Positions 1 through 64,000 of a stretch of 64,000 nucleotides of DNA are shown here, piece after piece. Source of the stretch: a virus; the IMG/VR virus record IMGVR_UViG_3300026519_000001, positions 1 through 64,000 of that record; one strand, written 5' to 3'. Made by a program: the position numbers and the translations under genes. The notes under the pieces were generated by a model. The model was not told the origin of the DNA. It was given only the letters and a program-made list of their open reading frames with translations, and did no database searches. Position 1 is the first letter of the stretch. Each line of letters starts with the position of its first letter.

Positions 1-564
1 TCAACAAAGGGCATCAAAGAAACGACAAGTAGCAATCAAAAATACATCTATGGTGGTGTATATCATGATGTTGTTATAAGTAATGTCGCAGCTGGACTTA
101 GTAGTCAAAAACAAACTCCTTATGTAGTTATTGAAATGTATACAGCAGAGGGAGGAAAAGAGTCAGCAAAAGAATTTCAATTCTATTTCTCTGAAAATGC
201 AGCAGAAAAATCAATGGTGAAGATACAACATATATTTACTAAAATTGGTAAATTAGAAGATTTTGAGAATATTGTTGCAAATGATACTGTATCATTTGCA
301 GCTGCAATTAAGCCATTAATTATTAATGGACATCTTAGAATGAAATTTACTGCTGAACAATATGAGAATACAGCAGGAGAGGTTAAAGATGTAGCTCGTA
401 TTGGATTACCTCCATTTGCAGAAGCAATTGCACCAGGGTCATCTAATGAGGTGGTAGCTGATGCTGACACTGCGTTAGTATATGATAAAAACAATCAATG
501 GGATTATAAAAAATTAGCTGTTAATCCAGATATTAATAGTTCAAATAATGACGCTCCATTTTAA
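1..564 (+). CDS. Single-stranded DNA-binding protein-like (5' end outside window)
   Basis: The reading frame is open from base 1, so the gene begins upstream and the ATG at 136 is probably internal; 187 codons are visible. The product is a soluble, beta-rich protein ending in an acidic/hydrophobic tip (..SSNNDAPF), the kind of C-terminal tail used by SSB proteins to recruit partners. Its place just before a primase gene supports a replication role. Family assignment is by tail, size and context only. A hairpin terminator follows 26 nt after the stop. Confidence 0.5.
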   Translation, partial: STKGIKETTSSNQKYIYGGVYHDVVISNVAAGLSSQKQTPYVVIEMYTAEGGKESAKEFQFYFSENAAEKSMVKIQHIFTKIGKLEDFENIVANDTVSFAAAIKPLIINGHLRMKFTAEQYENTAGEVKDVARIGLPPFAEAIAPGSSNEVVADADTALVYDKNNQWDYKKLAVNPDINSSNNDAPF

Positions 565-589
565 GATGTTTTAGTTTAATTAGTGTTTT

Positions 590-623
590 AAGGGCTTGTA
601 GTATTTACTACTTGCCCTTTTTT
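590..623 (+). terminator. Rho-independent terminator after the SSB-like gene
   Basis: Arms AGGGC (591-595) and GCCCT (614-618), with a second inner stem GTAGT (598-602)/ACTAC (607-611), are followed by six T (618-623). It separates the SSB-like gene from the primase gene. Confidence 0.75.
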
Positions 624-651
624 ATTTAAAAATCATTAAAATTTAAAAAAT

Positions 652-1653
652 ATGTCATTATTTAATACTATAGGACTAAAAGAAGAAGTTTTAATAAAAG
701 AAAATATACTTAAATATATATCTGAATATGATGTTTATAATTATTATTTGCCTGGTATTAAAATAGGAAAAGTATATAAATCTCCTTTTAGATCTGATAA
801 ACAAGCTTCATTTGGCATTTTTATTGGTTTTGATGGAGAGCTTGCTTTTAATGATTATAGACTAGGTGGTGGAGACTTTATTAAATTTGTGACTTGGATA
901 GAGCAATGTAGTTATATTGATGCATTAAATCATATTAATAATATTTTTGATTTAAAATTTCTTCCTAGAGGAGGAGTAAATAGAATATATATAAAACCTG
1001 CATTAATAAGTAAATACAAACCTAAAGCTAAACACAAACCTAAAATTTATATTAAATCTAGAGAATGGAATAGTATTGATGCTGAATATTGGTATCCTTT
1101 AATTGAAAGTGATGTAAAACCTGCCAATCCAATTAAATACTTTTGGATTGATAAGCAATTATTTGGAACAGCACCTTTAGCATATTCTTATAAATATGGG
1201 AAAAATGTTTATAAAATATACCAGCCCACTAAAGATAGAAAAGAAGGTAAATGGTGGTCTAATATTTCTGCTAGCACTCCTTGGTTCGGACATAATAATC
1301 TACCCGATACAGGTGATTATTTATTTGTAGCATCATCTAATAAAGATGCACTGGTCTTAATAGCCTTGGGTTATAATGCTATTGCTCCCCATAGTGAGTC
1401 ACAAACATTTACCCCTGAACAACATGCGGAATATAGCTTTAGATTTAAAAACATTGTTGTGTTTTTTGATAATGATACAACAGGTATTTTAAAAGCATAT
1501 AGATTTAATGATTTATATGGTACAACTTCTTTGTTTCTTGAAGAAAAAGATACTAAAGATCCATTCGAGTTTATTAAAAAATATACATTATTAGATTTAC
1601 GAGATTATATAGAACAAGAATTAAAAATAGAAGAGAAGAGAAAAATTTTATAA
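652..1653 (+). CDS. DnaG-type primase with TOPRIM domain
   Basis: The 333-aa protein has a DnaG-like layout. An N-terminal module (about residues 45-105) follows the primase zinc-binding fold pattern (SPFRSDKQASF ... FNDYRLGGGDFI) but has lost the metal cysteines/histidine. A TOPRIM domain follows (about 220-290) with FFDNDTTG as the acidic motif. The usual TOPRIM glutamate position reads ASSNKDAL, the variant form I associate with crAss-like phages. It would make RNA primers for phage replication. It lies downstream of an SSB-like gene and behind its terminator, so it may have its own promoter. DnaG assignment is firm at fold level; activity is inferred. Confidence 0.8.
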   Translation: MSLFNTIGLKEEVLIKENILKYISEYDVYNYYLPGIKIGKVYKSPFRSDKQASFGIFIGFDGELAFNDYRLGGGDFIKFVTWIEQCSYIDALNHINNIFDLKFLPRGGVNRIYIKPALISKYKPKAKHKPKIYIKSREWNSIDAEYWYPLIESDVKPANPIKYFWIDKQLFGTAPLAYSYKYGKNVYKIYQPTKDRKEGKWWSNISASTPWFGHNNLPDTGDYLFVASSNKDALVLIALGYNAIAPHSESQTFTPEQHAEYSFRFKNIVVFFDNDTTGILKAYRFNDLYGTTSLFLEEKDTKDPFEFIKKYTLLDLRDYIEQELKIEEKRKIL

Positions 1654-1682
1654 AATATACAATTAATTAAAAAAATAATAAA

Positions 1683-1877
1683 ATGAAAAATTTAGATGAA
1701 AAAGTTAAAAATTATTTAGAATTGAGATTCGAAAAAGTAAGACACACAGATAAAGGATTTAGAATTAATATTAACGAACTCAATAAAAGAGATCTTAATA
1801 TTTTAACAGAAATAGAGTGCAATAATGAAATTTTAATAAAAAGATCTGGCACAGGATTAGTTATAATTATAGAATAA
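1683..1877 (+). CDS. Small hypothetical protein (64 aa)
   Basis: Starts 29 nt after the primase stop, same strand. Charged, with a predicted helix-strand pattern and a short hydrophobic C-terminus (..GTGLVIIIE). No family recognised. Likely co-transcribed with the primase. Confidence 0.55.
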   Translation: MKNLDEKVKNYLELRFEKVRHTDKGFRININELNKRDLNILTEIECNNEILIKRSGTGLVIIIE

Positions 1878-1947
1878 TTTAATTAAAAAAACAAAAATAA
1901 TTAAAAGGTAATTATTCAAAATAAATAATAACTTTAATAATAAAATT

Positions 1948-2217
1948 ATGACAGACAAAAAGAAACCTAAAAGAAAAGTTCTTTCTAAAAGAACACAAGC
2001 GGTAAATAAAGCTGCAAAAAAAACTGCTAAACTAATTAAAAAAGGCAAAGGGGGTTCAGCAAATGCATCAGGTGTAGGTAAAATATCTATAATGTCTAAA
2101 GTAGGACCTTCTAGCTTAACAGGAAGTAGGCAACCAGCTAATAGTCCTAAATTCACAGGAAATTCACCTGGTAGCGGAGGCAATCTTGTTAAAAAGAAAG
2201 TGAGAAAAAAAAAGTAA
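1948..2217 (+). CDS. Small, very basic disordered protein (89 aa)
   Basis: Lys/Arg-rich N-terminus (TDKKKPKRKVLSKRT) and C-terminus (LVKKKVRKKK) flank a Gly/Ser/Pro/Asn-rich low-complexity centre. No cysteines, no hydrophobic core. The composition resembles histone-H1-like or DNA-condensing proteins, so nucleic-acid binding is the simplest inference. The last base of its stop is the first base of the next ATG (TAATG), indicating translational coupling. Confidence 0.6.
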   Translation: MTDKKKPKRKVLSKRTQAVNKAAKKTAKLIKKGKGGSANASGVGKISIMSKVGPSSLTGSRQPANSPKFTGNSPGSGGNLVKKKVRKKK

Positions 2218-2423
2218 TGGATAAAATAATAAAAACAATATCAATTACTTGGAATATTACAGATGTTATTGAGAAAGCTAAGGAATTAGGATTTAATTTA
2301 ACAAATAAACAAGCATCTGAAATATTACAAATTATAAAAAATAAACATGATTGTAATGAAGGTATTAATTGGATAGTGATACAAACTCATATTGAAATGT
2401 ATATGAATAAATTAAATAAATAA
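2217..2423 (+). CDS. Small hypothetical protein (68 aa), coupled to the basic protein
   Basis: ATG overlaps the preceding stop by one base. Mostly helical and charged (WNITDVIEKAKELGF..ASEILQIIKNKHDCNEGINWIVI). The pattern is common in small Bacteroidota phage proteins of unknown role. It is the last gene before the palindrome at 2461. Confidence 0.55.
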   Translation: MDKIIKTISITWNITDVIEKAKELGFNLTNKQASEILQIIKNKHDCNEGINWIVIQTHIEMYMNKLNK

Positions 2424-2456
2424 TTAGTATATTTTGAACTCAATTGTGATTAATAG

Positions 2457-2488
2457 TTGAAAATTGTCTCAAATATTTACTATATTTG
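2457..2488 (+). promoter_or_regulatory. Candidate Bacteroidota-type promoter upstream of the methylase
   Basis: TATATTTG at 2481-2488 matches the Bacteroidetes -7 element TAnnTTTG, and a TTG lies at 2457-2459, 21 nt upstream, as expected for the -33 element. Predicted start near 2495, just before the methylase ATG at 2515. The -7 box lies inside the right arm of the 2461-2497 palindrome, so that palindrome could equally be an operator. Confidence 0.45.
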
Positions 2489-2503
2489 AGACAATTTTTT
2501 TTT
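2461..2503 (+). terminator. 15-bp perfect palindrome with T-tract: terminator (or operator)
   Basis: Arms 2461-2475 and 2483-2497 are perfectly complementary over 15 bp with a 7-nt loop, followed by a T-run to 2503. As a terminator it would end the replication operon and insulate the accessory block. It marks the left edge of the anomalous region. Confidence 0.7.
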
Positions 2504-2514
2504 AATAAAAAAAT

Positions 2515-2943
2515 ATGAAAGATAGAAACATCCAACATAAAGACGATTGGGCGACACCAGCATATTTTTATGATGAATTAAACAAAGAGTTTGATTTTAA
2601 CTTTGATCCTTGCCCGTATCTGCACGATTTTAGTAAATGGAACGGACTTGAAATTGAATGGAAGGAGCGAAATTTTATTAACCCACCTTATAGCAGAAAA
2701 CTGAAAGCCGCATTTGTAATTAAGGCAATAGAAGAAAGTAAAAAAGGTAAATTATGTGTAATGCTTTTGCCTGTGAGTACAAGCACTCAATTATTCCACA
2801 AACACATATTGCCGAATGCAAAAGAAATACGATTTATAGAAAAAAGAATAAAATTTTGCGGTGTAAATACAAAAGGAGAATATGTTACAGGCAAATCAGG
2901 CATGCACGATAGTATGTTGGTGGTGTTTGATGGACGCACTTAG
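2515..2943 (+). CDS. Dam-like DNA N6-adenine methyltransferase
   Basis: The 142-aa protein matches the small phage Dam family: DDWATP near residues 10-15, the FDPCP stretch (30-34) and the catalytic NPPY at 56-59, then MLLPVSTSTQLFH and the closing strand. It would methylate adenine in DNA, probably to evade host restriction. It stands between the 2461 palindrome and the first attC-like R'' (2957, 13 nt after its stop). It is therefore either the last ordinary phage gene or the first cassette; no matching 5' cassette end (GTTGTGC) is visible upstream. Confidence 0.85.
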   Translation: MKDRNIQHKDDWATPAYFYDELNKEFDFNFDPCPYLHDFSKWNGLEIEWKERNFINPPYSRKLKAAFVIKAIEESKKGKLCVMLLPVSTSTQLFHKHILPNAKEIRFIEKRIKFCGVNTKGEYVTGKSGMHDSMLVVFDGRT

Positions 2944-2956
2944 CATTTTTTATTGT

Positions 2957-3320
2957 GCACAACGAATAGCATAAGCGTAGTGCGACTTTAGAAACGAAAT
3001 TTCAAAATAATAACAGAACTAATAATTAAAGATTATGGATAACGAAATTAAAATTGAAGCAAAAGAATTAGTGAATAAAATATACCAACCTCTTGGATCT
3101 TTAGATTGTAAAGTAAATAGTGATACAATGTGGGAATATGCACAAGGCAGAACGATTGAAATTGTGGAACATTTTATTGCGAAAATGCCAGAGGGTTCTG
3201 CAAATTGGTTGCATCATAGAAAGTTGATAGACGCTATTAATAATCTTTAATTATGGCATTTGAAACACTAAACTTGATTTTAAGCACTGTATTAAGCATT
3301 ACGCTTATGCAGTGTTGTAA
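2957..3320 (+). repeat. attC-like site 1, with an ORF in its loop
   Basis: R'' GCACAAC 2957-2963; L arms GCATAAGCGTA (2969-2979) and TACGCTTATGC (3300-3310) pair perfectly over 11 bp; R' GTTGTAA 3314-3320. The 320-nt loop holds the 71-aa ORF at 3035-3250. Far longer than usual attC sites (about 57-141 nt). Confidence 0.75.
3035..3250 (+). CDS. Small hypothetical protein (71 aa) in the loop of attC-like site 1
   Basis: Charged helical protein (EAKELVNKIYQPLG ... MPEGSANWLHHRKLIDAINNL), no family recognised. The ATG follows AATAATTAAAGATT, a leader-like stretch that recurs before the ORF at 5771, which also lies in an attC loop. After the stop, a segment similar to that at 5963-5985 leads into the right arm of the site. 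Confidence 0.6.
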   Translation: MDNEIKIEAKELVNKIYQPLGSLDCKVNSDTMWEYAQGRTIEIVEHFIAKMPEGSANWLHHRKLIDAINNL

Positions 3321-3342
3321 AATCGTTTTAATGTTTTACAAC
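3314..3342 (+). repeat. ORF-less micro-cassette, copy 1
   Basis: A 29-nt unit bounded by R' GTTGTAAAA and the complementary R'' TTTTACAAC, with only about 11 nt between them. An identical 29-nt copy lies at 6026-6054. It reads as a cassette stripped of its gene. Confidence 0.7.
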
Positions 3343-3469
3343 GATTTGTATATGTGGTGTTGCGTGATTTAGCACCGAACTATTAAGAAATACTTAAACG
3401 TTCAAATTAAGCACGAAAATTAATAAATAAACAATAACCAAGCAATAACATATATACCGTGTTATATGC
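3336..3469 (+). repeat. attC-like site 2
   Basis: R'' TTACAAC 3336-3342 with left arm to 3357 (..TATATGTGG); right arm 3448-3469 (ACATATATACC..) ending in R' GTTATAT 3461-3467. Loop about 90 nt, no ORF. Confidence 0.75.
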
Positions 3470-3485
3470 TTTTAAAAATAACAAA

Positions 3486-3752
3486 ATGTTAAGAAAATTA
3501 TTTAATAAAATAATACCCGTATCTGATGGAATTAAAAAATTAGGACAGCAAATGATTGACAATCCTTTAGACTGGGTTCAAGGGCAATATGAGTTTGTAA
3601 ATCGCAAAAATAGGGATGTTGCAATATGGACTTGCAATGGAATTAATTCGATTAAAATATTTGGATTTGATGGATTAACTAAAAGCGAAAAAATATATAT
3701 AAACAACTGTATAAAGATGGCAATTGCAAATAGATTAGTTCAGTCTCTATAA
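3486..3752 (+). CDS. Cassette-encoded hypothetical protein (88 aa)
   Basis: The ATG at 3486 is preferred over an upstream in-frame TTG that would lie inside the attC R' box. Basic N-terminus (MLRKLFNKIIPVS), then a compact alpha/beta domain with WTCNGINSIKIFGFDG. No family recognised. Its cassette ends match exactly: GTTATATGC (3461-3469) and GCATATAAC (3755-3763). Confidence 0.65.
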   Translation: MLRKLFNKIIPVSDGIKKLGQQMIDNPLDWVQGQYEFVNRKNRDVAIWTCNGINSIKIFGFDGLTKSEKIYINNCIKMAIANRLVQSL

Positions 3753-3754
3753 TT

Positions 3755-3890
3755 GCATATAACGATTTTAATAAGAATAGTAGCCGAAAATGAAACGCAA
3801 AACTTATAAAATTGAACAGAATTATAAACATAGATAATAGCTTAAATAAACAGCTTAACTCGGCTATTATTTTTATTTTTTGTTAGGCAC
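3755..3890 (+). repeat. attC-like site 3
   Basis: R'' GCATATAAC 3755-3763, left arm to 3786 (AATAAGAATAGTAGCCG); right arm 3861-3890 (CGGCTATTATTTTTATT..) with R' GTTAGGC 3882-3888. The left arm differs from that of the site at 9435 at only about two of 30 positions. Confidence 0.88.
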
Positions 3891-3898
3891 TTTAATTT

Positions 3899-4210
3899 AT
3901 GGATAATAGAAAATGGCTCAAAAGAAAATACCCAAAAACATTTAATGAGATAAATAATTTTCTTGATAATGAAACTTTGATATTTGTTAAAAAAGGAAAA
4001 TATAAAATAGGTATGATAACAGAAGATATTATACAAGAGGATATTATATATTTAAAAGGAACTTTATGTTATTTTAAACGAAGTAATCCTATAAATAGTT
4101 ATAATTATCCGTTGCATACAATTTCTGTAAAAGATATACATAATGTAACGCTTAGTAATTATCATAATTTTTGGGTAACACCCAATAATGTAATTGAAAT
4201 TTTTGAATGA
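3899..4210 (+). CDS. Cassette-encoded hypothetical protein (103 aa)
   Basis: Starts 9 nt after the R' region of site 3. N-terminus MDNRKWLKRKYPKTFNEINNF followed by a beta-rich segment that could be an SH3-like barrel (FVKKGKYKIGMITEDIIQ, KGTLCYF). No family recognised. Cassette ends GTTAGGCAC (3882-3890) and GTGCCTAAC (4215-4223) are perfectly complementary. Confidence 0.65.
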   Translation: MDNRKWLKRKYPKTFNEINNFLDNETLIFVKKGKYKIGMITEDIIQEDIIYLKGTLCYFKRSNPINSYNYPLHTISVKDIHNVTLSNYHNFWVTPNNVIEIFE

Positions 4211-4214
4211 TATT

Positions 4215-4316
4215 GTGCCTAACGTTGAATCTATGTGTAGTACAGCCATACATATAGTTTCATCGTTTAATAAAAATGTTAATTGGCTGTATTACATATA
4301 GATAGTGTTATGTGGC
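4215..4316 (+). repeat. attC-like site 4
   Basis: R'' GTGCCTAAC 4215-4223; left arm ATGTGTAGTACAGCCA (4233-4248) pairs with TGGCTGTATTACATAT (4284-4299); R' GTTATGT 4307-4313. 102 nt, a typical attC size. Confidence 0.9.
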
Positions 4317-4325
4317 GTTTTATTT

Positions 4326-4550
4326 ATGGAACAAAGAAATATTAATAATGTTATTTGGTTTTATTACGACAGTGTAATGGAATTTTTGCAAGATTTAATA
4401 GAATATGAATGCGAAATATTTAGAGATGAATATGGTCGTAGGTGGCAATATAAGAAGTACAAATTTTATTTTGCTGATATAAATGAAGAATTAACGGAAG
4501 GACTTTCGTGTTTGCACTTGTTTAAATCAGGAATTACAAATGCCACCTAA
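4326..4550 (+). CDS. Cassette-encoded hypothetical protein (74 aa)
   Basis: ATG 4326 chosen (MEQRNINNVIWFYY); an earlier start would lie in the attC. Acidic/aromatic small protein, no family recognised. Its stop TAA (4548-4550) is part of the R'' box CCTAAC. Cassette ends GTTATGTGGC (4307-4316) and GCCACCTAAC (4542-4551) differ by one base. Confidence 0.65.
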   Translation: MEQRNINNVIWFYYDSVMEFLQDLIEYECEIFRDEYGRRWQYKKYKFYFADINEELTEGLSCLHLFKSGITNAT

Positions 4551-4636
4551 CAACAGGATAACAGCAATTGCGTATATATTATAAACGAATATTAATTTTA
4601 CTAACATTAGGTAATATTAATTATTTGTTGTTACTT
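4542..4636 (+). repeat. attC-like site 5 (diverged right arm)
   Basis: R'' GCCACCTAAC 4542-4551. The left arm at 4546-4572 is identical over 27 nt to 11312-11338 of site 19. The right arm (4611-4633) pairs only weakly. R' lies in GTTGTTAC (4627-4634); its complement recurs in the R'' at 5317-5323 that ends the next cassette. Confidence 0.6.
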
Positions 4637-4663
4637 TGAATTAACAAAAAAAAGAGAGCAATT

Positions 4664-4930
4664 ATGATAAATAGAACTATTGAAATTGAAGATTTAGACA
4701 AAGAGCTGTCTATTACAGTAAAAATTAACTTTTCGGGAGACTGGGAAGAACATTTTGAACATGAAGGAAAAATTGAATATCAGCCAAAATTTAATGAAAT
4801 ACTTAGGGTTGTTGATATTAGTGATAACCCGAAGCATAGTCATAGCATTTTGGAAATTGCCGATGAGCATTACGAAATTGCCAATAAATATTTAGAAAAT
4901 CACGATGTGATGGAGGAGCTAAACCACTAA
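4664..4930 (+). CDS. Cassette-encoded hypothetical protein (88 aa)
   Basis: Preceded by AGAGAGC, an unusually good Shine-Dalgarno-like sequence for this contig. Acidic protein rich in Glu/His (EEHFEHEGKIEYQPKFNEI). No family recognised. First of three ORFs in one long cassette (about 4628-5323). Confidence 0.65.
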   Translation: MINRTIEIEDLDKELSITVKINFSGDWEEHFEHEGKIEYQPKFNEILRVVDISDNPKHSHSILEIADEHYEIANKYLENHDVMEELNH

Positions 4931-4933
4931 ATT

Positions 4934-5155
4934 ATGAAAAATATAATAATTTTAATGATTATTGCAGCAACATTAAGCTGCTCTAAAAAAGAAGAAATTA
5001 ATTGCAAGTGTGATTTTATTTCTTATGAAAGAGAAAATAGGGACTCGGAGTAGGTTGAGAAAAGCAGAATAAGCAGAATAACAGAGTGCGGTAAGCCACC
5101 ATTCTTTATTATTAGCAACACAGAATTATCTAAAGATGTAATTTCTTGCAATTAG
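4934..5155 (+). pseudogene. Small lipoprotein gene interrupted by an in-frame TAG
   Basis: The ATG starts 3 nt after the previous stop. Residues 1-17 form a lipoprotein signal (ILMIIAATLSCSKKEE, lipobox LSC with Cys16). Codon 40 (5051-5053) is TAG; the same frame continues with Cys-containing sequence (..RITECGKPPFFI..ISCN) to TAG at 5153-5155. It is either a nonsense-mutated 73-aa lipoprotein or a 39-aa peptide. The next ORF begins 2 nt after the distal stop, suggesting the original gene ran to 5155. Confidence 0.55.
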
Positions 5156-5157
5156 TT

Positions 5158-5361
5158 ATGGAAAAGTCAGAAAATAAATTAAAAGAGCAACAACTTAGGG
5201 CAGAAATTAGAATTATGCTATCAAAGTATATAGACAACTCACCGTCAATATCTTTAATAGAAAATAAGATAAGAGACCTTGAGCTGCTTGTTTTTAATCG
5301 TGCTTATAAACAAGTATCACAACGATTTGTATATGATTTTGTAGGCATTACGAGCCACTAA
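5158..5361 (+). CDS. Cassette-encoded hypothetical protein (67 aa) running into its attC
   Basis: ATG 5158 chosen (MEKSENKLKEQQLRAEIRIML); helical, probably coiled-coil. The last 15 codons (..RFVYDFVGITSH) are encoded by the R''/left arm of site 6 (5317-5346), so the attC supplies its C-terminus. No family recognised. Confidence 0.55.
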   Translation: MEKSENKLKEQQLRAEIRIMLSKYIDNSPSISLIENKIRDLELLVFNRAYKQVSQRFVYDFVGITSH

Positions 5362-5447
5362 TTTTTTGAATTACCTACATATTTGAAACGAGAAAATAAA
5401 TTTGAATTATTAACCAAATCGCCTATAAATTATATACTTTGTTATAT
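5317..5447 (+). repeat. attC-like site 6
   Basis: R'' TCACAAC 5317-5323; left arm to 5346 (..GTATATGATTTTGTAGGC) pairs with GCCTATAAATTATATAC (5421-5437); R' GTTATAT 5441-5447. The left half is coding sequence of the preceding ORF. Confidence 0.8.
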
Positions 5448-5473
5448 ATCTGGGCGGTTTTAAAGACTAAATT

Positions 5474-5686
5474 ATGATAGAAGAGTTAGAGAAAACAACA
5501 GACTACGCTAAGAAGTACAGAGGTGTAGCACAGCAATCACTTGAAAGAAACAATTATATGAACCAAATAGAAGATGGGGAGCAAATACAGCAAAGGATTA
5601 TAGATGCTGTGCTGGTTGACTTTATAAACTACATTGGAATGATGCACGGAATTGATTATGGAATTTATACAAAAGACTTAATGTAG
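5474..5686 (+). CDS. Cassette-encoded hypothetical protein (70 aa)
   Basis: Starts 26 nt after R'. Helical N-terminus (MIEELEKTTDYAKKYRGVAQQ) and a hydrophobic C-terminal helix (IDAVLVDFINYIGMMHGIDYG). No family recognised. The cassette ends share GTTATAT/ATATAAC (5441-5447, 5693-5699). Confidence 0.6.
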   Translation: MIEELEKTTDYAKKYRGVAQQSLERNNYMNQIEDGEQIQQRIIDAVLVDFINYIGMMHGIDYGIYTKDLM

Positions 5687-5690
5687 CCTT

Positions 5691-6032
5691 GCATATAACT
5701 ATTGCTATATGAATAGTGCGGATAAAATACACGAAACTTTGAATTAAACACAAACCTAATAATTAAAATTATGTACTTAATAAAAATAAAAACTCATAAC
5801 AATCACGGATGCTGGTTAAGGTCTTTTTACGATGGCGACCCTGATAGAACATTGATAAGAGAAAGTGCTTTGAAGTTTGCAAAGAAAAAGATGGCAGAAG
5901 GTAAAGTAAAAATGCTTAACCAACTACACCCTAATAGAAGTTTTGAATTAGAGAAATTTTAATTATGACATTTGAAACACTAAACGTTAATTACAGCACG
6001 AAACCAAGCATTATTTATATAGCGTGTTGTAA
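5691..6032 (+). repeat. attC-like site 7, with an ORF in its loop
   Basis: R'' GCATATAAC 5691-5699; left arm GCTATATGAATAGTGC (5704-5719) pairs at 14 of 16 positions with GCATTATTTATATAGC (6008-6023); R' GTTGTAA 6026-6032. The loop contains the ORF 5771-5962. Same architecture as site 1, and its right half is homologous to that of site 1. Confidence 0.75.
5771..5962 (+). CDS. Small hypothetical protein (63 aa) in the loop of attC-like site 7
   Basis: MYLIKIKTHNNHGCWLRSF.. then a Lys-rich helix (ALKFAKKKMAEGKVKM). No family recognised. The leader AATAATTAAAATT resembles the one before ORF 3035, although the two proteins are unrelated in sequence. Confidence 0.6.
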   Translation: MYLIKIKTHNNHGCWLRSFYDGDPDRTLIRESALKFAKKKMAEGKVKMLNQLHPNRSFELEKF

Positions 6033-6054
6033 AATCGTTTTAATGTTTTACAAC
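6026..6054 (+). repeat. ORF-less micro-cassette, copy 2
   Basis: 29-nt sequence identical to 3314-3342. In both places it joins the R' of a loop-ORF site to the R'' of a normal attC-like site, so a segment larger than 29 nt was probably duplicated. Confidence 0.7.
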
Positions 6055-6141
6055 GGTTGGTATATGTGTTGTACGCCAATCACTTAACTTAAATTTTAGT
6101 ACGACACTTAATAGGCGTATAACATATATACCTTGTTGTGT
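6048..6141 (+). repeat. attC-like site 8
   Basis: R'' TTACAAC 6048-6054; left arm GTATATGTGTTGTACGCC (6060-6077) pairs at 16 of 18 positions with GGCGTATAACATATATAC (6114-6131); R' GTTGTGT 6135-6141. 94 nt; the left arm carries extra bases next to R''. Confidence 0.92.
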
Positions 6142-6168
6142 GTAGTACGGGTAAATAAAGAAGAAATT

Positions 6169-6363
6169 ATGAAGAAATATTTTAGAAAAGACAAACCAAA
6201 TAAAGACCAAATAATTGGGTTTAAATCGAAAAAAGGATTTTATCCTGAGATTGGTGTATTCCAAACATTTGATAATGGCATTGAAGAAGTTTATATACCT
6301 GCAAATGATGATGTAGAGAAGTTATTAGAAATTGAATATTGGTTTGAAGTACCTAAAAAGTAG
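6169..6363 (+). CDS. Cassette-encoded hypothetical protein (64 aa)
   Basis: ATG 6169 (MKKYFRKDKPNKDQIIGF) follows AAAGAAGA. Basic N-terminus and acidic C-terminal half (VYIPANDDVEKLLEIEYWFEVP). No family recognised. Cassette ends GTTGTGT and GCACAAC match with one G.T change and extend outward (..GTAGTA / TATTAC..). Confidence 0.6.
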   Translation: MKKYFRKDKPNKDQIIGFKSKKGFYPEIGVFQTFDNGIEEVYIPANDDVEKLLEIEYWFEVPKK

Positions 6364-6369
6364 TATTAC

Positions 6370-6502
6370 GCACAACGAGTTACTTGTATGAGTAGTAGCC
6401 GTAAATAAGCACAGAATTGAGTAGATACAAAATAAATTAATAACAAGGTAATAGTTTATAAATACAGCCTAACACGGCTATTACTTATACAAATTGTTAG
6501 GC
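6370..6502 (+). repeat. attC-like site 9
   Basis: R'' GCACAAC 6370-6376; left arm TTGTATGAGTAGTAGCCG (6384-6401) pairs at 16 of 18 positions with CGGCTATTACTTATACAA (6475-6492); R' GTTAGGC 6496-6502. Confidence 0.92.
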
Positions 6503-6511
6503 AACGTTATT

Positions 6512-6736
6512 ATGAGTGAAAGTAAATTAAGAATATTCGGTGGAAAAGATGATGTTAGTTTTTGGAGTGATAAGCCTATGCGAAGAGGTAATCCAAACTT
6601 TAAAGAGAAATGGTATCATATACATTGGTATAATATTCTGTATCATCCAAAACATAAATCGACTGATGGTTCTATTGTAGAAGAAATGACAAATATAAAT
6701 CTATATAAATGTAGATGTGGTAAATGTAAGCAGTAG
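6512..6736 (+). CDS. Cassette-encoded hypothetical protein (74 aa) with C-terminal Cys motif
   Basis: ATG 6512 lies just inside the cassette. His/Trp-rich centre (WYHIHWYNILYHPKHKS) and a closing CRCGKCKQ motif suggest metal binding; only half a zinc-ribbon's worth of cysteines is present. Cassette ends GTTAGGCAAC (6496-6505) and GTTGCCTAAC (6743-6752) are perfectly complementary over 10 bp. Confidence 0.65.
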   Translation: MSESKLRIFGGKDDVSFWSDKPMRRGNPNFKEKWYHIHWYNILYHPKHKSTDGSIVEEMTNINLYKCRCGKCKQ

Positions 6737-6742
6737 GCTAAT

Positions 6743-6875
6743 GTTGCCTAACGGTTTGGCTATGTGTAGTGCCGACCTTGATAAATAACTACACTAACTT
6801 AAAACACTGAAACAATGGATAAAGAACATATTAAACAAGAAGAAAACAAGGCATTACATATAGGTGTTGTTGTGT
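6743..6875 (+). repeat. attC-like site 10 (right half inside a coding sequence)
   Basis: R'' GCCTAAC 6746-6752; left arm CTATGTGTAGTGCC (6760-6773) pairs with GGCATTACATATAG (6850-6863). R' GTTGTGT 6869-6875 lies inside the ORF 6815-7015. The next R'' (ACACACAAC, 7019-7027) is the exact complement of GTTGTGTGT here, fixing the cassette boundary. Confidence 0.75.
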
Positions 6876-7015
6876 GTGGTTCTTGCGGTAAAGACATAAA
6901 GCCCGAAGATGATAAGCATTGTTTTTGGGATGAAGATATTGAAGATGGTATAAAGCCCGAATGTTTAGATTGTCATTTGGACAGAGAATCTATTATTAGA
7001 GACTTTGGTTTTTGA
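6815..7015 (+). CDS. Zinc-ribbon-like small protein started inside the preceding attC loop
   Basis: 66 aa. Two Cys pairs, CGSC (about residues 21-24) and CLDC (53-56), fit a zinc ribbon. The ATG at 6815 is in the loop of site 10 and the frame runs through L' and R' into the cassette (ALHIGVVVC is attC-encoded). If translation instead starts at GTG 6872, the protein begins just inside the cassette at the first Cys. No function assigned. Confidence 0.6.
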   Translation: MDKEHIKQEENKALHIGVVVCGSCGKDIKPEDDKHCFWDEDIEDGIKPECLDCHLDRESIIRDFGF

Positions 7016-7020
7016 ATTAC

Positions 7021-7151
7021 ACACAACGTTACCGTGTATGGTTTCGTTGCGTGTAAATAAGAAAAAACATTGATTAAACAATAAATAAAATAAATACTAA
7101 CAAGCCTTTGGAATAGCAGTTAGAAGCAATGAATTATACACATTGTTACCT
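7021..7151 (+). repeat. attC-like site 11
   Basis: R'' ACACAAC 7021-7027; left arm 7031-7050 (ACCGTGTATGGTTTCGTTGC) pairs with 7126-7144 (GCAATGAATTATACACATT); R' GTTACCT 7145-7151. Confidence 0.85.
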
Positions 7152-7196
7152 ACTGTACGAGTAAAAAGGCACAAACTTTAATAAAAAACAGAAATT

Positions 7197-7589
7197 ATGG
7201 GAATGTACACGGAACTAATATTTGGTGCTGATTTAAAACAAGACACACCAAAAAACGTAATTGAAGCCTTAAAATATATGATAGGCGATACAGAAGAAAA
7301 GCCTAATGACTTTCCTTTACCTGATGGTAGATGTGAATGGTTATTTAATAGTGCTAGTTATTACTTTGGTGTAAATAGACCAGTAAATAAAATGTGGTTT
7401 GATCATATTGATAATAATTGGGTTTTAAGCACCCGAAGCAATATAAAAAACTATGAAGGCGAAATTGAGGCTTTTTTGGAATGGATAAAACCATACATTG
7501 ATGGTGGTAGTGGTTATCGTGATATGTATGCAATAGTTACTTATGAAGAAGCAGAAGTGCCAAATATTTATTACTTGCGCGAAGATTAG
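7197..7589 (+). CDS. Cassette-encoded conserved hypothetical protein (130 aa)
   Basis: Starts MGMYTELIFGADLKQDTPKNV, an N-terminus I recall from a family of hypothetical proteins spread in phages and other mobile DNA. Contains a beta-rich core and SGYRDMYAIVTYEEAEVPNIYYL at the end. Function unknown. Cassette ends GTTACCTAC (7145-7153) and GTAGGTAAC (7594-7602) are perfectly complementary. Confidence 0.75.
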   Translation: MGMYTELIFGADLKQDTPKNVIEALKYMIGDTEEKPNDFPLPDGRCEWLFNSASYYFGVNRPVNKMWFDHIDNNWVLSTRSNIKNYEGEIEAFLEWIKPYIDGGSGYRDMYAIVTYEEAEVPNIYYLRED

Positions 7590-7593
7590 TATT

Positions 7594-7688
7594 GTAGGTA
7601 ACGGTTTGTGTATGAAAAGTAGCCCATACACAGGCTTTCGGAATTATTACAAAACTTAATGGGCTATTTTTTATACACTTTGTTAGCG
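7594..7688 (+). repeat. attC-like site 12
   Basis: R'' GTAGGTAAC 7594-7602; left arm GTGTATGAAAAGTAGCCCA (7608-7626) pairs at 17 of 19 positions with TGGGCTATTTTTTATACAC (7660-7678); R' GTTAGCG 7682-7688. The cleanest site in the window. Confidence 0.93.
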
Positions 7689-7730
7689 TTTCGTTTTTTG
7701 AGCGTTGGCAGATAAAATAAAGGAAATATT

Positions 7731-7937
7731 ATGAGTACAAAATTTGTAGATAGAAAAAACGATGAAGAAATAATTGACATCGTAAACAGTATTTTATCAA
7801 ATGGTAAAATGCAAGTAGAAACTATTAATGAAGCTATATTAGTCAAGTTAATGGAAATAAGGAATACTCCTATAAAATACGATAAATCGTTTAGGAATAT
7901 TGATAAAGATTTTAAGCGTTGGCAAAATGAACGCTAA
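7731..7937 (+). CDS. Cassette-encoded hypothetical protein (68 aa)
   Basis: Preceded by AAAGGAAAT, Shine-Dalgarno-like. Charged helical protein (DIVNSILSNGKMQVETINEAILVKLMEI). No family recognised. The stop TAA (7935-7937) lies inside R'' CGCTAAC. Cassette ends GTTAGCGTT (7682-7690) and AACGCTAAC (7930-7938) are perfectly complementary. Confidence 0.65.
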   Translation: MSTKFVDRKNDEEIIDIVNSILSNGKMQVETINEAILVKLMEIRNTPIKYDKSFRNIDKDFKRWQNER

Positions 7938-7972
7938 CACACGGCTAACCGGCATGCTTGATATTTGTGGAT
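7930..7972 (+). repeat. attC-like left half (site 13), right half not found
   Basis: R'' AACGCTAAC 7930-7938 is followed by a second R''-like box GGCTAAC (7943-7949). No complementary right arm with a GTT box could be found before 9430, so this site appears split or decayed. Confidence 0.5.
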
Positions 7973-7997
7973 ATACGGAACTTAAAAATTATCAAAA

Positions 7998-8087
7998 ATG
8001 AAGTTTATAATAATTGACATAGATGGAACTGTTTCAAAAATAGGAGACCGTCTTAAATGCTTTCAAGTAGAAGAAGGAGATTTTTAA
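7998..8087 (+). pseudogene. HAD-type phosphatase fragment (29 aa)
   Basis: The N-terminus MKFIIIDIDGTVSKIGDRLK carries the HAD nucleophile motif DxDGT (Asp8, Asp10), as in phage phosphatase/PNKP-like proteins, but the frame stops after 29 codons. The remaining HAD motifs are absent. It is probably a truncated remnant; a functional role for the peptide is unlikely. Confidence 0.6.
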
Positions 8088-8088
8088 A

Positions 8089-8274
8089 ATGTATAAAATA
8101 TCATATAGAATCTCGTATCGACCAATAAAGCTGCCTGTTATATTTCAAGGTATAAAAGGATATGCACCTAGATTGTGGCATGTATTTTACGAACACAGAT
8201 GGATGTTATTTTCTGAATTTTATAACATTCAAAAACATGATGAAATGATTATTGGGTTATTTTTAGAAAAATAG
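8089..8274 (+). CDS. Small hypothetical protein (61 aa)
   Basis: Begins one base after the HAD fragment stop. Basic/aromatic (YKISYRISYRPIKLPVIFQGIKGYAPRLWHVFYEHRWMLF). No family recognised, and no attC site separates it from its neighbours. Confidence 0.5.
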   Translation: MYKISYRISYRPIKLPVIFQGIKGYAPRLWHVFYEHRWMLFSEFYNIQKHDEMIIGLFLEK

Positions 8275-8276
8275 GA

Positions 8277-8612
8277 ATGAACAAAATACCAACCATATTA
8301 CAAGATTACTTTCTTCTAACTTTAGATAAAAGGTTTGAGTCTAAGTCAAAGTCTGGATTAATGACGGTTAATGAATCATACATAGCCGGAACAGCAGAAG
8401 AAGAGGAAGGGTGGGAAAAGAACCTCCACAAAAGAATTTATGGAACTGTAATATCTTGCCCAAAGTCATTTAGTGATGACCCTATATTTGCAATAGACCC
8501 CGGTAGCCCAACCCCTAAAAGATATATAAGTGCCGAAGAAATAGAAAATAAGGTAAAGATTGGGATGAGAAATTACTCAAGGACAGATTACTCGCCAACG
8601 CCTTTAATTTAG
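8277..8612 (+). CDS. GroES-like co-chaperonin-type protein (111 aa), low confidence
   Basis: Beta-rich protein: DYFLLTLDKRFESKSKSGLMTV at the N-terminus, then KRIYGTVISCPKSFSD and PIFAIDPGSPTPKRYIS. The order 'K-x-x-SGL ... YGTVIS-P' resembles GroES-like proteins of Bacteroidota phages, but the mobile loop and roof are not obvious. The C-terminus looks cut short (..YSRTDYSPTPLI), and the following frame overlaps its end. Confidence 0.4.
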   Translation: MNKIPTILQDYFLLTLDKRFESKSKSGLMTVNESYIAGTAEEEEGWEKNLHKRIYGTVISCPKSFSDDPIFAIDPGSPTPKRYISAEEIENKVKIGMRNYSRTDYSPTPLI

Positions 8613-8635
8613 ATAAATTTATTACAAAAGAAAGG

Positions 8636-9004
8636 TTGGAAAAGAGCAAAACAGGAAATGTAATAGGGCAACTCTCTAAATGGATGCAAGAAGACGGAAT
8701 GCCTTACTACATTGATACACTTTACTATAATCACTTAGGTAAAAAGTTGCCTGCATCTGCTTTAGGATATACGCCAAATGGCGAAGGTATAAACTTTCTT
8801 CCAATCTTGTTAAATGTTAGATACTCTGATAAAGGCAAAAACCATTTAGTTGGTGGTAAAATAAGCAAAAACGGTGTTTTGTACTTATACGATAGTTTAA
8901 AAGAAGAAATGATTGAAACTACACTCGCAAAAGCAAATAGAATGTACCATAATGTATATGGCTTGTTTATGTCTGTTGAAACTGGCGACTATATTTTTAT
9001 ATAA
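8636..9004 (+). CDS. Hypothetical protein (about 122 aa), start uncertain
   Basis: The frame is open from 8552 and overlaps the previous gene's end; the upstream stretch (KDWDEKLLKDRLLANAF..) looks protein-like but has no ATG. TTG 8636 is the only plausible start, with a poorly spaced AAAGG. Contents: MPYYIDTLYYNHLGKKLPAS, then a beta-rich C-terminus. It may be the 3' part of a frameshifted gene. No family recognised. Confidence 0.45.
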   Translation: MEKSKTGNVIGQLSKWMQEDGMPYYIDTLYYNHLGKKLPASALGYTPNGEGINFLPILLNVRYSDKGKNHLVGGKISKNGVLYLYDSLKEEMIETTLAKANRMYHNVYGLFMSVETGDYIFI

Positions 9005-9036
9005 GCACAAGGTTAGTACTTGTAGTTAACGAGATA

Positions 9037-9068
9037 GGCTAAACGGTTGTTTTAATGCCGTTTTAGCC
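9037..9068 (+). terminator. GC-richer hairpin in the 9005-9132 gap
   Basis: GGCTAAACGG (9037-9046) pairs with CCGTTTTAGCC (9058-9068). Its loop shares TTGTTTTAATG-like sequence with the 29-nt micro-cassettes, so it may be a decayed cassette end rather than a terminator. The T-run is short. Confidence 0.45.
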
Positions 9069-9132
9069 ATTTTGCTTGTATATATCGTATATATCATATA
9101 CCTTAGTAATATCAAATTAAAACATTAAGAAA

Positions 9133-9306
9133 ATGACAAACTCAGAATTAAGAATCGAAATAGCAAAGTTAGAAGAACAAAAAATAAACTTTTGCGATAA
9201 CAATTTGTTATTTAACCAATTTACTGCACTGATTAATGAAATTAAAATAGAAATACATAAAGATAGTAAAGTTGCACTAAAAGCACTTGGATTTGGAGAA
9301 AGATAA
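9133..9306 (+). CDS. Small helical protein (57 aa)
   Basis: ATG 9133 with AAGAAA upstream. Coiled-coil-like N-terminus (LRIEIAKLEEQKINFCDNN) and a second amphipathic helix. Its stop overlaps the ribbon-helix-helix-like frame that follows. No family recognised. Confidence 0.5.
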   Translation: MTNSELRIEIAKLEEQKINFCDNNLLFNQFTALINEIKIEIHKDSKVALKALGFGER

Positions 9307-9431
9307 TTGACATACCAGAAGATATTAAGAAACAATTGCAAATACTTGCTATTAAAGCGGATAAGGATTTAAAGAACTATATACAAGACTTACTAATTAG
9401 CCATATAGCATATAGCGTGGGCAAAAAATAG
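9306..9431 (+). pseudogene. Ribbon-helix-helix-like fragment without a normal start
   Basis: The 41 codons encode IDIPEDIKKQLQILAIKADK.., the strand-helix-helix pattern of Arc/MetJ-type antitoxins (IP-E-hKK-L---A). There is no ATG/GTG/TTG in frame; only ATT or ATA near the overlap with the previous stop could initiate. It is likely a 5'-truncated antitoxin-like remnant, followed 3 nt later by attC-like site 14. Confidence 0.5.
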
Positions 9432-9434
9432 TTA

Positions 9435-9567
9435 CATATAACGGTTTTAATAAGAATAGTAGCGTGTAATTATGCGGAAACTATCAGATTGAAATAATTA
9501 ATTAACAGGTAATAGCCACTAAAAAGACACCTTAACAGGCTATTATTTTTATACATTGTTAGGGTGC
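9435..9567 (+). repeat. attC-like site 14
   Basis: R'' CATATAAC 9435-9442; left arm AATAAGAATAGTAGC (9449-9463) pairs with GCTATTATTTTTATA (9539-9553); R' GTTAGGG 9558-9564. Close relative of site 3. Confidence 0.88.
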
Positions 9568-9577
9568 GTTACTTAAA

Positions 9578-9832
9578 ATGAACAACCCAATTAAAGATAA
9601 CAGAATTGTAAAAGACAAAACTTTCGCTTTAAGGCTTTTAAGTTTTGCGTTAGAAACCAACTGTGTTGATGCTTCTAGTGAAGATGAAAAAGAATCTATG
9701 ATAAGTTACTCTACAAGTTTACTTAAATACCAAATAGAAACTGCAACCGAAATACACGAAACGGCTTATTTAGAAAGGTGTAATGCAAAAGCAAGACTTA
9801 AAAAAGGATTAAAGTTTTTAGGTAAAGCCTAA
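9578..9832 (+). CDS. Cassette-encoded helical protein (84 aa)
   Basis: All-helical: IVKDKTFALRLLSFALETN, then SSEDEKESMISYSTSLLKYQIETATEIHETAYL. The start recalls four-helix-bundle (23S IVP-like) proteins, but the rest does not match convincingly. Cassette ends GTTAGGGTGC (9558-9567) and GCACCCTAAC (9834-9843) are perfectly complementary over 10 bp. Confidence 0.65.
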   Translation: MNNPIKDNRIVKDKTFALRLLSFALETNCVDASSEDEKESMISYSTSLLKYQIETATEIHETAYLERCNAKARLKKGLKFLGKA

Positions 9833-9833
9833 T

Positions 9834-9878
9834 GCACCCTAACGATGCCTCACTTTGCTATATTTATTGTTAGGCATC
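9834..9878 (+). repeat. attC-like site 15 (short, deleted)
   Basis: R'' GCACCCTAAC 9834-9843 and R' GTTAGGC 9869-9875 are only 25 nt apart. The stretch before R' (GCTATATTTATT) matches the usual right arm, while most of the left arm and loop are missing. GATGCC (9844-9849) and GGCATC (9873-9878) form an extra small stem. Confidence 0.65.
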
Positions 9879-9896
9879 TTTTAAAATTACGGCATT

Positions 9897-9977
9897 ATGG
9901 GATATAATCTAATAAGTGGTTGTCATAAATGTGAAAAGCAAATATTTCACTTTAGAAATGAAGAAAATAACACATAA
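9897..9977 (+). CDS. Short Cys-containing ORF (26 aa)
   Basis: MGYNLISGCHKCEKQIFHF.. holds one CHKC knuckle and ends after 26 codons, overlapping the next gene. It starts 18 nt after R', the usual place for a cassette gene. Possibly a truncated zinc-ribbon protein. Confidence 0.4.
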   Translation: MGYNLISGCHKCEKQIFHFRNEENNT

Positions 9978-10194
9978 TTTAGGAGAGAAATTGCAATGGT
10001 TTTTATACTTTGTTATATGCCGTTTTGGTTTTCATAAATGGGGAATGACCAAATGGTGCAGATTTAAAGATAAAAAATGTAAGTATTTAGTTGAAGAAGG
10101 TTTTGACAGAGATTGCGAACATCCATTTAATTATGTTGTGATTGGTAATGATACAATACTAAATAAATGCACAAAATGTGGTAAAGAATTTTAG
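9958..10194 (+). CDS. Cys-rich hypothetical protein (78 aa) with attC-derived N-terminus
   Basis: ATG 9958. Residues about 13-22 (KLQWFLYFVIC) are encoded by an attC right-half-like segment (9992-10020) with R' GTTATAT at 10012-10018. The rest has C-K-KC--L-EEGF-RDC and a C-terminal CTKCGKEF ribbon half. The true start may be ATG 10044. Some phage proteins share RFGFHKWG plus CGK at the end; function unknown. Confidence 0.55.
   Translation: MKKITHNLGEKLQWFLYFVICRFGFHKWGMTKWCRFKDKKCKYLVEEGFDRDCEHPFNYVVIGNDTILNKCTKCGKEF
9992..10018 (+). repeat. attC-like right half (site 16), left half not found
   Basis: ATGGTTTTTATACTTTGTTATAT has the same layout as other right arms (..TATACTTTGTTA..), but no paired left arm is recognisable upstream and no GCATATAAC closes the unit downstream. 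Confidence 0.45.
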
Positions 10195-10203
10195 CAATTT
10201 ATG

Positions 10204-10401
10204 TTTGCTAACGGTTTGTGCAAGGTTAGTGCGGAATTAATAACAGAACTTAATAAATATAAACTATGGTAAATATAAACACTATTGAAGGAATTGAAAA
10301 CCTTATAGATAAAAGAACAAAACCTTTAAAAGAGGAAATACTTAAACTACGATTTGAATTAGAAGAACTGAAACAAGCATTAACTATACAGATTGTTAGC
10401 A
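10204..10401 (+). repeat. attC-like site 17, with an ORF in its loop
   Basis: R'' TGCTAAC 10206-10212; left arm TGTGCAAGGTTAGTGC (10217-10232) pairs with GCATTAACTATACAGA (10377-10392); R' GTTAGCA 10395-10401. The loop carries a coding sequence that runs through R'. Confidence 0.75.
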
Positions 10402-10415
10402 TTTCGGTTTTCTAA
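10266..10415 (+). CDS. Coiled-coil peptide (49 aa) encoded in an attC loop
   Basis: ATG 10266; sequence LIDKRTKPLKEEILKLRFEL.. is a heptad-like helix. The last 13 codons (..ALTIQIVSISVF) are encoded by the right arm and R' of site 17. Third example here of an ORF starting in an attC loop. Confidence 0.5.
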   Translation: MVNINTIEGIENLIDKRTKPLKEEILKLRFELEELKQALTIQIVSISVF

Positions 10416-10431
10416 CAAAACTAAAATTATT

Positions 10432-10719
10432 ATGAAACAAATTATTGAATGGTCAAAAGGAAACCCTGGAGCAATGAACTTTATGATGGAGTTTTTTAAA
10501 CCAGAAAACGCAGTATTAGGAATTGGAATACTATCGAAATTGGAAGAATTGAAAACTATTAGAGGAACTAATCTTTATGTGCTTTACTCTGATTTATGTG
10601 GTAAGGATTTAAAGGCAGTTGAAACTCTTTGTAAAAATTGCCCGTCTGAAATATTAGAAGATGCTTGTTCAAGACAAGACTACTCTGGTAGAGAGTTGGT
10701 AAAGGAGTACCTTACATAG
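10432..10719 (+). CDS. Cassette-encoded conserved hypothetical protein (95 aa)
   Basis: ATG 10432 (MKQIIEWSKGNPGAMNFMME). Helical, with ENAVLGIGILSKLEELKTIRG, a CKNCP pair and a GRELVKEYL end. I recall similar conserved hypothetical proteins in phages and mobile elements; function unknown. The next frame starts at GTG overlapping its TAG. Confidence 0.75.
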   Translation: MKQIIEWSKGNPGAMNFMMEFFKPENAVLGIGILSKLEELKTIRGTNLYVLYSDLCGKDLKAVETLCKNCPSEILEDACSRQDYSGRELVKEYLT

Positions 10720-10829
10720 TGATAGATGATAGTGAAATAATTAATACAAGAGAAATGGCAGAAGCATTAGAACACGCAATGTTTATTAGTTTTTGTTTTA
10801 ATAACCCTGATAGAATAGACTTACGTTAG
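10719..10829 (+). CDS. Small coupled ORF (36 aa, GTG start)
   Basis: GTG 10719 overlaps the previous stop (TAGTG). Product MIDDSEIINTREMAEALEHAMF..DRIDLR, acidic and helical. Plausible by coupling only; no family recognised. Confidence 0.4.
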   Translation: MIDDSEIINTREMAEALEHAMFISFCFNNPDRIDLR

Positions 10830-10844
10830 TAATTTTTATCGTGG

Positions 10845-10909
10845 GTAATGAATGGTTGTATTGTGTCGTATTTGCTTTTCGCAAATATGCAATATATACT
10901 TTGTTAGGC
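10845..10909 (+). repeat. attC-like site 18 (compact)
   Basis: A 65-nt hairpin: TATTTGC (10869-10875) and GCAAATA (10881-10887) close a 5-nt loop, an outer imperfect stem follows, and R' GTTAGGC is at 10903-10909. The R'' side (GGGTAATG) is degenerate. Confidence 0.65.
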
Positions 10910-10953
10910 TTATGTACGGTAAATGATAAACTAAATTATAAAAACAGAATAAA

Positions 10954-11304
10954 ATGGAAAAATTTAAGATTGAAATTGACAGAAGAGAAATAGTTGAAAC
11001 TATTAACAAAGGTATTCACGATAAAATTAGAGAGCAAATGAACGCTCAATCTAAGCAAATTGAAGCATCTATTGCTGATCACTTTAAAAGATCGTTTTTC
11101 AATGAAAAGAAAAATGAATTTGAATCTGCTTTGGATTATACTATTGAAACTTCATTTAGAGATGGATTGGAATTAGCAATGAAAGAAATGAAGTTCAAAG
11201 AACTAATTGCAGAAAAAGCAAAAGAATTATTAAGTGATGACAATTTGATACAGGAACTTGCAGAAGCAAAAGTTAGAAGTTCTTTAGGTTTACCGCTAAA
11301 GTAG
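10954..11304 (+). CDS. Cassette-encoded helical protein (116 aa)
   Basis: Long amphipathic helices (EIVETINKGIHDKIREQMN, EFESALDYTIETSF, FKELIAEKAKELL) and no cysteines; a coiled-coil-like protein of unknown role. Cassette ends GTTAGGCTTA (10903-10912) and TAAGCCTAAC (11308-11317) are perfectly complementary over 10 bp. Confidence 0.7.
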   Translation: MEKFKIEIDRREIVETINKGIHDKIREQMNAQSKQIEASIADHFKRSFFNEKKNEFESALDYTIETSFRDGLELAMKEMKFKELIAEKAKELLSDDNLIQELAEAKVRSSLGLPLK

Positions 11305-11307
11305 TAT

Positions 11308-11469
11308 TAAGCCTAACAACAGGATAACAGCAATTGCGGTATTAGACAAGACTAGTTTGATTAAAACCGCTAATGGTGAATAATGAAAAGTATAATATGA
11401 TAATCCATACTTAAAATTTTGCTATAAGAATTGAACTTAGATGGCTTTTTACTTTATACAATGTTACCC
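11308..11469 (+). repeat. attC-like site 19, right end of the array (mosaic)
   Basis: R'' TAAGCCTAAC 11308-11317 with a left arm (11312-11338) identical to that of site 5. The right arm 11441-11469 (ATGGCTTTTTACTTTATACA..) with R' GTTACCC belongs to the other sequence class and does not pair with it. Downstream is ordinary phage DNA. Confidence 0.65.
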
Positions 11470-11527
11470 ATCTTTTAAAAGTACAAAAATTTGAAATTGT
11501 TAGAATATTAAAAAATAAAATTAAAAA

Positions 11528-11917
11528 ATGTCATTAACAAAAGAACAAAAAAGTAAACAAGCAAAAAATAATCGTGCAAAAGGACATTCTTTAGAAAGAA
11601 GAATAAGATTAAAATTTATTGAATTAGGTTTTGATAAATGCCGAACCAGTAGACAGGCTTCCAGATTATTAGATGATAGTAAAGTAGATTTAGCACAAAT
11701 ACCTTATAATGTACAATGTAAAAAAGGTTATCCAAAAGGAATAAATTATACAAAGCTGTTTCAAGATATGAATGAGAGTTTGAAAGAACACTTTATGGAA
11801 GGTGATCCAATAATAGATTATCCTAAAATTATCATACATGATAAAGATAGGAAGAAATCAGAAAAGCTTGTAATTATGCAAGAAGAAGATTTTTGGAAAA
11901 TATTTAAACATAAATAA
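11528..11917 (+). CDS. PD-(D/E)XK nuclease, Holliday-junction-resolvase-like (129 aa)
   Basis: Small single-domain nuclease: Lys-rich N-terminus, Glu23 in KGHSLERRI, SRQ at 41-43, then KVDLAQIPYNVQCKKG giving Asp54 and the Q63-x-K65 catalytic pair. The layout matches Hjc/endonuclease-like phage resolvases acting on branched replication DNA. First phage-type gene after the cassette array. Family level is fairly secure; substrate is inferred. Confidence 0.75.
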   Translation: MSLTKEQKSKQAKNNRAKGHSLERRIRLKFIELGFDKCRTSRQASRLLDDSKVDLAQIPYNVQCKKGYPKGINYTKLFQDMNESLKEHFMEGDPIIDYPKIIIHDKDRKKSEKLVIMQEEDFWKIFKHK

Positions 11918-11939
11918 AAAAAACTTAATATAAATTATT

Positions 11940-12206
11940 ATGAATTTAAAAAATTTTAGAGTTGGCAATTTAGTAAAATATAAAGATCAGGTCTTTAGAA
12001 TACATTCAATAACAGATGATTTTCCAATACTCGACACTGATAAGTTTGGTATTGGTGTGGTGGGCTGGAATGATATAGAACATATTAAACTAACAAAAGA
12101 TTTTTCAAAAAATATAACATTCCATTGCAACGAGCAGATGCTTTATAGAAAAAAATGCAAATTACAATGCAATTGGTGTAAACAATCTTTTAATTTAAAT
12201 AAATAA
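11940..12206 (+). CDS. Conserved hypothetical protein (88 aa)
   Basis: MNLKNFRVGNLVKYKDQVFRI.. then DTDKFGIGVVGWNDIEHIKLT: an N-terminal module I recall from many Bacteroidota phage and prophage proteins, probably a small beta barrel. The C-terminal CKLQCNWCK has three Cys in CxxxCxxC. Function unknown. Confidence 0.65.
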   Translation: MNLKNFRVGNLVKYKDQVFRIHSITDDFPILDTDKFGIGVVGWNDIEHIKLTKDFSKNITFHCNEQMLYRKKCKLQCNWCKQSFNLNK

Positions 12207-12242
12207 AACTAGTAGTTTCCAATTGAATTAAAGTAAAAAAAA

Positions 12243-13316
12243 ATGAAAAGAATAAAAAGAAATTTTAATGAACCAGAATATAGACAACTTAAATGTATTA
12301 GTTATTCACAATTATCAAATTTAGATAGTTATCCAGAAAGTTTAATTCAAACAAAACCTATGGAAATGACCGAGCCATTAATATATGGTTCAGCAGTAGA
12401 TTGCTTAGCATTTGATGGTAGAGAAGTGTTTGATAAAAAATTTACGGTAATAAGTCAAGAAAAACCTTCTTGGATGTTAGAAAAAGTATTAAAAGGTGTT
12501 ATAGATGAAATATTTATTACTCACAATGAATTATTAGGCATACCTATATCTGAAGATTTATCTAAATATTCAGATATTATATTAAAAGTGGCTAAATCAG
12601 TTGAGTATGGGAAAGGATGGAAGCCTGAAACTATTATAAGAAAAACTATTGAGGGGTGTGGTGAATTATATAAAAACACCATTAAAAATAGAGATAAACT
12701 TGCATTAAGTCCTCAACAATATGAATATGTAGAAAATAGTGTAACTACTTTATTTACACATGAATTTACGGCAGAATTTTTTACAGCTGATGAAGGTCAA
12801 GATATTTATTATCAATTACCTATTATATGGGATTATTTTGATAAGGAGTTAAACAAAACAATACATTGCAAATCTTTATTAGATATTTTATTAATAGATC
12901 ATAATACTAAAACAATTTATCCAATAGATTTAAAAACAACTGGAAAATCCATATATTCTTTTAATAAAAGTTTTATTGAATGGCGTTATTTTTTACAAGC
13001 TTCTTTTTATTCTGATGCAGTTAAACATTTATGCAATGTACAATATCCTGAATTAGCAGATTATAATATAGCATTATTTAAATTTGTAGTTATATCTTCT
13101 AAAAACCCACGTAAACCTCTAGCATTTCAAATTACAAATGGCGTATTGGATGCTGGTAAATTTGGAACTGTTAATCCTAATAATCATAAAATTAAACAAA
13201 GAGGATATTTAGAATTAGTAAGGGATATGCAATGGCATATAAACAATCAAAAATTTGATTATCCAAAAGAAATTTATGACAAAAAAGGAATGGTTATACT
13301 AGACAGTTTATTTTAA
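12243..13316 (+). CDS. RecB-family PD-(D/E)XK exonuclease (357 aa)
   Basis: Catalytic core near the middle: KSLLDILLID (Asp214), YPIDLKTTGKS (Asp229-x-Lys231), and LQASFYSDA (Gln252-x3-Tyr256), the RecB/RecE-like signature. The N-terminus has SYSQLSN, and GSAVDCLAF supplies the conserved G-x-x-x-D/H element. It probably degrades or resects DNA during phage recombination. The stop overlaps the next ATG (TAATG), so the pair is coupled. Confidence 0.78.
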   Translation: MKRIKRNFNEPEYRQLKCISYSQLSNLDSYPESLIQTKPMEMTEPLIYGSAVDCLAFDGREVFDKKFTVISQEKPSWMLEKVLKGVIDEIFITHNELLGIPISEDLSKYSDIILKVAKSVEYGKGWKPETIIRKTIEGCGELYKNTIKNRDKLALSPQQYEYVENSVTTLFTHEFTAEFFTADEGQDIYYQLPIIWDYFDKELNKTIHCKSLLDILLIDHNTKTIYPIDLKTTGKSIYSFNKSFIEWRYFLQASFYSDAVKHLCNVQYPELADYNIALFKFVVISSKNPRKPLAFQITNGVLDAGKFGTVNPNNHKIKQRGYLELVRDMQWHINNQKFDYPKEIYDKKGMVILDSLF

Positions 13317-13807
13317 TGATAGAAAAGAAAAACAGAAGTTGCACTTATATTTTACCTTTAGTTTTAGAAGATTTATCTATTAATAAAAAAGCTATTGTTA
13401 ACACTTGGATTTATAATATTAATGAATTAGAATTAAATGAATATAATGTAAAGGGTTTATTTATTAAACTTCTATATAGTGAAGAATCTAAAAAAACATT
13501 TGAATTTAATCCAAGATGCAAATTAATATTAAACATTAATGATAAACATTTTATGGTTTTTTTTGAATCCAAACTAAATTGTTTTACTGATATTAGTTTA
13601 ATACTAGATGGTAGATATTCTAAAATTACAAATAATTCAAAAAAATTAATATTAGATTTTTTTAATATTAAATCTGGAGCAATAAAAAGTATATTAGAAA
13701 AAGATCCAGCTTACAGATTAGAATTAATGGAAGCATTAGATGTTCATATTGATAAAGATGCTGAACTTGGAAGTATATTTGACTTAAAAACAGAGGTATA
13801 TGATTAA
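13316..13807 (+). CDS. Hypothetical protein (163 aa), coupled to the exonuclease
   Basis: Overlaps the nuclease stop by one base. The N-terminal two thirds look beta-rich (CTYILPLVLEDL, FMVFFESKLNCFTDISLILDG), then charged helices. No recognised domain. Coupling suggests a partner of the recombination nuclease, analogous to exonuclease/annealing pairs, but no Erf/RecT motif is visible. Confidence 0.6.
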   Translation: MIEKKNRSCTYILPLVLEDLSINKKAIVNTWIYNINELELNEYNVKGLFIKLLYSEESKKTFEFNPRCKLILNINDKHFMVFFESKLNCFTDISLILDGRYSKITNNSKKLILDFFNIKSGAIKSILEKDPAYRLELMEALDVHIDKDAELGSIFDLKTEVYD

Positions 13808-13828
13808 ACATAATAATTAATAAATAGT

Positions 13829-14224
13829 ATGGGATATAAATGGAAACCAAATGCAACTCAATATAGAAAATATGCTGAAAGAATGAAAGAGCAAAATTCA
13901 ATGAATTTTATTCAAAGTAATGGAGCTATTAGAGAGGGTTGCAAACTTTCTTGGATTGATAAAAATTCAAGTGTTGAATTGTCAGGAGAAGTGATAACTT
14001 CTTCTTATGGTCTGGATAAAGGGCAGCACACTTTTACTATTCAGCTTAATCAAGGTAGTATTAAATTAGTTAAAGGTCGCAATCTTTATGACAGATTAAC
14101 TAATCATATTCAAGGAAAGCAAAGTATTAAAGAAGAATCTTATTTAGATACACATGCTGAAATTCAAGAACAAAAAATTCTTCATTCTAATATAAGACAC
14201 AATAATCAAAAATTTTCAATATAA
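13829..14224 (+). CDS. Conserved phage protein (131 aa)
   Basis: Begins MGYKWKPNATQYRKYAERMK, an N-terminus I associate with crAss-like and other Bacteroidota phage proteins. It contains a beta segment (SSVELSGEVITSSYGLDKGQHTFTIQL) and a GSIKLVKGRNLYDRL element. Function unknown. Confidence 0.6.
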   Translation: MGYKWKPNATQYRKYAERMKEQNSMNFIQSNGAIREGCKLSWIDKNSSVELSGEVITSSYGLDKGQHTFTIQLNQGSIKLVKGRNLYDRLTNHIQGKQSIKEESYLDTHAEIQEQKILHSNIRHNNQKFSI

Positions 14225-14231
14225 TAAATAT

Positions 14232-14525
14232 ATGAAAGCATTTAAAGAAAATGAAAATAAATTAGAATATGAACTTTGTTGGAGATTTATTTCAGCTATG
14301 GCTAAAAGAATGGCTACAAACAAAGGCAAATACGAGCCTTATAATTGGAAAAAATCAATGGATGTTGATAAACTTATACAAGCTACTATGAGACACCAAA
14401 TTGAAATTATGGAAGGTAATTATAAAGATGATAATGATGAATTAGGTCATATCGTATCGCACGCTTGTAATGCTATGATGATTTGGTATCAATTAAAAAA
14501 TAATAAAAAAAATAACAAAAAATGA
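14232..14525 (+). CDS. DUF5664-like protein, possible dNTP pyrophosphohydrolase (97 aa)
   Basis: The pattern EPYNWKK ... LIQATMRHQIEIMEGNYKDDNDELGHIVSHACNA matches small phage all-alpha NTP pyrophosphatase-like proteins: RH at 54-55, acidic run 66-70, His73 and His77. It would hydrolyse dATP/dGTP-type nucleotides. The match is to the motif half only; the N-terminal GAxKY element is weak. Confidence 0.6.
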   Translation: MKAFKENENKLEYELCWRFISAMAKRMATNKGKYEPYNWKKSMDVDKLIQATMRHQIEIMEGNYKDDNDELGHIVSHACNAMMIWYQLKNNKKNNKK

Positions 14526-14698
14526 AAAAAATAATAAATGATTATTTAACTAGAGGCTCTATAGGTTTTATTTTAGCAATAACACCTGCAGCTTGGTATA
14601 TAAATGGATTAACAAAAAGTCTATTTGGACCAATATTATCAATAGCATTAATTTTAATGCTTATAACATCAATTGCAATAAAATGGAAATTAAAATAA
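14522..14698 (+). CDS. Small membrane protein (58 aa)
   Basis: ATG 14522 overlaps the previous stop (AATG). Two hydrophobic stretches (GSIGFILAITPAAWYI and SLFGPILSIALILMLITSIAI) predict two membrane helices, ending in KWKLK. Coupled to the next membrane protein through TAATG. Confidence 0.6.
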   Translation: MKKIINDYLTRGSIGFILAITPAAWYINGLTKSLFGPILSIALILMLITSIAIKWKLK

Positions 14699-15057
14699 TG
14701 AGTTTAGCTATTTTAATAGTAGCAGGAATAATGAAAGGAATAATGGATACCTTACAATTCCATTATGATAAATCCTTTGCTTCTAAATTTAAAAATCAAC
14801 AATGGTGGAATCCAAAATTAAGTTGGAAAAATAAATATAAAGATAGAGGCGATTCTTTTATAGTTAATTTATTTGAAAAAATAGATAATACATTTTTTGT
14901 GTTTGTAACTGATGCTTGGCATTTATCACAATCAATAATGATTACTGCTATGATTATGGCAATAGTTTTATATCAACCAATAACTCCTTATATATTACTT
15001 GATATATTAATACTTAGAGTGAGTTTTGGTATAGGATTTAAACTTTCTTATAAATAA
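14698..15057 (+). CDS. Membrane protein (119 aa)
   Basis: ATG 14698 (MSLAILIVAGIMKGIMDTLQF) is chosen because it overlaps the upstream stop. A hydrophobic N-terminus, a cytoplasmic WWNPKLSWKNKYKDRG segment, then FVFVTDAWHLSQSIMITAMIMA and a last hydrophobic helix. Similar WH-containing membrane proteins occur in Bacteroidota genomes; function unknown. Confidence 0.65.
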   Translation: MSLAILIVAGIMKGIMDTLQFHYDKSFASKFKNQQWWNPKLSWKNKYKDRGDSFIVNLFEKIDNTFFVFVTDAWHLSQSIMITAMIMAIVLYQPITPYILLDILILRVSFGIGFKLSYK

Positions 15058-15071
15058 AAAAATAAAAAATT

Positions 15072-15305
15072 ATGAGTTCAAAAAAAACAATTTATTATGT
15101 AGTTGAAAAAGAACTTCAAGATATTGATGAATTTGAAGTAACTACAGGATGGAAAACTATTACAGTTTATAAAATTAAAAAAAAGAAATTCAAACAATGG
15201 TTTGAAATAGAAGCAAATAAAAATAATAACTCCGAAAAGGAAATTCAAACATGGTTAGATAATAATGGATTTGAAAAAAAGGAATTTAAAATGATAATAT
15301 TATAA
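15072..15305 (+). CDS. Small hypothetical protein (77 aa)
   Basis: Highly charged, Lys/Glu-rich (VEKELQDIDEFEVTTGWKTI, KIKKKKFKQWFEIEANK). No family recognised. Confidence 0.55.
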   Translation: MSSKKTIYYVVEKELQDIDEFEVTTGWKTITVYKIKKKKFKQWFEIEANKNNNSEKEIQTWLDNNGFEKKEFKMIIL

Positions 15306-15308
15306 AAT

Positions 15309-15530
15309 ATGAAAGTTGAAAATATACAAAATCATAAAGGTAATGATATTAAAAATCAATTTATCATTACAACAAAGAAAGGTAGGTATTTCCAATCTTA
15401 TAATAGTATTATAGTCCAACCACTGGGAAATATAGAAATATCTTTTTAGCTGAGAACAAAAAAGAAACTACTAAAAAGTTAGATAAAGGAATTTACATAT
15501 TAAATAATTCTTTAGAAAATATTGAATAAA
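15309..15530 (+). pseudogene. Frame-disrupted conserved protein
   Basis: The first frame (15309-15449) encodes MKVENIQNHKGNDIKNQF.. to ..GNIEISF and stops. In the -1 frame it continues FLAENKKETTKKLDKGIYIL.. to a TAA near 15530. Together they recall a Bacteroidota family of about 85-90 aa (..QFII-T-KG-YFQSY-S.. then ..FL-EN-KET-KK---G-Y-L), with the central part missing at the junction CTTTTTAGC. It is most likely a gene broken by a small deletion. Confidence 0.55.
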
Positions 15531-15566
15531 ATAAATAAAATTAAACGAAAAGATTTTATCATAATT

Positions 15567-15965
15567 ATGGAAAGACGATTAATAGTAAATAAAGCAATTT
15601 GCAATATATGTAAAGATGAAATCAAATCTAGACATAGACATGACTTTGTAGTTTGTACATGTGGAGAAATATCTGTAGATGGAGGAGTTGATTATGCAAG
15701 AAGAGTAGGAAACAAATATACTGAAACTTCTTTATATTCTGATGCACCACATATCAAATTAAGAGAATCGATTGAAAGAGGAGGCAGAGGTATTGATGGT
15801 AAACAACCTTTAAAATATGTATTACTTAAAGATTTAAATGACAATTGGTTAGAAAATCTTATAGAGTATGAAGAGAAAAATAGACCCAATAATGGGTATC
15901 TCCCTTTTTATAAGGCTGAGAAAAAGTATAGAAAGGATAATAATATAATTATAGAAGGAGAATAA
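15567..15965 (+). CDS. DUF7695-like zinc-binding protein (132 aa)
   Basis: ATG 15567 (MERRLIVNKAICNICKDEI) is preferred to upstream in-frame codons. CNICKDEIKSRHRHDFVVCTCGEISVDGG gives a CxxC...CxC knuckle followed by the strongly conserved ISVDGG-DYARR motif common in phage proteins. The function of the family is unknown. Confidence 0.7.
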   Translation: MERRLIVNKAICNICKDEIKSRHRHDFVVCTCGEISVDGGVDYARRVGNKYTETSLYSDAPHIKLRESIERGGRGIDGKQPLKYVLLKDLNDNWLENLIEYEEKNRPNNGYLPFYKAEKKYRKDNNIIIEGE

Positions 15966-15983
15966 TAAACGAATTAGAAAATT

Positions 15984-17345
15984 ATGACAGGAGAATTTAT
16001 TGTTGCTAAAATAAAGCAACTAGATAAAATAGAAGGAGCTGATAAAATTGTCAGTTCTAATCTATTTGGAGAAACTATTATTACTTCAACAAATACTAAA
16101 GTTGGTACAGTAGGTTTATTATTTGACATTGAAACTGTTTTAAGTCTAGAGCTGTGTCAAAAATTAAATCTTCACAGGCATAGTAATTTGAATGATAATA
16201 AAGAAGTAGTAGGATACTTTGACGATGCAAGAAGAGTAAGACCCATTAGGCTTAAAGGGGTGAAGTGTAGTGCATTCTTTTTGCCTCTTGATGGCATAGA
16301 AGTATTTACAGGATTAGATTTATTAGAAGACCTTAAAGTAGGTGCACAAGGTAATAATATAGGGGAATATCCAATATGTGCTAAGTACTTAAAAAAAAGA
16401 ATAAGAACTGAAAATAAAGAAGGTAAAATCAAGGAAGATTTAGTTCCTACTTTTAAACAACATCTTGATACTGATCAGGCATTAAGAAACATGCAAAAAG
16501 TTCAAGTTGGAGATTTGGCTATAATTTCAGAAAAAATTCATGGTACTAGCTTCAGATGTGGTTATTTACTTACTAAAACTAAATTAAGTTTATGGAGTCA
16601 GTTTTTTAACTTTATAGCTAATGGTATTTGGAATACTCATACTAATGTTTATAACTTTATAGTAGGTAGCCGTAGAGTCTTAAAGTTTATTGGTGGAGAG
16701 GAATTTAAAAACAAACAAAGTTACTATGACCGTGATTTATGGACATTTGTAGCTAAAAGAGAGTTTGAAGGAAAATTAGAAAAGGGAGAAACAATTTATG
16801 GAGAGATCGCAGGATATGATTTATCAGGAGGACTAATAATAGGTTCTCAAGGAAATAAAAAGTTAAAACCATTTATGGGCAAAAAAGAATACAAAACTTT
16901 TATTGATAGATATGGAGAAATTACTGAATTTACCTATGGATGCACTTTAGATGAAGACCCAGAAAACAAAACTCTATTCAATTTAGAAAAGATTAATAAA
17001 GTTTTTGTTTATAGAATTACTACAACTAATGAAGATGGAGTATCCATGGATTTATCTTGGGAACAAGTTAAAATGAGGTGCGAACAAATGAATGTTAATC
17101 ACGTTCCTGAATTAGCTAAATTTCTTATACAAGAAGGAGACACACAAATGATTGAAGATTATTTAATAGATGAGGCTAAAGAGCCTTCTAGATTGTTTCC
17201 TCAACATCTAAGAGAAGGCGTTTGTTTAAGATTAGAAGGGTCTTCATTAACACCTAAAATATTTAAAGAAAAAAATTATTTTTTTAAAGTTATTGAAAGA
17301 ATTATCAAAGAAACAGAAGAAACTAATTTAGAAGACGAAAATTAA
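15984..17345 (+). CDS. RNA ligase with N-terminal OB-like domain (Rnl5/DraRnl-like, 453 aa)
   Basis: Residues 1-110 match the OB-like N-terminal module (IVAKIKQLDKIEGADKI, GYFDDARRVRPIRLKG). The nucleotidyltransferase follows: motif I EKIHGTSF with nucleophile Lys184, YGEIAGY around Glu274, motif IV EGVCLRLEG (411-419) and motif V lysines in IFKEKNYFFKV (about 428-435). It would seal RNA 3'-OH/5'-PO4 ends, perhaps repairing tRNAs cut by host defence. It is the best-supported enzyme of the rightward arm. Confidence 0.85.
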   Translation: MTGEFIVAKIKQLDKIEGADKIVSSNLFGETIITSTNTKVGTVGLLFDIETVLSLELCQKLNLHRHSNLNDNKEVVGYFDDARRVRPIRLKGVKCSAFFLPLDGIEVFTGLDLLEDLKVGAQGNNIGEYPICAKYLKKRIRTENKEGKIKEDLVPTFKQHLDTDQALRNMQKVQVGDLAIISEKIHGTSFRCGYLLTKTKLSLWSQFFNFIANGIWNTHTNVYNFIVGSRRVLKFIGGEEFKNKQSYYDRDLWTFVAKREFEGKLEKGETIYGEIAGYDLSGGLIIGSQGNKKLKPFMGKKEYKTFIDRYGEITEFTYGCTLDEDPENKTLFNLEKINKVFVYRITTTNEDGVSMDLSWEQVKMRCEQMNVNHVPELAKFLIQEGDTQMIEDYLIDEAKEPSRLFPQHLREGVCLRLEGSSLTPKIFKEKNYFFKVIERIIKETEETNLEDEN

Positions 17346-17346
17346 T

Positions 17347-17433
17347 ATGAAAAATACAAAGAGCAATCCTGTGCAAGAGTATATTATTTGCACAAGGTTG
17401 TTTTGTTATCAAATTTGCTCAGGAGACTTCTAA
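17347..17433 (+). CDS. Very short ORF (28 aa) overlapping a hairpin
   Basis: MKNTKSNPVQEYIICTRLFC.. has three Cys in a short C-terminal part. The same DNA forms a hairpin, TGTGCAA (17370-17376) with TTGCACA (17388-17394), so this may be an attenuator/terminator region rather than a gene. No strong T-run follows. Confidence 0.3.
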   Translation: MKNTKSNPVQEYIICTRLFCYQICSGDF

Positions 17434-17455
17434 AAAAAAATAGAGAATATAAATT

Positions 17456-17818
17456 ATGAAAAAATTAAAATTAAAGCATATTACTTCTTATTTGCCTTAT
17501 GGAATTAAAGTTATATCTAATGAACGATACGAAAATGAAATTGCATTAATAACTTCTTTAAATTATGGTTTAGACCAAGATTTAATAATGTTACAAGGTA
17601 ACACGAAAGAACTTGACTTTTTTGAAGATGAGTTAGAAAAAATTAAACCAATTTTAAGACCACTAAGTGATTTAACAAAAGAAATAAAATATAATTTAGA
17701 ATTAGAAATGATTAATTATTTGCCATTTGTAATTGTTCAAGAATTATTTAAATGGCATTTTGATGTATTTAATTTAATAGATAAAGATTTAGCAATTGAT
17801 ATTAACAATTTAAAATAA
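17456..17818 (+). CDS. Conserved hypothetical protein (120 aa)
   Basis: KLKHITSYLPYGIKVI.. then KPILRPLSDLTKEIKYN and a C-terminal HFDVFNLIDKDLAIDIN: the layout of a hypothetical protein very common in Bacteroidota prophages and phages. Function unknown. Good support for a Bacteroidota host. Confidence 0.8.
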   Translation: MKKLKLKHITSYLPYGIKVISNERYENEIALITSLNYGLDQDLIMLQGNTKELDFFEDELEKIKPILRPLSDLTKEIKYNLELEMINYLPFVIVQELFKWHFDVFNLIDKDLAIDINNLK

Positions 17819-17822
17819 AAAT

Positions 17823-18113
17823 ATGACAGATGTAAAAGCATTAAAAAAAGAAACTAAAGAAAAAGCTGTAAAATTACCAAACAATAGAAAAGAGAAAATT
17901 CAGATGATGAAATCTCTTAAAATGAATGTTAATTTTAAACTAATGACTTTAGATAAGAAAGATAAAGATTTTGAAGAAAATCAAATAGAACTTTTAAGTC
18001 AACTTAATGGTATTGATACTCAATTAACTAAAATTAGAATAAATAAAAATAATAGCAAATTCTTTGAATTTGAACCAAATAAAGGAATAAATAGAAAACA
18101 AAGAAGAACATAA
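17823..18113 (+). CDS. Small charged helical protein (96 aa)
   Basis: Lys/Glu-rich with long predicted helices (KALKKETKEKAVKLPNNRKE) and a basic tail (INRKQRRT). No family recognised. Followed by the hairpin at 18116-18170. Confidence 0.55.
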   Translation: MTDVKALKKETKEKAVKLPNNRKEKIQMMKSLKMNVNFKLMTLDKKDKDFEENQIELLSQLNGIDTQLTKIRINKNNSKFFEFEPNKGINRKQRRT

Positions 18114-18115
18114 TA

Positions 18116-18170
18116 ATCATCATTAATGTAAGTAGGTTTGATTCCCATCTACCTACTTGCAGATGATTTT
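18116..18170 (+). terminator. Two-tier hairpin with T-arm-like loop
   Basis: Outer stem ATCATC (18116-18121)/GATGAT (18162-18167); inner stem GTAAGTAGGT (18128-18137)/ACCTACTTGC (18151-18160), 10 bp with one G-T pair; TTTT follows. The loop TTGATTCCCATCT resembles a tRNA T-loop plus variable bases, but no D or anticodon arm exists. Terminator is the preferred reading. Confidence 0.6.
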
Positions 18171-18180
18171 AATATAAAAT

Positions 18181-18678
18181 ATGATTAGAAAAAATAGAAA
18201 TGGGCTAGTTCTAGATGATAAGAACTTAGCTCACGACCTTATATGGAATAAGGGAATGACAATTACTAAAGCTGCAAAGAAATTTGATGTAGCAATTAGT
18301 ACTATGCATAGAATAAAGATGTCAGACTTAAACAAAAGTTTCATGGAACAAATTCCTAAAAAAAAACCTGAGAATGGATTAGCAGTAAGTTATAAAAACT
18401 TAGAATTATGGGCTAAAAAGGCAGAGAATACTAATAAAAAAATGTTTGAAGATAATTTATCAAATTTTGAAAGATGGGCTAATGATAGAAAGAAATTAGA
18501 ATTTGAATTAATAACTTCTAAAAGACTATTGCAAAATGTAATAGAATGCCCTTATCTAATGGATGAATATACTATACCAATGACAGGTAATACAAATAAT
18601 GTAAATGTTATGGGAACAATAAAGATTCAGAATATAAAACGAGTTAGAATTAAAACTTTTTTAAAAAATGGGAAATAA
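18181..18678 (+). CDS. Helix-turn-helix DNA-binding protein (165 aa)
   Basis: N-terminal resolvase-type HTH (WNKGMTITKAAKKFDVAISTMHRIKMSDL, about residues 23-50), then a long charged helix (ELWAKKAENTNKKMFEDNLSN) and a strand-rich C-terminus. Candidate regulator of the early arm. Overlaps the next gene by 11 nt. Confidence 0.6.
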   Translation: MIRKNRNGLVLDDKNLAHDLIWNKGMTITKAAKKFDVAISTMHRIKMSDLNKSFMEQIPKKKPENGLAVSYKNLELWAKKAENTNKKMFEDNLSNFERWANDRKKLEFELITSKRLLQNVIECPYLMDEYTIPMTGNTNNVNVMGTIKIQNIKRVRIKTFLKNGK

Positions 18679-18928
18679 TATTTTAACTAGACAAACTTGC
18701 TTAATAGATATAGGATTAATTAGAATGGATAGATACCCAATGAATCCTAGTACTCTTAGTCTAATAGATTACCTTAGAAATGGAGGCAAGGTTCCTCCAA
18801 TAAAAGTAGCAAAACATTCAAAAGGTGGATATGTAATTAGAGATGGAAGACATAGAATATTGGCATCTAAATTACTTGGAATCACCAAAATACAAGCTAA
18901 ATTTAGTAACAAAGTTATGCTTAAATAA
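18668..18928 (+). CDS. ParB/sulfiredoxin-fold protein (86 aa)
   Basis: GKVPPIKVAKHSKGGYVIRDGRHRILASKLLG is the ParB/Srx nucleotide-binding pattern with the D59-GRHR signature. Phage members are usually stand-alone modules beside HTH proteins. It may hydrolyse or bind CTP/ATP in DNA-linked regulation; the exact role is unknown. Confidence 0.7.
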   Translation: MGNNILTRQTCLIDIGLIRMDRYPMNPSTLSLIDYLRNGGKVPPIKVAKHSKGGYVIRDGRHRILASKLLGITKIQAKFSNKVMLK

Positions 18929-18944
18929 ATAATAAACTAAAAAA

Positions 18945-19115
18945 ATGGAAGGAACAGTAACAATAAGTCTTAATGACTATGATTATCTTAAAAAAGAAAA
19001 AAGGGATTTTAACACATTAAAGAATTTGCTTTCGAATATATCTAAACCTGATAAATTTTTCGATATTTTTAAGCCGGAACATATAAGTGAAATTAAAAGA
19101 ATTGTATATGATTAA
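18945..19115 (+). CDS. Small hypothetical protein (56 aa), last rightward gene
   Basis: MEGTVTISLNDYDYLKKEKR.. is a strand followed by helices, like short phage proteins that begin with a membrane-free beta strand. Its TAA overlaps the stop of the leftward 1439-aa gene at 19112-19115, so the early and late arms meet with no spacer. Confidence 0.55.
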   Translation: MEGTVTISLNDYDYLKKEKRDFNTLKNLLSNISKPDKFFDIFKPEHISEIKRIVYD

Positions 19116-22100
19116 TTAGTATTAAGTAAATATGATAATGATTCTTTAGGGGTTTTACCCATTTGATTCGCAATAGGGAGTAAATCAATACCTCTTTTCC
19201 ATGCTTTAGGTAGCCCCTTATTTTTACCTCTTTGATATATTTCCAATTCAAGATTTGTTCCATCAGATACTATTTGACTTAAAAATCTAATTATATCTTC
19301 TGTGTAAGAGATAGAAGCTGCAGGGGATCTAAGAATTTGAAATGTTTCTAATGGGTTTGCAAAAAATGAAAGTTCAGAATATAATCTCCTAGAAAAGAAA
19401 GCTAAATACATCATAGCTTCTTCATCATCTTCATCTAACCCATCTAATTGTTTATAAATAAACATAGAACTTACAAATGATAATACTATCATTGACAATT
19501 CCATTACAGTTTTTCTAAGATTAGCTTTTTCATGTGTAGTAAGATTATCCATACCACCACTCCAAGCACCTTGTAATCCCAATCTTTTAAAATCTTGCAC
19601 CAAAGTGTTTATAAATCTTATAAAAGAAGTGTAATATCCTTCTTGAAAAGTTTGTAAATCTTCTGAGAAAAATACATCTATATCTTTTCTAAGTAAATCT
19701 TTCTTTTTAAAAGCTCTATTACTTCCCCTCCATCTTCTATTAAATCCAGGCACAATCCATTTACGTAACATACCTACCATTTTACCCACCACTCGTCTTT
19801 GAAACATAGATTGATATTCATCATTATATTGACCGTGCATATCATTGGCTATCTTATTAATAAGATTTCTTACTTCAAGGATGCCTTTGTCATTAGTCAA
19901 ATCAAGAGATAATTTTTGATTGCCAAATGATGTTTTATAAACATATTTATTTAATTTTAAATTACCATCTTCTCCTACTGAAAAAGCTTCATCTAGTGTC
20001 ATAGCTTTTTCTTTAGATACTACTTCTCCTCTAGAATTAATAAATTGACCTTCTTTATTTTTAATTTTAATATTATTAAGAATAGAATACATCATTGTGC
20101 CATGAATATAATGCTCACCTAAATGATTCATAAAAAATAAAGAACTTTTACTCAATAATGACTTAAATCTATTGTCTTCATTAAATCTAGTGCTCATTAC
20201 TTTAAATTCTCCTTGTATACTAAATAAATTCATCATTTGATTGGTTTTACCTCTTTGTACAGGTTTTCCAACATCATCTAGTATCCCTTTCATACTAGCC
20301 CAATATTTTGCTTCTCCTTTAACTAAATCCTTTTTATTATAATATTGTCCACCATGAGCCTCAATGAAATTAAATACCTTTCCTTGTATAACATTAGGAG
20401 CAGCGGCTAAATGATTAAATGCAAGCATTGTGGTAGCAGACCAAGCCATTAATGAATTAGCTATTTGTGCATACTCTTTTTTAATAGTTTTAACACCATA
20501 TAATCTATTTTCTATTATACTAGCAAGCATTTTAGCTTCATTAGATTCAATTCCTACTTTTTGTTTTACTTCTTCATAAACATTTTTACCAAGCATTTGA
20601 ACCATGGTTTTTTTAAGTGCGCCCTCTGTTTGTGCAACTTGCTTATTATTAGTAACTGCTAACGTTAATTCAAGAACATCTTTTATTTTGTTTTTTTGGT
20701 AATAATTTTCAGCCATCGCATAATCCATTAAAGCTATTGATATTAAATCATAACTTTGATCTTTTAAATTATGTTGTCCTCTGAAAAATATAGGAATATT
20801 ACTTTTTAAATCACCAACTGAATTAGTAATTTTTATTAAACTATTAATTTCATCTGCTAAATCATCTGCTGATTCCCCTGCTTTAATTCTTTTATCAATT
20901 TCAATTTGAAGTTCATCTTGTCTAGATATAAGATCTAAATCTTGACTACCAAATTCAGTTTCATCAGCTCTTTTGGCACTTATAGTTCTTTTTAAAGATT
21001 CATATAAATTTTCCATTATATTTCCAGAAGCTATTTGTTCAAATCCCTTTTTACCAATATTAGGAGCTTTGTGCCATTTAATTGTCATAGCTTGTGTATC
21101 AAAACTTTTAATATTAGAATTTAATCCTTCTGTCTTGTTGTTGCCTTCAAATGATATATCTATTAAGAATTTATAAACTTCGTTATTTTTTATTGTATTA
21201 TAATTAAGGTTCAGCCATTTAGCAATGGGTATCCCATTTTTAAGATTATCATTTAAAAAATCATTAACATTTTTAAAAGCTTTTTTATGTTCTTTGCTAT
21301 TGTTTCCAAATTCAAGCTCGGTAGCTGTTTCAATTTCACTTAATTTTCTATATTTAATATAGAACTCGACAGAATAACGAGATGAATAATATAAGTTGCC
21401 ATCAGAGCCAGTTTCATACAATCCTTTATATAATTTCTTAGGGTCAGTACCACTTGATGATTTTTTTAATTCCTTAAAAGCTTTTGCAGCTTTATTTTGC
21501 ATAATTAATAAATTGCCATCTCTTTGCGTGTCTGCATCATCTAAAAATTTTTCTACTAATTGAATTACAATAGAATTTACACTTTTACCATCATTTAACC
21601 ATGAAGCTAACCAGGAAACATCTGCAGGGCTATGATTTAATAATTTAAATATATTTTCATATTCTTTTTCTCGCAACGAATCTCTTTCATCTTCAATAAC
21701 AGATTCAATATGCTCATTTCTTCTATTAACATATTCTTGCTTAGATTCATTATCTGATTTTTTATTATTCTTATTAAATTCTATTTCAAGCTCATCTTTT
21801 CTAGCAACTATAGATCTATTTGAAATAACACTCATTAGTCTAGCCAAATGAGCAGTTGACATAGCTACTATTTTATTTTGAGTACTAACATATCTAGCTG
21901 ATAAATCAGCTACTAAATCTTGTACTAGTTTTTTATCTTCTACTGATACATATTCCTCATCATTATCTAAAAATTGCTTATTTACAGAATCTTGTATATC
22001 AGCCACTAAACTAAATGATGCTACCACTTCTTTAAATGATGCTAATACCTTTATCATATTAGAATGATTTGAATTATACTTAAATTCTTTCTCATTTAAT

Positions 22101-23431
22101 ACATCTTGAATATTACTAAGATTATTATCTACCATTTGAAGATAAGCTAATACAGCAGTGGAATTTTCAGTATCTTCTAGTTTATTTAATTGATTTTGAA
22201 GTTGTTCTAATTGTCCTTTATATAAAATATTACCTTCACTTAGTTGTTCATCTTTTGGTAATTCATTTAATTGCGATCTTATTATAGAATATATTTGCTC
22301 TCTTACATTTGTAAGGGTATTTAATCTTCTTTTAATAATAGTAGCCTTTTCAAATTTTGTATTTTTATCTTTTTGAAATTGAGTATCAATAGGGAGTAAA
22401 TTAGTTAATAATGATTCTTTTTCAGTTACTAATTCAGAAGCTAATGATAAAACAGCATCTTTTGGAACTCCCAATTCTCTATTAATTAAATTCTTAAACC
22501 AAGTAACAAATCTTTTCCACCAACTAATTTGAGTTGAACCATCAAATATGGCAGCAGCTTCTTTACCCAAAGCTGTGGATATAATTTCTTTTCTAAGATT
22601 ATCTCCTGATAAATTAGGATAAGCTTCAGAAACTTCTTTTTCAATAGTAGTTCCTATAAGTTGGTCACTAGCAGCTTTAATTCTAGCATTGTTCATACCA
22701 CCTAATAGCTCAATAAAAAGATGACCAAATTCATGAAATACTGTATCGCTATATAATTTATTAGGATTTACTACAATAATAGCAGTTCCCTTAACTAATT
22801 TATTATCCGATAATAATTGAGAATATATAGGATCGTTAGTACCAAGTAATTTACCTGATTCATTCATATCAGCATCATAAGAAATAAAAGTATTAACTCC
22901 TAATGCAGAAAATTTATTTTCCATTAAATTAGCTTGTTTATCAGCTAATTCTTGATTAATTATATTGGTATCAGCAGGGAGAACTCTTTTATCATTAGTA
23001 TCATAAGGTAATACATCACCTTCATCACTAATATATTCATTAGCATCTATCTCATTATTATCTTCCCTTTTTTGCCTGTCTATAATTTGGTCAGCAAAAG
23101 GAGTTACATCAAGTTTTATAACTTTAGTTATTGTGCCTCTATTCTTTAAACTAACTTCATTTAATACTCTACCATAAGTTCTGTTAACAGAACTTATTAA
23201 TTTCCTAGCTTCATTAAGCAAAGTTGTATCTTTAGGCAATAAAAATCTATCATCCTTTTTTGTGACTATTTTAAGAGGTTTCTTTAAAAGTCTATCATTA
23301 GCTGCAATAACAGCATCATATACTTTATAATGATAAGCTGCTAATGCCCTAGCATCACTTTCTATATAACTCCTATTACCATATTTTCTTCTACACACCA
23401 TATTAATTACATATTTCTTGAAATAAGCCAT
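19112..23431 (-). CDS. Giant virion-associated protein with HExxH motif (1439 aa)
   Basis: Begins 29 nt inside the RNA polymerase gene's 3' end. The N-terminal third carries FHEFGHLFIE, a zincin HExxH signature (His233, Glu234, His237). A long charged helical middle follows, then MLRKWIVPGFNRRWRG and a C-terminal region with LDEDDEEAMMYLAFFSRRL and a hydrophobic LSMIVLSFVSSMFIYK segment. crAss-like phages encode such giant proteins next to the virion RNA polymerase, and they are probably packaged and injected. A peptidase role is inferred from the motif only. Confidence 0.7.
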   Translation of the reverse strand: MAYFKKYVINMVCRRKYGNRSYIESDARALAAYHYKVYDAVIAANDRLLKKPLKIVTKKDDRFLLPKDTTLLNEARKLISSVNRTYGRVLNEVSLKNRGTITKVIKLDVTPFADQIIDRQKREDNNEIDANEYISDEGDVLPYDTNDKRVLPADTNIINQELADKQANLMENKFSALGVNTFISYDADMNESGKLLGTNDPIYSQLLSDNKLVKGTAIIVVNPNKLYSDTVFHEFGHLFIELLGGMNNARIKAASDQLIGTTIEKEVSEAYPNLSGDNLRKEIISTALGKEAAAIFDGSTQISWWKRFVTWFKNLINRELGVPKDAVLSLASELVTEKESLLTNLLPIDTQFQKDKNTKFEKATIIKRRLNTLTNVREQIYSIIRSQLNELPKDEQLSEGNILYKGQLEQLQNQLNKLEDTENSTAVLAYLQMVDNNLSNIQDVLNEKEFKYNSNHSNMIKVLASFKEVVASFSLVADIQDSVNKQFLDNDEEYVSVEDKKLVQDLVADLSARYVSTQNKIVAMSTAHLARLMSVISNRSIVARKDELEIEFNKNNKKSDNESKQEYVNRRNEHIESVIEDERDSLREKEYENIFKLLNHSPADVSWLASWLNDGKSVNSIVIQLVEKFLDDADTQRDGNLLIMQNKAAKAFKELKKSSSGTDPKKLYKGLYETGSDGNLYYSSRYSVEFYIKYRKLSEIETATELEFGNNSKEHKKAFKNVNDFLNDNLKNGIPIAKWLNLNYNTIKNNEVYKFLIDISFEGNNKTEGLNSNIKSFDTQAMTIKWHKAPNIGKKGFEQIASGNIMENLYESLKRTISAKRADETEFGSQDLDLISRQDELQIEIDKRIKAGESADDLADEINSLIKITNSVGDLKSNIPIFFRGQHNLKDQSYDLISIALMDYAMAENYYQKNKIKDVLELTLAVTNNKQVAQTEGALKKTMVQMLGKNVYEEVKQKVGIESNEAKMLASIIENRLYGVKTIKKEYAQIANSLMAWSATTMLAFNHLAAAPNVIQGKVFNFIEAHGGQYYNKKDLVKGEAKYWASMKGILDDVGKPVQRGKTNQMMNLFSIQGEFKVMSTRFNEDNRFKSLLSKSSLFFMNHLGEHYIHGTMMYSILNNIKIKNKEGQFINSRGEVVSKEKAMTLDEAFSVGEDGNLKLNKYVYKTSFGNQKLSLDLTNDKGILEVRNLINKIANDMHGQYNDEYQSMFQRRVVGKMVGMLRKWIVPGFNRRWRGSNRAFKKKDLLRKDIDVFFSEDLQTFQEGYYTSFIRFINTLVQDFKRLGLQGAWSGGMDNLTTHEKANLRKTVMELSMIVLSFVSSMFIYKQLDGLDEDDEEAMMYLAFFSRRLYSELSFFANPLETFQILRSPAASISYTEDIIRFLSQIVSDGTNLELEIYQRGKNKGLPKAWKRGIDLLPIANQMGKTPKESLSYLLNTN

Positions 23432-26400
23432 TATCCAATCCTCTTTGAATAGCTTGATCTTGCTCTTGTCTACTAGTAGACATATAATTTATTTTATCTA
23501 CTCCTATATTAATATTATTAGAAGGGTTACTCCATTTAGTTTCATCTAATATATATTTATTTACATTTTCTTGAATGCTTGGAGCGTTTTTAATTTTATT
23601 ACTTTCAAATATTGTAGATTCGTTTAGATAATTTTCATAAATATAATACCCTTTTTTAGAATAACCTAGTTTTTCTATCTTTTTATATACAAAAACATTT
23701 ACATTTAAATTCCCTATTTTTTGAAAAAGCACATCTTGTTTTGATTTGATAAAATTCACTCCAGTTGTTCCTTCACCTATAATTAAATTATTTGAAAACT
23801 TTTTTGAATCCAATATGCTATATCCTGTTTTTTCATATTTAGTTTTAAATTCGAATTCAGTAACATTTTTAGAATTATTTCTTGAATATGTTTCGAGAAA
23901 ATCTGCTATAAAAGTATTACTTGAATTATCATTTTTAAAGTATTCTACAGAACCCTCTAAAACAGTTTTAACTAACTGATGTGGTGCAAATTCGAAGAAA
24001 GACTGACTATTAAAACTAAAATTAGAAGTAACATAACTGTATTTTAATAAATCTTCTGATAAGTCTGGGTCTATTTCTTGTAAATCATCCCAAGCTCTCA
24101 TTAAATCATCCTTATAACTATTAGGTTTGTTAGTAAGATTATCAATACTAATAAATTGAAGCCCATCTTGAGTAAAAGGAATAAGATTATTAAGTAATAA
24201 ATTATCTTTATGTTTTTCTCTGCCTTCTATTACTTTAGACTGCATAGTATTGTTGCCTCTAAACATATTATTAACCTCTTTAGATTCCAAACTAAAGAAA
24301 CTCGATTTAGAGGCAATAAATCCAAACAAATGAGATTCTAATCCAGCAAATTCAGCTTTAAACCCTGGTTTTTTATTATTAGCATTATAAAATGCTTCTA
24401 ATACTCTTTTACCAAATACAGTAGAATAAGTAACCATTTCTTTTTCAAATATTTTATCAGCTACTTCTATTGAATTTTCATGGGTGCTTTCTAAAAAAGT
24501 ATTAGTAAATTTCTCAGCAAGTCCTGTAAATAAAATTTCATCATTTGCATTTTTATATTTAAACATTTCTTTGTATCCTTGTTTATAAGTATATAAAGCA
24601 GCTATATTAGATGGACTTCCATTAACATCAGCTTTTGAATATATTACTGTATCATTAAATTTACTGCCTAATTCATTGTATGCTTTAAAAGCATGTAAAT
24701 ATTTTAATTGATTTTCCCAATAAGTTAAATTATCAACCTTATTAATAATGTTATTTTCCATTGACTTATTACTAAAAGAATCATTTTTTCTAATTCCGTC
24801 ACCTAATAAGATTATATTTTCAAGTTTTTCACTTATACTATTATAATAATTATCAAAATCAATTCCTGTTAATTTACTAAGAGATTGTAATTTATTTTTA
24901 ATATCTGCTTCAACAGTTTTAAATGAACTTTTTTTATTAGGATTGAATTTTGAATCTTTATTTAATTCTAATTGTACAAATTTCTTAATAGATTCTTGTC
25001 CGACAAATCTATTAAGCCAAGACAAAGATGTGCCATTACGCAATAACATAAATATCACATTAGAAGTCACACTATTATGATTTCCCCTGGTAATATAGGG
25101 GTCTTTAGCAATATCAACATAAGCAGTTAGAAACCAAGATAACACTTCAGATATTCTAGTTCTGTTTCTCCCTGTTTGATTATCATAAATTTGATTGAAT
25201 AGACTTTTACCATTTTTTACATTGCCTACGCCTAAATCAACATTCATTTCTAAACCTGCAATTTGAGCAAAAGCATGGTCTACACTATGATTTGCTGTAA
25301 TGCCTGTACCAGTCTTACCTGCAGAATTATCAAACTTTTTAGTCATTTGATGAATAGGTGAAAAGAATTCAAATGAATCTACAATACCATCTCCATGTAA
25401 TAATTTAATATCATTTTTAAGAAAATCATTATCAATTGCAGTAACTAAATTCTTAAAATTAACATGTGAAGTTAGTATTTCTTCAAACTCTGTTAATAAT
25501 TTATTTTCTAGTCCCTTTTTAGTAGGTATAGAATCATCAGTATAAAATTCTAATGATATTACATCATCTAAGCCAAACTCTTCTGTATACTCTTTATTAA
25601 GTTCATTATTGCCAAATACAATTTCTTCAATAACTTCTATTTCAACATCTTTACGTATTTTTTCATTAGTAGCAAATAAAATACTATTAACTATTTCTAA
25701 TTCATTATCAGGTGATATACTATCAATATTATAATCTTCTAATAATTGTAACATATTAGAAATGGTTTCTTCTTGAGTTTTACCTCTAAATCTACGTGCA
25801 AGAAACTGCCTAGCTTTAGCATAAGTAGATTTATTCCTATTAACCTTCATGTGAGGCATCATAATGTACATCTTATCAATATCAAAATCTGAACCAGTCT
25901 TTTTTGTAATATCAATATAAGGAATAACAGTGTCTCCCATTCCAATAGGAAGTATACCTACTATTTCTAGGGCATCATTAGAAGCTAAATCTTGATTAGG
26001 TATTCTATATCCAATTACAGTTAATAATTTCTTATCAATCTTAGCATTTAACTCTTCCATTGATAACTCAGTATAATTAGGAATATATTTAGTTATTTCT
26101 TGATGCGAAATAAATATTTGTCCAGGAAGAACTGTTTTTTTGCCATTTATTGTTTTTACCCTAGGTGCTTTTAACTTACTTTCATCTACAAGCATTTTAA
26201 CTCCTGTTTTTTTGGCATCTTTAATATCCCATCCAAAACTAGACATTTGAATAAATGAACCACCATTAGTTTTTAATTTAACAGTAGCATTATTTACCAT
26301 ACTAGAGATTAGGTTTTGGAACTTAATTCTATTAGTTAGTATTAAATCAAGAGGGTATTCTTTTTTAAGAGCTTCTATTGAATTAATATCACTACCATTG

Positions 26401-29400
26401 CTCATTAACTCTTTAAGTAGCATTTTATAAAACAATTCTCTATTAGTTATTTCACCTGTAATACTATTGAGTCCTAATTCTTTTTCAAGTTTATCTTTAC
26501 CCATATCAGATAAATCTGATAATAATCTAACTATATTTTCTATTCTTTGAGCACCTGTTTGTCCTCTATAATCTTTATTAACTTGAATATCTTTTATAAT
26601 ATTCTTTTTCATTTGACTACCTAACAAAGTATTTTTAATACCTTTAGGGGATAAATCTTGTTGTAACTTCCAAGAATGATTATTTAATTTCATTACATGA
26701 AAATTCATTTTATCTTTATAAGTATTATCTTCATTAAGAATATCAGAAGTAGTAATAGCTCCAACTTTAACTCCAGATAAAGCAACGGATTCATCTATGC
26801 CATTCTTAACCATTTGGTTGTATAATTTCTCAATACCAAATTCTTTAATATTTTGAGTTGATAGTACAGTTTGAGAATATTTTAAATAGGTGGGTCTACC
26901 TTTAATTACATCAAAATAAACTCCTTTAACTGGCTGTGCAGCATAATTATAATCTTCTACTGTAGCAGTACCATCTTTCATCTTTTTATAGGCATTCTCG
27001 AAGTTATCATCCCACTTATGTAACCTCTCTTGTATAAACTTCCATCTATCCAAAGTAATCCAACCCTGAGCATCTGTAGCATCTACATTCTTATAAAGTT
27101 CAGTATTAACAAATACATCAGGCAAAACAGCAACATTAAATGTAGCATTATCTCCTGGTTTTAAGTTAAGAAGTACACCATCAGAATAAGTAGCGGGTAC
27201 TCTTTTACTATAGTCATCAAAAGTTTTATAATAAGAATAATCTCCTGAAAACACTTTAGAGTATTCTATATTAGAAATATGTTGATTAAATAAGCTATCT
27301 GAAATAAATCTTTGAGTAGCAAATGAATGGTCTCCATTAGCCTCTTGTGTATAAATATCAAGAAGTTGCTTATCAATAAAATTAATAGAACCTTTATTTT
27401 CTGATACTAATCCCTTATCCTGTAACATAGTTACAGAATTATCAAACATGCTTCTCAATTTAGAAATAATTAATTCTTCTAGTTTAGCATTACTTAATAA
27501 ATCATCATCAGATAATAATGGATACAAATAAGCTCCATCATCAGATAGGTTTAATAAAGGAGTTCTAGCATTATTTGAAAAGCTTCTGATAAATTTTTTA
27601 TATTCATCTATAGTTTGTGTTTTTTCATCATAATTAAATTCTGAAAATAATCCAAACTTAAATCCGTTTCCTGCAGGAATCTTTTTGCCATTAAATTCTT
27701 TAAATAAATTTTCATTATCACCATAATGATAATTTTGATATAAATCAGTAGGTAAAGTATTTTCATCTAAAATATGGTCATAAACTTCTCTGCTTCTATT
27801 ATATTCATCTAAGAAATATCCTTTATAAATATTAACAAGTTCTTTTGAAAAAATAACATTACCTTCATCATCAAATTGAAGATTGGTATTTGTAAATATT
27901 TTACTAGTAAAGGATAATAATTTACCTTTATCTGCTGGAGAAGGTGTATTATAAATAGAATAATTATAACCAGCACCTTCCTCTTCTGAACTTGTTTTAA
28001 TTAATATTGCTTTATTAAATAAATCTACAATTTGATCTGTTTGTTGTATAGATTTATTGTCTACCCCTACATCGCCTCCTTCAGTAGTTTTAAGATTAAG
28101 GAAAGTTAACACCTCCATATCATCTAAGTACTTACCTGAATCTTCTTTAAATTTATTAATCCATAAAGAGTTTTTATAAAATGCTGTATCACCTACTTCA
28201 TTTGCTAAATTATTTTTAATCTTTTGTAGTTTAATATTTAGATAATTTGGCAAACTATAAGACCAGTATTTTTTGTTTTCTGGACCTAATACAGTATTTT
28301 CAGATATATCTTTTCTAAACTCACTTTCTAATTTAGCTATTGTTTTAATAAATTTCTTATCTTTTAAAGGATTAGTAAACCCTTTTTTAGTATAAAAATC
28401 TTTTGTAGTACTATCAGCTAATTGAGTAAATATATGACCTATTTCAACCATTGCTTTAATGGTATTGCCATAGACACTATCTTCTTCAAAAGAATCTACA
28501 TAATTTAATAGTGTAGAATTGTTTACATTAAAGTTAATCTTACTTAAAAATTTATCTATATTTTCTGTTACTTTATTTAAGTTATTATTAGTAAAGTTCT
28601 TTTTATTGTTATTAGCTCTTACTTTTGTAAAATAACTTGCGTATTTATTTTTAAGTTCTTGGGCAAGTGTTTGGTTGTATATATTTTTAGTATTATCAAA
28701 TAATATGGATGAACTCAATCCATTAATCATTTCTTTTTTAACCTTATTAAATCTTGAATTAACATCTCCTGAATTAAAGAATGTCATTTTTATTCCTTCG
28801 TCAGAACGAGCAATTGTAGTAGTATAGAAATTAACCTTACTTTTAGAGAATGCATGAACAAATTGATTCTTTTTATTTTCACTAAGAGGCTCAATTAAGT
28901 TTTCAATAGCATCTATAACAGTAGGGTTATGATTTATATTAGCAACTTCTACTCCATTAACAAATTTATTAACAGCATATTTATTTCTTAGTGTTGTTAT
29001 CATTTCATCAAACACATCGGTAACGTATTTCCCATTAGCATAAGGTAAAATATCAGATAATGTTTCCTCGAAATAATTCCATATTTCATTGAAATCATTA
29101 TAAACAACTAGTTCTACATCCTCACCAAGTGTCTCTATTTTAACTGTCTCTAATTCTATTTCTCCTTGTTGGTTAATATTAAACTTAGGCACAAAAGACA
29201 ATAAGAATTTAATATTAGCTGATGCATTATCTTTAGAGTTTTTTTCAAAAGATTGCTGTAATTCTAAATTAGAATTTGATTCAACAATATCTTGACTTAT
29301 TCCAGAATCTAATGCCTCCTCTTTATCCGTAATCTCTAAAGAAGAAATACCTATATATTGTCTAATTAATTCTTCTAAATCTTGTAATGAAGAATGGTCT

Positions 29401-29846
29401 CCATCAAATATTATATAAGCAGCATTTGGATTATCTTTACTGGTTTCAGGTTTATATAAATCACTAAAGTTAAAAGAATCTATATCTTTTTTAGAAGTAA
29501 CTTGACCACCAAATAAATATTCAATTGAAGTACTAACTAATGCTTTACGCTGAATATAAGAATAATTTAATAGTTTTTTATCAAGCCAATATTTTGTACC
29601 GTCTTTTAATATAAAATACTTCCTTCTATAACTATTAGTATATAATAAAGGTTCTCCTGTTGGGCTAATTCTTCCTTTAGTTATTTCATCTCCATTTTGC
29701 CAATCACCAAATCTTTCTGCAAAGTCACCTGAAAGTATAATATTATATACTCTTTCAGATTCTTTCACATTATTACTAAAGTAACTATTAAGCTCTTCTT
29801 GTAATTCAGATGGTTGATTATTTACTGGGTTTATTATGCAATCCAT
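23403..29846 (-). CDS. crAss-like virion RNA polymerase (2147 aa)
   Basis: Contains KKTGSDFDIDKMYIMMP with the DxDxD triad at Asp1320, Asp1322 and Asp1324 (codons at 25875-25889), preceded by YRIPNQDLASNDALEIVGILP. This is the catalytic double-psi beta-barrel signature of the single-chain polymerase studied in Cellulophaga phage phi14:2 (gp66), whose length is close. That enzyme is carried in the virion, injected, and transcribes early genes. Here it lies at the downstream end of the leftward structural block between cargo-type proteins, as expected. The gene is intact, with no split or internal stop. Confidence 0.93.
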   Translation of the reverse strand: MDCIINPVNNQPSELQEELNSYFSNNVKESERVYNIILSGDFAERFGDWQNGDEITKGRISPTGEPLLYTNSYRRKYFILKDGTKYWLDKKLLNYSYIQRKALVSTSIEYLFGGQVTSKKDIDSFNFSDLYKPETSKDNPNAAYIIFDGDHSSLQDLEELIRQYIGISSLEITDKEEALDSGISQDIVESNSNLELQQSFEKNSKDNASANIKFLLSFVPKFNINQQGEIELETVKIETLGEDVELVVYNDFNEIWNYFEETLSDILPYANGKYVTDVFDEMITTLRNKYAVNKFVNGVEVANINHNPTVIDAIENLIEPLSENKKNQFVHAFSKSKVNFYTTTIARSDEGIKMTFFNSGDVNSRFNKVKKEMINGLSSSILFDNTKNIYNQTLAQELKNKYASYFTKVRANNNKKNFTNNNLNKVTENIDKFLSKINFNVNNSTLLNYVDSFEEDSVYGNTIKAMVEIGHIFTQLADSTTKDFYTKKGFTNPLKDKKFIKTIAKLESEFRKDISENTVLGPENKKYWSYSLPNYLNIKLQKIKNNLANEVGDTAFYKNSLWINKFKEDSGKYLDDMEVLTFLNLKTTEGGDVGVDNKSIQQTDQIVDLFNKAILIKTSSEEEGAGYNYSIYNTPSPADKGKLLSFTSKIFTNTNLQFDDEGNVIFSKELVNIYKGYFLDEYNRSREVYDHILDENTLPTDLYQNYHYGDNENLFKEFNGKKIPAGNGFKFGLFSEFNYDEKTQTIDEYKKFIRSFSNNARTPLLNLSDDGAYLYPLLSDDDLLSNAKLEELIISKLRSMFDNSVTMLQDKGLVSENKGSINFIDKQLLDIYTQEANGDHSFATQRFISDSLFNQHISNIEYSKVFSGDYSYYKTFDDYSKRVPATYSDGVLLNLKPGDNATFNVAVLPDVFVNTELYKNVDATDAQGWITLDRWKFIQERLHKWDDNFENAYKKMKDGTATVEDYNYAAQPVKGVYFDVIKGRPTYLKYSQTVLSTQNIKEFGIEKLYNQMVKNGIDESVALSGVKVGAITTSDILNEDNTYKDKMNFHVMKLNNHSWKLQQDLSPKGIKNTLLGSQMKKNIIKDIQVNKDYRGQTGAQRIENIVRLLSDLSDMGKDKLEKELGLNSITGEITNRELFYKMLLKELMSNGSDINSIEALKKEYPLDLILTNRIKFQNLISSMVNNATVKLKTNGGSFIQMSSFGWDIKDAKKTGVKMLVDESKLKAPRVKTINGKKTVLPGQIFISHQEITKYIPNYTELSMEELNAKIDKKLLTVIGYRIPNQDLASNDALEIVGILPIGMGDTVIPYIDITKKTGSDFDIDKMYIMMPHMKVNRNKSTYAKARQFLARRFRGKTQEETISNMLQLLEDYNIDSISPDNELEIVNSILFATNEKIRKDVEIEVIEEIVFGNNELNKEYTEEFGLDDVISLEFYTDDSIPTKKGLENKLLTEFEEILTSHVNFKNLVTAIDNDFLKNDIKLLHGDGIVDSFEFFSPIHQMTKKFDNSAGKTGTGITANHSVDHAFAQIAGLEMNVDLGVGNVKNGKSLFNQIYDNQTGRNRTRISEVLSWFLTAYVDIAKDPYITRGNHNSVTSNVIFMLLRNGTSLSWLNRFVGQESIKKFVQLELNKDSKFNPNKKSSFKTVEADIKNKLQSLSKLTGIDFDNYYNSISEKLENIILLGDGIRKNDSFSNKSMENNIINKVDNLTYWENQLKYLHAFKAYNELGSKFNDTVIYSKADVNGSPSNIAALYTYKQGYKEMFKYKNANDEILFTGLAEKFTNTFLESTHENSIEVADKIFEKEMVTYSTVFGKRVLEAFYNANNKKPGFKAEFAGLESHLFGFIASKSSFFSLESKEVNNMFRGNNTMQSKVIEGREKHKDNLLLNNLIPFTQDGLQFISIDNLTNKPNSYKDDLMRAWDDLQEIDPDLSEDLLKYSYVTSNFSFNSQSFFEFAPHQLVKTVLEGSVEYFKNDNSSNTFIADFLETYSRNNSKNVTEFEFKTKYEKTGYSILDSKKFSNNLIIGEGTTGVNFIKSKQDVLFQKIGNLNVNVFVYKKIEKLGYSKKGYYIYENYLNESTIFESNKIKNAPSIQENVNKYILDETKWSNPSNNINIGVDKINYMSTSRQEQDQAIQRGLDNGLFQEICN

Positions 29847-29856
29847 TCTTTATTAT

Positions 29857-32800
29857 TTAGCACTTCCTTCTTTTTATTTTATCAACTTTAGACTGCATGT
29901 TCTTTCTCAATCTATCCATTTCTTTACTAATAACTTTTTTATCTCCTACTACTACATTTTTAATTCTATCTTTCATATCTTCTTTCTTTTCAGCAACAGT
30001 AGTCTTTTTAATTGACTTTTCCAAGTTATTTGTAATATGATTTGCTATATAAATAGCTTTTGTTTTATATCTATTTATAGGATTAGTTGAATCAGTAGCA
30101 TCTGATTGAAATATATTACCTGTTTGATCAATAGTTACATCAGTATTAATAACCTGATTATCAATCATAAGATTTTTATACTTAGGATCTGATAATTTAT
30201 TTACATTTACTGTTCTAGATTTAAATTGCTCAAGAAACTTTTGGAAATTAATCATTTTAATTGGATTTCCCAACTCCGCTAATGTAAGAGAATCTTCTCC
30301 AAAGTTAAGAACTCCTTTATTATAATATAATTGTGTAGCAGGATTATTTAATGTGTTAGTGCCATTAAATATTAAATGGTCTAATACTTCACTAACTTTA
30401 ACATTCTCTCCTAAAAATGCTTTATCTATTTGAGGCAATAAATCATAAAGTTCTGATGATTCACTCATTAGGCTATCTTTATAATTAACCTTCCCTGGTG
30501 TAGCAGGGCTAATTATATTAGTATATATACCAATTATTAAAGCAGTTTCATTTTTTGATAATTTTCTAAGGTTAAGTTTTATAGGTATCTTAGAACCATT
30601 AGGGGATTTAACTTCTGTAAACAAAGCCCCAGCCCAAGGAATATTAGCTTTTTTAACATTAATTACACTATTATAGTCTGTATTAATATCTTTAGTATCA
30701 GCATCATATAAATGACCTTCTTTATTAACATACATTAATTTTACATCAGAAGCTGATTCGAATCCACTTATTTCTAATACATTTTTAGAGATGCCATCTG
30801 ATTTAAAAATACCTGAATATTGGTATTTAATTTTACCTTTGGGCTTCTTACCATCTCTTAAAGCATCTATAATTTGACCTCTAAGTTGCCTTTCGGCTTT
30901 ACCTCCTGTACCCCATTGACCATTACTTTGTTTTCTAGGTTTAAATAAATAAGTGTACATTTCGGAATCGCCATTAATTACTACTTTAATAGCTAATTCA
31001 TTAAGTACTTCTTCAGTTTTTTTACCTTCTTTATAAGCTCTTAATACATCGAAATTAGTTATATCTTCATCAACTACAAATTCAATAGGAATATTTGTTT
31101 TATCATTATTACTAGCCAAAAACTCCATGAATTTAGGAGACTTTGGATTATTAAAAGAAATTTTAACATCAGTTTCTGTATTTGTTTTTGAATTGGATGA
31201 CTGACTATTCTTAATAATAGTTTTAGCCATTGTATCAAGACTGTCATCATTCCAATTTTGAAGATTGGTTATATCTTCATTCGTGCTTGCTGCTTCGTTA
31301 ACTTCAACTTTTTTATTGGAGAATACAGGCTTAACTCCTTGTTCAATAGCATCTTCCTGATCCTTATCAGTTATATCTCTTTTAAATTGTTCTGCTTCAT
31401 TTTGTGACAATAAACCATCTCGAACTTTATTATCAAATATCCCATTTATTTGATCTTCTGGAAGCACACCCATCATGCTTTTATTAACAAAATCCTCTAT
31501 TTGTTGATTTGTCATATCAACTTCTTTTGGTATATTTTGTATATCAGAAGGATTACCTATTTTCGGACCAGTATCTGGTATTTGTGCTTCTATAGGAGGC
31601 TGTGGGTTCACACCTTCATCTTTTGCTTGTTCAAATTGAGCTAATGGATTTTCATCTTGAATAGTTGGAGTTGGTGTTACATTTGAAGGAGCTCCTGGTT
31701 TCTTCGATTTAATATTATCCTCTTTAACTTTTTTAATTATTTTATCAACTCCACCTTTTTCTTCTATTCCTTCATTATCAACTACATTATTAAGTTCAGA
31801 TTCTAAAGTTTTTATTTTTATATTTAAATTATCTTTAATATGATCTCCTTTAAGTTTTGTTCTAGCAAGTCTAAGCAACTTAATTTTATCTTCTGTTAAA
31901 ATAGAAGGAGACATTACATTTTCCTTAATGTACTCCATTACACTTTGATTATTTTTATTTTTAAATTGATCTGTAGCTCTATCAATTTCCATTAAGGTCT
32001 TATCAAAATCTTTTATATCAAAGTTGATGTTTTTATATTCTTGAACAATTTCAGATTCATACATAAATTCCACAAAATGATCTGAAAGTTCTTTGTCTTT
32101 ATTATTTAAATATTCATCAAATGTAAATTGAGTTTCAAAAATATTATTATAACTTGTTATTCTTTTTGATATTTCTGATAAAAGTTTTGATTGACCCTTT
32201 TCTAATATATTTTTTCCAGAATCATTAAGTTTCCTTTCTATAGAAAGTGCCATTAATTCATCACTGGTACTATATTTTCGTAAATTTAAATATTCTTTCT
32301 CTAGTGCATCTAATTTACTAATTTGTTTATCAATATTTTTGATTACTTCTGGAGTTACTCTCTCTGCTTCTTTAAGCTCATTAATTTGTTCTCTAAGATT
32401 TTGAGTAGTACCCATTGAAAAATTCCTTACAGCAATCATTGCAAAAGAATAATCATTAGTTATTTCATTAGCTTCATTTGCTGTTATTTCATTTACATCT
32501 TCTAAACTTTCCTCTGTTAATTTTTTAAATATACTTTTATATAGTGTTTGGTCTATATAATCTTTATTTTTAACAAATTCCTGTTGTTGCGAAGTAAAAT
32601 GCTCCATTCGAGACTTGTTAATCTTTTTCTGAAAAGGAGCTTGTGTAATAGCATATTGCACTGGTCCACCAAACATTCCCATAGCACCTTCTAAAAGTGC
32701 TTGCTCTGACATGGCAAATTCAGTAAACCTTTCACTTAAAGTCATATCTTCTAATCTCTTATCAGATGTAACGTATCCTTTTGAAGCTAGGGATTTTCTA

Positions 32801-33903
32801 GTTTGAAATATACCCTCCATTTGAATTACATTTTGACCAATTTCTTCAAATGCTTCTTTAGGGGCATTAAGTGCTTGAGATTTAGCAAAAGCTCCGAAAC
32901 TAGGCTTTTTTACTAATTTATTAGTTATACCTAAACCAGTAGCTTTAAACATACTATTTAACTGCATATAATCAGTTCCAATGAATAGTTTATTTCTAAG
33001 CATAAAAGCATTAGCTTGTTTTCCAGCATTTACCTTAGCTTGAAATTCAAATTCTTTTAACTCTTCTGCAGAAGGAGTATCAGTTTCATTAAGTCCTAAT
33101 TCAAAATCAGCTTTGTATTTATCTAAATATAATTGATAATTCTCTTTTGTTGCCTTTTCATATAACTCCAAACCCATCATCTTACCCTCACCAAAATTAG
33201 TGATATAAGCAGTAGTTAATCTGCCTGCAACTCCACTTTCTAATCCCTTAGCAGTAGCATTTACAGCTCTACCTATCATATTAGTATAAGCTCCAAGTCT
33301 ACTTAATCTTAAGGCACTACCCACAGCTTTAACAGCAGCACCAGCTCCCATTCCAGTTAAGCCAAATCCAGTTGCACTATCAACTACACCTCTAAATGAT
33401 TCCCAATAGAAAGCACTATCATTAAAATCAATTATTTTACTTGGATCTTTTCTATAAATAGGTAGATATTCATTAAGTAATTTCTCTTTTGATTCTTTGA
33501 AAAAAGTTGCTGCTGCACTAGATTCCATTACATTAAGATTGTCATCTTTAGAAAAGTAAGTTGAAGCTGTTTTAATATTTTCAGGAATATCTAATATATT
33601 GCTTATTGTTTCACCTGCTGTTAGTAATCCACTAGCAAGACCACCAAGTATTGCATTGGAAGCTTGATGTAACCAAGGTTGCCTTTCGGATCTGATTTTA
33701 GCTAAATTATCCACTAATGCTAATGGCACTCCCACATCGAATTGGGAATCACCAATACCTGTGATACCTACATTAAATCTCCCTCCTATTTTAGACTTAT
33801 CATAGTTTCTTCTTATAGGTGACATCTGTGGAATTACAGGTCCATTACCATTTACTGGATTAGAACTCCTAATAGGAGATATTTTTTTTATTGGCGCTCC
33901 CAT
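29857..33903 (-). CDS. Giant virion cargo-type protein (1348 aa)
   Basis: N-terminal Pro/Arg-rich tail (PIKKISPIRSSNPVNGNG) typical of packaged crAss proteins, a Gly/Ala-rich amphipathic region around residues 170-215 (VDSATGFGLTGMGAGAAVKA), long coiled-coil-like helices (about 470-720), then a Pro-rich linker (KKPGAPSNVTPTPTIQDENP). It lies 10 nt upstream of the polymerase gene. Likely ejected with it; no enzyme motif recognised. Confidence 0.65.
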   Translation of the reverse strand: MGAPIKKISPIRSSNPVNGNGPVIPQMSPIRRNYDKSKIGGRFNVGITGIGDSQFDVGVPLALVDNLAKIRSERQPWLHQASNAILGGLASGLLTAGETISNILDIPENIKTASTYFSKDDNLNVMESSAAATFFKESKEKLLNEYLPIYRKDPSKIIDFNDSAFYWESFRGVVDSATGFGLTGMGAGAAVKAVGSALRLSRLGAYTNMIGRAVNATAKGLESGVAGRLTTAYITNFGEGKMMGLELYEKATKENYQLYLDKYKADFELGLNETDTPSAEELKEFEFQAKVNAGKQANAFMLRNKLFIGTDYMQLNSMFKATGLGITNKLVKKPSFGAFAKSQALNAPKEAFEEIGQNVIQMEGIFQTRKSLASKGYVTSDKRLEDMTLSERFTEFAMSEQALLEGAMGMFGGPVQYAITQAPFQKKINKSRMEHFTSQQQEFVKNKDYIDQTLYKSIFKKLTEESLEDVNEITANEANEITNDYSFAMIAVRNFSMGTTQNLREQINELKEAERVTPEVIKNIDKQISKLDALEKEYLNLRKYSTSDELMALSIERKLNDSGKNILEKGQSKLLSEISKRITSYNNIFETQFTFDEYLNNKDKELSDHFVEFMYESEIVQEYKNINFDIKDFDKTLMEIDRATDQFKNKNNQSVMEYIKENVMSPSILTEDKIKLLRLARTKLKGDHIKDNLNIKIKTLESELNNVVDNEGIEEKGGVDKIIKKVKEDNIKSKKPGAPSNVTPTPTIQDENPLAQFEQAKDEGVNPQPPIEAQIPDTGPKIGNPSDIQNIPKEVDMTNQQIEDFVNKSMMGVLPEDQINGIFDNKVRDGLLSQNEAEQFKRDITDKDQEDAIEQGVKPVFSNKKVEVNEAASTNEDITNLQNWNDDSLDTMAKTIIKNSQSSNSKTNTETDVKISFNNPKSPKFMEFLASNNDKTNIPIEFVVDEDITNFDVLRAYKEGKKTEEVLNELAIKVVINGDSEMYTYLFKPRKQSNGQWGTGGKAERQLRGQIIDALRDGKKPKGKIKYQYSGIFKSDGISKNVLEISGFESASDVKLMYVNKEGHLYDADTKDINTDYNSVINVKKANIPWAGALFTEVKSPNGSKIPIKLNLRKLSKNETALIIGIYTNIISPATPGKVNYKDSLMSESSELYDLLPQIDKAFLGENVKVSEVLDHLIFNGTNTLNNPATQLYYNKGVLNFGEDSLTLAELGNPIKMINFQKFLEQFKSRTVNVNKLSDPKYKNLMIDNQVINTDVTIDQTGNIFQSDATDSTNPINRYKTKAIYIANHITNNLEKSIKKTTVAEKKEDMKDRIKNVVVGDKKVISKEMDRLRKNMQSKVDKIKRRKC

Positions 33904-33905
33904 TT

Positions 33906-35948
33906 TTAATTTGCTTTCCCTTCCAATTCAAATAAATTTTTCCACTGATTATTTGCATCTCTATCTTCAAGTCTTAATAGCTCTTGTAAGTCATATTGAC
34001 CTAGCACCTCGCCTGTTTTTGCATCTCTACTTTGAAGAAAAACTTTACCTGCTTGAAAATCAGGAACAACATATTCATCTACAACTCTGCCAGCTAATTT
34101 ACCTTGTTCTTCTCCTAATGTTATATTTTCTTCAAGTTTTTTATTGAAATCTCCAGATGCCAATATATTATCTACCCTAGCAGATTTTTCCGTGTCAACA
34201 GTTATTTCTGCAGGTGATTCAACAAATATACCACGTTCCTTACCTTTTTTATCTTTATATCCTACCTCTACCATATTCCCATGCCCGAACACATTCCTAG
34301 TTACAGAAGGGTCAAAAGTATCATAAAATTCTTCTGCTGTTAAGTTCTCGTTTTCTAAAAATTGTTCAAATGTTAGTACCCCTTTCTCAGGGTCAACTAT
34401 TTTAAAACGACTCATTTTACCATGATAAAGATTTTTCGCTTCTTTAGCCACATCAGATGGCAATACCAAGCCCATATTATAGTTAGAACCTATATTTTCA
34501 TAAAAATCATTTACTTGTTTAACTACCTCTTTATATATTTCTTCTCTAGCTTTTTCTCCTCTATTAGATATTTCTCTAGAAACATAATCTTTTAAGTGTT
34601 GATTATCATTTATAAATTTTTGAACTTTAGGATTTGTAGAAGGATTTTCCAACATCTTCTCTTTTTGTTTTATTAATTTATTTACATGCGAATCAAGTAC
34701 TCTAAATTTTGTTCCGTCTTCCTTAGTAGCAAATACATATCTACCGATTTGCTCCAAATCATTTTCTTCGAGCACTTGTGTTCTAAGAGCATCTTCTTTC
34801 CCAAGCAAAGCATCTAAAATCCCATGTTTTTCTTGTCCGAACCTTTCACCATACAAAGGAGATAAAGTCTCAGTATTCATTTTTATACCTGGAATAGAAG
34901 GAGATATAGTCTGCATTGATTTATCTAAACTTCTATTATAGGCAGCAAAACTACTTTTATCAAATATAGTAGATAATTTAGTTTCATCAGTTTGATATGC
35001 TAATGCCCCCGAACTTAATTGTATTCTATTATTTCTTTGCAATTTAGCATACAAATCAACTGCACTTAATTCTTTTATACTATCTATTTGTTTTTTAGTA
35101 TTTTCAGGTGTTGCACCCTCTTGTGCTTCTAATCTTTTCTCAATTTCAGATAACTGCTGTGTTTTCCACTCATTATCTATATTAGGATTAATACCTAATC
35201 CACTATTAATAGCTTGTTGCTTATAGGAATTAGTTATATCTTGCCCCATTATAGATTCTAATCTTGCTTGTATTCTACCAGGGTCAATTCCTTTTGTTTT
35301 ATTTTCTCGTAGAAGCCTATAAAAATGAGGTAAGTTTTTTATTGTACCAACTTCAGCTCCTGCAAAATGACCTTCTGCCTCTAATGTTTTAAAGGCATCA
35401 TTTTCTAATTTTGCTAGTTCTTCGGAAGACATTACCTTAGAGAAAAATGAATTGGGAACTCCTGCTACATTTAATTCTCCATTTTCATCTAAAGAAGAAG
35501 CTCCTTGCTCTGCTAAGTTTTTTTGTAATAAAGCTATGGAAGCCCTATATGATTCAGGATCATCTTTAAAAAATTCTTTTCTTCTTTCAACTTCTTTCTG
35601 AAATGAAGATTTTCTAGCTTCAAGTTTTGATATTTTATCTCTTTCAAGTCTTTTCTTTTGCCCCAACAACTTGATTACTTCTCCTTTTATATCTTGTGAA
35701 AATCCACTTTTAGAAAGTTTATCTATACTATCATTAAAATTCTTTTCAACAGGTGCATATAATTCTTGTGCTAATGCTGAATCTTGTTCTAATACATTAG
35801 CTTGGTTAATAGCATTTTCAGAAGCTACATTAGCAGTTTGATCATGCAGTTGTCTCATTTGTTGAGGTACAAATGCTAATTCTTGAAAATTAATAGGATC
35901 AATTCTATTAATTTGTCTCGGATTATAAAATCTATTAACTACTGCCAT
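33906..35948 (-). CDS. Virion cargo-type helical protein (680 aa)
   Basis: Almost all helical and charged (KEVERRKEFFKDDPESYRAS.., LEKRLEAQEGATPENTKKQ..), preceded by a short MAVVNRFYNPRQINRIDPINF leader. Two nt from its neighbour, so clearly in one operon. By position and composition it resembles the crAss-like cargo proteins stored in the portal/tail barrel. No enzyme motif. Confidence 0.6.
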   Translation of the reverse strand: MAVVNRFYNPRQINRIDPINFQELAFVPQQMRQLHDQTANVASENAINQANVLEQDSALAQELYAPVEKNFNDSIDKLSKSGFSQDIKGEVIKLLGQKKRLERDKISKLEARKSSFQKEVERRKEFFKDDPESYRASIALLQKNLAEQGASSLDENGELNVAGVPNSFFSKVMSSEELAKLENDAFKTLEAEGHFAGAEVGTIKNLPHFYRLLRENKTKGIDPGRIQARLESIMGQDITNSYKQQAINSGLGINPNIDNEWKTQQLSEIEKRLEAQEGATPENTKKQIDSIKELSAVDLYAKLQRNNRIQLSSGALAYQTDETKLSTIFDKSSFAAYNRSLDKSMQTISPSIPGIKMNTETLSPLYGERFGQEKHGILDALLGKEDALRTQVLEENDLEQIGRYVFATKEDGTKFRVLDSHVNKLIKQKEKMLENPSTNPKVQKFINDNQHLKDYVSREISNRGEKAREEIYKEVVKQVNDFYENIGSNYNMGLVLPSDVAKEAKNLYHGKMSRFKIVDPEKGVLTFEQFLENENLTAEEFYDTFDPSVTRNVFGHGNMVEVGYKDKKGKERGIFVESPAEITVDTEKSARVDNILASGDFNKKLEENITLGEEQGKLAGRVVDEYVVPDFQAGKVFLQSRDAKTGEVLGQYDLQELLRLEDRDANNQWKNLFELEGKAN

Positions 35949-35949
35949 T

Positions 35950-37149
35950 TTATTTATTTTTTCTAACCCCTTTTAATATATCGGATGTTAATTTTAATTC
36001 TTTACTAAAATCCCTTAGATTAACCTCTTTATCTTCTTTAGCCTGCTGTTCAAGTATTGCAATTGCTTCTTCTTCACTAACCCCTGAAAGTTCCATCATT
36101 GTAGAGATAGACTTTGATTTTTGCTCAGGAGTTCCATTTTTATAATTGCCTAGTATGTCATATCCATATAACTTAGATATTCTAGCATTATCAAATATTG
36201 TTTTACCTATTGTTCCTAGATTATTACCTATACTAGATTGTAAATCAGCCCTAGCAGATTCAAATGCAGCAAGATTAGCAGCATCTGCATCATCAGCTCT
36301 TGTATTAATTTGAGAGTTAATTCTAGCTTTGTTCAAGTCTAATCTAGCTATTGAAGTATTTTTGCGTAAATTTAATGCATCTCCCCTAGCTTTTTCGGAA
36401 GCATTTAATTGAGCAGTTTTTCTATCTTCTACTTGTGCCGCCATTCGAGCTTGCCCTATTGATGAAGCTAAATTAGCTGAATTAGCCAATTGATTAGCAA
36501 CAAATGAACCTGCATTACCTCTGGAAGCATTTATATTATTCTGAGCAAATCTAGCAGAAGATTCTATCATTCCTCTTTCAATATTATTAATATCTATATT
36601 TTTAAAATTAGTTTCCCTAGGTTTAAACTTTGATAAAGCTCCTGTTATATCTGCATTAATAGTACGCCTTGGAGTTGGGGCAGCTCGTTCTAATTGTCCT
36701 AATTGTAATCCATCTATAAGTAATGGCGCAGCCTGTAAGCCTAAGCCTAAAATACCACCACCATTACCAAACATATTACCACCATCAGCAAATTTTTCAT
36801 TGTAAGTAGAAGAAGCTGCTCTATTAAAAGTATCTTGCTGTTCAGTAGGTTGGAATCCTACACCTTCATTTCCTGCAGTTGGTGGGGCAGCTTGAAAATT
36901 ATCTTGTTGCTGTGGAATATCACTTTGGAATTGTTGTTGCTGCTTTTCTTGAACTTGCTGTCTAGTAGCTTCTAAGTTAGTTTGTATCTCATTTTTTTGT
37001 TTAATATACTCCTGAGCCTCTTCTAGTGATTTCATTTCACTATTAAGTGCCCTAATAGATATAGGATCAAATCTATCTTTATATGTTTTATTTATTTCTT
37101 CTGCTATTTTAGCAAAAGACATTCCTTTATATTTTTCTTGTAATGCCAT
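35950..37149 (-). CDS. Virion cargo-type protein (399 aa)
   Basis: Gln-rich region (about 55-95, VQEKQQQQFQSDIPQQQD), a Gly-rich patch (FADGGNMFGNGGGILGLGLQ) and an Ala/Asn-rich helical part (NNINASRGNAGSFVANQLANSAN). No catalytic motif. One nt separates it from both neighbours' coding limits. Likely internal structural or ejected protein. Confidence 0.6.
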   Translation of the reverse strand: MALQEKYKGMSFAKIAEEINKTYKDRFDPISIRALNSEMKSLEEAQEYIKQKNEIQTNLEATRQQVQEKQQQQFQSDIPQQQDNFQAAPPTAGNEGVGFQPTEQQDTFNRAASSTYNEKFADGGNMFGNGGGILGLGLQAAPLLIDGLQLGQLERAAPTPRRTINADITGALSKFKPRETNFKNIDINNIERGMIESSARFAQNNINASRGNAGSFVANQLANSANLASSIGQARMAAQVEDRKTAQLNASEKARGDALNLRKNTSIARLDLNKARINSQINTRADDADAANLAAFESARADLQSSIGNNLGTIGKTIFDNARISKLYGYDILGNYKNGTPEQKSKSISTMMELSGVSEEEAIAILEQQAKEDKEVNLRDFSKELKLTSDILKGVRKNK

Positions 37150-37150
37150 A

Positions 37151-37852
37151 TTATTCGAATATTAATCTATTAGAAAATACATATGCACTTCCCTTACCTG
37201 TTTTTATTTTCACCTCTTCTTCTTCAACCTTATTAATCTTACCGTTAGGACCAACTCCTTGTGGAATACCTCCATTGGGATTAGTTTCATGTAATCCACC
37301 TGTATTAAATTCTGTTATATCAGTAGAATTAATTTCACCTTCTTCATTATTGCCCATATAACCCCCATAAGCAAATCCCGCCTCTATAGGATTAATTGGA
37401 GCATTTACAACCTCATTAAATGCTTGTGCTCTTATTTCAGGCATTTGTGTGTCTAAAGCATCTTGCTTAGCCTCTAATTGCAATCTTTTCCTCTCGTCTT
37501 CTGCTTCCTGTTCTTTTTTTTGTTTTCTTTTAGATGTAAAGAAACTAACAGCTCCCCCAACGACTGCCCCTATGGCTGCTCCTATTGGTGTAAACGCAGC
37601 CCCTGCTGCAGCTCCTGATAAAGCTCCCTTGGCTACCGAGCCTGCTATTTCTTTACCACCAGATACGTTAAGCTCTTTATCATATTCCGTATCAAGATTA
37701 ACAACTCCTTTCTTATTAGGGCTTGGGTTTACAAATGAGCCTACTTCTGTTCTGCTACCTGAAAAAGCCTGATCTGCCAAACCAGAAGCAAGATTTAAAG
37801 TGCTTCCAAAATTATCAGATTTTAAAAATTTACCAAATTTAGTATTAGACAT
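37151..37852 (-). CDS. crAss-type virion protein with GxxxG membrane segment (233 aa)
   Basis: GALSGAAAGAAFTPIGAAIG plus following hydrophobic residues forms a membrane-active glycine-rich helix (about residues 75-110), then a Lys/Glu coiled coil. The C-terminal motif TGGLHETNPNGGIPQGVGPN ... VEEEEVKIKTGKGSAYVFS recurs in crAss-like virion proteins. First gene of the cargo block. It could help pass DNA or proteins across the host envelope, an inference from composition. Confidence 0.65.
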   Translation of the reverse strand: MSNTKFGKFLKSDNFGSTLNLASGLADQAFSGSRTEVGSFVNPSPNKKGVVNLDTEYDKELNVSGGKEIAGSVAKGALSGAAAGAAFTPIGAAIGAVVGGAVSFFTSKRKQKKEQEAEDERKRLQLEAKQDALDTQMPEIRAQAFNEVVNAPINPIEAGFAYGGYMGNNEEGEINSTDITEFNTGGLHETNPNGGIPQGVGPNGKINKVEEEEVKIKTGKGSAYVFSNRLIFE

Positions 37853-37923
37853 GCGTTTTGTTATTATATCAAAGAAAGTGATAAATAATTATATATCATC
37901 ACCAAAATTGAATTATTTTATCA

Positions 37924-40900
37924 TTAATTTATTGTATATGAGAAGGTGATGTCATAAAGAGTAAATTTATAATCCTCTTCTGAGTGATTAAATTCTAATT
38001 CTATTAAAGCCCATGGTGCTCTAATTCTATTTCTAGTACTTTCTTCTCTAGGTAATGTTATATTAAATTCCCTAAATTTCCTTCTAACATTACTTCCATA
38101 TATTAATTCTTTATTCCCAGATGTTTGATAAGAAGTATCAACTTTTATATTGTTAAATGTAATATTAAATTTATCTACGTTATCAGAAATTAATTTAGTA
38201 TCAGTAATATAATTTATGTTGTCTATTATTTTATCACTAGAAGGCTTGTCATTCATTAATAATTTAATCTTAGAAGAATAATATACATCATAAAAAGTAT
38301 TATAAAATCCTTTATCATGCTCCCATATATCATCAGTAAATTGACCATGATTTGCAGTAAACATTTTACTATTGATATTAAAATAAATATAGGGTTTAAA
38401 ATCATAAAAAGAAGTAAAGCCATCTGCTATTAAATTGTAGGATACTGTGAATGAATCATCATCAGTTAAGAAGCTAAAATAAATATCTTTAAATCTATTA
38501 TCATAATAAGATACTACATTATTAAAATTTAATGTAGAAACCCCTTCTACACCTTTAAGTAAGTTATTGTAATTATTATTTGTATACTCTTTTGTATAAT
38601 TATACAACCCCTTAGTTAAACTAATTTCTTCGTTTTGACTAGCGATTCTATTAATACTATTATTAAGTATGTCAAAATAAAAAACACCAGATTCAACAGA
38701 AGTTATACTTTTTGGATGTAACGTTCCTGAATTTGTAGAAATATAATCATATCTTTGCAGCAACTCTCCTGAGCCTAATAAAATTGGAACATTATCACTT
38801 GTGGATAATTGCACCCTAGGATTAATAGAAAGATAAGAAACAGCACTTCTTTGAAATGCAAACATTACATTTCTAAGTTTAACTAATCCAGTAATTTCTC
38901 CATGCTCTGTTTCAAGAGTTATTTTATCATTAACAGAAATACTAGTCCAATTATCAATTTGTTCTCCTAAAAGTTTAATAGGACTAGCAATTATTTCATC
39001 ACTAAAAACATTTTGCGAAGTAAAATTAAAAGGCTTACTAATAGCTTTGTTTATGATATTTTGTTGTTCATATACAGAATTATAGCCATAGGCATTATTT
39101 TCATCTAAAGCCTCACCTGTATTTTTAGATTCTAATATATCATACCTCATGTTAGAATTAACAGAAGATTCACATACAAAATCAACAATTTCACTTATAG
39201 TAGCTTCAACTTCAGAAGACCCAGCATTATTTTCAAAAATTCTTAATAATGGAGATTCCTGAATAAATGTATCACCAAATTTTCCATTAATATTTGAAAC
39301 ACTAACTAGTTCTAATTCTGAATAAGGAACATAAACATTTCTTTGCCTATCCGCATAAGTGTTTCCACCATATTGTGGTATATCATCATTATAAAATTCA
39401 ACTATTAAAGCATAATCATCATCAGGAGTGCTTACATCTTCCCATAAGGCTAAAGAGTTATCCCATAAATCTTCTGATGTAAAAAATAATTGAGAACCAC
39501 TATAATAAGTAAATTTAGTTTCAAAATCCATATCTACTAATGGAGTGTATATTACAGTAGTGTCAATTAAAATTTGAGGGTCTGCATCAAAATCTTCTCC
39601 TTCTTTAGTTTGAACAGACACATCGGCTTCAATAGGAGGTATAAAAGCAACTGTTTTATCCGTAGACAAATTACTTACTTCAAATCCATTTCTGCTACTA
39701 TGTAACAAAACACTGCCGAATTTTCTTTTGTAAAATACTTTTTTAAATTCATATCTATTTAACCTAACAGAATCAGAAGCCCTTTCGAAATCATTTCTTA
39801 TATCTCCCAATAAGAAATATCCGCCACCACCTTCATTTTTAAACCATCTATCAACATTAGCATCAGAATCATTTTGAACAGGGTCGTCTACAGTATATTG
39901 AAATACCTCTGCATTTTTTGCATCTAATTCGTAAGATTTTCTCAACTCTACTGGCTCATCCTTATTATTAGAAGCAGAACTATATGCCGTATAAAAATCA
40001 GCTTTAGAATACGAATTTGTATTTTTTTGAAACCCAACTACTCTTATTTTATAATCATCTCCAACAGCTAATTTAGATTGATTAAATATAAACTCTGGAC
40101 TTATAATATTAAAATGTATTTTACTTGCGTAAGCATTACCTATATACGTGCCAGCACTATCTATTTCAGGAATTATATCTCCCCTATCAGGATATATAGT
40201 CCCAGCTGCAGAGTTTCTATTGAATGCTTGTGGTTTTTGAAATTTTTCTCCCCTATATGTATCTGGATATGAAGCTCCAGTAGGACCATCCAATATAGGA
40301 TTTATTGGATTTGTTGTATTTGGATCAACTCTAAATGTTCTAGTTAAAGGTATACTATATAATTTTTCTAAATTAGACCCTACAGGAAAAATTGCTATAT
40401 CCTTATAATCATTTTGTTGAAAAACACATGGATTAACTAAGCCTTGTCCTTTAACAGTTTTATCATATTCCTTTCTTTCAACAATAACTAATCTATAGCT
40501 AACTGCCTCTGCTGGCATATTATTAACCTTAACTTCAATATAAGCAAGTTCTGCTTCATTTGAAGAATTAATAAGATTAAGATATTCTTTTTCATTAGCA
40601 GCTGGTATTTTTAGATCAGCTATCCATTTAGCAAATGACTCTTCTCCATTATTATTTTTAAAAACCAATGCAACTCTATACCTCTCACCTCTTTTTAAAG
40701 AGGTATCAGAATTTGATTCAAATATCGTATTTAAACTTTTTTGTTTATATCTAACCCAATATTCTACATTTGGACCAATACCACCTATTGCATTCCTAGC
40801 TACATCATCAGGTAAATATTGCACTTCTCCAAGTCTATAAACAGCAGATGGATCATCTATAATAGCATCGTGTTCATCTTCAATAGCATTATAAAAATCT

Positions 40901-42066
40901 TGTAAGGATATAGTATTTGCAGGTGGCATATCATTTAATCCAGTGGAATGAAAAACATTGTAATCTTGATATGTTGAATTATGATGCTTTACAGTTGTTG
41001 TCCATCTATATTGACCTATAGTACCTAAATAAAGTCTGGTAAAACTATATGCTCTTGCATCGTAATCAACATCAAATTTATTAGTTTTATAATTAGCATA
41101 AAATAAATGCCCATCTTTATTAAGAATATGTTTTGGAATAATATTTTGTGTAGCTATTATATTAAATTCAGATTGAGCAATTTCCGATATAATAACATTG
41201 CTATCAGTAATTTGCAATGTATCAGAATTATTCTCATTCTCATAAATAAGAGATATTCTTGGTATTTGATCTAAAGAAGAATAAAAAATAGAATAAACTC
41301 GAATATAATCAAATTTTTGATCTATCTCATCTATAAGAATTATAGGAGATTTTGATACAGGACTATCTAAAGGAGAGCCTTTCAAGTCATTATTAAGAGC
41401 TACAAGTTTAGATAATGGTGATACTTTGGTTTGTGCACCATACTTATAATATAAATTATAAGTATACTGAATCATACCTGCTTGATGTGCTCCTCCTGAA
41501 CCATAACCTATTATTTGAGGATTCTTTTCTATTACAGAAGGTGTTATTGTTATTTCACTAGGTGATTTATTTAATAATGAAGGATCTAATATATTAATAA
41601 CTCTTACCTCATTTTCACCATCAACCCAATATACTTTTTCCGCTTCATTATTTTCCTTTATCCCCACAGATTCTATTTGGCTTTCGTACGTAAACCCTAA
41701 TTCGTCTATATAAGCTAAATTTATTTCATAGAAATTAGAAGATGTTTCTTCCATAACCCATACACAATCTACTTCCTCGTTAGTTGTAAACAATACAACT
41801 TTTTTATCAGTAATAATTTCTGAATGAATTATTTTTACATTTATAATTGGAAATGTTACTGCAGATAATAATTTGTTAGTAGGGTTAACTGTTAAAATGG
41901 GTATAGACAATACTAATTCATTTCCTTTTTGATTAGTAACAGTTCCAAATTCTTCATTTGTTATTACTCTAATATTATTACCTTCCCAATAAAATGTATT
42001 AGAATGCTTAGATTTACTAACATCCTGATTCATTTTTTGATAAGTATATGTAGCTCTTTCTTGCAT
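37924..42066 (-). CDS. Large tail protein, muzzle-like (1380 aa)
   Basis: Beta-rich throughout, with few long helices, beginning MQERATYTYQKMNQDVSKSK and containing many Asn/Asp/Ser turns; no repeats of fibre type. Its length and place between ring proteins (42.1-44.0 kb) and the cargo block match the distal tail 'muzzle' of phi-crAss001. A stretch (38000-42000) of uniform beta structure fits a tube-closing protein. Assignment is positional. Confidence 0.6.
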   Translation of the reverse strand: MQERATYTYQKMNQDVSKSKHSNTFYWEGNNIRVITNEEFGTVTNQKGNELVLSIPILTVNPTNKLLSAVTFPIINVKIIHSEIITDKKVVLFTTNEEVDCVWVMEETSSNFYEINLAYIDELGFTYESQIESVGIKENNEAEKVYWVDGENEVRVINILDPSLLNKSPSEITITPSVIEKNPQIIGYGSGGAHQAGMIQYTYNLYYKYGAQTKVSPLSKLVALNNDLKGSPLDSPVSKSPIILIDEIDQKFDYIRVYSIFYSSLDQIPRISLIYENENNSDTLQITDSNVIISEIAQSEFNIIATQNIIPKHILNKDGHLFYANYKTNKFDVDYDARAYSFTRLYLGTIGQYRWTTTVKHHNSTYQDYNVFHSTGLNDMPPANTISLQDFYNAIEDEHDAIIDDPSAVYRLGEVQYLPDDVARNAIGGIGPNVEYWVRYKQKSLNTIFESNSDTSLKRGERYRVALVFKNNNGEESFAKWIADLKIPAANEKEYLNLINSSNEAELAYIEVKVNNMPAEAVSYRLVIVERKEYDKTVKGQGLVNPCVFQQNDYKDIAIFPVGSNLEKLYSIPLTRTFRVDPNTTNPINPILDGPTGASYPDTYRGEKFQKPQAFNRNSAAGTIYPDRGDIIPEIDSAGTYIGNAYASKIHFNIISPEFIFNQSKLAVGDDYKIRVVGFQKNTNSYSKADFYTAYSSASNNKDEPVELRKSYELDAKNAEVFQYTVDDPVQNDSDANVDRWFKNEGGGGYFLLGDIRNDFERASDSVRLNRYEFKKVFYKRKFGSVLLHSSRNGFEVSNLSTDKTVAFIPPIEADVSVQTKEGEDFDADPQILIDTTVIYTPLVDMDFETKFTYYSGSQLFFTSEDLWDNSLALWEDVSTPDDDYALIVEFYNDDIPQYGGNTYADRQRNVYVPYSELELVSVSNINGKFGDTFIQESPLLRIFENNAGSSEVEATISEIVDFVCESSVNSNMRYDILESKNTGEALDENNAYGYNSVYEQQNIINKAISKPFNFTSQNVFSDEIIASPIKLLGEQIDNWTSISVNDKITLETEHGEITGLVKLRNVMFAFQRSAVSYLSINPRVQLSTSDNVPILLGSGELLQRYDYISTNSGTLHPKSITSVESGVFYFDILNNSINRIASQNEEISLTKGLYNYTKEYTNNNYNNLLKGVEGVSTLNFNNVVSYYDNRFKDIYFSFLTDDDSFTVSYNLIADGFTSFYDFKPYIYFNINSKMFTANHGQFTDDIWEHDKGFYNTFYDVYYSSKIKLLMNDKPSSDKIIDNINYITDTKLISDNVDKFNITFNNIKVDTSYQTSGNKELIYGSNVRRKFREFNITLPREESTRNRIRAPWALIELEFNHSEEDYKFTLYDITFSYTIN

Positions 42067-42068
42067 AA

Positions 42069-42800
42069 CTATATACTGTTTCTACGTAAATACTCTTGAG
42101 ATCCATGGTTAGTAAAGAAGCTTCCATGTTGTAAAGGTTTTAATATCAATCTACTAAAAGCATTGGAAAATGATTCTGCCTCATCTATTGTTTTTAATTG
42201 CCCAGCTGTTTGTGCAGCAGCTACATACCAAGCCCACTCTTGCTCAGCGTGATTATATACTTTATCAGGCAACTTCCCAAGCACCCACATAGTATAATAA
42301 TGTTGTAACTGTATATAGGCTATACAAGCCTTCTCGAATTTGATATTATCTGGAACTTGCGGCAAGCCTAAATCATCTAATACTAAACCTCTATATACCA
42401 TAAAAACCTCACCATCAGATACATCAGCATGAATATAATGGTTATTTAAACTATATGTAAATTCACTAATTTGATTAAAATCAGGAGATCCTAATTTGTG
42501 GTATTTTGAATGCATAGTACTTGAAGCATATCTCATAGCTACGTAATTAGATTTGCCTTTGCTATCAACACCTGTTTTCCAAAGAGTTTGGTCGATATAA
42601 ACTAAATCATTTGGAAGAGTTCCTCTAAAATCTTTTATTTTTATAACACAATCTTTTATTTCATAAGAATTTGGAGCGCCTATTAATTTTATGGCATCTC
42701 CTATATATTGTGCTAAGTCAGATTCATTAATGCTTTGCATTAAAGGATTGATTAATACTCGATTAATTATATGCTTAACTGATTTAAATTTTCCATTCAT
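42069..42800 (-). CDS. Tail ring/adaptor protein (243 aa)
   Basis: Starts MNGKFKSVKHIINRVLINPL and contains an EWAWYVAAAQTAGQ helix after a beta segment; part of a tight run of three short structural genes (4-nt overlap upstream, 2 nt to the muzzle). Size and order fit crAss-like ring proteins that build the short tail barrel. No sequence motif decides which ring. Confidence 0.55.
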   Translation of the reverse strand: MNGKFKSVKHIINRVLINPLMQSINESDLAQYIGDAIKLIGAPNSYEIKDCVIKIKDFRGTLPNDLVYIDQTLWKTGVDSKGKSNYVAMRYASSTMHSKYHKLGSPDFNQISEFTYSLNNHYIHADVSDGEVFMVYRGLVLDDLGLPQVPDNIKFEKACIAYIQLQHYYTMWVLGKLPDKVYNHAEQEWAWYVAAAQTAGQLKTIDEAESFSNAFSRLILKPLQHGSFFTNHGSQEYLRRNSI

Positions 42801-43324
42801 AATATGTAGGCATCTATGTTATATTCTTTTGTTGCTATATTAATTAACTGCTTTATATTTCTAATAGGTGTAAATGTATAGACACCTTTATTTTTATAAT
42901 TAGCAGAAGAAACATTGTATTTTAATACAAAAATATATCCTTTTGTATGCTTGTTTAAATGACGAACTAGTATCTTCTTTTTCTTTGCTTCAGGATCTCT
43001 TTCCCATAATTCAGCAGTTTTTTTAAAGTCAGGAGGATAATGATTAGTTAATATATTATTATGCATCTTTAACCTAGGCTTAAACTTCCGCATAGAAATT
43101 ACACCAAGTCTATAAGGTAATTTAAATTCAAAATTTTTCATCACTATTTTTTCTCCAATAGCTGCATTGTAATCATTACATATATTTCTAAATTCAGATC
43201 TTGTTACATTATATTTTGTGTTTTTATGATATTCTTTTTTATAGAAATTAAAATAATCTGGCAACCCAAAACCAGGTCTTATTTTATTTTTTTTATTTTT
43301 TCTGCTGTTGTCCATTATTACCAT
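42797..43324 (-). CDS. Ring-type/structural protein (175 aa)
   Basis: Basic protein with IRPGFGLPDYFNFYKKEYHK and FELPYRLGVISM-like beta elements. It overlaps the upstream gene by 32 nt (or 23 nt if the internal MDNSRKN start at 43315 is used). IRPGFGLPDYFNFYKK and GxISMRKFKPRLK-type elements recur in crAss-like tail gene clusters. Role inferred from position. Confidence 0.5.
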   Translation of the reverse strand: MVIMDNSRKNKKNKIRPGFGLPDYFNFYKKEYHKNTKYNVTRSEFRNICNDYNAAIGEKIVMKNFEFKLPYRLGVISMRKFKPRLKMHNNILTNHYPPDFKKTAELWERDPEAKKKKILVRHLNKHTKGYIFVLKYNVSSANYKNKGVYTFTPIRNIKQLINIATKEYNIDAYIL

Positions 43325-44006
43325 TTAATATTGTTGCATCATCAGCACTATTATTTTCTTGATCTGTTGGCAATATTTTTAAACTAGCTAGCTCTTGAAT
43401 AATTTCTAAAATAACTATATCAGCAATTTGTTTTTTTAATGGATAATTAAATGTTCTTATATTTTGATCTGAATTAACAGAATCATATTTTAATTGATCC
43501 ATTGGTCTTTCAAACACAGCTGAAAAAGATATTTCATCGTATGCTCTTTCCTCTCCACTAGAGGATTTTAAATGAAGATACCTATCCCCATCAATCATTC
43601 CAAATATTTGGTCCACATCGTAATCACCTGAACCAGAGTAAATGAATCTTTTTCTAGAAACTATATTTATTGGTCTTTCAAACTTACCTACTGTTGCAAT
43701 TCTTTCAATCATATTCCTATGGTCAAGCCCAATAACCATAGGAAGCCTGATGGTTGACCTAGTAGTATCACTTTCAGATTCGTATTTAGATGGCATATCT
43801 GAGCTATCAATTTCTTCTAAAGATAGTATGATAGTTTGTACTAATTGCTCATCCACAGGTCTTTGAATATTATTATACTCTCTTCTAATATATTTAGTTC
43901 TTTTATTATCAACTAAAAACATAAGATAATCATTAGTATACTTAGTATCATCAACATACTCTTTTAAACCCTCTCTTATTGCAAATATAATTTCTAATCC
44001 TGTCAT
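43293..44006 (-). CDS. Ring-type tail connector protein (237 aa)
   Basis: MTGLEIIFAIREGLKEYVDD.. is the helical N-terminus seen in head-tail/ring connectors of crAss-like phages (LEIxxxIRExLKExSDDxxxxxxYL). A beta domain follows (RTKYIRREYN.., RSTIRLPMVIG), and the tail is Gln/Asn-rich. Contacts portal or neighbouring rings if the analogy holds. Confidence 0.6.
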   Translation of the reverse strand: MTGLEIIFAIREGLKEYVDDTKYTNDYLMFLVDNKRTKYIRREYNNIQRPVDEQLVQTIILSLEEIDSSDMPSKYESESDTTRSTIRLPMVIGLDHRNMIERIATVGKFERPINIVSRKRFIYSGSGDYDVDQIFGMIDGDRYLHLKSSSGEERAYDEISFSAVFERPMDQLKYDSVNSDQNIRTFNYPLKKQIADIVILEIIQELASLKILPTDQENNSADDATILNGNNGQQQKK

Positions 44007-44009
44007 GTT

Positions 44010-45185
44010 TTATAAATTTATTATGGATTCGGAAATAATCCCTGTATCTAAATTCAATATTTCATATGCAGTACCTGCATTAGTCATTTCAAAATTAGTA
44101 AGTATCCAATCTGTTGTTCCCATCATGGATGGAACTGTTTTATAACACTCTATATTTTTACAAGGTGCTATGCAATATTGATGTAAATCACCTTTAATCA
44201 TTCTTATCCTAGCATTTCTAGGAATTGATTTTCTCTTTAAAAATGCTTCTATAAATGATTCTGTTTGGGGATTTGGAAACAAAGGAAAACCTTTAAACCT
44301 ATTCTCTTTATCTTTACCATGTGACAATACATAATGAATATCTTCGTGCTCAATAGACCCAATAAAATCAGGAAAATTAACTACTGACACGTCAGGATAT
44401 ACACCTTCTACATAAGCCATTAATGCCCTTTTACAAACATAACCAAAATCACCATCGTGATTTGCATTTGTAACTTCCCACATTTGGTATTTTTCGGCAG
44501 CTCCACTATTAAATAAATTATCAAAAAAAATTTTATGCTCTCTAAAGTAAACCTCAAAAGCCTCTATATTATTCATATTTTGTTTTAACTTATGTGTTCT
44601 ACTTACAGTAAGGCTATCCATGCCATCTAAAGCATCTCCCAAATCAGCTATTGTAATTGTTTTAAATGCACCATAGTTACTAACCAAATCATAAATATGA
44701 TATAATACTTTATTCATCCTCTTAGAAAACTCTTTAGCATTATAAATGTTATCTTGACTTCCTATGCTTCCTATATGTTTATCAGACATCCACACTTTTA
44801 AATCTAAATTATTTGAAGATGTTACTGGTGGTATATCTTTCGTTGAAATTTCAGATTTAACTATTTCAGAAAAAATTTCACTATAATTAACAACATTATC
44901 TTCCTCCTCAGAAACTTCTGGTTTTAAAGACATTAACCATTCACCACTAGCACTTTGCCATTTAGACTTAATTACAAATCCTTCTGGAGCAGTTTTTATA
45001 ATAACATCATCTATTTGTTTTTTATTTTTTTCTTTTTTTAATAACCTAGCTTCAGCCAATGCTAACTTACAATCTTCATATTCGACATCTATACCAATCT
45101 TATTAAATCTTAAAAGCAATTGTTCTGGGCTCTTCTTTAAATAACCTGGTTTCTTTTTTAAAAACTCTATTAATGTATTAATCAT
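44010..45185 (-). CDS. Calcineurin-like metallophosphoesterase (391 aa)
   Basis: All metal motifs are present in order: SDKHIG (Asp135, His137), LGDALDG (Asp184), ANHDG (Asn242, His243), HGKD (His289) and KGDLHQ (Asp333-x-His335, with the usual G-H-x-H altered to G-D-x-H). Residues 1-125 form a separate N-terminal part with an HTH-like or coiled feature. It sits within the late operon, overlapping the lipoprotein gene by 4 nt. Function in the virion or in DNA processing is unknown. Confidence 0.78.
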   Translation of the reverse strand: MINTLIEFLKKKPGYLKKSPEQLLLRFNKIGIDVEYEDCKLALAEARLLKKEKNKKQIDDVIIKTAPEGFVIKSKWQSASGEWLMSLKPEVSEEEDNVVNYSEIFSEIVKSEISTKDIPPVTSSNNLDLKVWMSDKHIGSIGSQDNIYNAKEFSKRMNKVLYHIYDLVSNYGAFKTITIADLGDALDGMDSLTVSRTHKLKQNMNNIEAFEVYFREHKIFFDNLFNSGAAEKYQMWEVTNANHDGDFGYVCKRALMAYVEGVYPDVSVVNFPDFIGSIEHEDIHYVLSHGKDKENRFKGFPLFPNPQTESFIEAFLKRKSIPRNARIRMIKGDLHQYCIAPCKNIECYKTVPSMMGTTDWILTNFEMTNAGTAYEILNLDTGIISESIINL

Positions 45186-45898
45186 ATTCCTCCTGTAATT
45201 AATTTTCTTATTAATTTTACTATAAATTGCATTAATCCTTGTATTTTACTTCCTAATAAATATACTAAAGCTATAATAGGAACTACAAATAAAAACCAAA
45301 ACTTTTTATCTTGCCAAAAGTTTTTTCTAATATTAATTTTATTTGTTGTAATAGATTTCTCTATAACTATGAAGCCTTCTTTAGTTTTAACATTCATTTG
45401 TAATACACCATTTTTAATAGTATATGGAATAATGAATTTATAATTTTCATATATACCTTCTATATTTTCAAGATATGATAACTCTGTATATTTTTGAAAT
45501 AATGTATCTGATTTAATTTTATATTCTTTTACTATTTTTTTTATTTTAGTTAATTGTAACTTTGTAACGGGATTATCTTTTATAACAATATTTACTATTG
45601 AATCTACTTTATTAAAACTTTTTGAAGTGTTATCAATAAGCTCATTATTAATACTGTCTAAACTTTTAGTGTCTTGTAATATCAAATTAACTTGCAAGCT
45701 ATCAGAAGCTATTTGTATTGTATCATATACAATCATAGTAAAAGCATCTGTAACCAATTCAGGATATTTTTCAATTTGATTATTAATACCCTTATCAAAT
45801 AAAATAATTTTATTTTCTGCTTTATTAATATTTTTTGCGGTTTTTAAAGAGACGCAAGATGTAATAAATAACAATAAAATTATTAATACTATTTTCAT
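45182..45898 (-). CDS. Lipoprotein with C-terminal membrane helix, spanin-like (238 aa)
   Basis: MKIVLIILLLFITSCVSLKT is a lipoprotein signal with lipobox FITSC (Cys15). The middle is a long charged, coiled-coil-prone stretch. Near the C-terminus WFLFVVPIIALVYLLGSKI spans the inner membrane. An acylated N-terminus plus a distal transmembrane helix is the architecture of a unimolecular spanin, and the gene is in the lysis cluster (endolysin at 46652). Good structural fit, function inferred. Confidence 0.62.
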   Translation of the reverse strand: MKIVLIILLLFITSCVSLKTAKNINKAENKIILFDKGINNQIEKYPELVTDAFTMIVYDTIQIASDSLQVNLILQDTKSLDSINNELIDNTSKSFNKVDSIVNIVIKDNPVTKLQLTKIKKIVKEYKIKSDTLFQKYTELSYLENIEGIYENYKFIIPYTIKNGVLQMNVKTKEGFIVIEKSITTNKINIRKNFWQDKKFWFLFVVPIIALVYLLGSKIQGLMQFIVKLIRKLITGGI

Positions 45899-46224
45899 TT
45901 AATTTTATGTTTAACTCCCTCTATCATAATTTTTATAAGCTCATATAATCCTTGAAATATTATACCTCCAAAAGCACCCTTAATAAAAGAAACAGGAACG
46001 GTATAAAGAACTCCAGGTAATACAGTATCATTAGGGGTTATAAATAACAAACCTAATGAAGAAATAAGTGTAAAAACCCAATCATCCCATGTGAGAGATA
46101 TATAACGCTTAAAATTAAATTTTTGATGTAATTTATCTGATTTATTTTTATCTTTTTGAAACATAAAAAAATTAAAGGTTAACCAACCAAGTATACAGAT
46201 AATAAAATCAGATATTTGTAACAT
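45895..46224 (-). CDS. Small membrane protein, holin candidate (109 aa)
   Basis: Hydrophobic segments at the start (FIICILGWLTFNFFMF), the middle (WVFTLISSLGLLFIT) and after a loop (FIKGAFGGIIFQGLYELI) with a basic tail (EGVKHKIK). Four-nt overlap with the spanin-like gene and 17-nt overlap with the upstream gene. Best holin candidate of the window. Confidence 0.55.
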   Translation of the reverse strand: MLQISDFIICILGWLTFNFFMFQKDKNKSDKLHQKFNFKRYISLTWDDWVFTLISSLGLLFITPNDTVLPGVLYTVPVSFIKGAFGGIIFQGLYELIKIMIEGVKHKIK

Positions 46225-46636
46225 ATTCTTTTAATTGAATTTGAAGTTTTAAAATTTTTTGCTCTAATTCTATAATTTGTTTGGATTTATTACCATCAAG
46301 TATTCTTAATCTTAAATTTTCATCTTTTAACTCTTCTATTTCTTTAGCTAGACTTTCTCTCTCCTTGTTATGCTCACCTTCTTTTTTTTGTAATTTTTTT
46401 ACTTGTAATATTAATTTATCAATTTTATTTTCATGTGCATTAATTGATTTTTGTAAAGCTTCTACCATTTCTAAGGAAGCCCCAACTAAAATTGATCCCG
46501 CTTCTGCGTTGGCTCTATTAGCATCTGCTTTAAATTTTTTTTGCAAAGCCTTAAATGTAATAACACCACCTAGCAAACCACTAAAAAGAGGAATCACAAG
46601 TTGACCGTATTCAATTAAAGTTGAGTAATCTTCCAT
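46208..46636 (-). CDS. Membrane-anchored coiled-coil protein (142 aa), lysis cluster
   Basis: One N-terminal membrane helix (QLVIPLFSGLLGGVITFKAL) followed by a long heptad-rich coiled coil (LQKSINAHENKIDKLILQVK.. to the C-terminus). Could be an antiholin, a holin partner or an inner-membrane spanin subunit. Assigned by location between holin-like and endolysin genes. Confidence 0.5.
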   Translation of the reverse strand: MEDYSTLIEYGQLVIPLFSGLLGGVITFKALQKKFKADANRANAEAGSILVGASLEMVEALQKSINAHENKIDKLILQVKKLQKKEGEHNKERESLAKEIEELKDENLRLRILDGNKSKQIIELEQKILKLQIQLKEYVTNI

Positions 46637-46651
46637 AGTATATTATAAATT

Positions 46652-47092
46652 TTATTTATTTGTTAATTCAAAATGCGGTAAATCTTGTAGATTTTGATCG
46701 TACAATAACTCTCCATCACCATCCCAATTTGCACCCCAACGCACTTTGTGTGATATTAATCCGTCATTTAATAGCTTATTAGCTACCGTGAGAATTACCC
46801 CTCCAATGTAAGCTAAGTGCATCTTGTCATAAGCCAATTTAGGTTTGCCAGAAACATAAACATATATATCAAATGCTTTTGAAGGAGAAAAATTATGCTT
46901 TCCTTTTTTACTTATACCATCTATTCTACTGTATCCTTTATCATAAAGTTCTTTTTGCCTTTTTAAAGTTCTATGACCTTCACCAATCCCAAAATCTACA
47001 GTACTAATCTTAAGTGATTCATGTGCTATCAACTGCAAATCATCTTCACATGTAGATAATTTTTTTAAACTATTTTTACCAAATTTAAACAT
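46652..47092 (-). CDS. Endolysin: M15-family D,D/L,D-peptidase (146 aa)
   Basis: Compact single-domain peptidase: FGIGEGHRTLKRQKELYDKG (start of the M15 core), KGKHNFSPSKAFDIYVYV with zinc ligands His66 and Asp75, VRWGANWDGDG, and PHFELTNK with the third ligand His140. This is the typical peptidoglycan peptidase of Bacteroidota phages. No signal peptide, so export depends on a holin. Its ATG overlaps the previous stop by one base. Confidence 0.88.
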   Translation of the reverse strand: MFKFGKNSLKKLSTCEDDLQLIAHESLKISTVDFGIGEGHRTLKRQKELYDKGYSRIDGISKKGKHNFSPSKAFDIYVYVSGKPKLAYDKMHLAYIGGVILTVANKLLNDGLISHKVRWGANWDGDGELLYDQNLQDLPHFELTNK

Positions 47093-47397
47093 TATATTAA
47101 ATTTTTAATTAATTTTTGATAATTTATTAAATTCTCATCTAAAATAGCATATCTTACATTTTCTTGAAACTCAACTAGTGCAATGGCTTCTGCATCTTCA
47201 AGGTCAACATGATCAACATCTTTTTTAACTTGAGCCTCTTTTACTTTTTTAAGGATAGTCATTCTCATCATTTGTGTATTCAAATCTCCTAGTCCATCTT
47301 TCCCAGGTGTATTGACTGCCTGTATTATCAAGTCAAAATAAGAAGCTTTTTTATCAATTCCTTCTAAATCAAATTCTACATTTTTTAAATTTTTCAT
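47092..47397 (-). CDS. Small acidic protein (101 aa), first gene of the lysis operon
   Basis: Helical (DLIIQAVNTPGKDGLGDLNT, then MTILKKVKEAQVKKDVDHVD and a Glu/Asp-rich end). A well-formed TAnnTTTG promoter precedes it. Similar small proteins lie before endolysins in Bacteroidota phages; function unknown. Confidence 0.55.
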   Translation of the reverse strand: MKNLKNVEFDLEGIDKKASYFDLIIQAVNTPGKDGLGDLNTQMMRMTILKKVKEAQVKKDVDHVDLEDAEAIALVEFQENVRYAILDENLINYQKLIKNLI

Positions 47398-47420
47398 ATT
47401 CTTTTTTTTAAATTGTTTTG

Positions 47421-47451
47421 CAAATATAAATATATATATCTATAAAACAAG
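47421..47451 (-). promoter_or_regulatory. Bacteroidota-type promoter for the lysis operon
   Basis: On the minus strand TATATTTG (complement of 47421-47428) matches the -7 element TAnnTTTG exactly, and CTTG (complement of 47448-47451) lies 19 nt upstream as a -33 element. The 83-nt intergenic gap is one of the few in the late block, so host-polymerase control of lysis is plausible. Confidence 0.6.
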
Positions 47452-47480
47452 AAAACCTCTATTTTTATTATTAAAATATT

Positions 47481-49631
47481 TTAATTATTATTCATCCAAG
47501 TCCATACATTAGACTGCTCAGAAGGTAATGTCTCTACTTTCTTTAAGAATGTATATTTTACGCTGCCACCATAAGCATTTAAGCTATTTGTTTGTGCGCC
47601 TAATCTTCCATTACCTCCACCTGTATTTGACGTTGGTAAGTTAACTACTGTTTCTGCGAGCAAAACAACATTAGAATCATTTCTTACCTCAATAGTACTT
47701 GTAGCTCCATTCAAGTAAAGTCTAATTCTATAAGTTATCCCAGTTGCTAAAGTAATTCCTAATCCAACATTAGCCCATCTAAGCTCACCCCCTGATTGTG
47801 TCCTTAAGGTAATAGAAGAACTCAACGCAAATATCACTTGAAAATTAGTATTATCTGGTGTAAATTCCATCCAAAGCTCGTAATCAGTAGTATAAGCATT
47901 CCCAGGCATTGTTAATTGTTGCAGGGCTGCTCTGTCAAAATCAACCAAACCTGCATTATAAGTTGGTATATTTTGTCCAGCTTCACGAGCCAAATTAGCC
48001 CCAGTACCTTCATTTGTCCAAAATTCATTTGTAGCCAAATCAACCGCTCCACTAGGTCTAATAGCAATGTCCCAAGCAATATCCGTAAATGGGCTAAATG
48101 GTGCTGCGGCTATTGCTCCTGTGTAAGGACTAATAGAAGTGCTACCAGTCATTGGAATATCATTTACAGGAATAACCTCGCATTGAATAAATTTTGTTTC
48201 GTCTTCTGAAACTAAAAGATAAGTTGAAGCAGTTGCGCCAACTATTGCTATCCTGTTTAATCCTGCTATATCATCTGATCTAAACCATTGGTAAATCACA
48301 GAATCAATAGTTGCGCCTGCTCCTGCATCGCCCCCTATAACATTAGCTGTTAAAATCTCTCCTTTTTGTTCTGTTCCTGTGATATTAACAGAAGTATAAC
48401 TAGCCAAGATAGGGTCAAAGCACAAATAGCCGAATCCTCTATTATAATGATAGGCATTATTAATTCTACCCAAAGAATCAAAAGTTGGATTCATTGCAGG
48501 GTGATTAGAAGGAACAAATATATTGCCTCCTCCATCTATTAGACTATATGTTAACTTGTCTATTCTGCTGTCTTCAAATAAAGTTAAGTAATTATCTGAA
48601 ATTATACAGTTTCTAACTTCAATATCACATATATCTAAAAATACTTGCAATAATGATGTTTGTGTGTTTGTCGTTGCTATTTTAAGTATGCAAGAATCAA
48701 ATATTTTTTTCTTGTTTCCTTTTATGGTTGAATTTGGATACCAATCTCTTGCCTCTGCATTTCCTAAGTAAAGATGTTCTTCCGCTTCAAAAAAGCAGTT
48801 AAAGTAACTCATCCCGTCTGTATTTTCTAAAAGAGCATAAGCATTCCCGAGTGTTCCAAAACTTTGGAACATGGAATTTCTAATTACTCCACTACAATCC
48901 TGAATTTGCAATGCTCTATTTTGTGAGAGTTCATCTTCCCAACCTGCATCTAATCCAGTAAAATGATTAATATCAAGATTTTCACAATGGCTAAACTGCA
49001 CTGATTCTCTTCCTGAGTGATTCGAAAAAATATGGTGAAGTCTTACATTCCTTAAGTTATGATAAACAGTTCCATTTACCTGACCAAAATAAAGGCTCTC
49101 ACCAATTACATTCGAAAATCGTGAAAAACTAATATCTACGTCATAAGGTGCTACTCCTGCATTATTATCCGTTTTACTTCTAAAGCCACTAAATCCATTA
49201 ATATTATCACCTTCAAAATCAGCGTTCTGAATCTTAACATTTCCGCTAGAAATTTCCCATACAAATACGTGGTCTCCGTAAAAATACATATCGTAAAACT
49301 CGATATTTTCACTTGTATTACCTCGTAAAGCACCTTGATTAGCTACTGTTCCGTCTCCTATTTGTGTTAACTTTGGATTGGATGTTCCCCCTGCTCCTTT
49401 AAATCTTATAGGAGTAGGGATGCTGCCGACTAATCCAACTATCATAACTCTAGGTGCGTGTGTTCCTACTCCTAAAATAACATCAGTATTACCTGCTAAA
49501 TCAGCAGTTTCTATTTGAGTATCGGTTGGGGTTATTGTGGTAGTAGTTCCAAAAGAAGGTGCATCAGGGATGGTTTCATAAAGCAAACTTGGTGTTGTTG
49601 TATTTAATATATATGGATTTATAATTATCAT
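47481..49631 (-). CDS. Tail fibre with right-handed beta-helix and lectin-like end (716 aa)
   Basis: A beta-helix (pectate-lyase-like) core spans about residues 60-370: short strands with FYDMYFYGDHVFVWEISSGN, IQDCSGVIRNSMFQS and similar turns. An Ig-like TxVNITGTEQKGEILTANV domain follows, then a laminin-G/LamG-like C-terminus (YELWMEFTPDNTNFQVIFAL ... IRLYLNGATSTIEVRND). Adhesin or depolymerase that binds a surface glycan; catalytic residues not identifiable by eye. Confidence 0.7.
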   Translation of the reverse strand: MIIINPYILNTTTPSLLYETIPDAPSFGTTTTITPTDTQIETADLAGNTDVILGVGTHAPRVMIVGLVGSIPTPIRFKGAGGTSNPKLTQIGDGTVANQGALRGNTSENIEFYDMYFYGDHVFVWEISSGNVKIQNADFEGDNINGFSGFRSKTDNNAGVAPYDVDISFSRFSNVIGESLYFGQVNGTVYHNLRNVRLHHIFSNHSGRESVQFSHCENLDINHFTGLDAGWEDELSQNRALQIQDCSGVIRNSMFQSFGTLGNAYALLENTDGMSYFNCFFEAEEHLYLGNAEARDWYPNSTIKGNKKKIFDSCILKIATTNTQTSLLQVFLDICDIEVRNCIISDNYLTLFEDSRIDKLTYSLIDGGGNIFVPSNHPAMNPTFDSLGRINNAYHYNRGFGYLCFDPILASYTSVNITGTEQKGEILTANVIGGDAGAGATIDSVIYQWFRSDDIAGLNRIAIVGATASTYLLVSEDETKFIQCEVIPVNDIPMTGSTSISPYTGAIAAAPFSPFTDIAWDIAIRPSGAVDLATNEFWTNEGTGANLAREAGQNIPTYNAGLVDFDRAALQQLTMPGNAYTTDYELWMEFTPDNTNFQVIFALSSSITLRTQSGGELRWANVGLGITLATGITYRIRLYLNGATSTIEVRNDSNVVLLAETVVNLPTSNTGGGNGRLGAQTNSLNAYGGSVKYTFLKKVETLPSEQSNVWTWMNNN

Positions 49632-49634
49632 AGT

Positions 49635-50141
49635 CTAGTTTTTAACTACATATAAAATAATTTTAAGCCCAGCACCTGGTATAGTTGACCCAACTTGATC
49701 TATATCAATTGTTATTTCGTCATTATCAATAAAAATTGTATCTGATATAACAACTGGTGTTGAAGCAGTTATAGATGTTTTTTCATTAATATTAATGCTT
49801 AATTTAGTAGACAATATTGAAGTTCCATTTTTATTAATATCAACTATTAAATCGCTACCTGTTGGAGCTGTATTTAGAGATCCTCTAATATTTAATAATT
49901 TATACCCATAAGGTAATCTAAATGTAAACTTATTAGTACCTACACTAATATTTGTTGTTTCATCACTAACTGCTATTATAAGCTCTTCATTATTTGATAA
50001 GACATTCCATGTATCACCATCAAAAAACTTATATGCATTTATAGTGGTATTGAAATATATTAATCCTGCTTTTTTTATAACTGGATCAATAGATCTTTTT
50101 GGTATTGGTAATCCATCTAATGTTGCTCCGTATTGTGCCAT
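49635..50141 (-). CDS. Small structural/fibre-associated protein (168 aa)
   Basis: Start set at MAQYGATLDGLPIPKRSI (50141), since an earlier in-frame ATG would overlap the 1128-aa fibre gene by 64 nt. A beta-sandwich-like domain follows, with EELIIAVSDETTNISVGTNKFTF and SLNTAPTGSDLIVDI, as in receptor-binding or fibre-tip proteins of marine Bacteroidota phages. Sits between two fibre genes. Confidence 0.6.
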   Translation of the reverse strand: MAQYGATLDGLPIPKRSIDPVIKKAGLIYFNTTINAYKFFDGDTWNVLSNNEELIIAVSDETTNISVGTNKFTFRLPYGYKLLNIRGSLNTAPTGSDLIVDINKNGTSILSTKLSININEKTSITASTPVVISDTIFIDNDEITIDIDQVGSTIPGAGLKIILYVVKN

Positions 50142-50170
50142 ATTTTTTATTTTATTTATTATAAATATTT

Positions 50171-53100
50171 TTAAGTAAGCAATCCGTATGCTTGTAAAAT
50201 TGCTACCAAATCTCCCATTGTATATCCGTTCCATGTAGCTGTATCATTTGATATACCAGAAGTATTTGCTACAAATGTAGCAGGTGTTTGGGATGTTGGT
50301 GTTTGTTTTGTAATAGCTGTCCCTCCAAATAACGAGATTCTTCCACCGACACTCCCAATTATTATACCACCTGTTCCTTCATTAGCTAAAATTAAATCAG
50401 AATTTCCATTTACTAGATTCTCAGGAATCAATGTTACAGCACCATCAGTAAGAAATACTCCTAACGATTCTTGTTCCGATGTTCCACCGCCAATTCTTAA
50501 AATATTAGCAGCATCAGCAAAAATAGAAATTTTTGTACTATCCGTTAAGATTCCCCCTGTTGGCGATAGAACTAATGTTCTACCACTAATAAGCATGTTA
50601 GTTCCGTTAGCATCTTCAAAACTAAATGAAGAAAGAATCCCTGCCCCTTTAGTTTTAAATCTCATTCCTAAGTTTGCACTTGCTCCTTTAGCCTCAATTA
50701 ACCTTGAAGATGGTCCAACTAATGTATCATCTCCTAAAGTTAAACTTCCAGCAGCTTCATTGATATATACTCTACTATTAACAAACCCTCCTACACCATC
50801 GGATGTTTGTATTGCATTGTTTGGTCCTATCGCAGAAGCTACCACTTGAGCAACCCAGCTTCTAACTCCTACTATCGTACTAGAAAGCACAAAGCCATCT
50901 GTAGCAGGATTACCTAAGGATGCTTCGTAAGCAGAATCTACATCAACCCAAGCGGCATCTCTACGAGCATATCTTACCCCATCAGAAGGGGCATCTGCTA
51001 TTCCACCACCTCCACTAGGCAAGGCAGCCTGTATTACTTCGCCAGTAGCAGAATTAATACCTAACATGTGAGTCTCTCCTGTGGTTGGAAGAGCCCCACC
51101 AATACCTAAACCAAGTCTAACTTTGGGCATAAAAACTGTAGCAACTGGACCATTAACTGATATGCCATCCCCACCAATAATAACACTATCAGTAGAATTT
51201 TGTAGAAATGAGTTTTTTCCTCCAATAATAATTCCGTTAACCAATCCAGATATAGAATGACCAGAACCACCTATTATAACTGAATTATATATATCAGTAG
51301 TAGTTCCATCGAAAGAATTATTTTCTCCTCCCAAAAGACCGCTATTGATAAGAACAAAAGATGAGGTAGATAATATACTAGAATTATCAACACCAATGGC
51401 AAAAGCATTTTCAGTAAAAACTGTAGGTATTGGAGACCTTGTTGCCAAAAAAGCATTAGAAGATAGATTTAAAGCATGCGAAACCCCCTGCAAATAAATA
51501 TTATTATTAGCATCAGAAGTAAATTCTCCTCCCCCTCCAACTACTGTCTGCCAAGTATTATCATCTCTTAAAAACTTAGTTCCGTCAGGAGTTCCAGTGG
51601 CAATAGGGTTATAAATACCATTTGCAATATTTCTTGTCAGAATTTCTTGCCATACAGAGCTTGCTAAAAGTCTTAAATGGTTATCTGTTGAATCGTAAGC
51701 AATAACTCCATTAATTGCGGATGTTAAATTAGTATCGGGGTCAGCATTAACTGTAATGCCTGTGCCGTAAGTTAATCCTACCTTAAAACCTCTATTACCA
51801 TTCCAATTAAGTTCAAAAGAGTTTGCTAGGGCATTTGTTTGAATAACTGTATTATAACCCATCATTATTGCACCTATACCGTCTGTCCTTGAGTTACGTC
51901 CAAATGAAGCAGAGCCCTCTTGGTCTGAAAAAGTATTAGCACCTATTGCTATCGTGTAAGCAGACTCTGCTGTAGAAAAAGCTCCTAAAGCAATCCCATT
52001 TAATCCTTGTGTCGAAGAATTTCTCCCGATAGCAACTGCATTCATAGCAAAAGAAACTATCCCATTCCCTATATTTACAGAATTTACTCCTGATTGTGTA
52101 CTAGCACCAATAGAAATTCCATCTCCTCCAGCACCAGCACTTCCAATTATTATACTAGCTGTCGATGAAGCATTAAGGTATGTTCCAATTAATATTGAAT
52201 TAGCAAAAGCACTAGATGAGTTTGCTCCTATAACAGTAGAGTTAGCTCCAGCTCCTTGTGCTATTAATCTAATATTGTTTTCATAAGTAAGTCCTGAAGT
52301 GCCTTCAATTGTACCATCTCCTGTCCAAACACCTACTTGGTTATTCAAAGGAGTTCCTACTTTAGTAACATCTCCGCCTCCACCTCCCGTAGAAGCTAGT
52401 CTCCAAACCTTTTCATTAGTTCCTGTTGCATAGTCATCAGGTCTTACTGTTTCTGGAAGTGATTCTATATCGGCTCCTGCTTCTAATTTATAAACATTAA
52501 GTGAATTACTTTGATTAATATTTCTAAATAATAAATAATTATTTAAACTTAGAGAAACTGTTCCTATAGCTTTTAGGTCGGGTATAGTTTCAACATCATT
52601 ATTTATAAAAATTGCTTCGTCACTGCCAGGTAAAGAAGTTGTATATTGCAATGTCCATACCCCAGTTAAATATTTATACATTGCATATTCACCTTGAATA
52701 TATGCAAATTCATTCTCATTAGGAGAAGGAACATCAATTGCTAGTTGAACTAATGAAGGTGATACATAAAGTGTGTATCCTTGAATTGCATTAATTAAAC
52801 TTATTGTTTCTGCTTTTGTATAATAATTACTTAAATCTACAGGTGGAAATATTATATCTGCAATCTCTTCTCCTACATAAATTTTAATGGCATTTACAGT
52901 AGCTAAAAATAAAGGATTTGTAAGGTCTGTAATTACAGTAGCCACAATAGCATCTGTAAGATGCCCACTAAGATCTGGAAAGTCTGTTATGTCTGCTACT
53001 GTATGTGTGTGGGGTGAAGAAGGAAATGTAGTAGGCTTTCCTGTTAACGTAGCCCAAGTAACGGAAGATGCTCCTGTTGGTACAATATTCCATTTATTAG

Positions 53101-53557
53101 ATTCATATACAAGATAATCACCCACATTTATAGTATAAGCAACTCCCCCAAAAATATTTGGGTTAGTGCCTGAGCCTGCAACATCAGCTATATATGTGTC
53201 ACCTTGCGTTCCAACTGAATCAAGTATTGTTAAAGCACTTCCATTTTCAAATCCAAGCAATTGTAATACACCATTAATAGAAGTGCCTAATGGTATTATC
53301 TCCCAATAATTATTATCTATTAATTGTGATGGCGTTGGATTTGGTGGTGTGTTTAACCAATAAAGACCTGGGCTACCTCCACCAATATCAGCAACTACAC
53401 ATATCATCATCCTAGTCCTTCTCTCAAGTGTAATGGCATTCATTTCAGCAATGCTATCTTTTGAATGCACACCACCCTTAGTTAAATTACCAAGATGCGT
53501 TGCGTATACGTCAGCAGGATTTTTAGTGTCTATATTTCCAGAGATTCTTACAGCCAT
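50171..53557 (-). CDS. Tail fibre with YadA-head-like repeats (1128 aa)
   Basis: Residues about 440-590 hold repeats of the form N-S-[VI]-x-I-G-x-x-S (SVIGANSSSAFANSILIGTY, NAVAIGRNSSTQGLNGIALG), the left-handed beta-roll of trimeric autotransporter heads. Before it are VTWATLTGKPTTFPSSPHTH and HTVADITDFPDL, the phage fibre shaft motif. A second similar repeat array (about 690-760) precedes the C-terminal part. A trimeric fibre is the obvious reading. Confidence 0.75.
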   Translation of the reverse strand: MAVRISGNIDTKNPADVYATHLGNLTKGGVHSKDSIAEMNAITLERRTRMMICVVADIGGGSPGLYWLNTPPNPTPSQLIDNNYWEIIPLGTSINGVLQLLGFENGSALTILDSVGTQGDTYIADVAGSGTNPNIFGGVAYTINVGDYLVYESNKWNIVPTGASSVTWATLTGKPTTFPSSPHTHTVADITDFPDLSGHLTDAIVATVITDLTNPLFLATVNAIKIYVGEEIADIIFPPVDLSNYYTKAETISLINAIQGYTLYVSPSLVQLAIDVPSPNENEFAYIQGEYAMYKYLTGVWTLQYTTSLPGSDEAIFINNDVETIPDLKAIGTVSLSLNNYLLFRNINQSNSLNVYKLEAGADIESLPETVRPDDYATGTNEKVWRLASTGGGGGDVTKVGTPLNNQVGVWTGDGTIEGTSGLTYENNIRLIAQGAGANSTVIGANSSSAFANSILIGTYLNASSTASIIIGSAGAGGDGISIGASTQSGVNSVNIGNGIVSFAMNAVAIGRNSSTQGLNGIALGAFSTAESAYTIAIGANTFSDQEGSASFGRNSRTDGIGAIMMGYNTVIQTNALANSFELNWNGNRGFKVGLTYGTGITVNADPDTNLTSAINGVIAYDSTDNHLRLLASSVWQEILTRNIANGIYNPIATGTPDGTKFLRDDNTWQTVVGGGGEFTSDANNNIYLQGVSHALNLSSNAFLATRSPIPTVFTENAFAIGVDNSSILSTSSFVLINSGLLGGENNSFDGTTTDIYNSVIIGGSGHSISGLVNGIIIGGKNSFLQNSTDSVIIGGDGISVNGPVATVFMPKVRLGLGIGGALPTTGETHMLGINSATGEVIQAALPSGGGGIADAPSDGVRYARRDAAWVDVDSAYEASLGNPATDGFVLSSTIVGVRSWVAQVVASAIGPNNAIQTSDGVGGFVNSRVYINEAAGSLTLGDDTLVGPSSRLIEAKGASANLGMRFKTKGAGILSSFSFEDANGTNMLISGRTLVLSPTGGILTDSTKISIFADAANILRIGGGTSEQESLGVFLTDGAVTLIPENLVNGNSDLILANEGTGGIIIGSVGGRISLFGGTAITKQTPTSQTPATFVANTSGISNDTATWNGYTMGDLVAILQAYGLLT

Positions 53558-53561
53558 AATA

Positions 53562-54527
53562 TTAAAATTCTATTGTTAATGAAGTTGGGGCATTATATAA
53601 AAATTCTCCTCTAAATATTTTATAATCATAAGTTGTATTTCCATTATTATAACTTACAGTAGATGGCAATGAATTATCAAAAACACTTTGTAAATCCATT
53701 GAAAAATCTAATCCGTTATCATTATCAATAAATTTAATTCCATTCGTGTTAATAAAACTAGGAATTAAAATAAAAGGATAACCTATCTGAAAAGAATAAC
53801 TTCTTGATATGTTATTAGTTAATAATGTATTTGATATTCCATTTACATGTGATTGAGTTAATATTTGCCCAGTAGCATTAACTCCATATCTTATATAAGC
53901 CATCCAATTAATATTAATTCTTCTCTGTGCTAAAGCTACATTATTTATATCAAAACCATCTAATGTAAGCGAAATGTTTTGCGGTAAATTATATGTATAG
54001 TTAGGAGTTGATGTTAAACTGTAAAGAAAGTCATGTAAGTTTACATTTCCAAGATTAGAGAAAGCATTTACATCACTACAATTTATTATACCATCAGTAT
54101 TTGTAGATACATTTTGAGGGTTTGACAAAGTCCAAGCTAGTGAATATGTATTAGCTAAATCAGTACCTATTTCAATATTAACTTGTGTGGAATTAGAAGT
54201 GGTAAATGAAGATATACTAGGACTGACAAAAGGACTTATGATTTTTCTTAAAATACTAGAATTTGTATTATTAAAAACACTATCACCAATATTAAGGTCA
54301 CCAATATTAACTGTAACTAAATCTTGATAAGGATACACATCTAAATTAGAATAAGGTAAATTAACCCAGTCTGTAATACCATCTCCTAATTTATTTTTAC
54401 TACTAACTATTACCCCAAAAGCATCCAGTACAACTTCATGACCTGGTTCACCCCTCCTCAGTATAGGATTTTTTGTATTCCATTCAGCTTCGGTAGCTAC
54501 TAATAATTTAAATCTTATGTTTGCCAT
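53562..54527 (-). CDS. Tail protein with Mtd N-terminal-type domain (321 aa)
   Basis: RFKLLVATEAEWNTKNPILR followed by EPGHEVVLDAFGVIVSSKNK and LGDGITDWVNLPY is the major-tropism-determinant N-terminal fold that attaches phage tail tips. The rest (YPYQDLVTVNI..) is beta-rich and ends RGEFLYNAPTSLTIEF. Common in crAss-like fibre clusters. Confidence 0.75.
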   Translation of the reverse strand: MANIRFKLLVATEAEWNTKNPILRRGEPGHEVVLDAFGVIVSSKNKLGDGITDWVNLPYSNLDVYPYQDLVTVNIGDLNIGDSVFNNTNSSILRKIISPFVSPSISSFTTSNSTQVNIEIGTDLANTYSLAWTLSNPQNVSTNTDGIINCSDVNAFSNLGNVNLHDFLYSLTSTPNYTYNLPQNISLTLDGFDINNVALAQRRININWMAYIRYGVNATGQILTQSHVNGISNTLLTNNISRSYSFQIGYPFILIPSFINTNGIKFIDNDNGLDFSMDLQSVFDNSLPSTVSYNNGNTTYDYKIFRGEFLYNAPTSLTIEF

Positions 54528-54529
54528 TT

Positions 54530-55003
54530 CTATAATAAATTAAAATCTGAAAAAAGTTCTGTTATTTCAACCCATATCAATGTTCCGCTTGCATCTTTTG
54601 ATAGAAAATAACCCACTCCACCACCTGCGGGCAATGATGTACCTCCACCACCAATAATAGAACCATCACTAGTTAATACATAAGAAGTAGTATTCTTAGG
54701 AAAATCTAAATATGGAACTGGATCTAATTTATATGTATAAATTACATAGTCAAGAAATTGCTCTAATTCATTTCCTTCAATCATGGCATAATTAGGATAT
54801 GGCAACCCTTTTAATACTATAGAATCGTCAGTTTCAAGTAACATATCTATAACCATTGCTATTTCTAAAAACTCTACAAAATCATCTGAATCTACATCTG
54901 GATTTTTTCTTTTTCCATATATAATTCTTCCAATTTCTGCATGTTTATATATTAACTTGTTAAGAGTAAAATATAATTTTATAGTTTCTGGACTTGTTAA
55001 CAT
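54530..55003 (-). CDS. Hypothetical structural protein (157 aa)
   Basis: Helical N-terminal half (TIKLYFTLNKLIYKHAEIGR), then a linker and GDGSIIGGGGTSLPAGGGVG, a glycine-rich hinge before a short C-terminal domain (YFLSKDASGTLIWVEI). It could be a fibre chaperone or adaptor, by location only. Confidence 0.5.
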   Translation of the reverse strand: MLTSPETIKLYFTLNKLIYKHAEIGRIIYGKRKNPDVDSDDFVEFLEIAMVIDMLLETDDSIVLKGLPYPNYAMIEGNELEQFLDYVIYTYKLDPVPYLDFPKNTTSYVLTSDGSIIGGGGTSLPAGGGVGYFLSKDASGTLIWVEITELFSDFNLL

Positions 55004-55014
55004 TTTGTATTAGT

Positions 55015-58000
55015 TTAATTATATTGAACTTGTGAAGATTCATTTTCTATGGAACTATTAGAAAATGAAACTTGAACTCTCCAACGCATGGAAGCACCAT
55101 TTGCTATGGCACTTAAATAACTGTAAGAAACAGGAGTTGCTGTATCGTTATTAGTTAGTCTAGCAACAATATTTTTAAGGCTAAACCAGCTTGCGCCATT
55201 ATTAACAGAAAGTTGGAATGTACAACTCATCCAGCTATCACTTGAAGAATTTGACCGCATAGTTCCATTCCAAAAATAATGAATTGCTCTTGTTCTTCCA
55301 ACATTATTTGTATAGTTAGAAATGTTTCTACCTCCACTCATTGTTATTGGTGGAGAAAAAGCTAAATCCTGTCCATCCTGTCCATCTATGCCATCTATGC
55401 CATCTATTCCTCTTGGTATTCCAAAATTTAAAACAGATGCCTCTGGTGTTCCTGTATTAGTAACTACAGCACTAGAGCCTGGGGCTAATGTAGTAGTAGT
55501 ACCAATTGATACGGTTCCAGATGGTCCAGCTATAGTAGAAGCTGTTCCTGTAATTCTTGTTACGCCCCAATTAGCATTTGCTTTAGCTGTAAGGATATTT
55601 ATATCAGACCCATTAAATGTGGTAGATGCTTGATATGTATATGTATTAGCAATTCCATTAGGGGTTACTAACCATCCATCAGAAAGCATTTCACTTCTAC
55701 TTGCATCAGATGATACAGGTATAGTAGGGGGTGTTAAACTATTACTACCTTTGAAATATATAACTACAAAATCAGGGCTATCTCCTTGTGAGCCTGTTTC
55801 GCCTCTGTTTCTATAAGCTGGCTGCCAATTAATAGTATCAACACCTGCAATGTTATTTACAATACCTTCAACAATAAAATATGTTTTACTTCCTGACTGT
55901 TTATACCAATTAGAGGTTGCTCCACTATTAACAAATGTACTATCAAAATTAGCTGTGGGTAAATCTGCAGGTAATGTTGGTGTTGCCAATGGCTCATTCC
56001 CTGAAACATCAAATGCAGCAGCATAATTATAATATAATCTAAAAGTCTTTGCATCAGTAATATCATCTATACTAACAGGAGTTGATATATATACAACTCC
56101 ATTATAAGGAATCCTACAAGAAACCCCTAGCGAACCAACCACATCGCCTCTAGTAACAGTTTTTATAGTATTATTTGTACCAGATAAATTGCTAACTGTT
56201 AGTGTGTTGCCAAAATACCAAGTTACATTTCCATCATAGTTTACAGGCGATATAATAGTGCCATTCGTATCTAATACAGCTTTTAGTGCAATATCACTTC
56301 TATTTTCAGGAGTAAATGCTAAAGATTGATTAGCAGATCCTGAATCAATTTGCACAAAAGATATTACAGCCCCTGCACTATCTAAATTACTAGATACTGT
56401 AAAGTTTTTAACAAAATTTGTTCCTCCTATATTTATAGTAATTGCACAATTTACTTTTCTAGCTATTATACTAGTCCAAGTAGCGATATATATTTCTCTA
56501 TCAGTACCATTAATTTGATGCCCAAAACTAACATCAGTTGTATCACTAACTAAGCTCACAATAGACCAATCAGTTGTGTAATCTAATTTAGTAGGTCCAT
56601 CATATATTTTTATTAGAGTTTTAATTCTGCCAGTAGTTCCTATTTCACCTCCCACTGGTAGAAAAGTAGGTCTATCAAGTATTATTGAATCAACTTCATT
56701 AGAAAGTATAATCGAAGTAGAATCTGTTCCAGGTATTCCAGTGCTAGTAGAGGCTAATTTAGTTATAGTAACTATATCAAAAAATTCATCTATATTTTCA
56801 ACATCATTGATGTTGTTTGCTGTAGATAGAGCAAATCTAGCAGTTTGCGCAGTTCCATCTTCAATAAATAAATCTCTAGTATCTATTTGTAAAATTTGAT
56901 TGCTTAACGTATAAAAATTTTGATTCCAATTGCCAGTAGCATCATCTGCTACAAAGACTACTGTTATATCAAATGTATCAATAGTAACATTACTTATTTC
57001 AAAATTACCATTATAACTTGTAGTTCCTGTGATATTAACTTGGTCTCCATTGCTTAATCCATGTGCTACACTTGTAACAGTTGTTTTAACCCCTGGAGAG
57101 GTCGCTGAATCTGCAAATATAGTGATTGCTGCATTTGCAAAAATAGTTAAATCTAACCAATTCCCTGCTCCATCATCTCTATACCAATAAAATGTAACAG
57201 CATCTAAAAAATTTTGTCTTCCCCTAATATTCACTACAGACACTGGAAAAGATGAACTTGTTGTGTCATACACTAATGTAGGAGTATCAGTTGCTAGCGT
57301 TAATGACTTTGCATCATCTCCATCAGTAATATCTGTAATTGATTCCTCTTCTATAAAAACTAAATCAGGTTCTGCACCTGCATTTATAAGAGTTATATAA
57401 CATCTAAATGTTGCTTTTGCAGTAACATAATTTGGAGCAATTACAATATTTTTAGTTGTAGCAATTGGTGTATCAACATTAGGATTAACTGGTATAATAA
57501 TTTTATTATTATAAACCTTATACCATTTATAAGTAAGATTTGTAGTCAATTCTTCTGATCCCCTAAACAAATTAGCAGTTAATGTTATTGCAACTGGGTC
57601 TGACAAAGTTCCAGCTGCCGCATCTGCACTAGATGGATATTTAAATGTATTTTGTCCATCACTTGATATATAATCAATATATACATCTCTACCTGTAAAA
57701 GGCTTAGGTGCAGACCACACAGTCTTTAATGAACCATCAAAGAATTTTCTAGCTTCTGAATAACAATTAATTAAACTTGCCTCTTCTGGATATGAAGTAT
57801 CAGCCCAGCCAATATTAGCTGAATTACCTGCTGTGTTAGAAACTGGATCATTACCAATAGGTGTATTAGCAGCTATAAAAGTAGGGTCATTAAAATCAGT
57901 AGTATCAGAAAATAATTTATATATTTTATCAATATATTCTCCAGACTCTTCAGATATTTTATCAATGCTCCAAGAGGAATAATTTAAAGGTGAATTTTCA

Positions 58001-58965
58001 GTCCTTAATGCCCTATAATTATGAATAGACGGATCGAAAGTCTTAACCCAACCCGCAGCAATTAAAGCTATATCTGCAGGAGATCCAGCAGTAGCTAATG
58101 CATTGCTTGGAGATAATGGGTTTGGATTAGGTGTAGACTGTGCATTATACCTGACTAAGTCTTCATTTTCAGGAATTAAAAATGGACCAATCCAGTCAGT
58201 CTTTAAATTACCATATACATCTTTTTGAGCTTTAATTTCATATAATGGGTCTGTTCCTAATGGAGGAATATCACTCCAACCCTCAGGAAAATTGTTTATA
58301 CTACCAAACTTATTATATCTTCCTGGTAAATCAGGTATAACCGCTGCTCTAATAAAAAGATTTTGAACATAATCACCACCCTCAAAGTTCCCATTAATAG
58401 ATCTTGGCACAGTCCAATCAAGATATATGCCTGTACCACTATCAGTAGCATCACTTCTTCTCTCTCTATACCATTTTGATTCTCCTGCAATATACACTGC
58501 GTCCCATAACAATTCCCCACTAGGATTGTCAATATATGGATATGGGGGTTTGATTCCATTGGCATCATCTCCCGCATATTCTATAGCATAAGTACTTTCA
58601 TTAACAGGCAATTCAGAATCTACTTGCCAAAAATTTAAATAAAAATTAGCATTTGGTTCTAATGGTTGCTTTTCATTTCCTCCTATATCTAATTCATTTG
58701 GTGGAATAACTAATGGATAAAAAGATACATCAGGAACAAATAATAATTTCAAGGTTTTTGTTGAGTATTCACCATCTGTTCTTGGATGGGCATTAATAGT
58801 AACACTCATGCCTTTTAACATCTTATCAGGATGCAATAACATTAATTCTTCTAATGTATTATATTGATGGTATCCTCCTTTAACGTCATTCTGTTGAGTA
58901 ATCCATAATCTTGGATTATTATTTCTAGGAACAAATCCTGTCGATATTTCTTGAAAATCACTCAT
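55015..58965 (-). CDS. Giant tail fibre with collagen-like patch (1316 aa)
   Basis: The N-terminal third has phage adhesin-type beta domains (YNTLEELMLLHPDKMLKGMS). The centre has repeated Ig-like domains with TTVTSVAHGLSNGDQVNITG, an FCCH-like repeat found in phage fibres. Near the C-terminus GIPRGIDGIDGIDGQDGQD is a short Gly-x-y collagen-like tract, then a beta-sandwich tip. Long, trimer-forming host-binding fibre. Reading is from motifs and size. Confidence 0.7.
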   Translation of the reverse strand: MSDFQEISTGFVPRNNNPRLWITQQNDVKGGYHQYNTLEELMLLHPDKMLKGMSVTINAHPRTDGEYSTKTLKLLFVPDVSFYPLVIPPNELDIGGNEKQPLEPNANFYLNFWQVDSELPVNESTYAIEYAGDDANGIKPPYPYIDNPSGELLWDAVYIAGESKWYRERRSDATDSGTGIYLDWTVPRSINGNFEGGDYVQNLFIRAAVIPDLPGRYNKFGSINNFPEGWSDIPPLGTDPLYEIKAQKDVYGNLKTDWIGPFLIPENEDLVRYNAQSTPNPNPLSPSNALATAGSPADIALIAAGWVKTFDPSIHNYRALRTENSPLNYSSWSIDKISEESGEYIDKIYKLFSDTTDFNDPTFIAANTPIGNDPVSNTAGNSANIGWADTSYPEEASLINCYSEARKFFDGSLKTVWSAPKPFTGRDVYIDYISSDGQNTFKYPSSADAAAGTLSDPVAITLTANLFRGSEELTTNLTYKWYKVYNNKIIIPVNPNVDTPIATTKNIVIAPNYVTAKATFRCYITLINAGAEPDLVFIEEESITDITDGDDAKSLTLATDTPTLVYDTTSSSFPVSVVNIRGRQNFLDAVTFYWYRDDGAGNWLDLTIFANAAITIFADSATSPGVKTTVTSVAHGLSNGDQVNITGTTSYNGNFEISNVTIDTFDITVVFVADDATGNWNQNFYTLSNQILQIDTRDLFIEDGTAQTARFALSTANNINDVENIDEFFDIVTITKLASTSTGIPGTDSTSIILSNEVDSIILDRPTFLPVGGEIGTTGRIKTLIKIYDGPTKLDYTTDWSIVSLVSDTTDVSFGHQINGTDREIYIATWTSIIARKVNCAITINIGGTNFVKNFTVSSNLDSAGAVISFVQIDSGSANQSLAFTPENRSDIALKAVLDTNGTIISPVNYDGNVTWYFGNTLTVSNLSGTNNTIKTVTRGDVVGSLGVSCRIPYNGVVYISTPVSIDDITDAKTFRLYYNYAAAFDVSGNEPLATPTLPADLPTANFDSTFVNSGATSNWYKQSGSKTYFIVEGIVNNIAGVDTINWQPAYRNRGETGSQGDSPDFVVIYFKGSNSLTPPTIPVSSDASRSEMLSDGWLVTPNGIANTYTYQASTTFNGSDINILTAKANANWGVTRITGTASTIAGPSGTVSIGTTTTLAPGSSAVVTNTGTPEASVLNFGIPRGIDGIDGIDGQDGQDLAFSPPITMSGGRNISNYTNNVGRTRAIHYFWNGTMRSNSSSDSWMSCTFQLSVNNGASWFSLKNIVARLTNNDTATPVSYSYLSAIANGASMRWRVQVSFSNSSIENESSQVQYN

Positions 58966-58966
58966 A

Positions 58967-59773
58967 TTATATTATTGAAAACGTTAAAGGATTACCAGCA
59001 CTACCTGTTCCTGCAGTATTGTCATAGGTTGTTCTCCATACAGTATATTGCTCAGTGTACCCTTCCGAATTAGTTATGTCTAATGTTTTCACCTGTACAA
59101 AACCACCTGGACTAGGATTACCACTATCCTGAAAATTATTCACTATAAATGGAGAATTAGAAGGTGCTGCAAATATTTGATATTCATTAACTCCTGAATT
59201 CGTATATGGAATTGGATTAGCACCCTTTGCATTAACAGCCAAAGTGGAACTTAATAATTTTATATCTGCTTCACTAGGGTCGTAACTTCCAGTATCAGTA
59301 ATTGTTACATTACCTATATATAAAAAATTACCAAACAATATAGAAGTACTAGATTGTACTGGGATATTAATATCATTTATATCATCATCTGCAATCAATG
59401 TGATTGTTAAATTATCGGTTATATTTTGTAAACCTACATTTAGCTGGTATACCAATTGACTAGTAGTAACAGGGGGTGGAACAAGTCCATTATCTAAAGA
59501 ATGCTCTGCAACAGGTATATTGTATTCCCAATTTAAAATATAGTCTGTAATTACAGCTCCCTTAATTTGTAAAGGTATATTAGTTATAAAAGACTGTATT
59601 GTTAATGGTGCATAAGGAGTATAGCTTACGTAATAAGTAATATCATTTACAGCCTCAACTGTATTTACAACTATATTAACATCTCCACTTGCAACAATGA
59701 CTTTTTTTTCAGGTATTAAAGAAGGGATGTTAAATATACTATCATTACATGAATCACAATTAGTATTAGCCAT
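58967..59773 (-). CDS. Beta-rich structural protein (268 aa)
   Basis: Cys-containing start (NCDSCNDSIFNIPSLIPEKK) and a two-domain beta-sandwich pattern ending YTEQYTVWRTTYDNTAG.., common to proteins placed before fibre genes in crAss-like phages. Shares one base with the next gene's stop. No defined function. Confidence 0.55.
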   Translation of the reverse strand: MANTNCDSCNDSIFNIPSLIPEKKVIVASGDVNIVVNTVEAVNDITYYVSYTPYAPLTIQSFITNIPLQIKGAVITDYILNWEYNIPVAEHSLDNGLVPPPVTTSQLVYQLNVGLQNITDNLTITLIADDDINDINIPVQSSTSILFGNFLYIGNVTITDTGSYDPSEADIKLLSSTLAVNAKGANPIPYTNSGVNEYQIFAAPSNSPFIVNNFQDSGNPSPGGFVQVKTLDITNSEGYTEQYTVWRTTYDNTAGTGSAGNPLTFSII

Positions 59774-60456
59774 TATGTTTTAAATTGTTTAGTCAATCTC
59801 TCAATCATTCTTTGAGCTTCTCTTGGAGCAATGCTAAATTGAGATAAAGATGATCTAATACCATGGTCTAAATGTTGAATAACTTTCAACTCTTCATCAC
59901 AACCACATTCAACACATTGCTTACATTCAAAATAATCCTTTGTTAGTTCATTCTTTTTAATCCTTAATTTAGTAGCTAATAATTCTTTCACCTGAACTAA
60001 TTCATAAATATTACTATCAGATAATACAGAAACATCAAATACTGGTTGTAATATTAAACTTGTGTCATACTGTCTCAAATCAGAAGTTGGTATATTATAT
60101 ACAATTAGATTTTCAACAGGCGCAGGCACATTAGGAGATGTTGTTGTATTAACAAGAGTATAAATATAAGTATACCACCCATCAAGATTATAAGCTACCG
60201 CAAATGAACTCTCCTCTGTATTAGGGAAAGTATTATTATAATCAATATCAGTTGAAAGAGATGTTAATAATTGAGAATCACCTTCATAAGGTTGATAATA
60301 AACCTGTAATACACCAGCTAAATCTAATCTTTCAGTATTAGGAGCGCCATAGCCAGCCTCATTAAAATTTAAAACATACGCACCTGTATTATCTTTTATT
60401 GTAATAGATGATGCATCTGCTTCGTATGTTATACAAAGTTTTGGTGTTATAGGCAT
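59773..60456 (-). CDS. Structural protein with C-terminal Cys cluster (227 aa)
   Basis: Beta-rich N-terminus (KLCITYEADASSITIKDNTG), helical C-terminus with CKQCVECGC (CxxCxxCxC) near residue 170-180, and a Lys/Arg-rich end. The cluster could bind zinc or form disulfides. First gene after the terminator at 60483-60517. Unknown role. Confidence 0.55.
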   Translation of the reverse strand: MPITPKLCITYEADASSITIKDNTGAYVLNFNEAGYGAPNTERLDLAGVLQVYYQPYEGDSQLLTSLSTDIDYNNTFPNTEESSFAVAYNLDGWYTYIYTLVNTTTSPNVPAPVENLIVYNIPTSDLRQYDTSLILQPVFDVSVLSDSNIYELVQVKELLATKLRIKKNELTKDYFECKQCVECGCDEELKVIQHLDHGIRSSLSQFSIAPREAQRMIERLTKQFKT

Positions 60457-60482
60457 AATATAAAAATTTTTGTAAAAATAAC

Positions 60483-60517
60483 AAAGGGTAGTGATAATTC
60501 CTTATCCACTACCCTTT
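60483..60517 (-). terminator. Terminator after the 318-aa structural gene
   Basis: AAAGGGTAGTG (60483-60493) and CACTACCCTTT (60507-60517) form a perfect 11-bp stem; on the minus strand the hairpin is followed by GTTATTTTT. It limits transcription of the capsid genes and suggests separate expression of the fibre block. Confidence 0.8.
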
Positions 60518-60551
60518 ATTTTATCATTAGATTAAATTATATTAATATAAT

Positions 60552-61508
60552 TTATACCAAATCAGGAATTGTTTGCGTAATAACAGCTTCTAATTTATTT
60601 ATAATTGCATTAATTGCAATAACACTAGCACTCATTGGACAAGCAATTGTAACTTCTTTTCTAGAAGTTGAAACATTGAAGTCTGTATCATGCTTAGAAA
60701 TAGCTTTCAATTCAATTAACCCATATTCCTCTGATCCAATTGCATTGGTTTTTGTGTCAACACCCCAGTTGTATGGAAAATGTTGGTAACCAAATCCGTC
60801 ACCTCTATTACCTCTATAGAAATATTCCATTAAGGCAACTTGTTTGCCTGTTCCAACACCAGGAGAACCACCTGCCGTAGTTACAATATCTGCCATAGAA
60901 AGCCCTGAAGAATCTTCATCCACAAAAACATCAAATGGAATTTGTCTTCCTTCATTTTTTCCTAAAGAATATGGCTGGTCTTTTTCAGTTATAATAAGTG
61001 TAGTTGTACCAGTGAATGTAAATGCAGTGTTTGTAGAAGCGGTTGAGCCTTCTTCCCTAGAAAAGTTTTTATTTAGACTAGTTATTAATCCACTAACAAC
61101 GTTTGCAGCAGTATCTCCTGTTTGTACAACATACTGTGCATGTTTAGTATAATAGTTTTCAGCAGATAATGAACCGAAATTCAATATTCTAAGATTTAAT
61201 ACATACTCTTGACCAACAGTAAGATTCGTTGGTGTAACTGTAATTGATCTTAATACTGGGGCTTCATACCCTTTTGCAAAAGCAGTTTGTACGTCTTCTG
61301 ATTTATAAGTATCAGATACAACTGTTTTACCATTTACTTTCATTGCCAATAAGAATCCCCCTACTTTAGATGTGCCATCAGATCCATCTGCATTAAAAAT
61401 TCCTATTTCCCCATCCGAAGCCGATGCTTCAAATGCATTCAATGTAGTTTCAGCTGCTAAAGCATCTACTACAAAGATTTCTCTCATTGCGTTTTGTGAC
61501 TGCGCCAT
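60552..61508 (-). CDS. Abundant structural protein, auxiliary-capsid-like (318 aa)
   Basis: Ser/Thr/Gly/Ala-rich beta protein (LRSITVTPTNLTVGQEYVLN, TNTAFTFTGTTTLIITEKD) resembling tail-sheath or capsid decoration proteins. It has its own terminator, as highly expressed structural genes often do. Three genes after the capsid protein, matching the place of the phi-crAss001 auxiliary capsid protein. Identity is a positional inference. Confidence 0.55.
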   Translation of the reverse strand: MAQSQNAMREIFVVDALAAETTLNAFEASASDGEIGIFNADGSDGTSKVGGFLLAMKVNGKTVVSDTYKSEDVQTAFAKGYEAPVLRSITVTPTNLTVGQEYVLNLRILNFGSLSAENYYTKHAQYVVQTGDTAANVVSGLITSLNKNFSREEGSTASTNTAFTFTGTTTLIITEKDQPYSLGKNEGRQIPFDVFVDEDSSGLSMADIVTTAGGSPGVGTGKQVALMEYFYRGNRGDGFGYQHFPYNWGVDTKTNAIGSEEYGLIELKAISKHDTDFNVSTSRKEVTIACPMSASVIAINAIINKLEAVITQTIPDLV

Positions 61509-61532
61509 AATTTATTATTAATTTTAAGTTAC

Positions 61533-62318
61533 TTATTCATTTCTTGAAGACATAATCAAGCTTGTTTGCAAACTTGCAACCTCAAAAGACTCTTTAGCTA
61601 ATTCAACTGCCCTATCAACAATTTGCCTGTGAACTAAAGAACTTAATTTACAATCCGTTTCGTCTGTAATGCCATCAATGCTAAGCCCCATTCCAGTAAA
61701 ATCTCCCGATGTTAAATCAGTTAATATTATAGGAGTAGGCTTTTCTATGTATCTCATTTGATAATTAATCAATGAAAAACCAACTGGCGTAACAATCTCT
61801 ACCGAATCAGTAAATGTACCCAAAGAGTTATCAACTCTCCATACTCTTTTTGAAACACCATCAATATTAGGTTTTCTAAAAGGATTCTCTTCCTGCAGCA
61901 TAATCTCATCATGAGTAACAGGAATAGTTTTTATTGTATTATATAAAATGTCATTATTATCTTTTAAATATGATGACTCTTGTATAACAAAAAATACATT
62001 ACCAGGTATTTTGACAAAATAATTATTGAAATTCTCAAGAGGTATTCCTGATAAATCAGGAACATCCTCTATTAATGAATTTTCATTATTAGTATAATAA
62101 TTTTTAATTAATTTTTCTAAACCCCTTCTTCTTTTTTCCGAGTTTTCAAACCCATCGTTTCTAATATTAGATTTAGGGTCAAAGTAATTAAAAACTAATT
62201 GCTCTTGAGCTTTACTAAGAAATACTGATTGTTCATATAAATCTAATCCAGGAGCACCATTACTCCTAATATTATTATATGCAATATCAAATTCATTTAT
62301 AAACTCAAGTACATTCAT
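61533..62318 (-). CDS. Head-tail structural protein (261 aa)
   Basis: MNVLEFINEFDIAYNNIRSN.. then EQSVFLSKAQEQLVFNYFDP, NSEKRRRGLEKLI and a C-terminal VDRAVELAKESFEVASLQTS helix. This arrangement is recurrent next to the capsid genes in crAss-like phages. Possible head-completion protein. One-base overlap with the upstream gene. Confidence 0.6.
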   Translation of the reverse strand: MNVLEFINEFDIAYNNIRSNGAPGLDLYEQSVFLSKAQEQLVFNYFDPKSNIRNDGFENSEKRRRGLEKLIKNYYTNNENSLIEDVPDLSGIPLENFNNYFVKIPGNVFFVIQESSYLKDNNDILYNTIKTIPVTHDEIMLQEENPFRKPNIDGVSKRVWRVDNSLGTFTDSVEIVTPVGFSLINYQMRYIEKPTPIILTDLTSGDFTGMGLSIDGITDETDCKLSSLVHRQIVDRAVELAKESFEVASLQTSLIMSSRNE

Positions 62319-63184
62319 TAACTATCTAATTTTGCTTTCAATGTCAATTTAAAATCTTGGTGTGCTTCATTTTCAATAAACTCACACGCGTCTCTTAAAG
62401 AACTTGCAAAAGAAGTAGGCTCACCTTTAATATGATATTTACCAGATACCTTAGTAATCAATCCTTTATTGTGACATTTTGACACTAAAAGTTTTGCTTC
62501 AAATAATGGATCTTTAGCAACCTCTATAAATAATGCTTTGTCTTCTTCAACCACTTCTGATAATTGATTACTTAAAAATTCAATATCATTTTCAGATTCC
62601 GATAAATTTTTAAACCTAGAGTATTTTGGATATGATTCTCCATACACACGTAAAAAATCCACTATTTTACCCTTATCATTAGCTATTGCACCAAAGGCTC
62701 TCCAAGCATCTATATTAATTTTACCTTTTTGTGTTTTAATTGCACTAACCTCTTTTGGTCTTTCAATATAAAACTTATAAGTTGCTCTATCTCGTACATT
62801 ATTGATAGATGGAGCGACTAAATCTTTATTGTGCATTAATATTTTATACTCAATATAATCATTTGGATCGGATAAATCCAACCTCTTAGTGTCTTTGGTT
62901 AACGTTACAGTTTTAGATTCCCAAAAATTATCATTCTTTTTATAAACAGATAATTCATCATTTTTCATGTGCAATAAAGATTCCAAGGTAAGCTTCTCTT
63001 CTTTTGTAAGAATATTAGTAATACCTCCTGTTCTTTTTAACGGAGCCATGATTCTAAATGATGTTCCCTCCATAAGGAAAAAAGCCCTATGATTCTTATT
63101 TTTAATCCAGCCAGGATTATTGTAATTTGGCTTTACAAATACTATTTCATCAGGTAATTCAAAAGCCTTTTCATTTTTCTCCAT
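62318..63184 (-). CDS. Head-region protein (288 aa)
   Basis: Charged, mixed alpha/beta protein starting MEKNEKAFELPDEIVFVKPN, with DRATYKFYIERPKEV and a C-terminal CHNKGLITKVSGKYHIKGEP winged-helix-like part. It follows the major capsid gene directly, the site of a conserved crAss-like head gene. Function unknown. Confidence 0.55.
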   Translation of the reverse strand: MEKNEKAFELPDEIVFVKPNYNNPGWIKNKNHRAFFLMEGTSFRIMAPLKRTGGITNILTKEEKLTLESLLHMKNDELSVYKKNDNFWESKTVTLTKDTKRLDLSDPNDYIEYKILMHNKDLVAPSINNVRDRATYKFYIERPKEVSAIKTQKGKINIDAWRAFGAIANDKGKIVDFLRVYGESYPKYSRFKNLSESENDIEFLSNQLSEVVEEDKALFIEVAKDPLFEAKLLVSKCHNKGLITKVSGKYHIKGEPTSFASSLRDACEFIENEAHQDFKLTLKAKLDS

Positions 63185-63228
63185 AATAATCTTCTTTTAT
63201 TTCTTCTCTATACACTTTAGAACGTGTC

Positions 63229-63283
63229 GAGTAATAAGTGTAATTACTCTTTTGTTAATAAAGAGGCAATTAAACCTCTTTAT
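63229..63283 (-). terminator. Palindromes between capsid and next gene
   Basis: Stem ATAAAGAGG (63258-63266)/CCTCTTTAT (63275-63283) lies 8 nt past the capsid stop on the minus strand, with a second stem GAGTAAT (63229-63235)/ATTACTC (63243-63249) further on. No T-run follows, so termination is only probable. Confidence 0.5.
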
Positions 63284-63291
63284 CAATATTT

Positions 63292-64000
63292 TTAGACATC
63301 TAATATGTCTGGTATTAAACTTGCAGTTCTAGAAGGGTCTCTTACGATTGCCCCTATTCCCATTGAAGCTCTATGATAAACAGAACCATCAACAGCATTA
63401 CTCATTAATTCAGTAGAAGGTGCTCCTGTAAAAGGGTTTCTTAAACCAGCTTCCCAGCCTCTAATATCACAAGTTCCTGTAACTTCTGCTTTTTGAATGT
63501 TAGGTTCGCCATCAATAGTGCCAATATCTAATATGTCATATCTGTAAGATTCAGCTACCCCACCATTTGGATGTAACAATTTGTTTCTTACTTTATCATC
63601 ATACATAGAATCAACTTCTATAGTTACCTTGATATTGTTAGGTGCAAGATATTCTGTGAATTGGAAGCCAGCACTATAAGCATTTGAATGCAATTGGCTA
63701 GATACCTTTTGAATAGAGCTTGTATTTGTATTATCAAATCCAACAGCGGCAGCAACAGATTGCCATCCTGAACCATCCAAAGAGATAGCTTCATGAAATT
63801 GAGTTGCCCCTCTTTCACCAGTTCTAAGAACAAAATGCCTTTCATCCATAGATAATTTGCCTTCTGATAATTCTGTTAACATATTAGTTAACATCTTTAA
63901 AGAAAACTTATTATAAAATAATGTATTTGATACTTGCATTTGTTCTCTAATACCAGAACCTTGTTTAATAACATTTCCAGACTTACCAATATTATGATAA
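63292..64000 (-). CDS. Major capsid protein, C-terminal part (5' end outside window)
   Basis: The frame is open to the right edge, so the ATG at 63939 is internal. About 235 residues are visible: MDERHFVLRTGERGATQFHE, FQFTEYLAPNNIKVTIEVDS, and a closing SMGIGAIVRDPSRTASLIPD. I recognise TGERGA-QFH and the following pattern from crAss-like (HK97-fold) capsid proteins. The downstream terminator-like hairpins suit a highly expressed gene. Confidence 0.8.
   Translation of the reverse strand, partial: YHNIGKSGNVIKQGSGIREQMQVSNTLFYNKFSLKMLTNMLTELSEGKLSMDERHFVLRTGERGATQFHEAISLDGSGWQSVAAAVGFDNTNTSSIQKVSSQLHSNAYSAGFQFTEYLAPNNIKVTIEVDSMYDDKVRNKLLHPNGGVAESYRYDILDIGTIDGEPNIQKAEVTGTCDIRGWEAGLRNPFTGAPSTELMSNAVDGSVYHRASMGIGAIVRDPSRTASLIPDILDV

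Follow-up and report, generated by a model that had tools for sequence, protein, structure and literature searches.

An integron-like cassette array in a crAss-like phage and in related phages of Bacteroidota

The DNA analyzed here (the window) comprises the first 64,000 nucleotides of IMG/VR record IMGVR_UViG_3300026519_000001, and the block at 2955-11465 within it is an integron-like cassette array whose system very probably belongs to phages of Bacteroidota. The cassette architecture is evident in the window itself; in relatives, similar arrays adjoin a phage recombinase via an attI-like junction, and cultured relatives differ by the exact loss and gain of cassettes.

Reading and scanning of the block yielded 18-19 R''(..AAC)/R'(GTT..) site positions, all in one orientation and alternating with plus-strand ORFs of ~49-130 codons. 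Like integron attC sites, these are imperfect palindromes of the form R''-L''-spacer-L'-R' with AAC/GTT cores. The array spans 8.7 kb, in which our own gapped L-arm detector, at a score of at least 13, recovered eight sites where a dinucleotide shuffle gives 0.15; the remaining 52 kb of the window yielded none. A search that allowed no gaps in the L arms and demanded strict core patterns found two sites only and was discarded as too strict. The sequence-only reading had counted at least 15 such palindromes between small ORFs, a description that holds with around 18 sites, eight of them strong. In around 10 cassettes the R' in front of the gene and the R'' behind it are reverse complements of each other, so that complementary core sites lie at both cassette ends, as in integrons. 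In two to three sites (2961-3316, 5697-6028 and 10210-10397) the L'' and L' arms enclose an ORF; the sites at 4549, 7936, 9028, 9841, 10847 and 11315 are weak or degenerate, or only half is present. An Rfam search gave no match, a Pfam search of 20 array ORFs revealed no function, and no attI-like site was found in the window. The array and its edges are laid out as follows (R'/R'' pairs are given with the number of complementary bases).

2515..2943, +, DNA adenine methyltransferase ORF (phrog_111) at the left array edge; its end abuts the first R'' (2955)
2955..3322, +, cassette 1: attC enclosing ORF 3035-3250, AAC-GTT distance 353; R'' 2955-2963, L'' 2969-2983, L' ~3297-3311, R' 3314 (15-nt L arms)
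3314..3342, +, first 29-bp hairpin, R'-CGTTTTAATG-R'', without ORF
3340..3763, +, cassette 2: attC 3340-3463, ORF 3486-3752; R' GTTATATGC 3461 / R'' GCATATAAC 3755, 9/9
3761..4223, +, cassette 3: attC 3761-3884, ORF 3899-4210; R' GTTAGGCAC 3882 / R'' GTGCCTAAC 4215, 9/9
4221..4551, +, cassette 4: attC 4221-4309, ORF 4326-4550; R' 4307 / R'' 4542, 9/10
4549..5323, +, cassette 5: weak attC 4549-4629 (weak L arms), ORFs 4664-4930 and 5158-5361
5321..5699, +, cassette 6: attC 5321-5443, ORF 5474-5686
5697..6054, +, cassette 7: attC enclosing ORF 5771-5962, closed by the second 29-bp hairpin (6026-6054)
6052..6376, +, cassette 8: attC 6052-6137, ORF 6169-6363; R' 6135 / R'' 6368, 8/9
6374..6752, +, cassette 9: attC 6374-6498, ORF 6512-6736; R' GTTAGGCAAC 6496 / R'' GTTGCCTAAC 6743, 10/10
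6750..7027, +, cassette 10: attC 6750-6871 overlapping the start of ORF 6815-7015; R' 6869 / R'' 7019, 9/9
7025..7602, +, cassette 11: attC 7025-7147, ORF 7197-7589; R' GTTACCTAC 7145 / R'' GTAGGTAAC 7594, 9/9
7600..7938, +, cassette 12: attC 7600-7684, ORF 7731-7937; R' GTTAGCGTT 7682 / R'' AACGCTAAC 7930, 9/9
7936..9030, +, block 13: half site, no paired L arms found; ORFs 8089-8274, 8277-8612 and 8636-9004
9028..9442, +, block 14: degenerate hairpin site (AGGCTAAACGG-loop-CCGTTTTAGCC)
9440..9843, +, cassette 15: attC 9440-9560, ORF 9578-9832; R' GTTAGGGTGC 9558 / R'' GCACCCTAAC 9834, 10/10
9841..10212, +, block 16: degenerate site, ORF 9916-10194
10210..10850, +, block 17: attC 10210-10397 with a short ORF inside, then ORF 10432-10719
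10841..11317, +, cassette 18: degenerate attC 10841-10905, ORF 10954-11304; R' GTTAGGCTTA 10903 / R'' TAAGCCTAAC 11308, 10/10
11315..11465, +, terminal site at the right edge, not followed by an attI-like motif
11528..11917, +, RusA-like resolvase, the first phage gene right of the array

The genome is that of a Crassvirus, with crAss terminase, portal and muzzle present (phrog_6681, phrog_6547, PF25731), which agrees with the identity proposed earlier. The absence of an integrase, first remarked for the window, extends to the genome as far as it is known: no tyrosine recombinase was found in the 94,261-bp record. A second array lies at ~82.0-83.0 kb; at 82.49 kb it holds a second copy of the attC and leader of cassette 6 (82% identity), the homology beginning at the AAC. 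The crAss relative L003 has the same neighbourhood without an array (an empty site), with the RusA-like resolvase ~1.4 kb after the primase, and a search of viral contigs with the phage exonuclease found no closer crAss relatives. Arrays do occur in other crAss-like records, assigned by terminase (G451, G032) or muzzle (G015/G037, G031, G033); one of these (G451/L089) combines crAss terminase and muzzle with a recombinase, an attI-like site and an array.

The same sites were recovered from dozens of Bacteroidota phage contigs and from cultured Cellulophaga and Polaribacter phages, including Freya and Danklef, and they are almost absent from 257 Gb of bacterial genomes: exact copies of the 29-bp hairpin occur in 55 viral stretches versus two contigs of the latter. 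Among plasmids the site consensus had no match. Freya, Danklef and the wider set have the spacing of the window sites, 82-86 or 116-122 nt from AAC to GTT, together with their polar G.T pairs at L positions 7 and 12, and by these sequence features all form one family. The array of Polaribacter phage P12002L belongs to it as well, and the site of block 14 is 89% identical over 53 nt to a P12002L site between two methylase genes. Across 137 neighbouring site pairs from 86 non-redundant loci, 4.26 of the six variable core bases match over the gene, with at least five matching in 60% of the pairs; within one site this is 2.27 of six (4% with at least five), against 2.11 of six (4%) for random pairing. 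When 123 sites were defined by core pairs alone, their L-arm score was 12.4 versus 3.8 after shuffling.

Many of the array-bearing phages encode a small tyrosine recombinase of 263-271 amino acids (XerA-sized) that lacks the IntI patch. In 26 of the 28 virus loci with a recombinase, an AAC box 36-54 nt upstream of its start codon closes the cassette array, in the manner of an attI beside an integrase; this box has 8-12 bases complementary to the cassette it closes (3.5% at control positions) and in most recombinase loci is followed by TAYTATATATAA. Against the integron integrase model TIGR02249 the enzymes align in two pieces only (~1-181 and 237-315), below the cut-off, which was passed by none of the 50 array records. 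The nearest solved structures by sequence are archaeal XerA/XerC-like (4a8e, 5hxy), followed by IntI4 (2a3v). The recombinases of Freya and L059 share only 37% identity, and in some phages the enzyme could also serve lysogeny. Larger XerA-like proteins, with open frames of mostly ~280-560 amino acids, are found in around half of 395 Bacteroidia genomes and were set aside as not part of the system; where upstream DNA was examined their genes lack the AAC motif, except for G367, which is a true member located in a prophage.

Cassette events are visible between near-identical cultured phages. Freya_1, 2, 5, 6, 8, 9 and 10 are 0-4 bases apart over 41.8 kb and differ by cassette losses of 4942, 4100, 3198, 902 and 307 bp plus one different cassette, which in Freya_6 sits exactly at the attI-like site beside the recombinase. 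Clean Freya junctions overlap by only 3-4 bases, at AAC. A methylase cassette of 781 bp in Danklef_5 is missing from Danklef_2-4, again with an AAC-to-AAC junction. All Freya and Danklef junctions fall within the AAC box, the R'' of the sequence-only reading, and never within the GTT box; each cassette therefore consists of attC, leader and gene. Five attC pairs were linked to the downstream gene or leader and none to an upstream gene (an analysis of gene-neighbour linkage by 450-nt windows was dropped, being confounded by overlapping windows). The paired attC-like sites of the integron-like architecture first proposed stand, but the cassettes run opposite to the direction that the R''/R' labels suggest. 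The crossover corresponds to the G|TT of integrons, located in the AAC box, with the GTT on the strand opposite the genes, and in the relatives examined the array genes read toward the recombinase, where those of integrons read away from attI. The publication on Freya and Danklef reads the recombinase gene as a lysogeny integrase indicating temperate potential and gives a Freya size range of 44.0-48.9 kb, without cassette variation as an explanation (PMC8776804).

On this basis, a window cassette consists, on the plus strand, of a palindromic attC-like site, a leader, usually one small gene and a terminal AAC box. In the relatives the small XerA/IntI-like recombinase would join AAC boxes to one another, giving excision and shuffling, or a cassette AAC to the attI-like AAC box that closely precedes the recombinase gene, giving insertion. 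That this recombinase, and not another enzyme, made the observed events, and that it acts on folded single strands, we infer. As the phage of the window has cassettes and no recombinase, gain and loss would need an enzyme from a co-resident phage or prophage, and a relative's enzyme presumably acts on its array. Against this overall reading stand the low identity between the Freya and L059 recombinases, a possible lysogeny role of the enzyme in some phages, the degeneration of several window sites and the fact that all cassette changes were seen in relatives. The Danklef isolates differ by one cassette in spite of a truncated recombinase, which suggests the action in trans that the window's array would need.

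The sequence-only reading had a cassette array captured by a crAss-like phage; capture of a bacterial array as an oddity is not supported. In a classical CALIN of this kind, cassettes of a bacterial chromosomal integron would have entered a crAss-like phage, to be moved, if at all, by a host IntI. Sites like attC in a single orientation with no integrase nearby would fit, as would the finding that attC2 of P12002L is recombined by IntI1 in E. coli (PMC9892861). We nevertheless consider it unlikely: the site family occurs in many unrelated Bacteroidota phages and hardly in bacterial genomes, no array record passes the IntI cut-off, integrons are almost unknown in Bacteroidetes (PMC9024848), gene polarity and crossover box are opposite to the canonical ones, and in relatives, one of them crAss-like, the array adjoins a phage recombinase that has an attI-like site of its own. 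An assembly chimera, joining a bacterial or plasmid array to a crAss-like contig, would account for the relative without array; considering the arrays in other crAss-like records, the same sites in complete cultured phage genomes and the second array in the same genome, it is very improbable.

Very unlikely, too, is that the recombinase is simply a lysogeny integrase, as the Freya and Danklef authors have it and as the annotation 'integrase' in relatives implies, with the arrays as passive intergenic repeats recombining by homology. Junction overlaps of 3-4 bases, always at the AAC box, are far too short for homologous recombination, and in one event the site next to the recombinase received a different cassette with an exact fit. 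The palindromes might also have lost any part in recombination in this phage and act by now only as RNA elements, serving small phage genes as terminators or leader hairpins, given that they lie between stop and start codons, that G.T pairs keep the sense-strand fold and that some sites are degenerate. Terminators are, however, not expected to show R'/R'' complementarity across whole genes and none within sites; the former is intact in around 10 window cassettes and relatives show exact cassette events, which makes this explanation quite unlikely.

The system of the Bacteroidota phages shares with integrons the AAC/GTT cores pairing across the gene, the palindromic attC with R and L boxes and, in the relatives, an attI-like site next to a tyrosine recombinase, cassette insertion at this site and the excision of single cassettes. 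It differs in the patchless, XerA-sized enzyme, in genes that face the recombinase, in a crossover in the box at the gene's 3' end, in having some genes inside the attC and in being phage-borne, the window lacking recombinase and attI altogether. Phage CALINs, including that of P12002L, were described by Qi et al. 2023 (PMC9892861); these are likewise attC clusters without integrase, with two predicted sites and one IntI1-active attC in P12002L, polarity not resolved, no phage recombinase of the present type and no crAss-like phage named, whereas the present array has ~18 sites, and its relatives add a recombinase family and cassettes exchanged naturally from isolate to isolate. From Xer/dif the recombinases, although close to XerA/XerC by sequence, are set apart by their tie to a palindromic-site cassette array instead of a single dif site. 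In the literature we found no description of this variant with reversed polarity and a phage recombinase.

It is likely that Bacteroidota phages, crAss-like ones included, own a separate integron class. It would have its own attI, an XerA-like recombinase without the patch, and inverted cassettes that pass mostly from phage to phage; members lacking a recombinase, such as the present phage, would be mobilised in trans. If so, phages themselves run integron-style gene exchange, not bacteria alone, and as current integron software rejects the recombinase, the extent of this exchange has gone unseen. The cassettes may represent a variable accessory gene pool, and the system would readily explain the variable accessory genes, including methylases, of crAss-like and marine phages. 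It also offers a test case for the origin of integrons from Xer-type recombinases and for the need of the IntI patch on folded sites, with Freya and Danklef as culturable phages that allow direct observation of how cassettes are gained and lost.

Between positions 2955 and 11465 of the window, 18-19 site positions (AAC box, complementary L arms and GTT box) were found, all in a single orientation and alternating with plus-strand ORFs. The sequence-only reading had proposed about 15 paired attC-like sites in one orientation with small ORFs between them, and this was borne out: at the threshold for strong sites (gapped arm score 13 or higher) the array yielded 8 sites versus 0.15 per shuffle, and the rest of the window (52 kb) none. 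In around 10 cassettes the variable bases 3' of GTT are the reverse complement of those preceding AAC beyond the next gene (8-10 of 9-10 bases), which is the signature of an integron cassette. For 20 array ORFs, the search for known domains gave nothing above cut-off. A second, short array was observed in the same crAss-like genome, with attC and leader 82% identical to window 5321-5477:

L001:17980-18960 (genome 81.98-82.96 kb), second array, cores R' GTTAACTAC and R'' GTAGTTAAC

A set of 123 sites, picked by core pairs across genes alone with the arms ignored, reached arm scores of 12.4, versus 3.8 after shuffling. The L arms are variable, with many Watson-Crick pair types, and polar: at positions 7-8 and 12-14 a G in the first arm faces a T in the second, the converse hardly ever occurring, and the window sites share this feature. 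Two kinds of cassette can be discerned, one with the gene between GTT and AAC and one with the gene inside the palindrome, between both L arms, where a CGTTTTAATG loop usually joins GTT to AAC. The same loop was seen to cap unrelated stems (window 3324 and 6036, and many loci), inside attC as well as between R' and R''.

The phage record from which the window derives (94,261 bp) is a Crassvirus, on the basis of the following genes:

muzzle, PF25731
portal and terminase, phrog_6547 and phrog_6681
primase and RusA-like resolvase, flanking the array

In comparison with the crAss relative L003 the array counts as an insertion, because the latter has the window's first gene, primase and RusA in identical order with around 1.4 kb between primase and RusA, instead of 9.9 kb, and no array sites in that interval. 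That no integrase accompanies the array, as had been claimed, held for the whole record, which may be incomplete: it gave no match to tyrosine recombinases.

Four other array contigs encode a small tyrosine recombinase beyond the final AAC box, and a broader search recovered 42 recombinase loci. Among the 28 with enough upstream DNA, 26 have an AAC end 36-54 nt upstream of the recombinase start codon that closes a cassette through 8 or more complementary bases, versus around 3.5% of control positions. The motif AAC-TAYTATATATAA, conserved upstream of the recombinase in most loci, is likely the attI. The crAss-like record L089 (G451; assigned by terminase and muzzle) carries recombinase, attI-like site and array together. 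Four of the recombinases matched the IntI model below cut-off and in two pieces only, leaving model positions ~182-236 uncovered; the nearest solved structures to the recombinase (structure model, pLDDT 90) are XerA-like enzymes, followed by IntI4. A close member occurred in only 1 of 395 Bacteroidia genomes, inside a prophage. Longer XerA-like recombinases (L130-L158) were observed in around half of the sampled Bacteroidia genomes, often close to contig ends. Introns that target attC are known from bacterial integrons, and one Bacteroidia prophage cassette region contained three nearly identical reverse-transcriptase ORFs resembling group II intron proteins:

L159:19180-19974, reverse-transcriptase ORF
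L160:1349-2629, reverse-transcriptase ORF
L160:3647-4927, reverse-transcriptase ORF

The spread of the site family can be followed by a 29-bp hairpin that is present twice in the window array (at 3314 and 6026). Exact copies were found in 55 viral-contig stretches (a raw count, not a rate, from a collection of unstated size) and in only 2 contigs among bacterial and archaeal genomes totalling 257 Gb; one of these contigs (L059) looks by eye like a phage contig, having lysis-type genes and a recombinase. A terminase domain was matched by 18 of 48 array records; G451 and G032 have a crAss terminase, and G015/G037, G031 and G033 a muzzle-type protein. The hairpin also turned up in cultured Cellulophaga phages, in phi39:1 as such and in phi19:1 as a close variant. 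For Polaribacter phage P12002L two attC sites were predicted, one of which was shown to recombine with IntI1 (Qi et al., PMC9892861); its minus strand bears an array of the window's site family. Short open frames cross the right half-site and the hairpin (window 3253-3371 and 5965-6087; peptide CCKIVLMFYN), and therefore the hairpin may be translated.

Cassette gain and loss is apparent in cultured Polaribacter phages. Seven Freya genomes from one isolation host show 0-4 base differences across 41.8 kb, while their lengths range from 43,978 to 48,920 bp. Compared with Freya_10, four are missing 307 to 4942 bp reaching the attI-like AAC|ACCCC, Freya_8 lacks one 902-bp cassette, and Freya_6 has a different stretch of ~470 bp at the attI-like site; the junctions fall within the AAC box, with 3-4 bases shared. 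Likewise, a 781-bp methylase cassette of Danklef_5 is absent from Danklef_2-4, with a junction from AAC to AAC. As the Danklef_5 recombinase is 5'-truncated (L174:5200-5983, with the first part missing from the sequence as read) and Danklef_2-4 agree with it across that region, this difference suggests, short of proof, action of a recombinase in trans. The original paper (PMC8776804) describes an integrase and the range of genome sizes, and the words integron and cassette do not appear there in that sense.

Since the crossovers sit in the AAC box, the mobile unit is attC, then leader, then gene, with AAC at the end. Independent agreement is hinted at by homology blocks that begin at AAC and extend past the GTT box into the leader, by attC similarity, which in 5 pairs goes with what lies downstream (gene or leader) and in 0 with an upstream gene, and by linkage of the 29-bp hairpin with the gene-bearing palindrome on its left. 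In integrase terms the cassette genes are inverted, with reading of the array proceeding toward the recombinase. The phage system works like an integron, but falls outside the definition, given a recombinase without the patch, an opposite polarity, and the absence of both recombinase and attI from the window. CALINs in phages have already been described; a literature search covering few subscription papers and no preprints turned up no report of a recombinase carried by phages together with arrays of this kind. Judged by site family, spacing and polarity, the window block is an array belonging to this phage cassette system, without its recombinase, and may be active at present.
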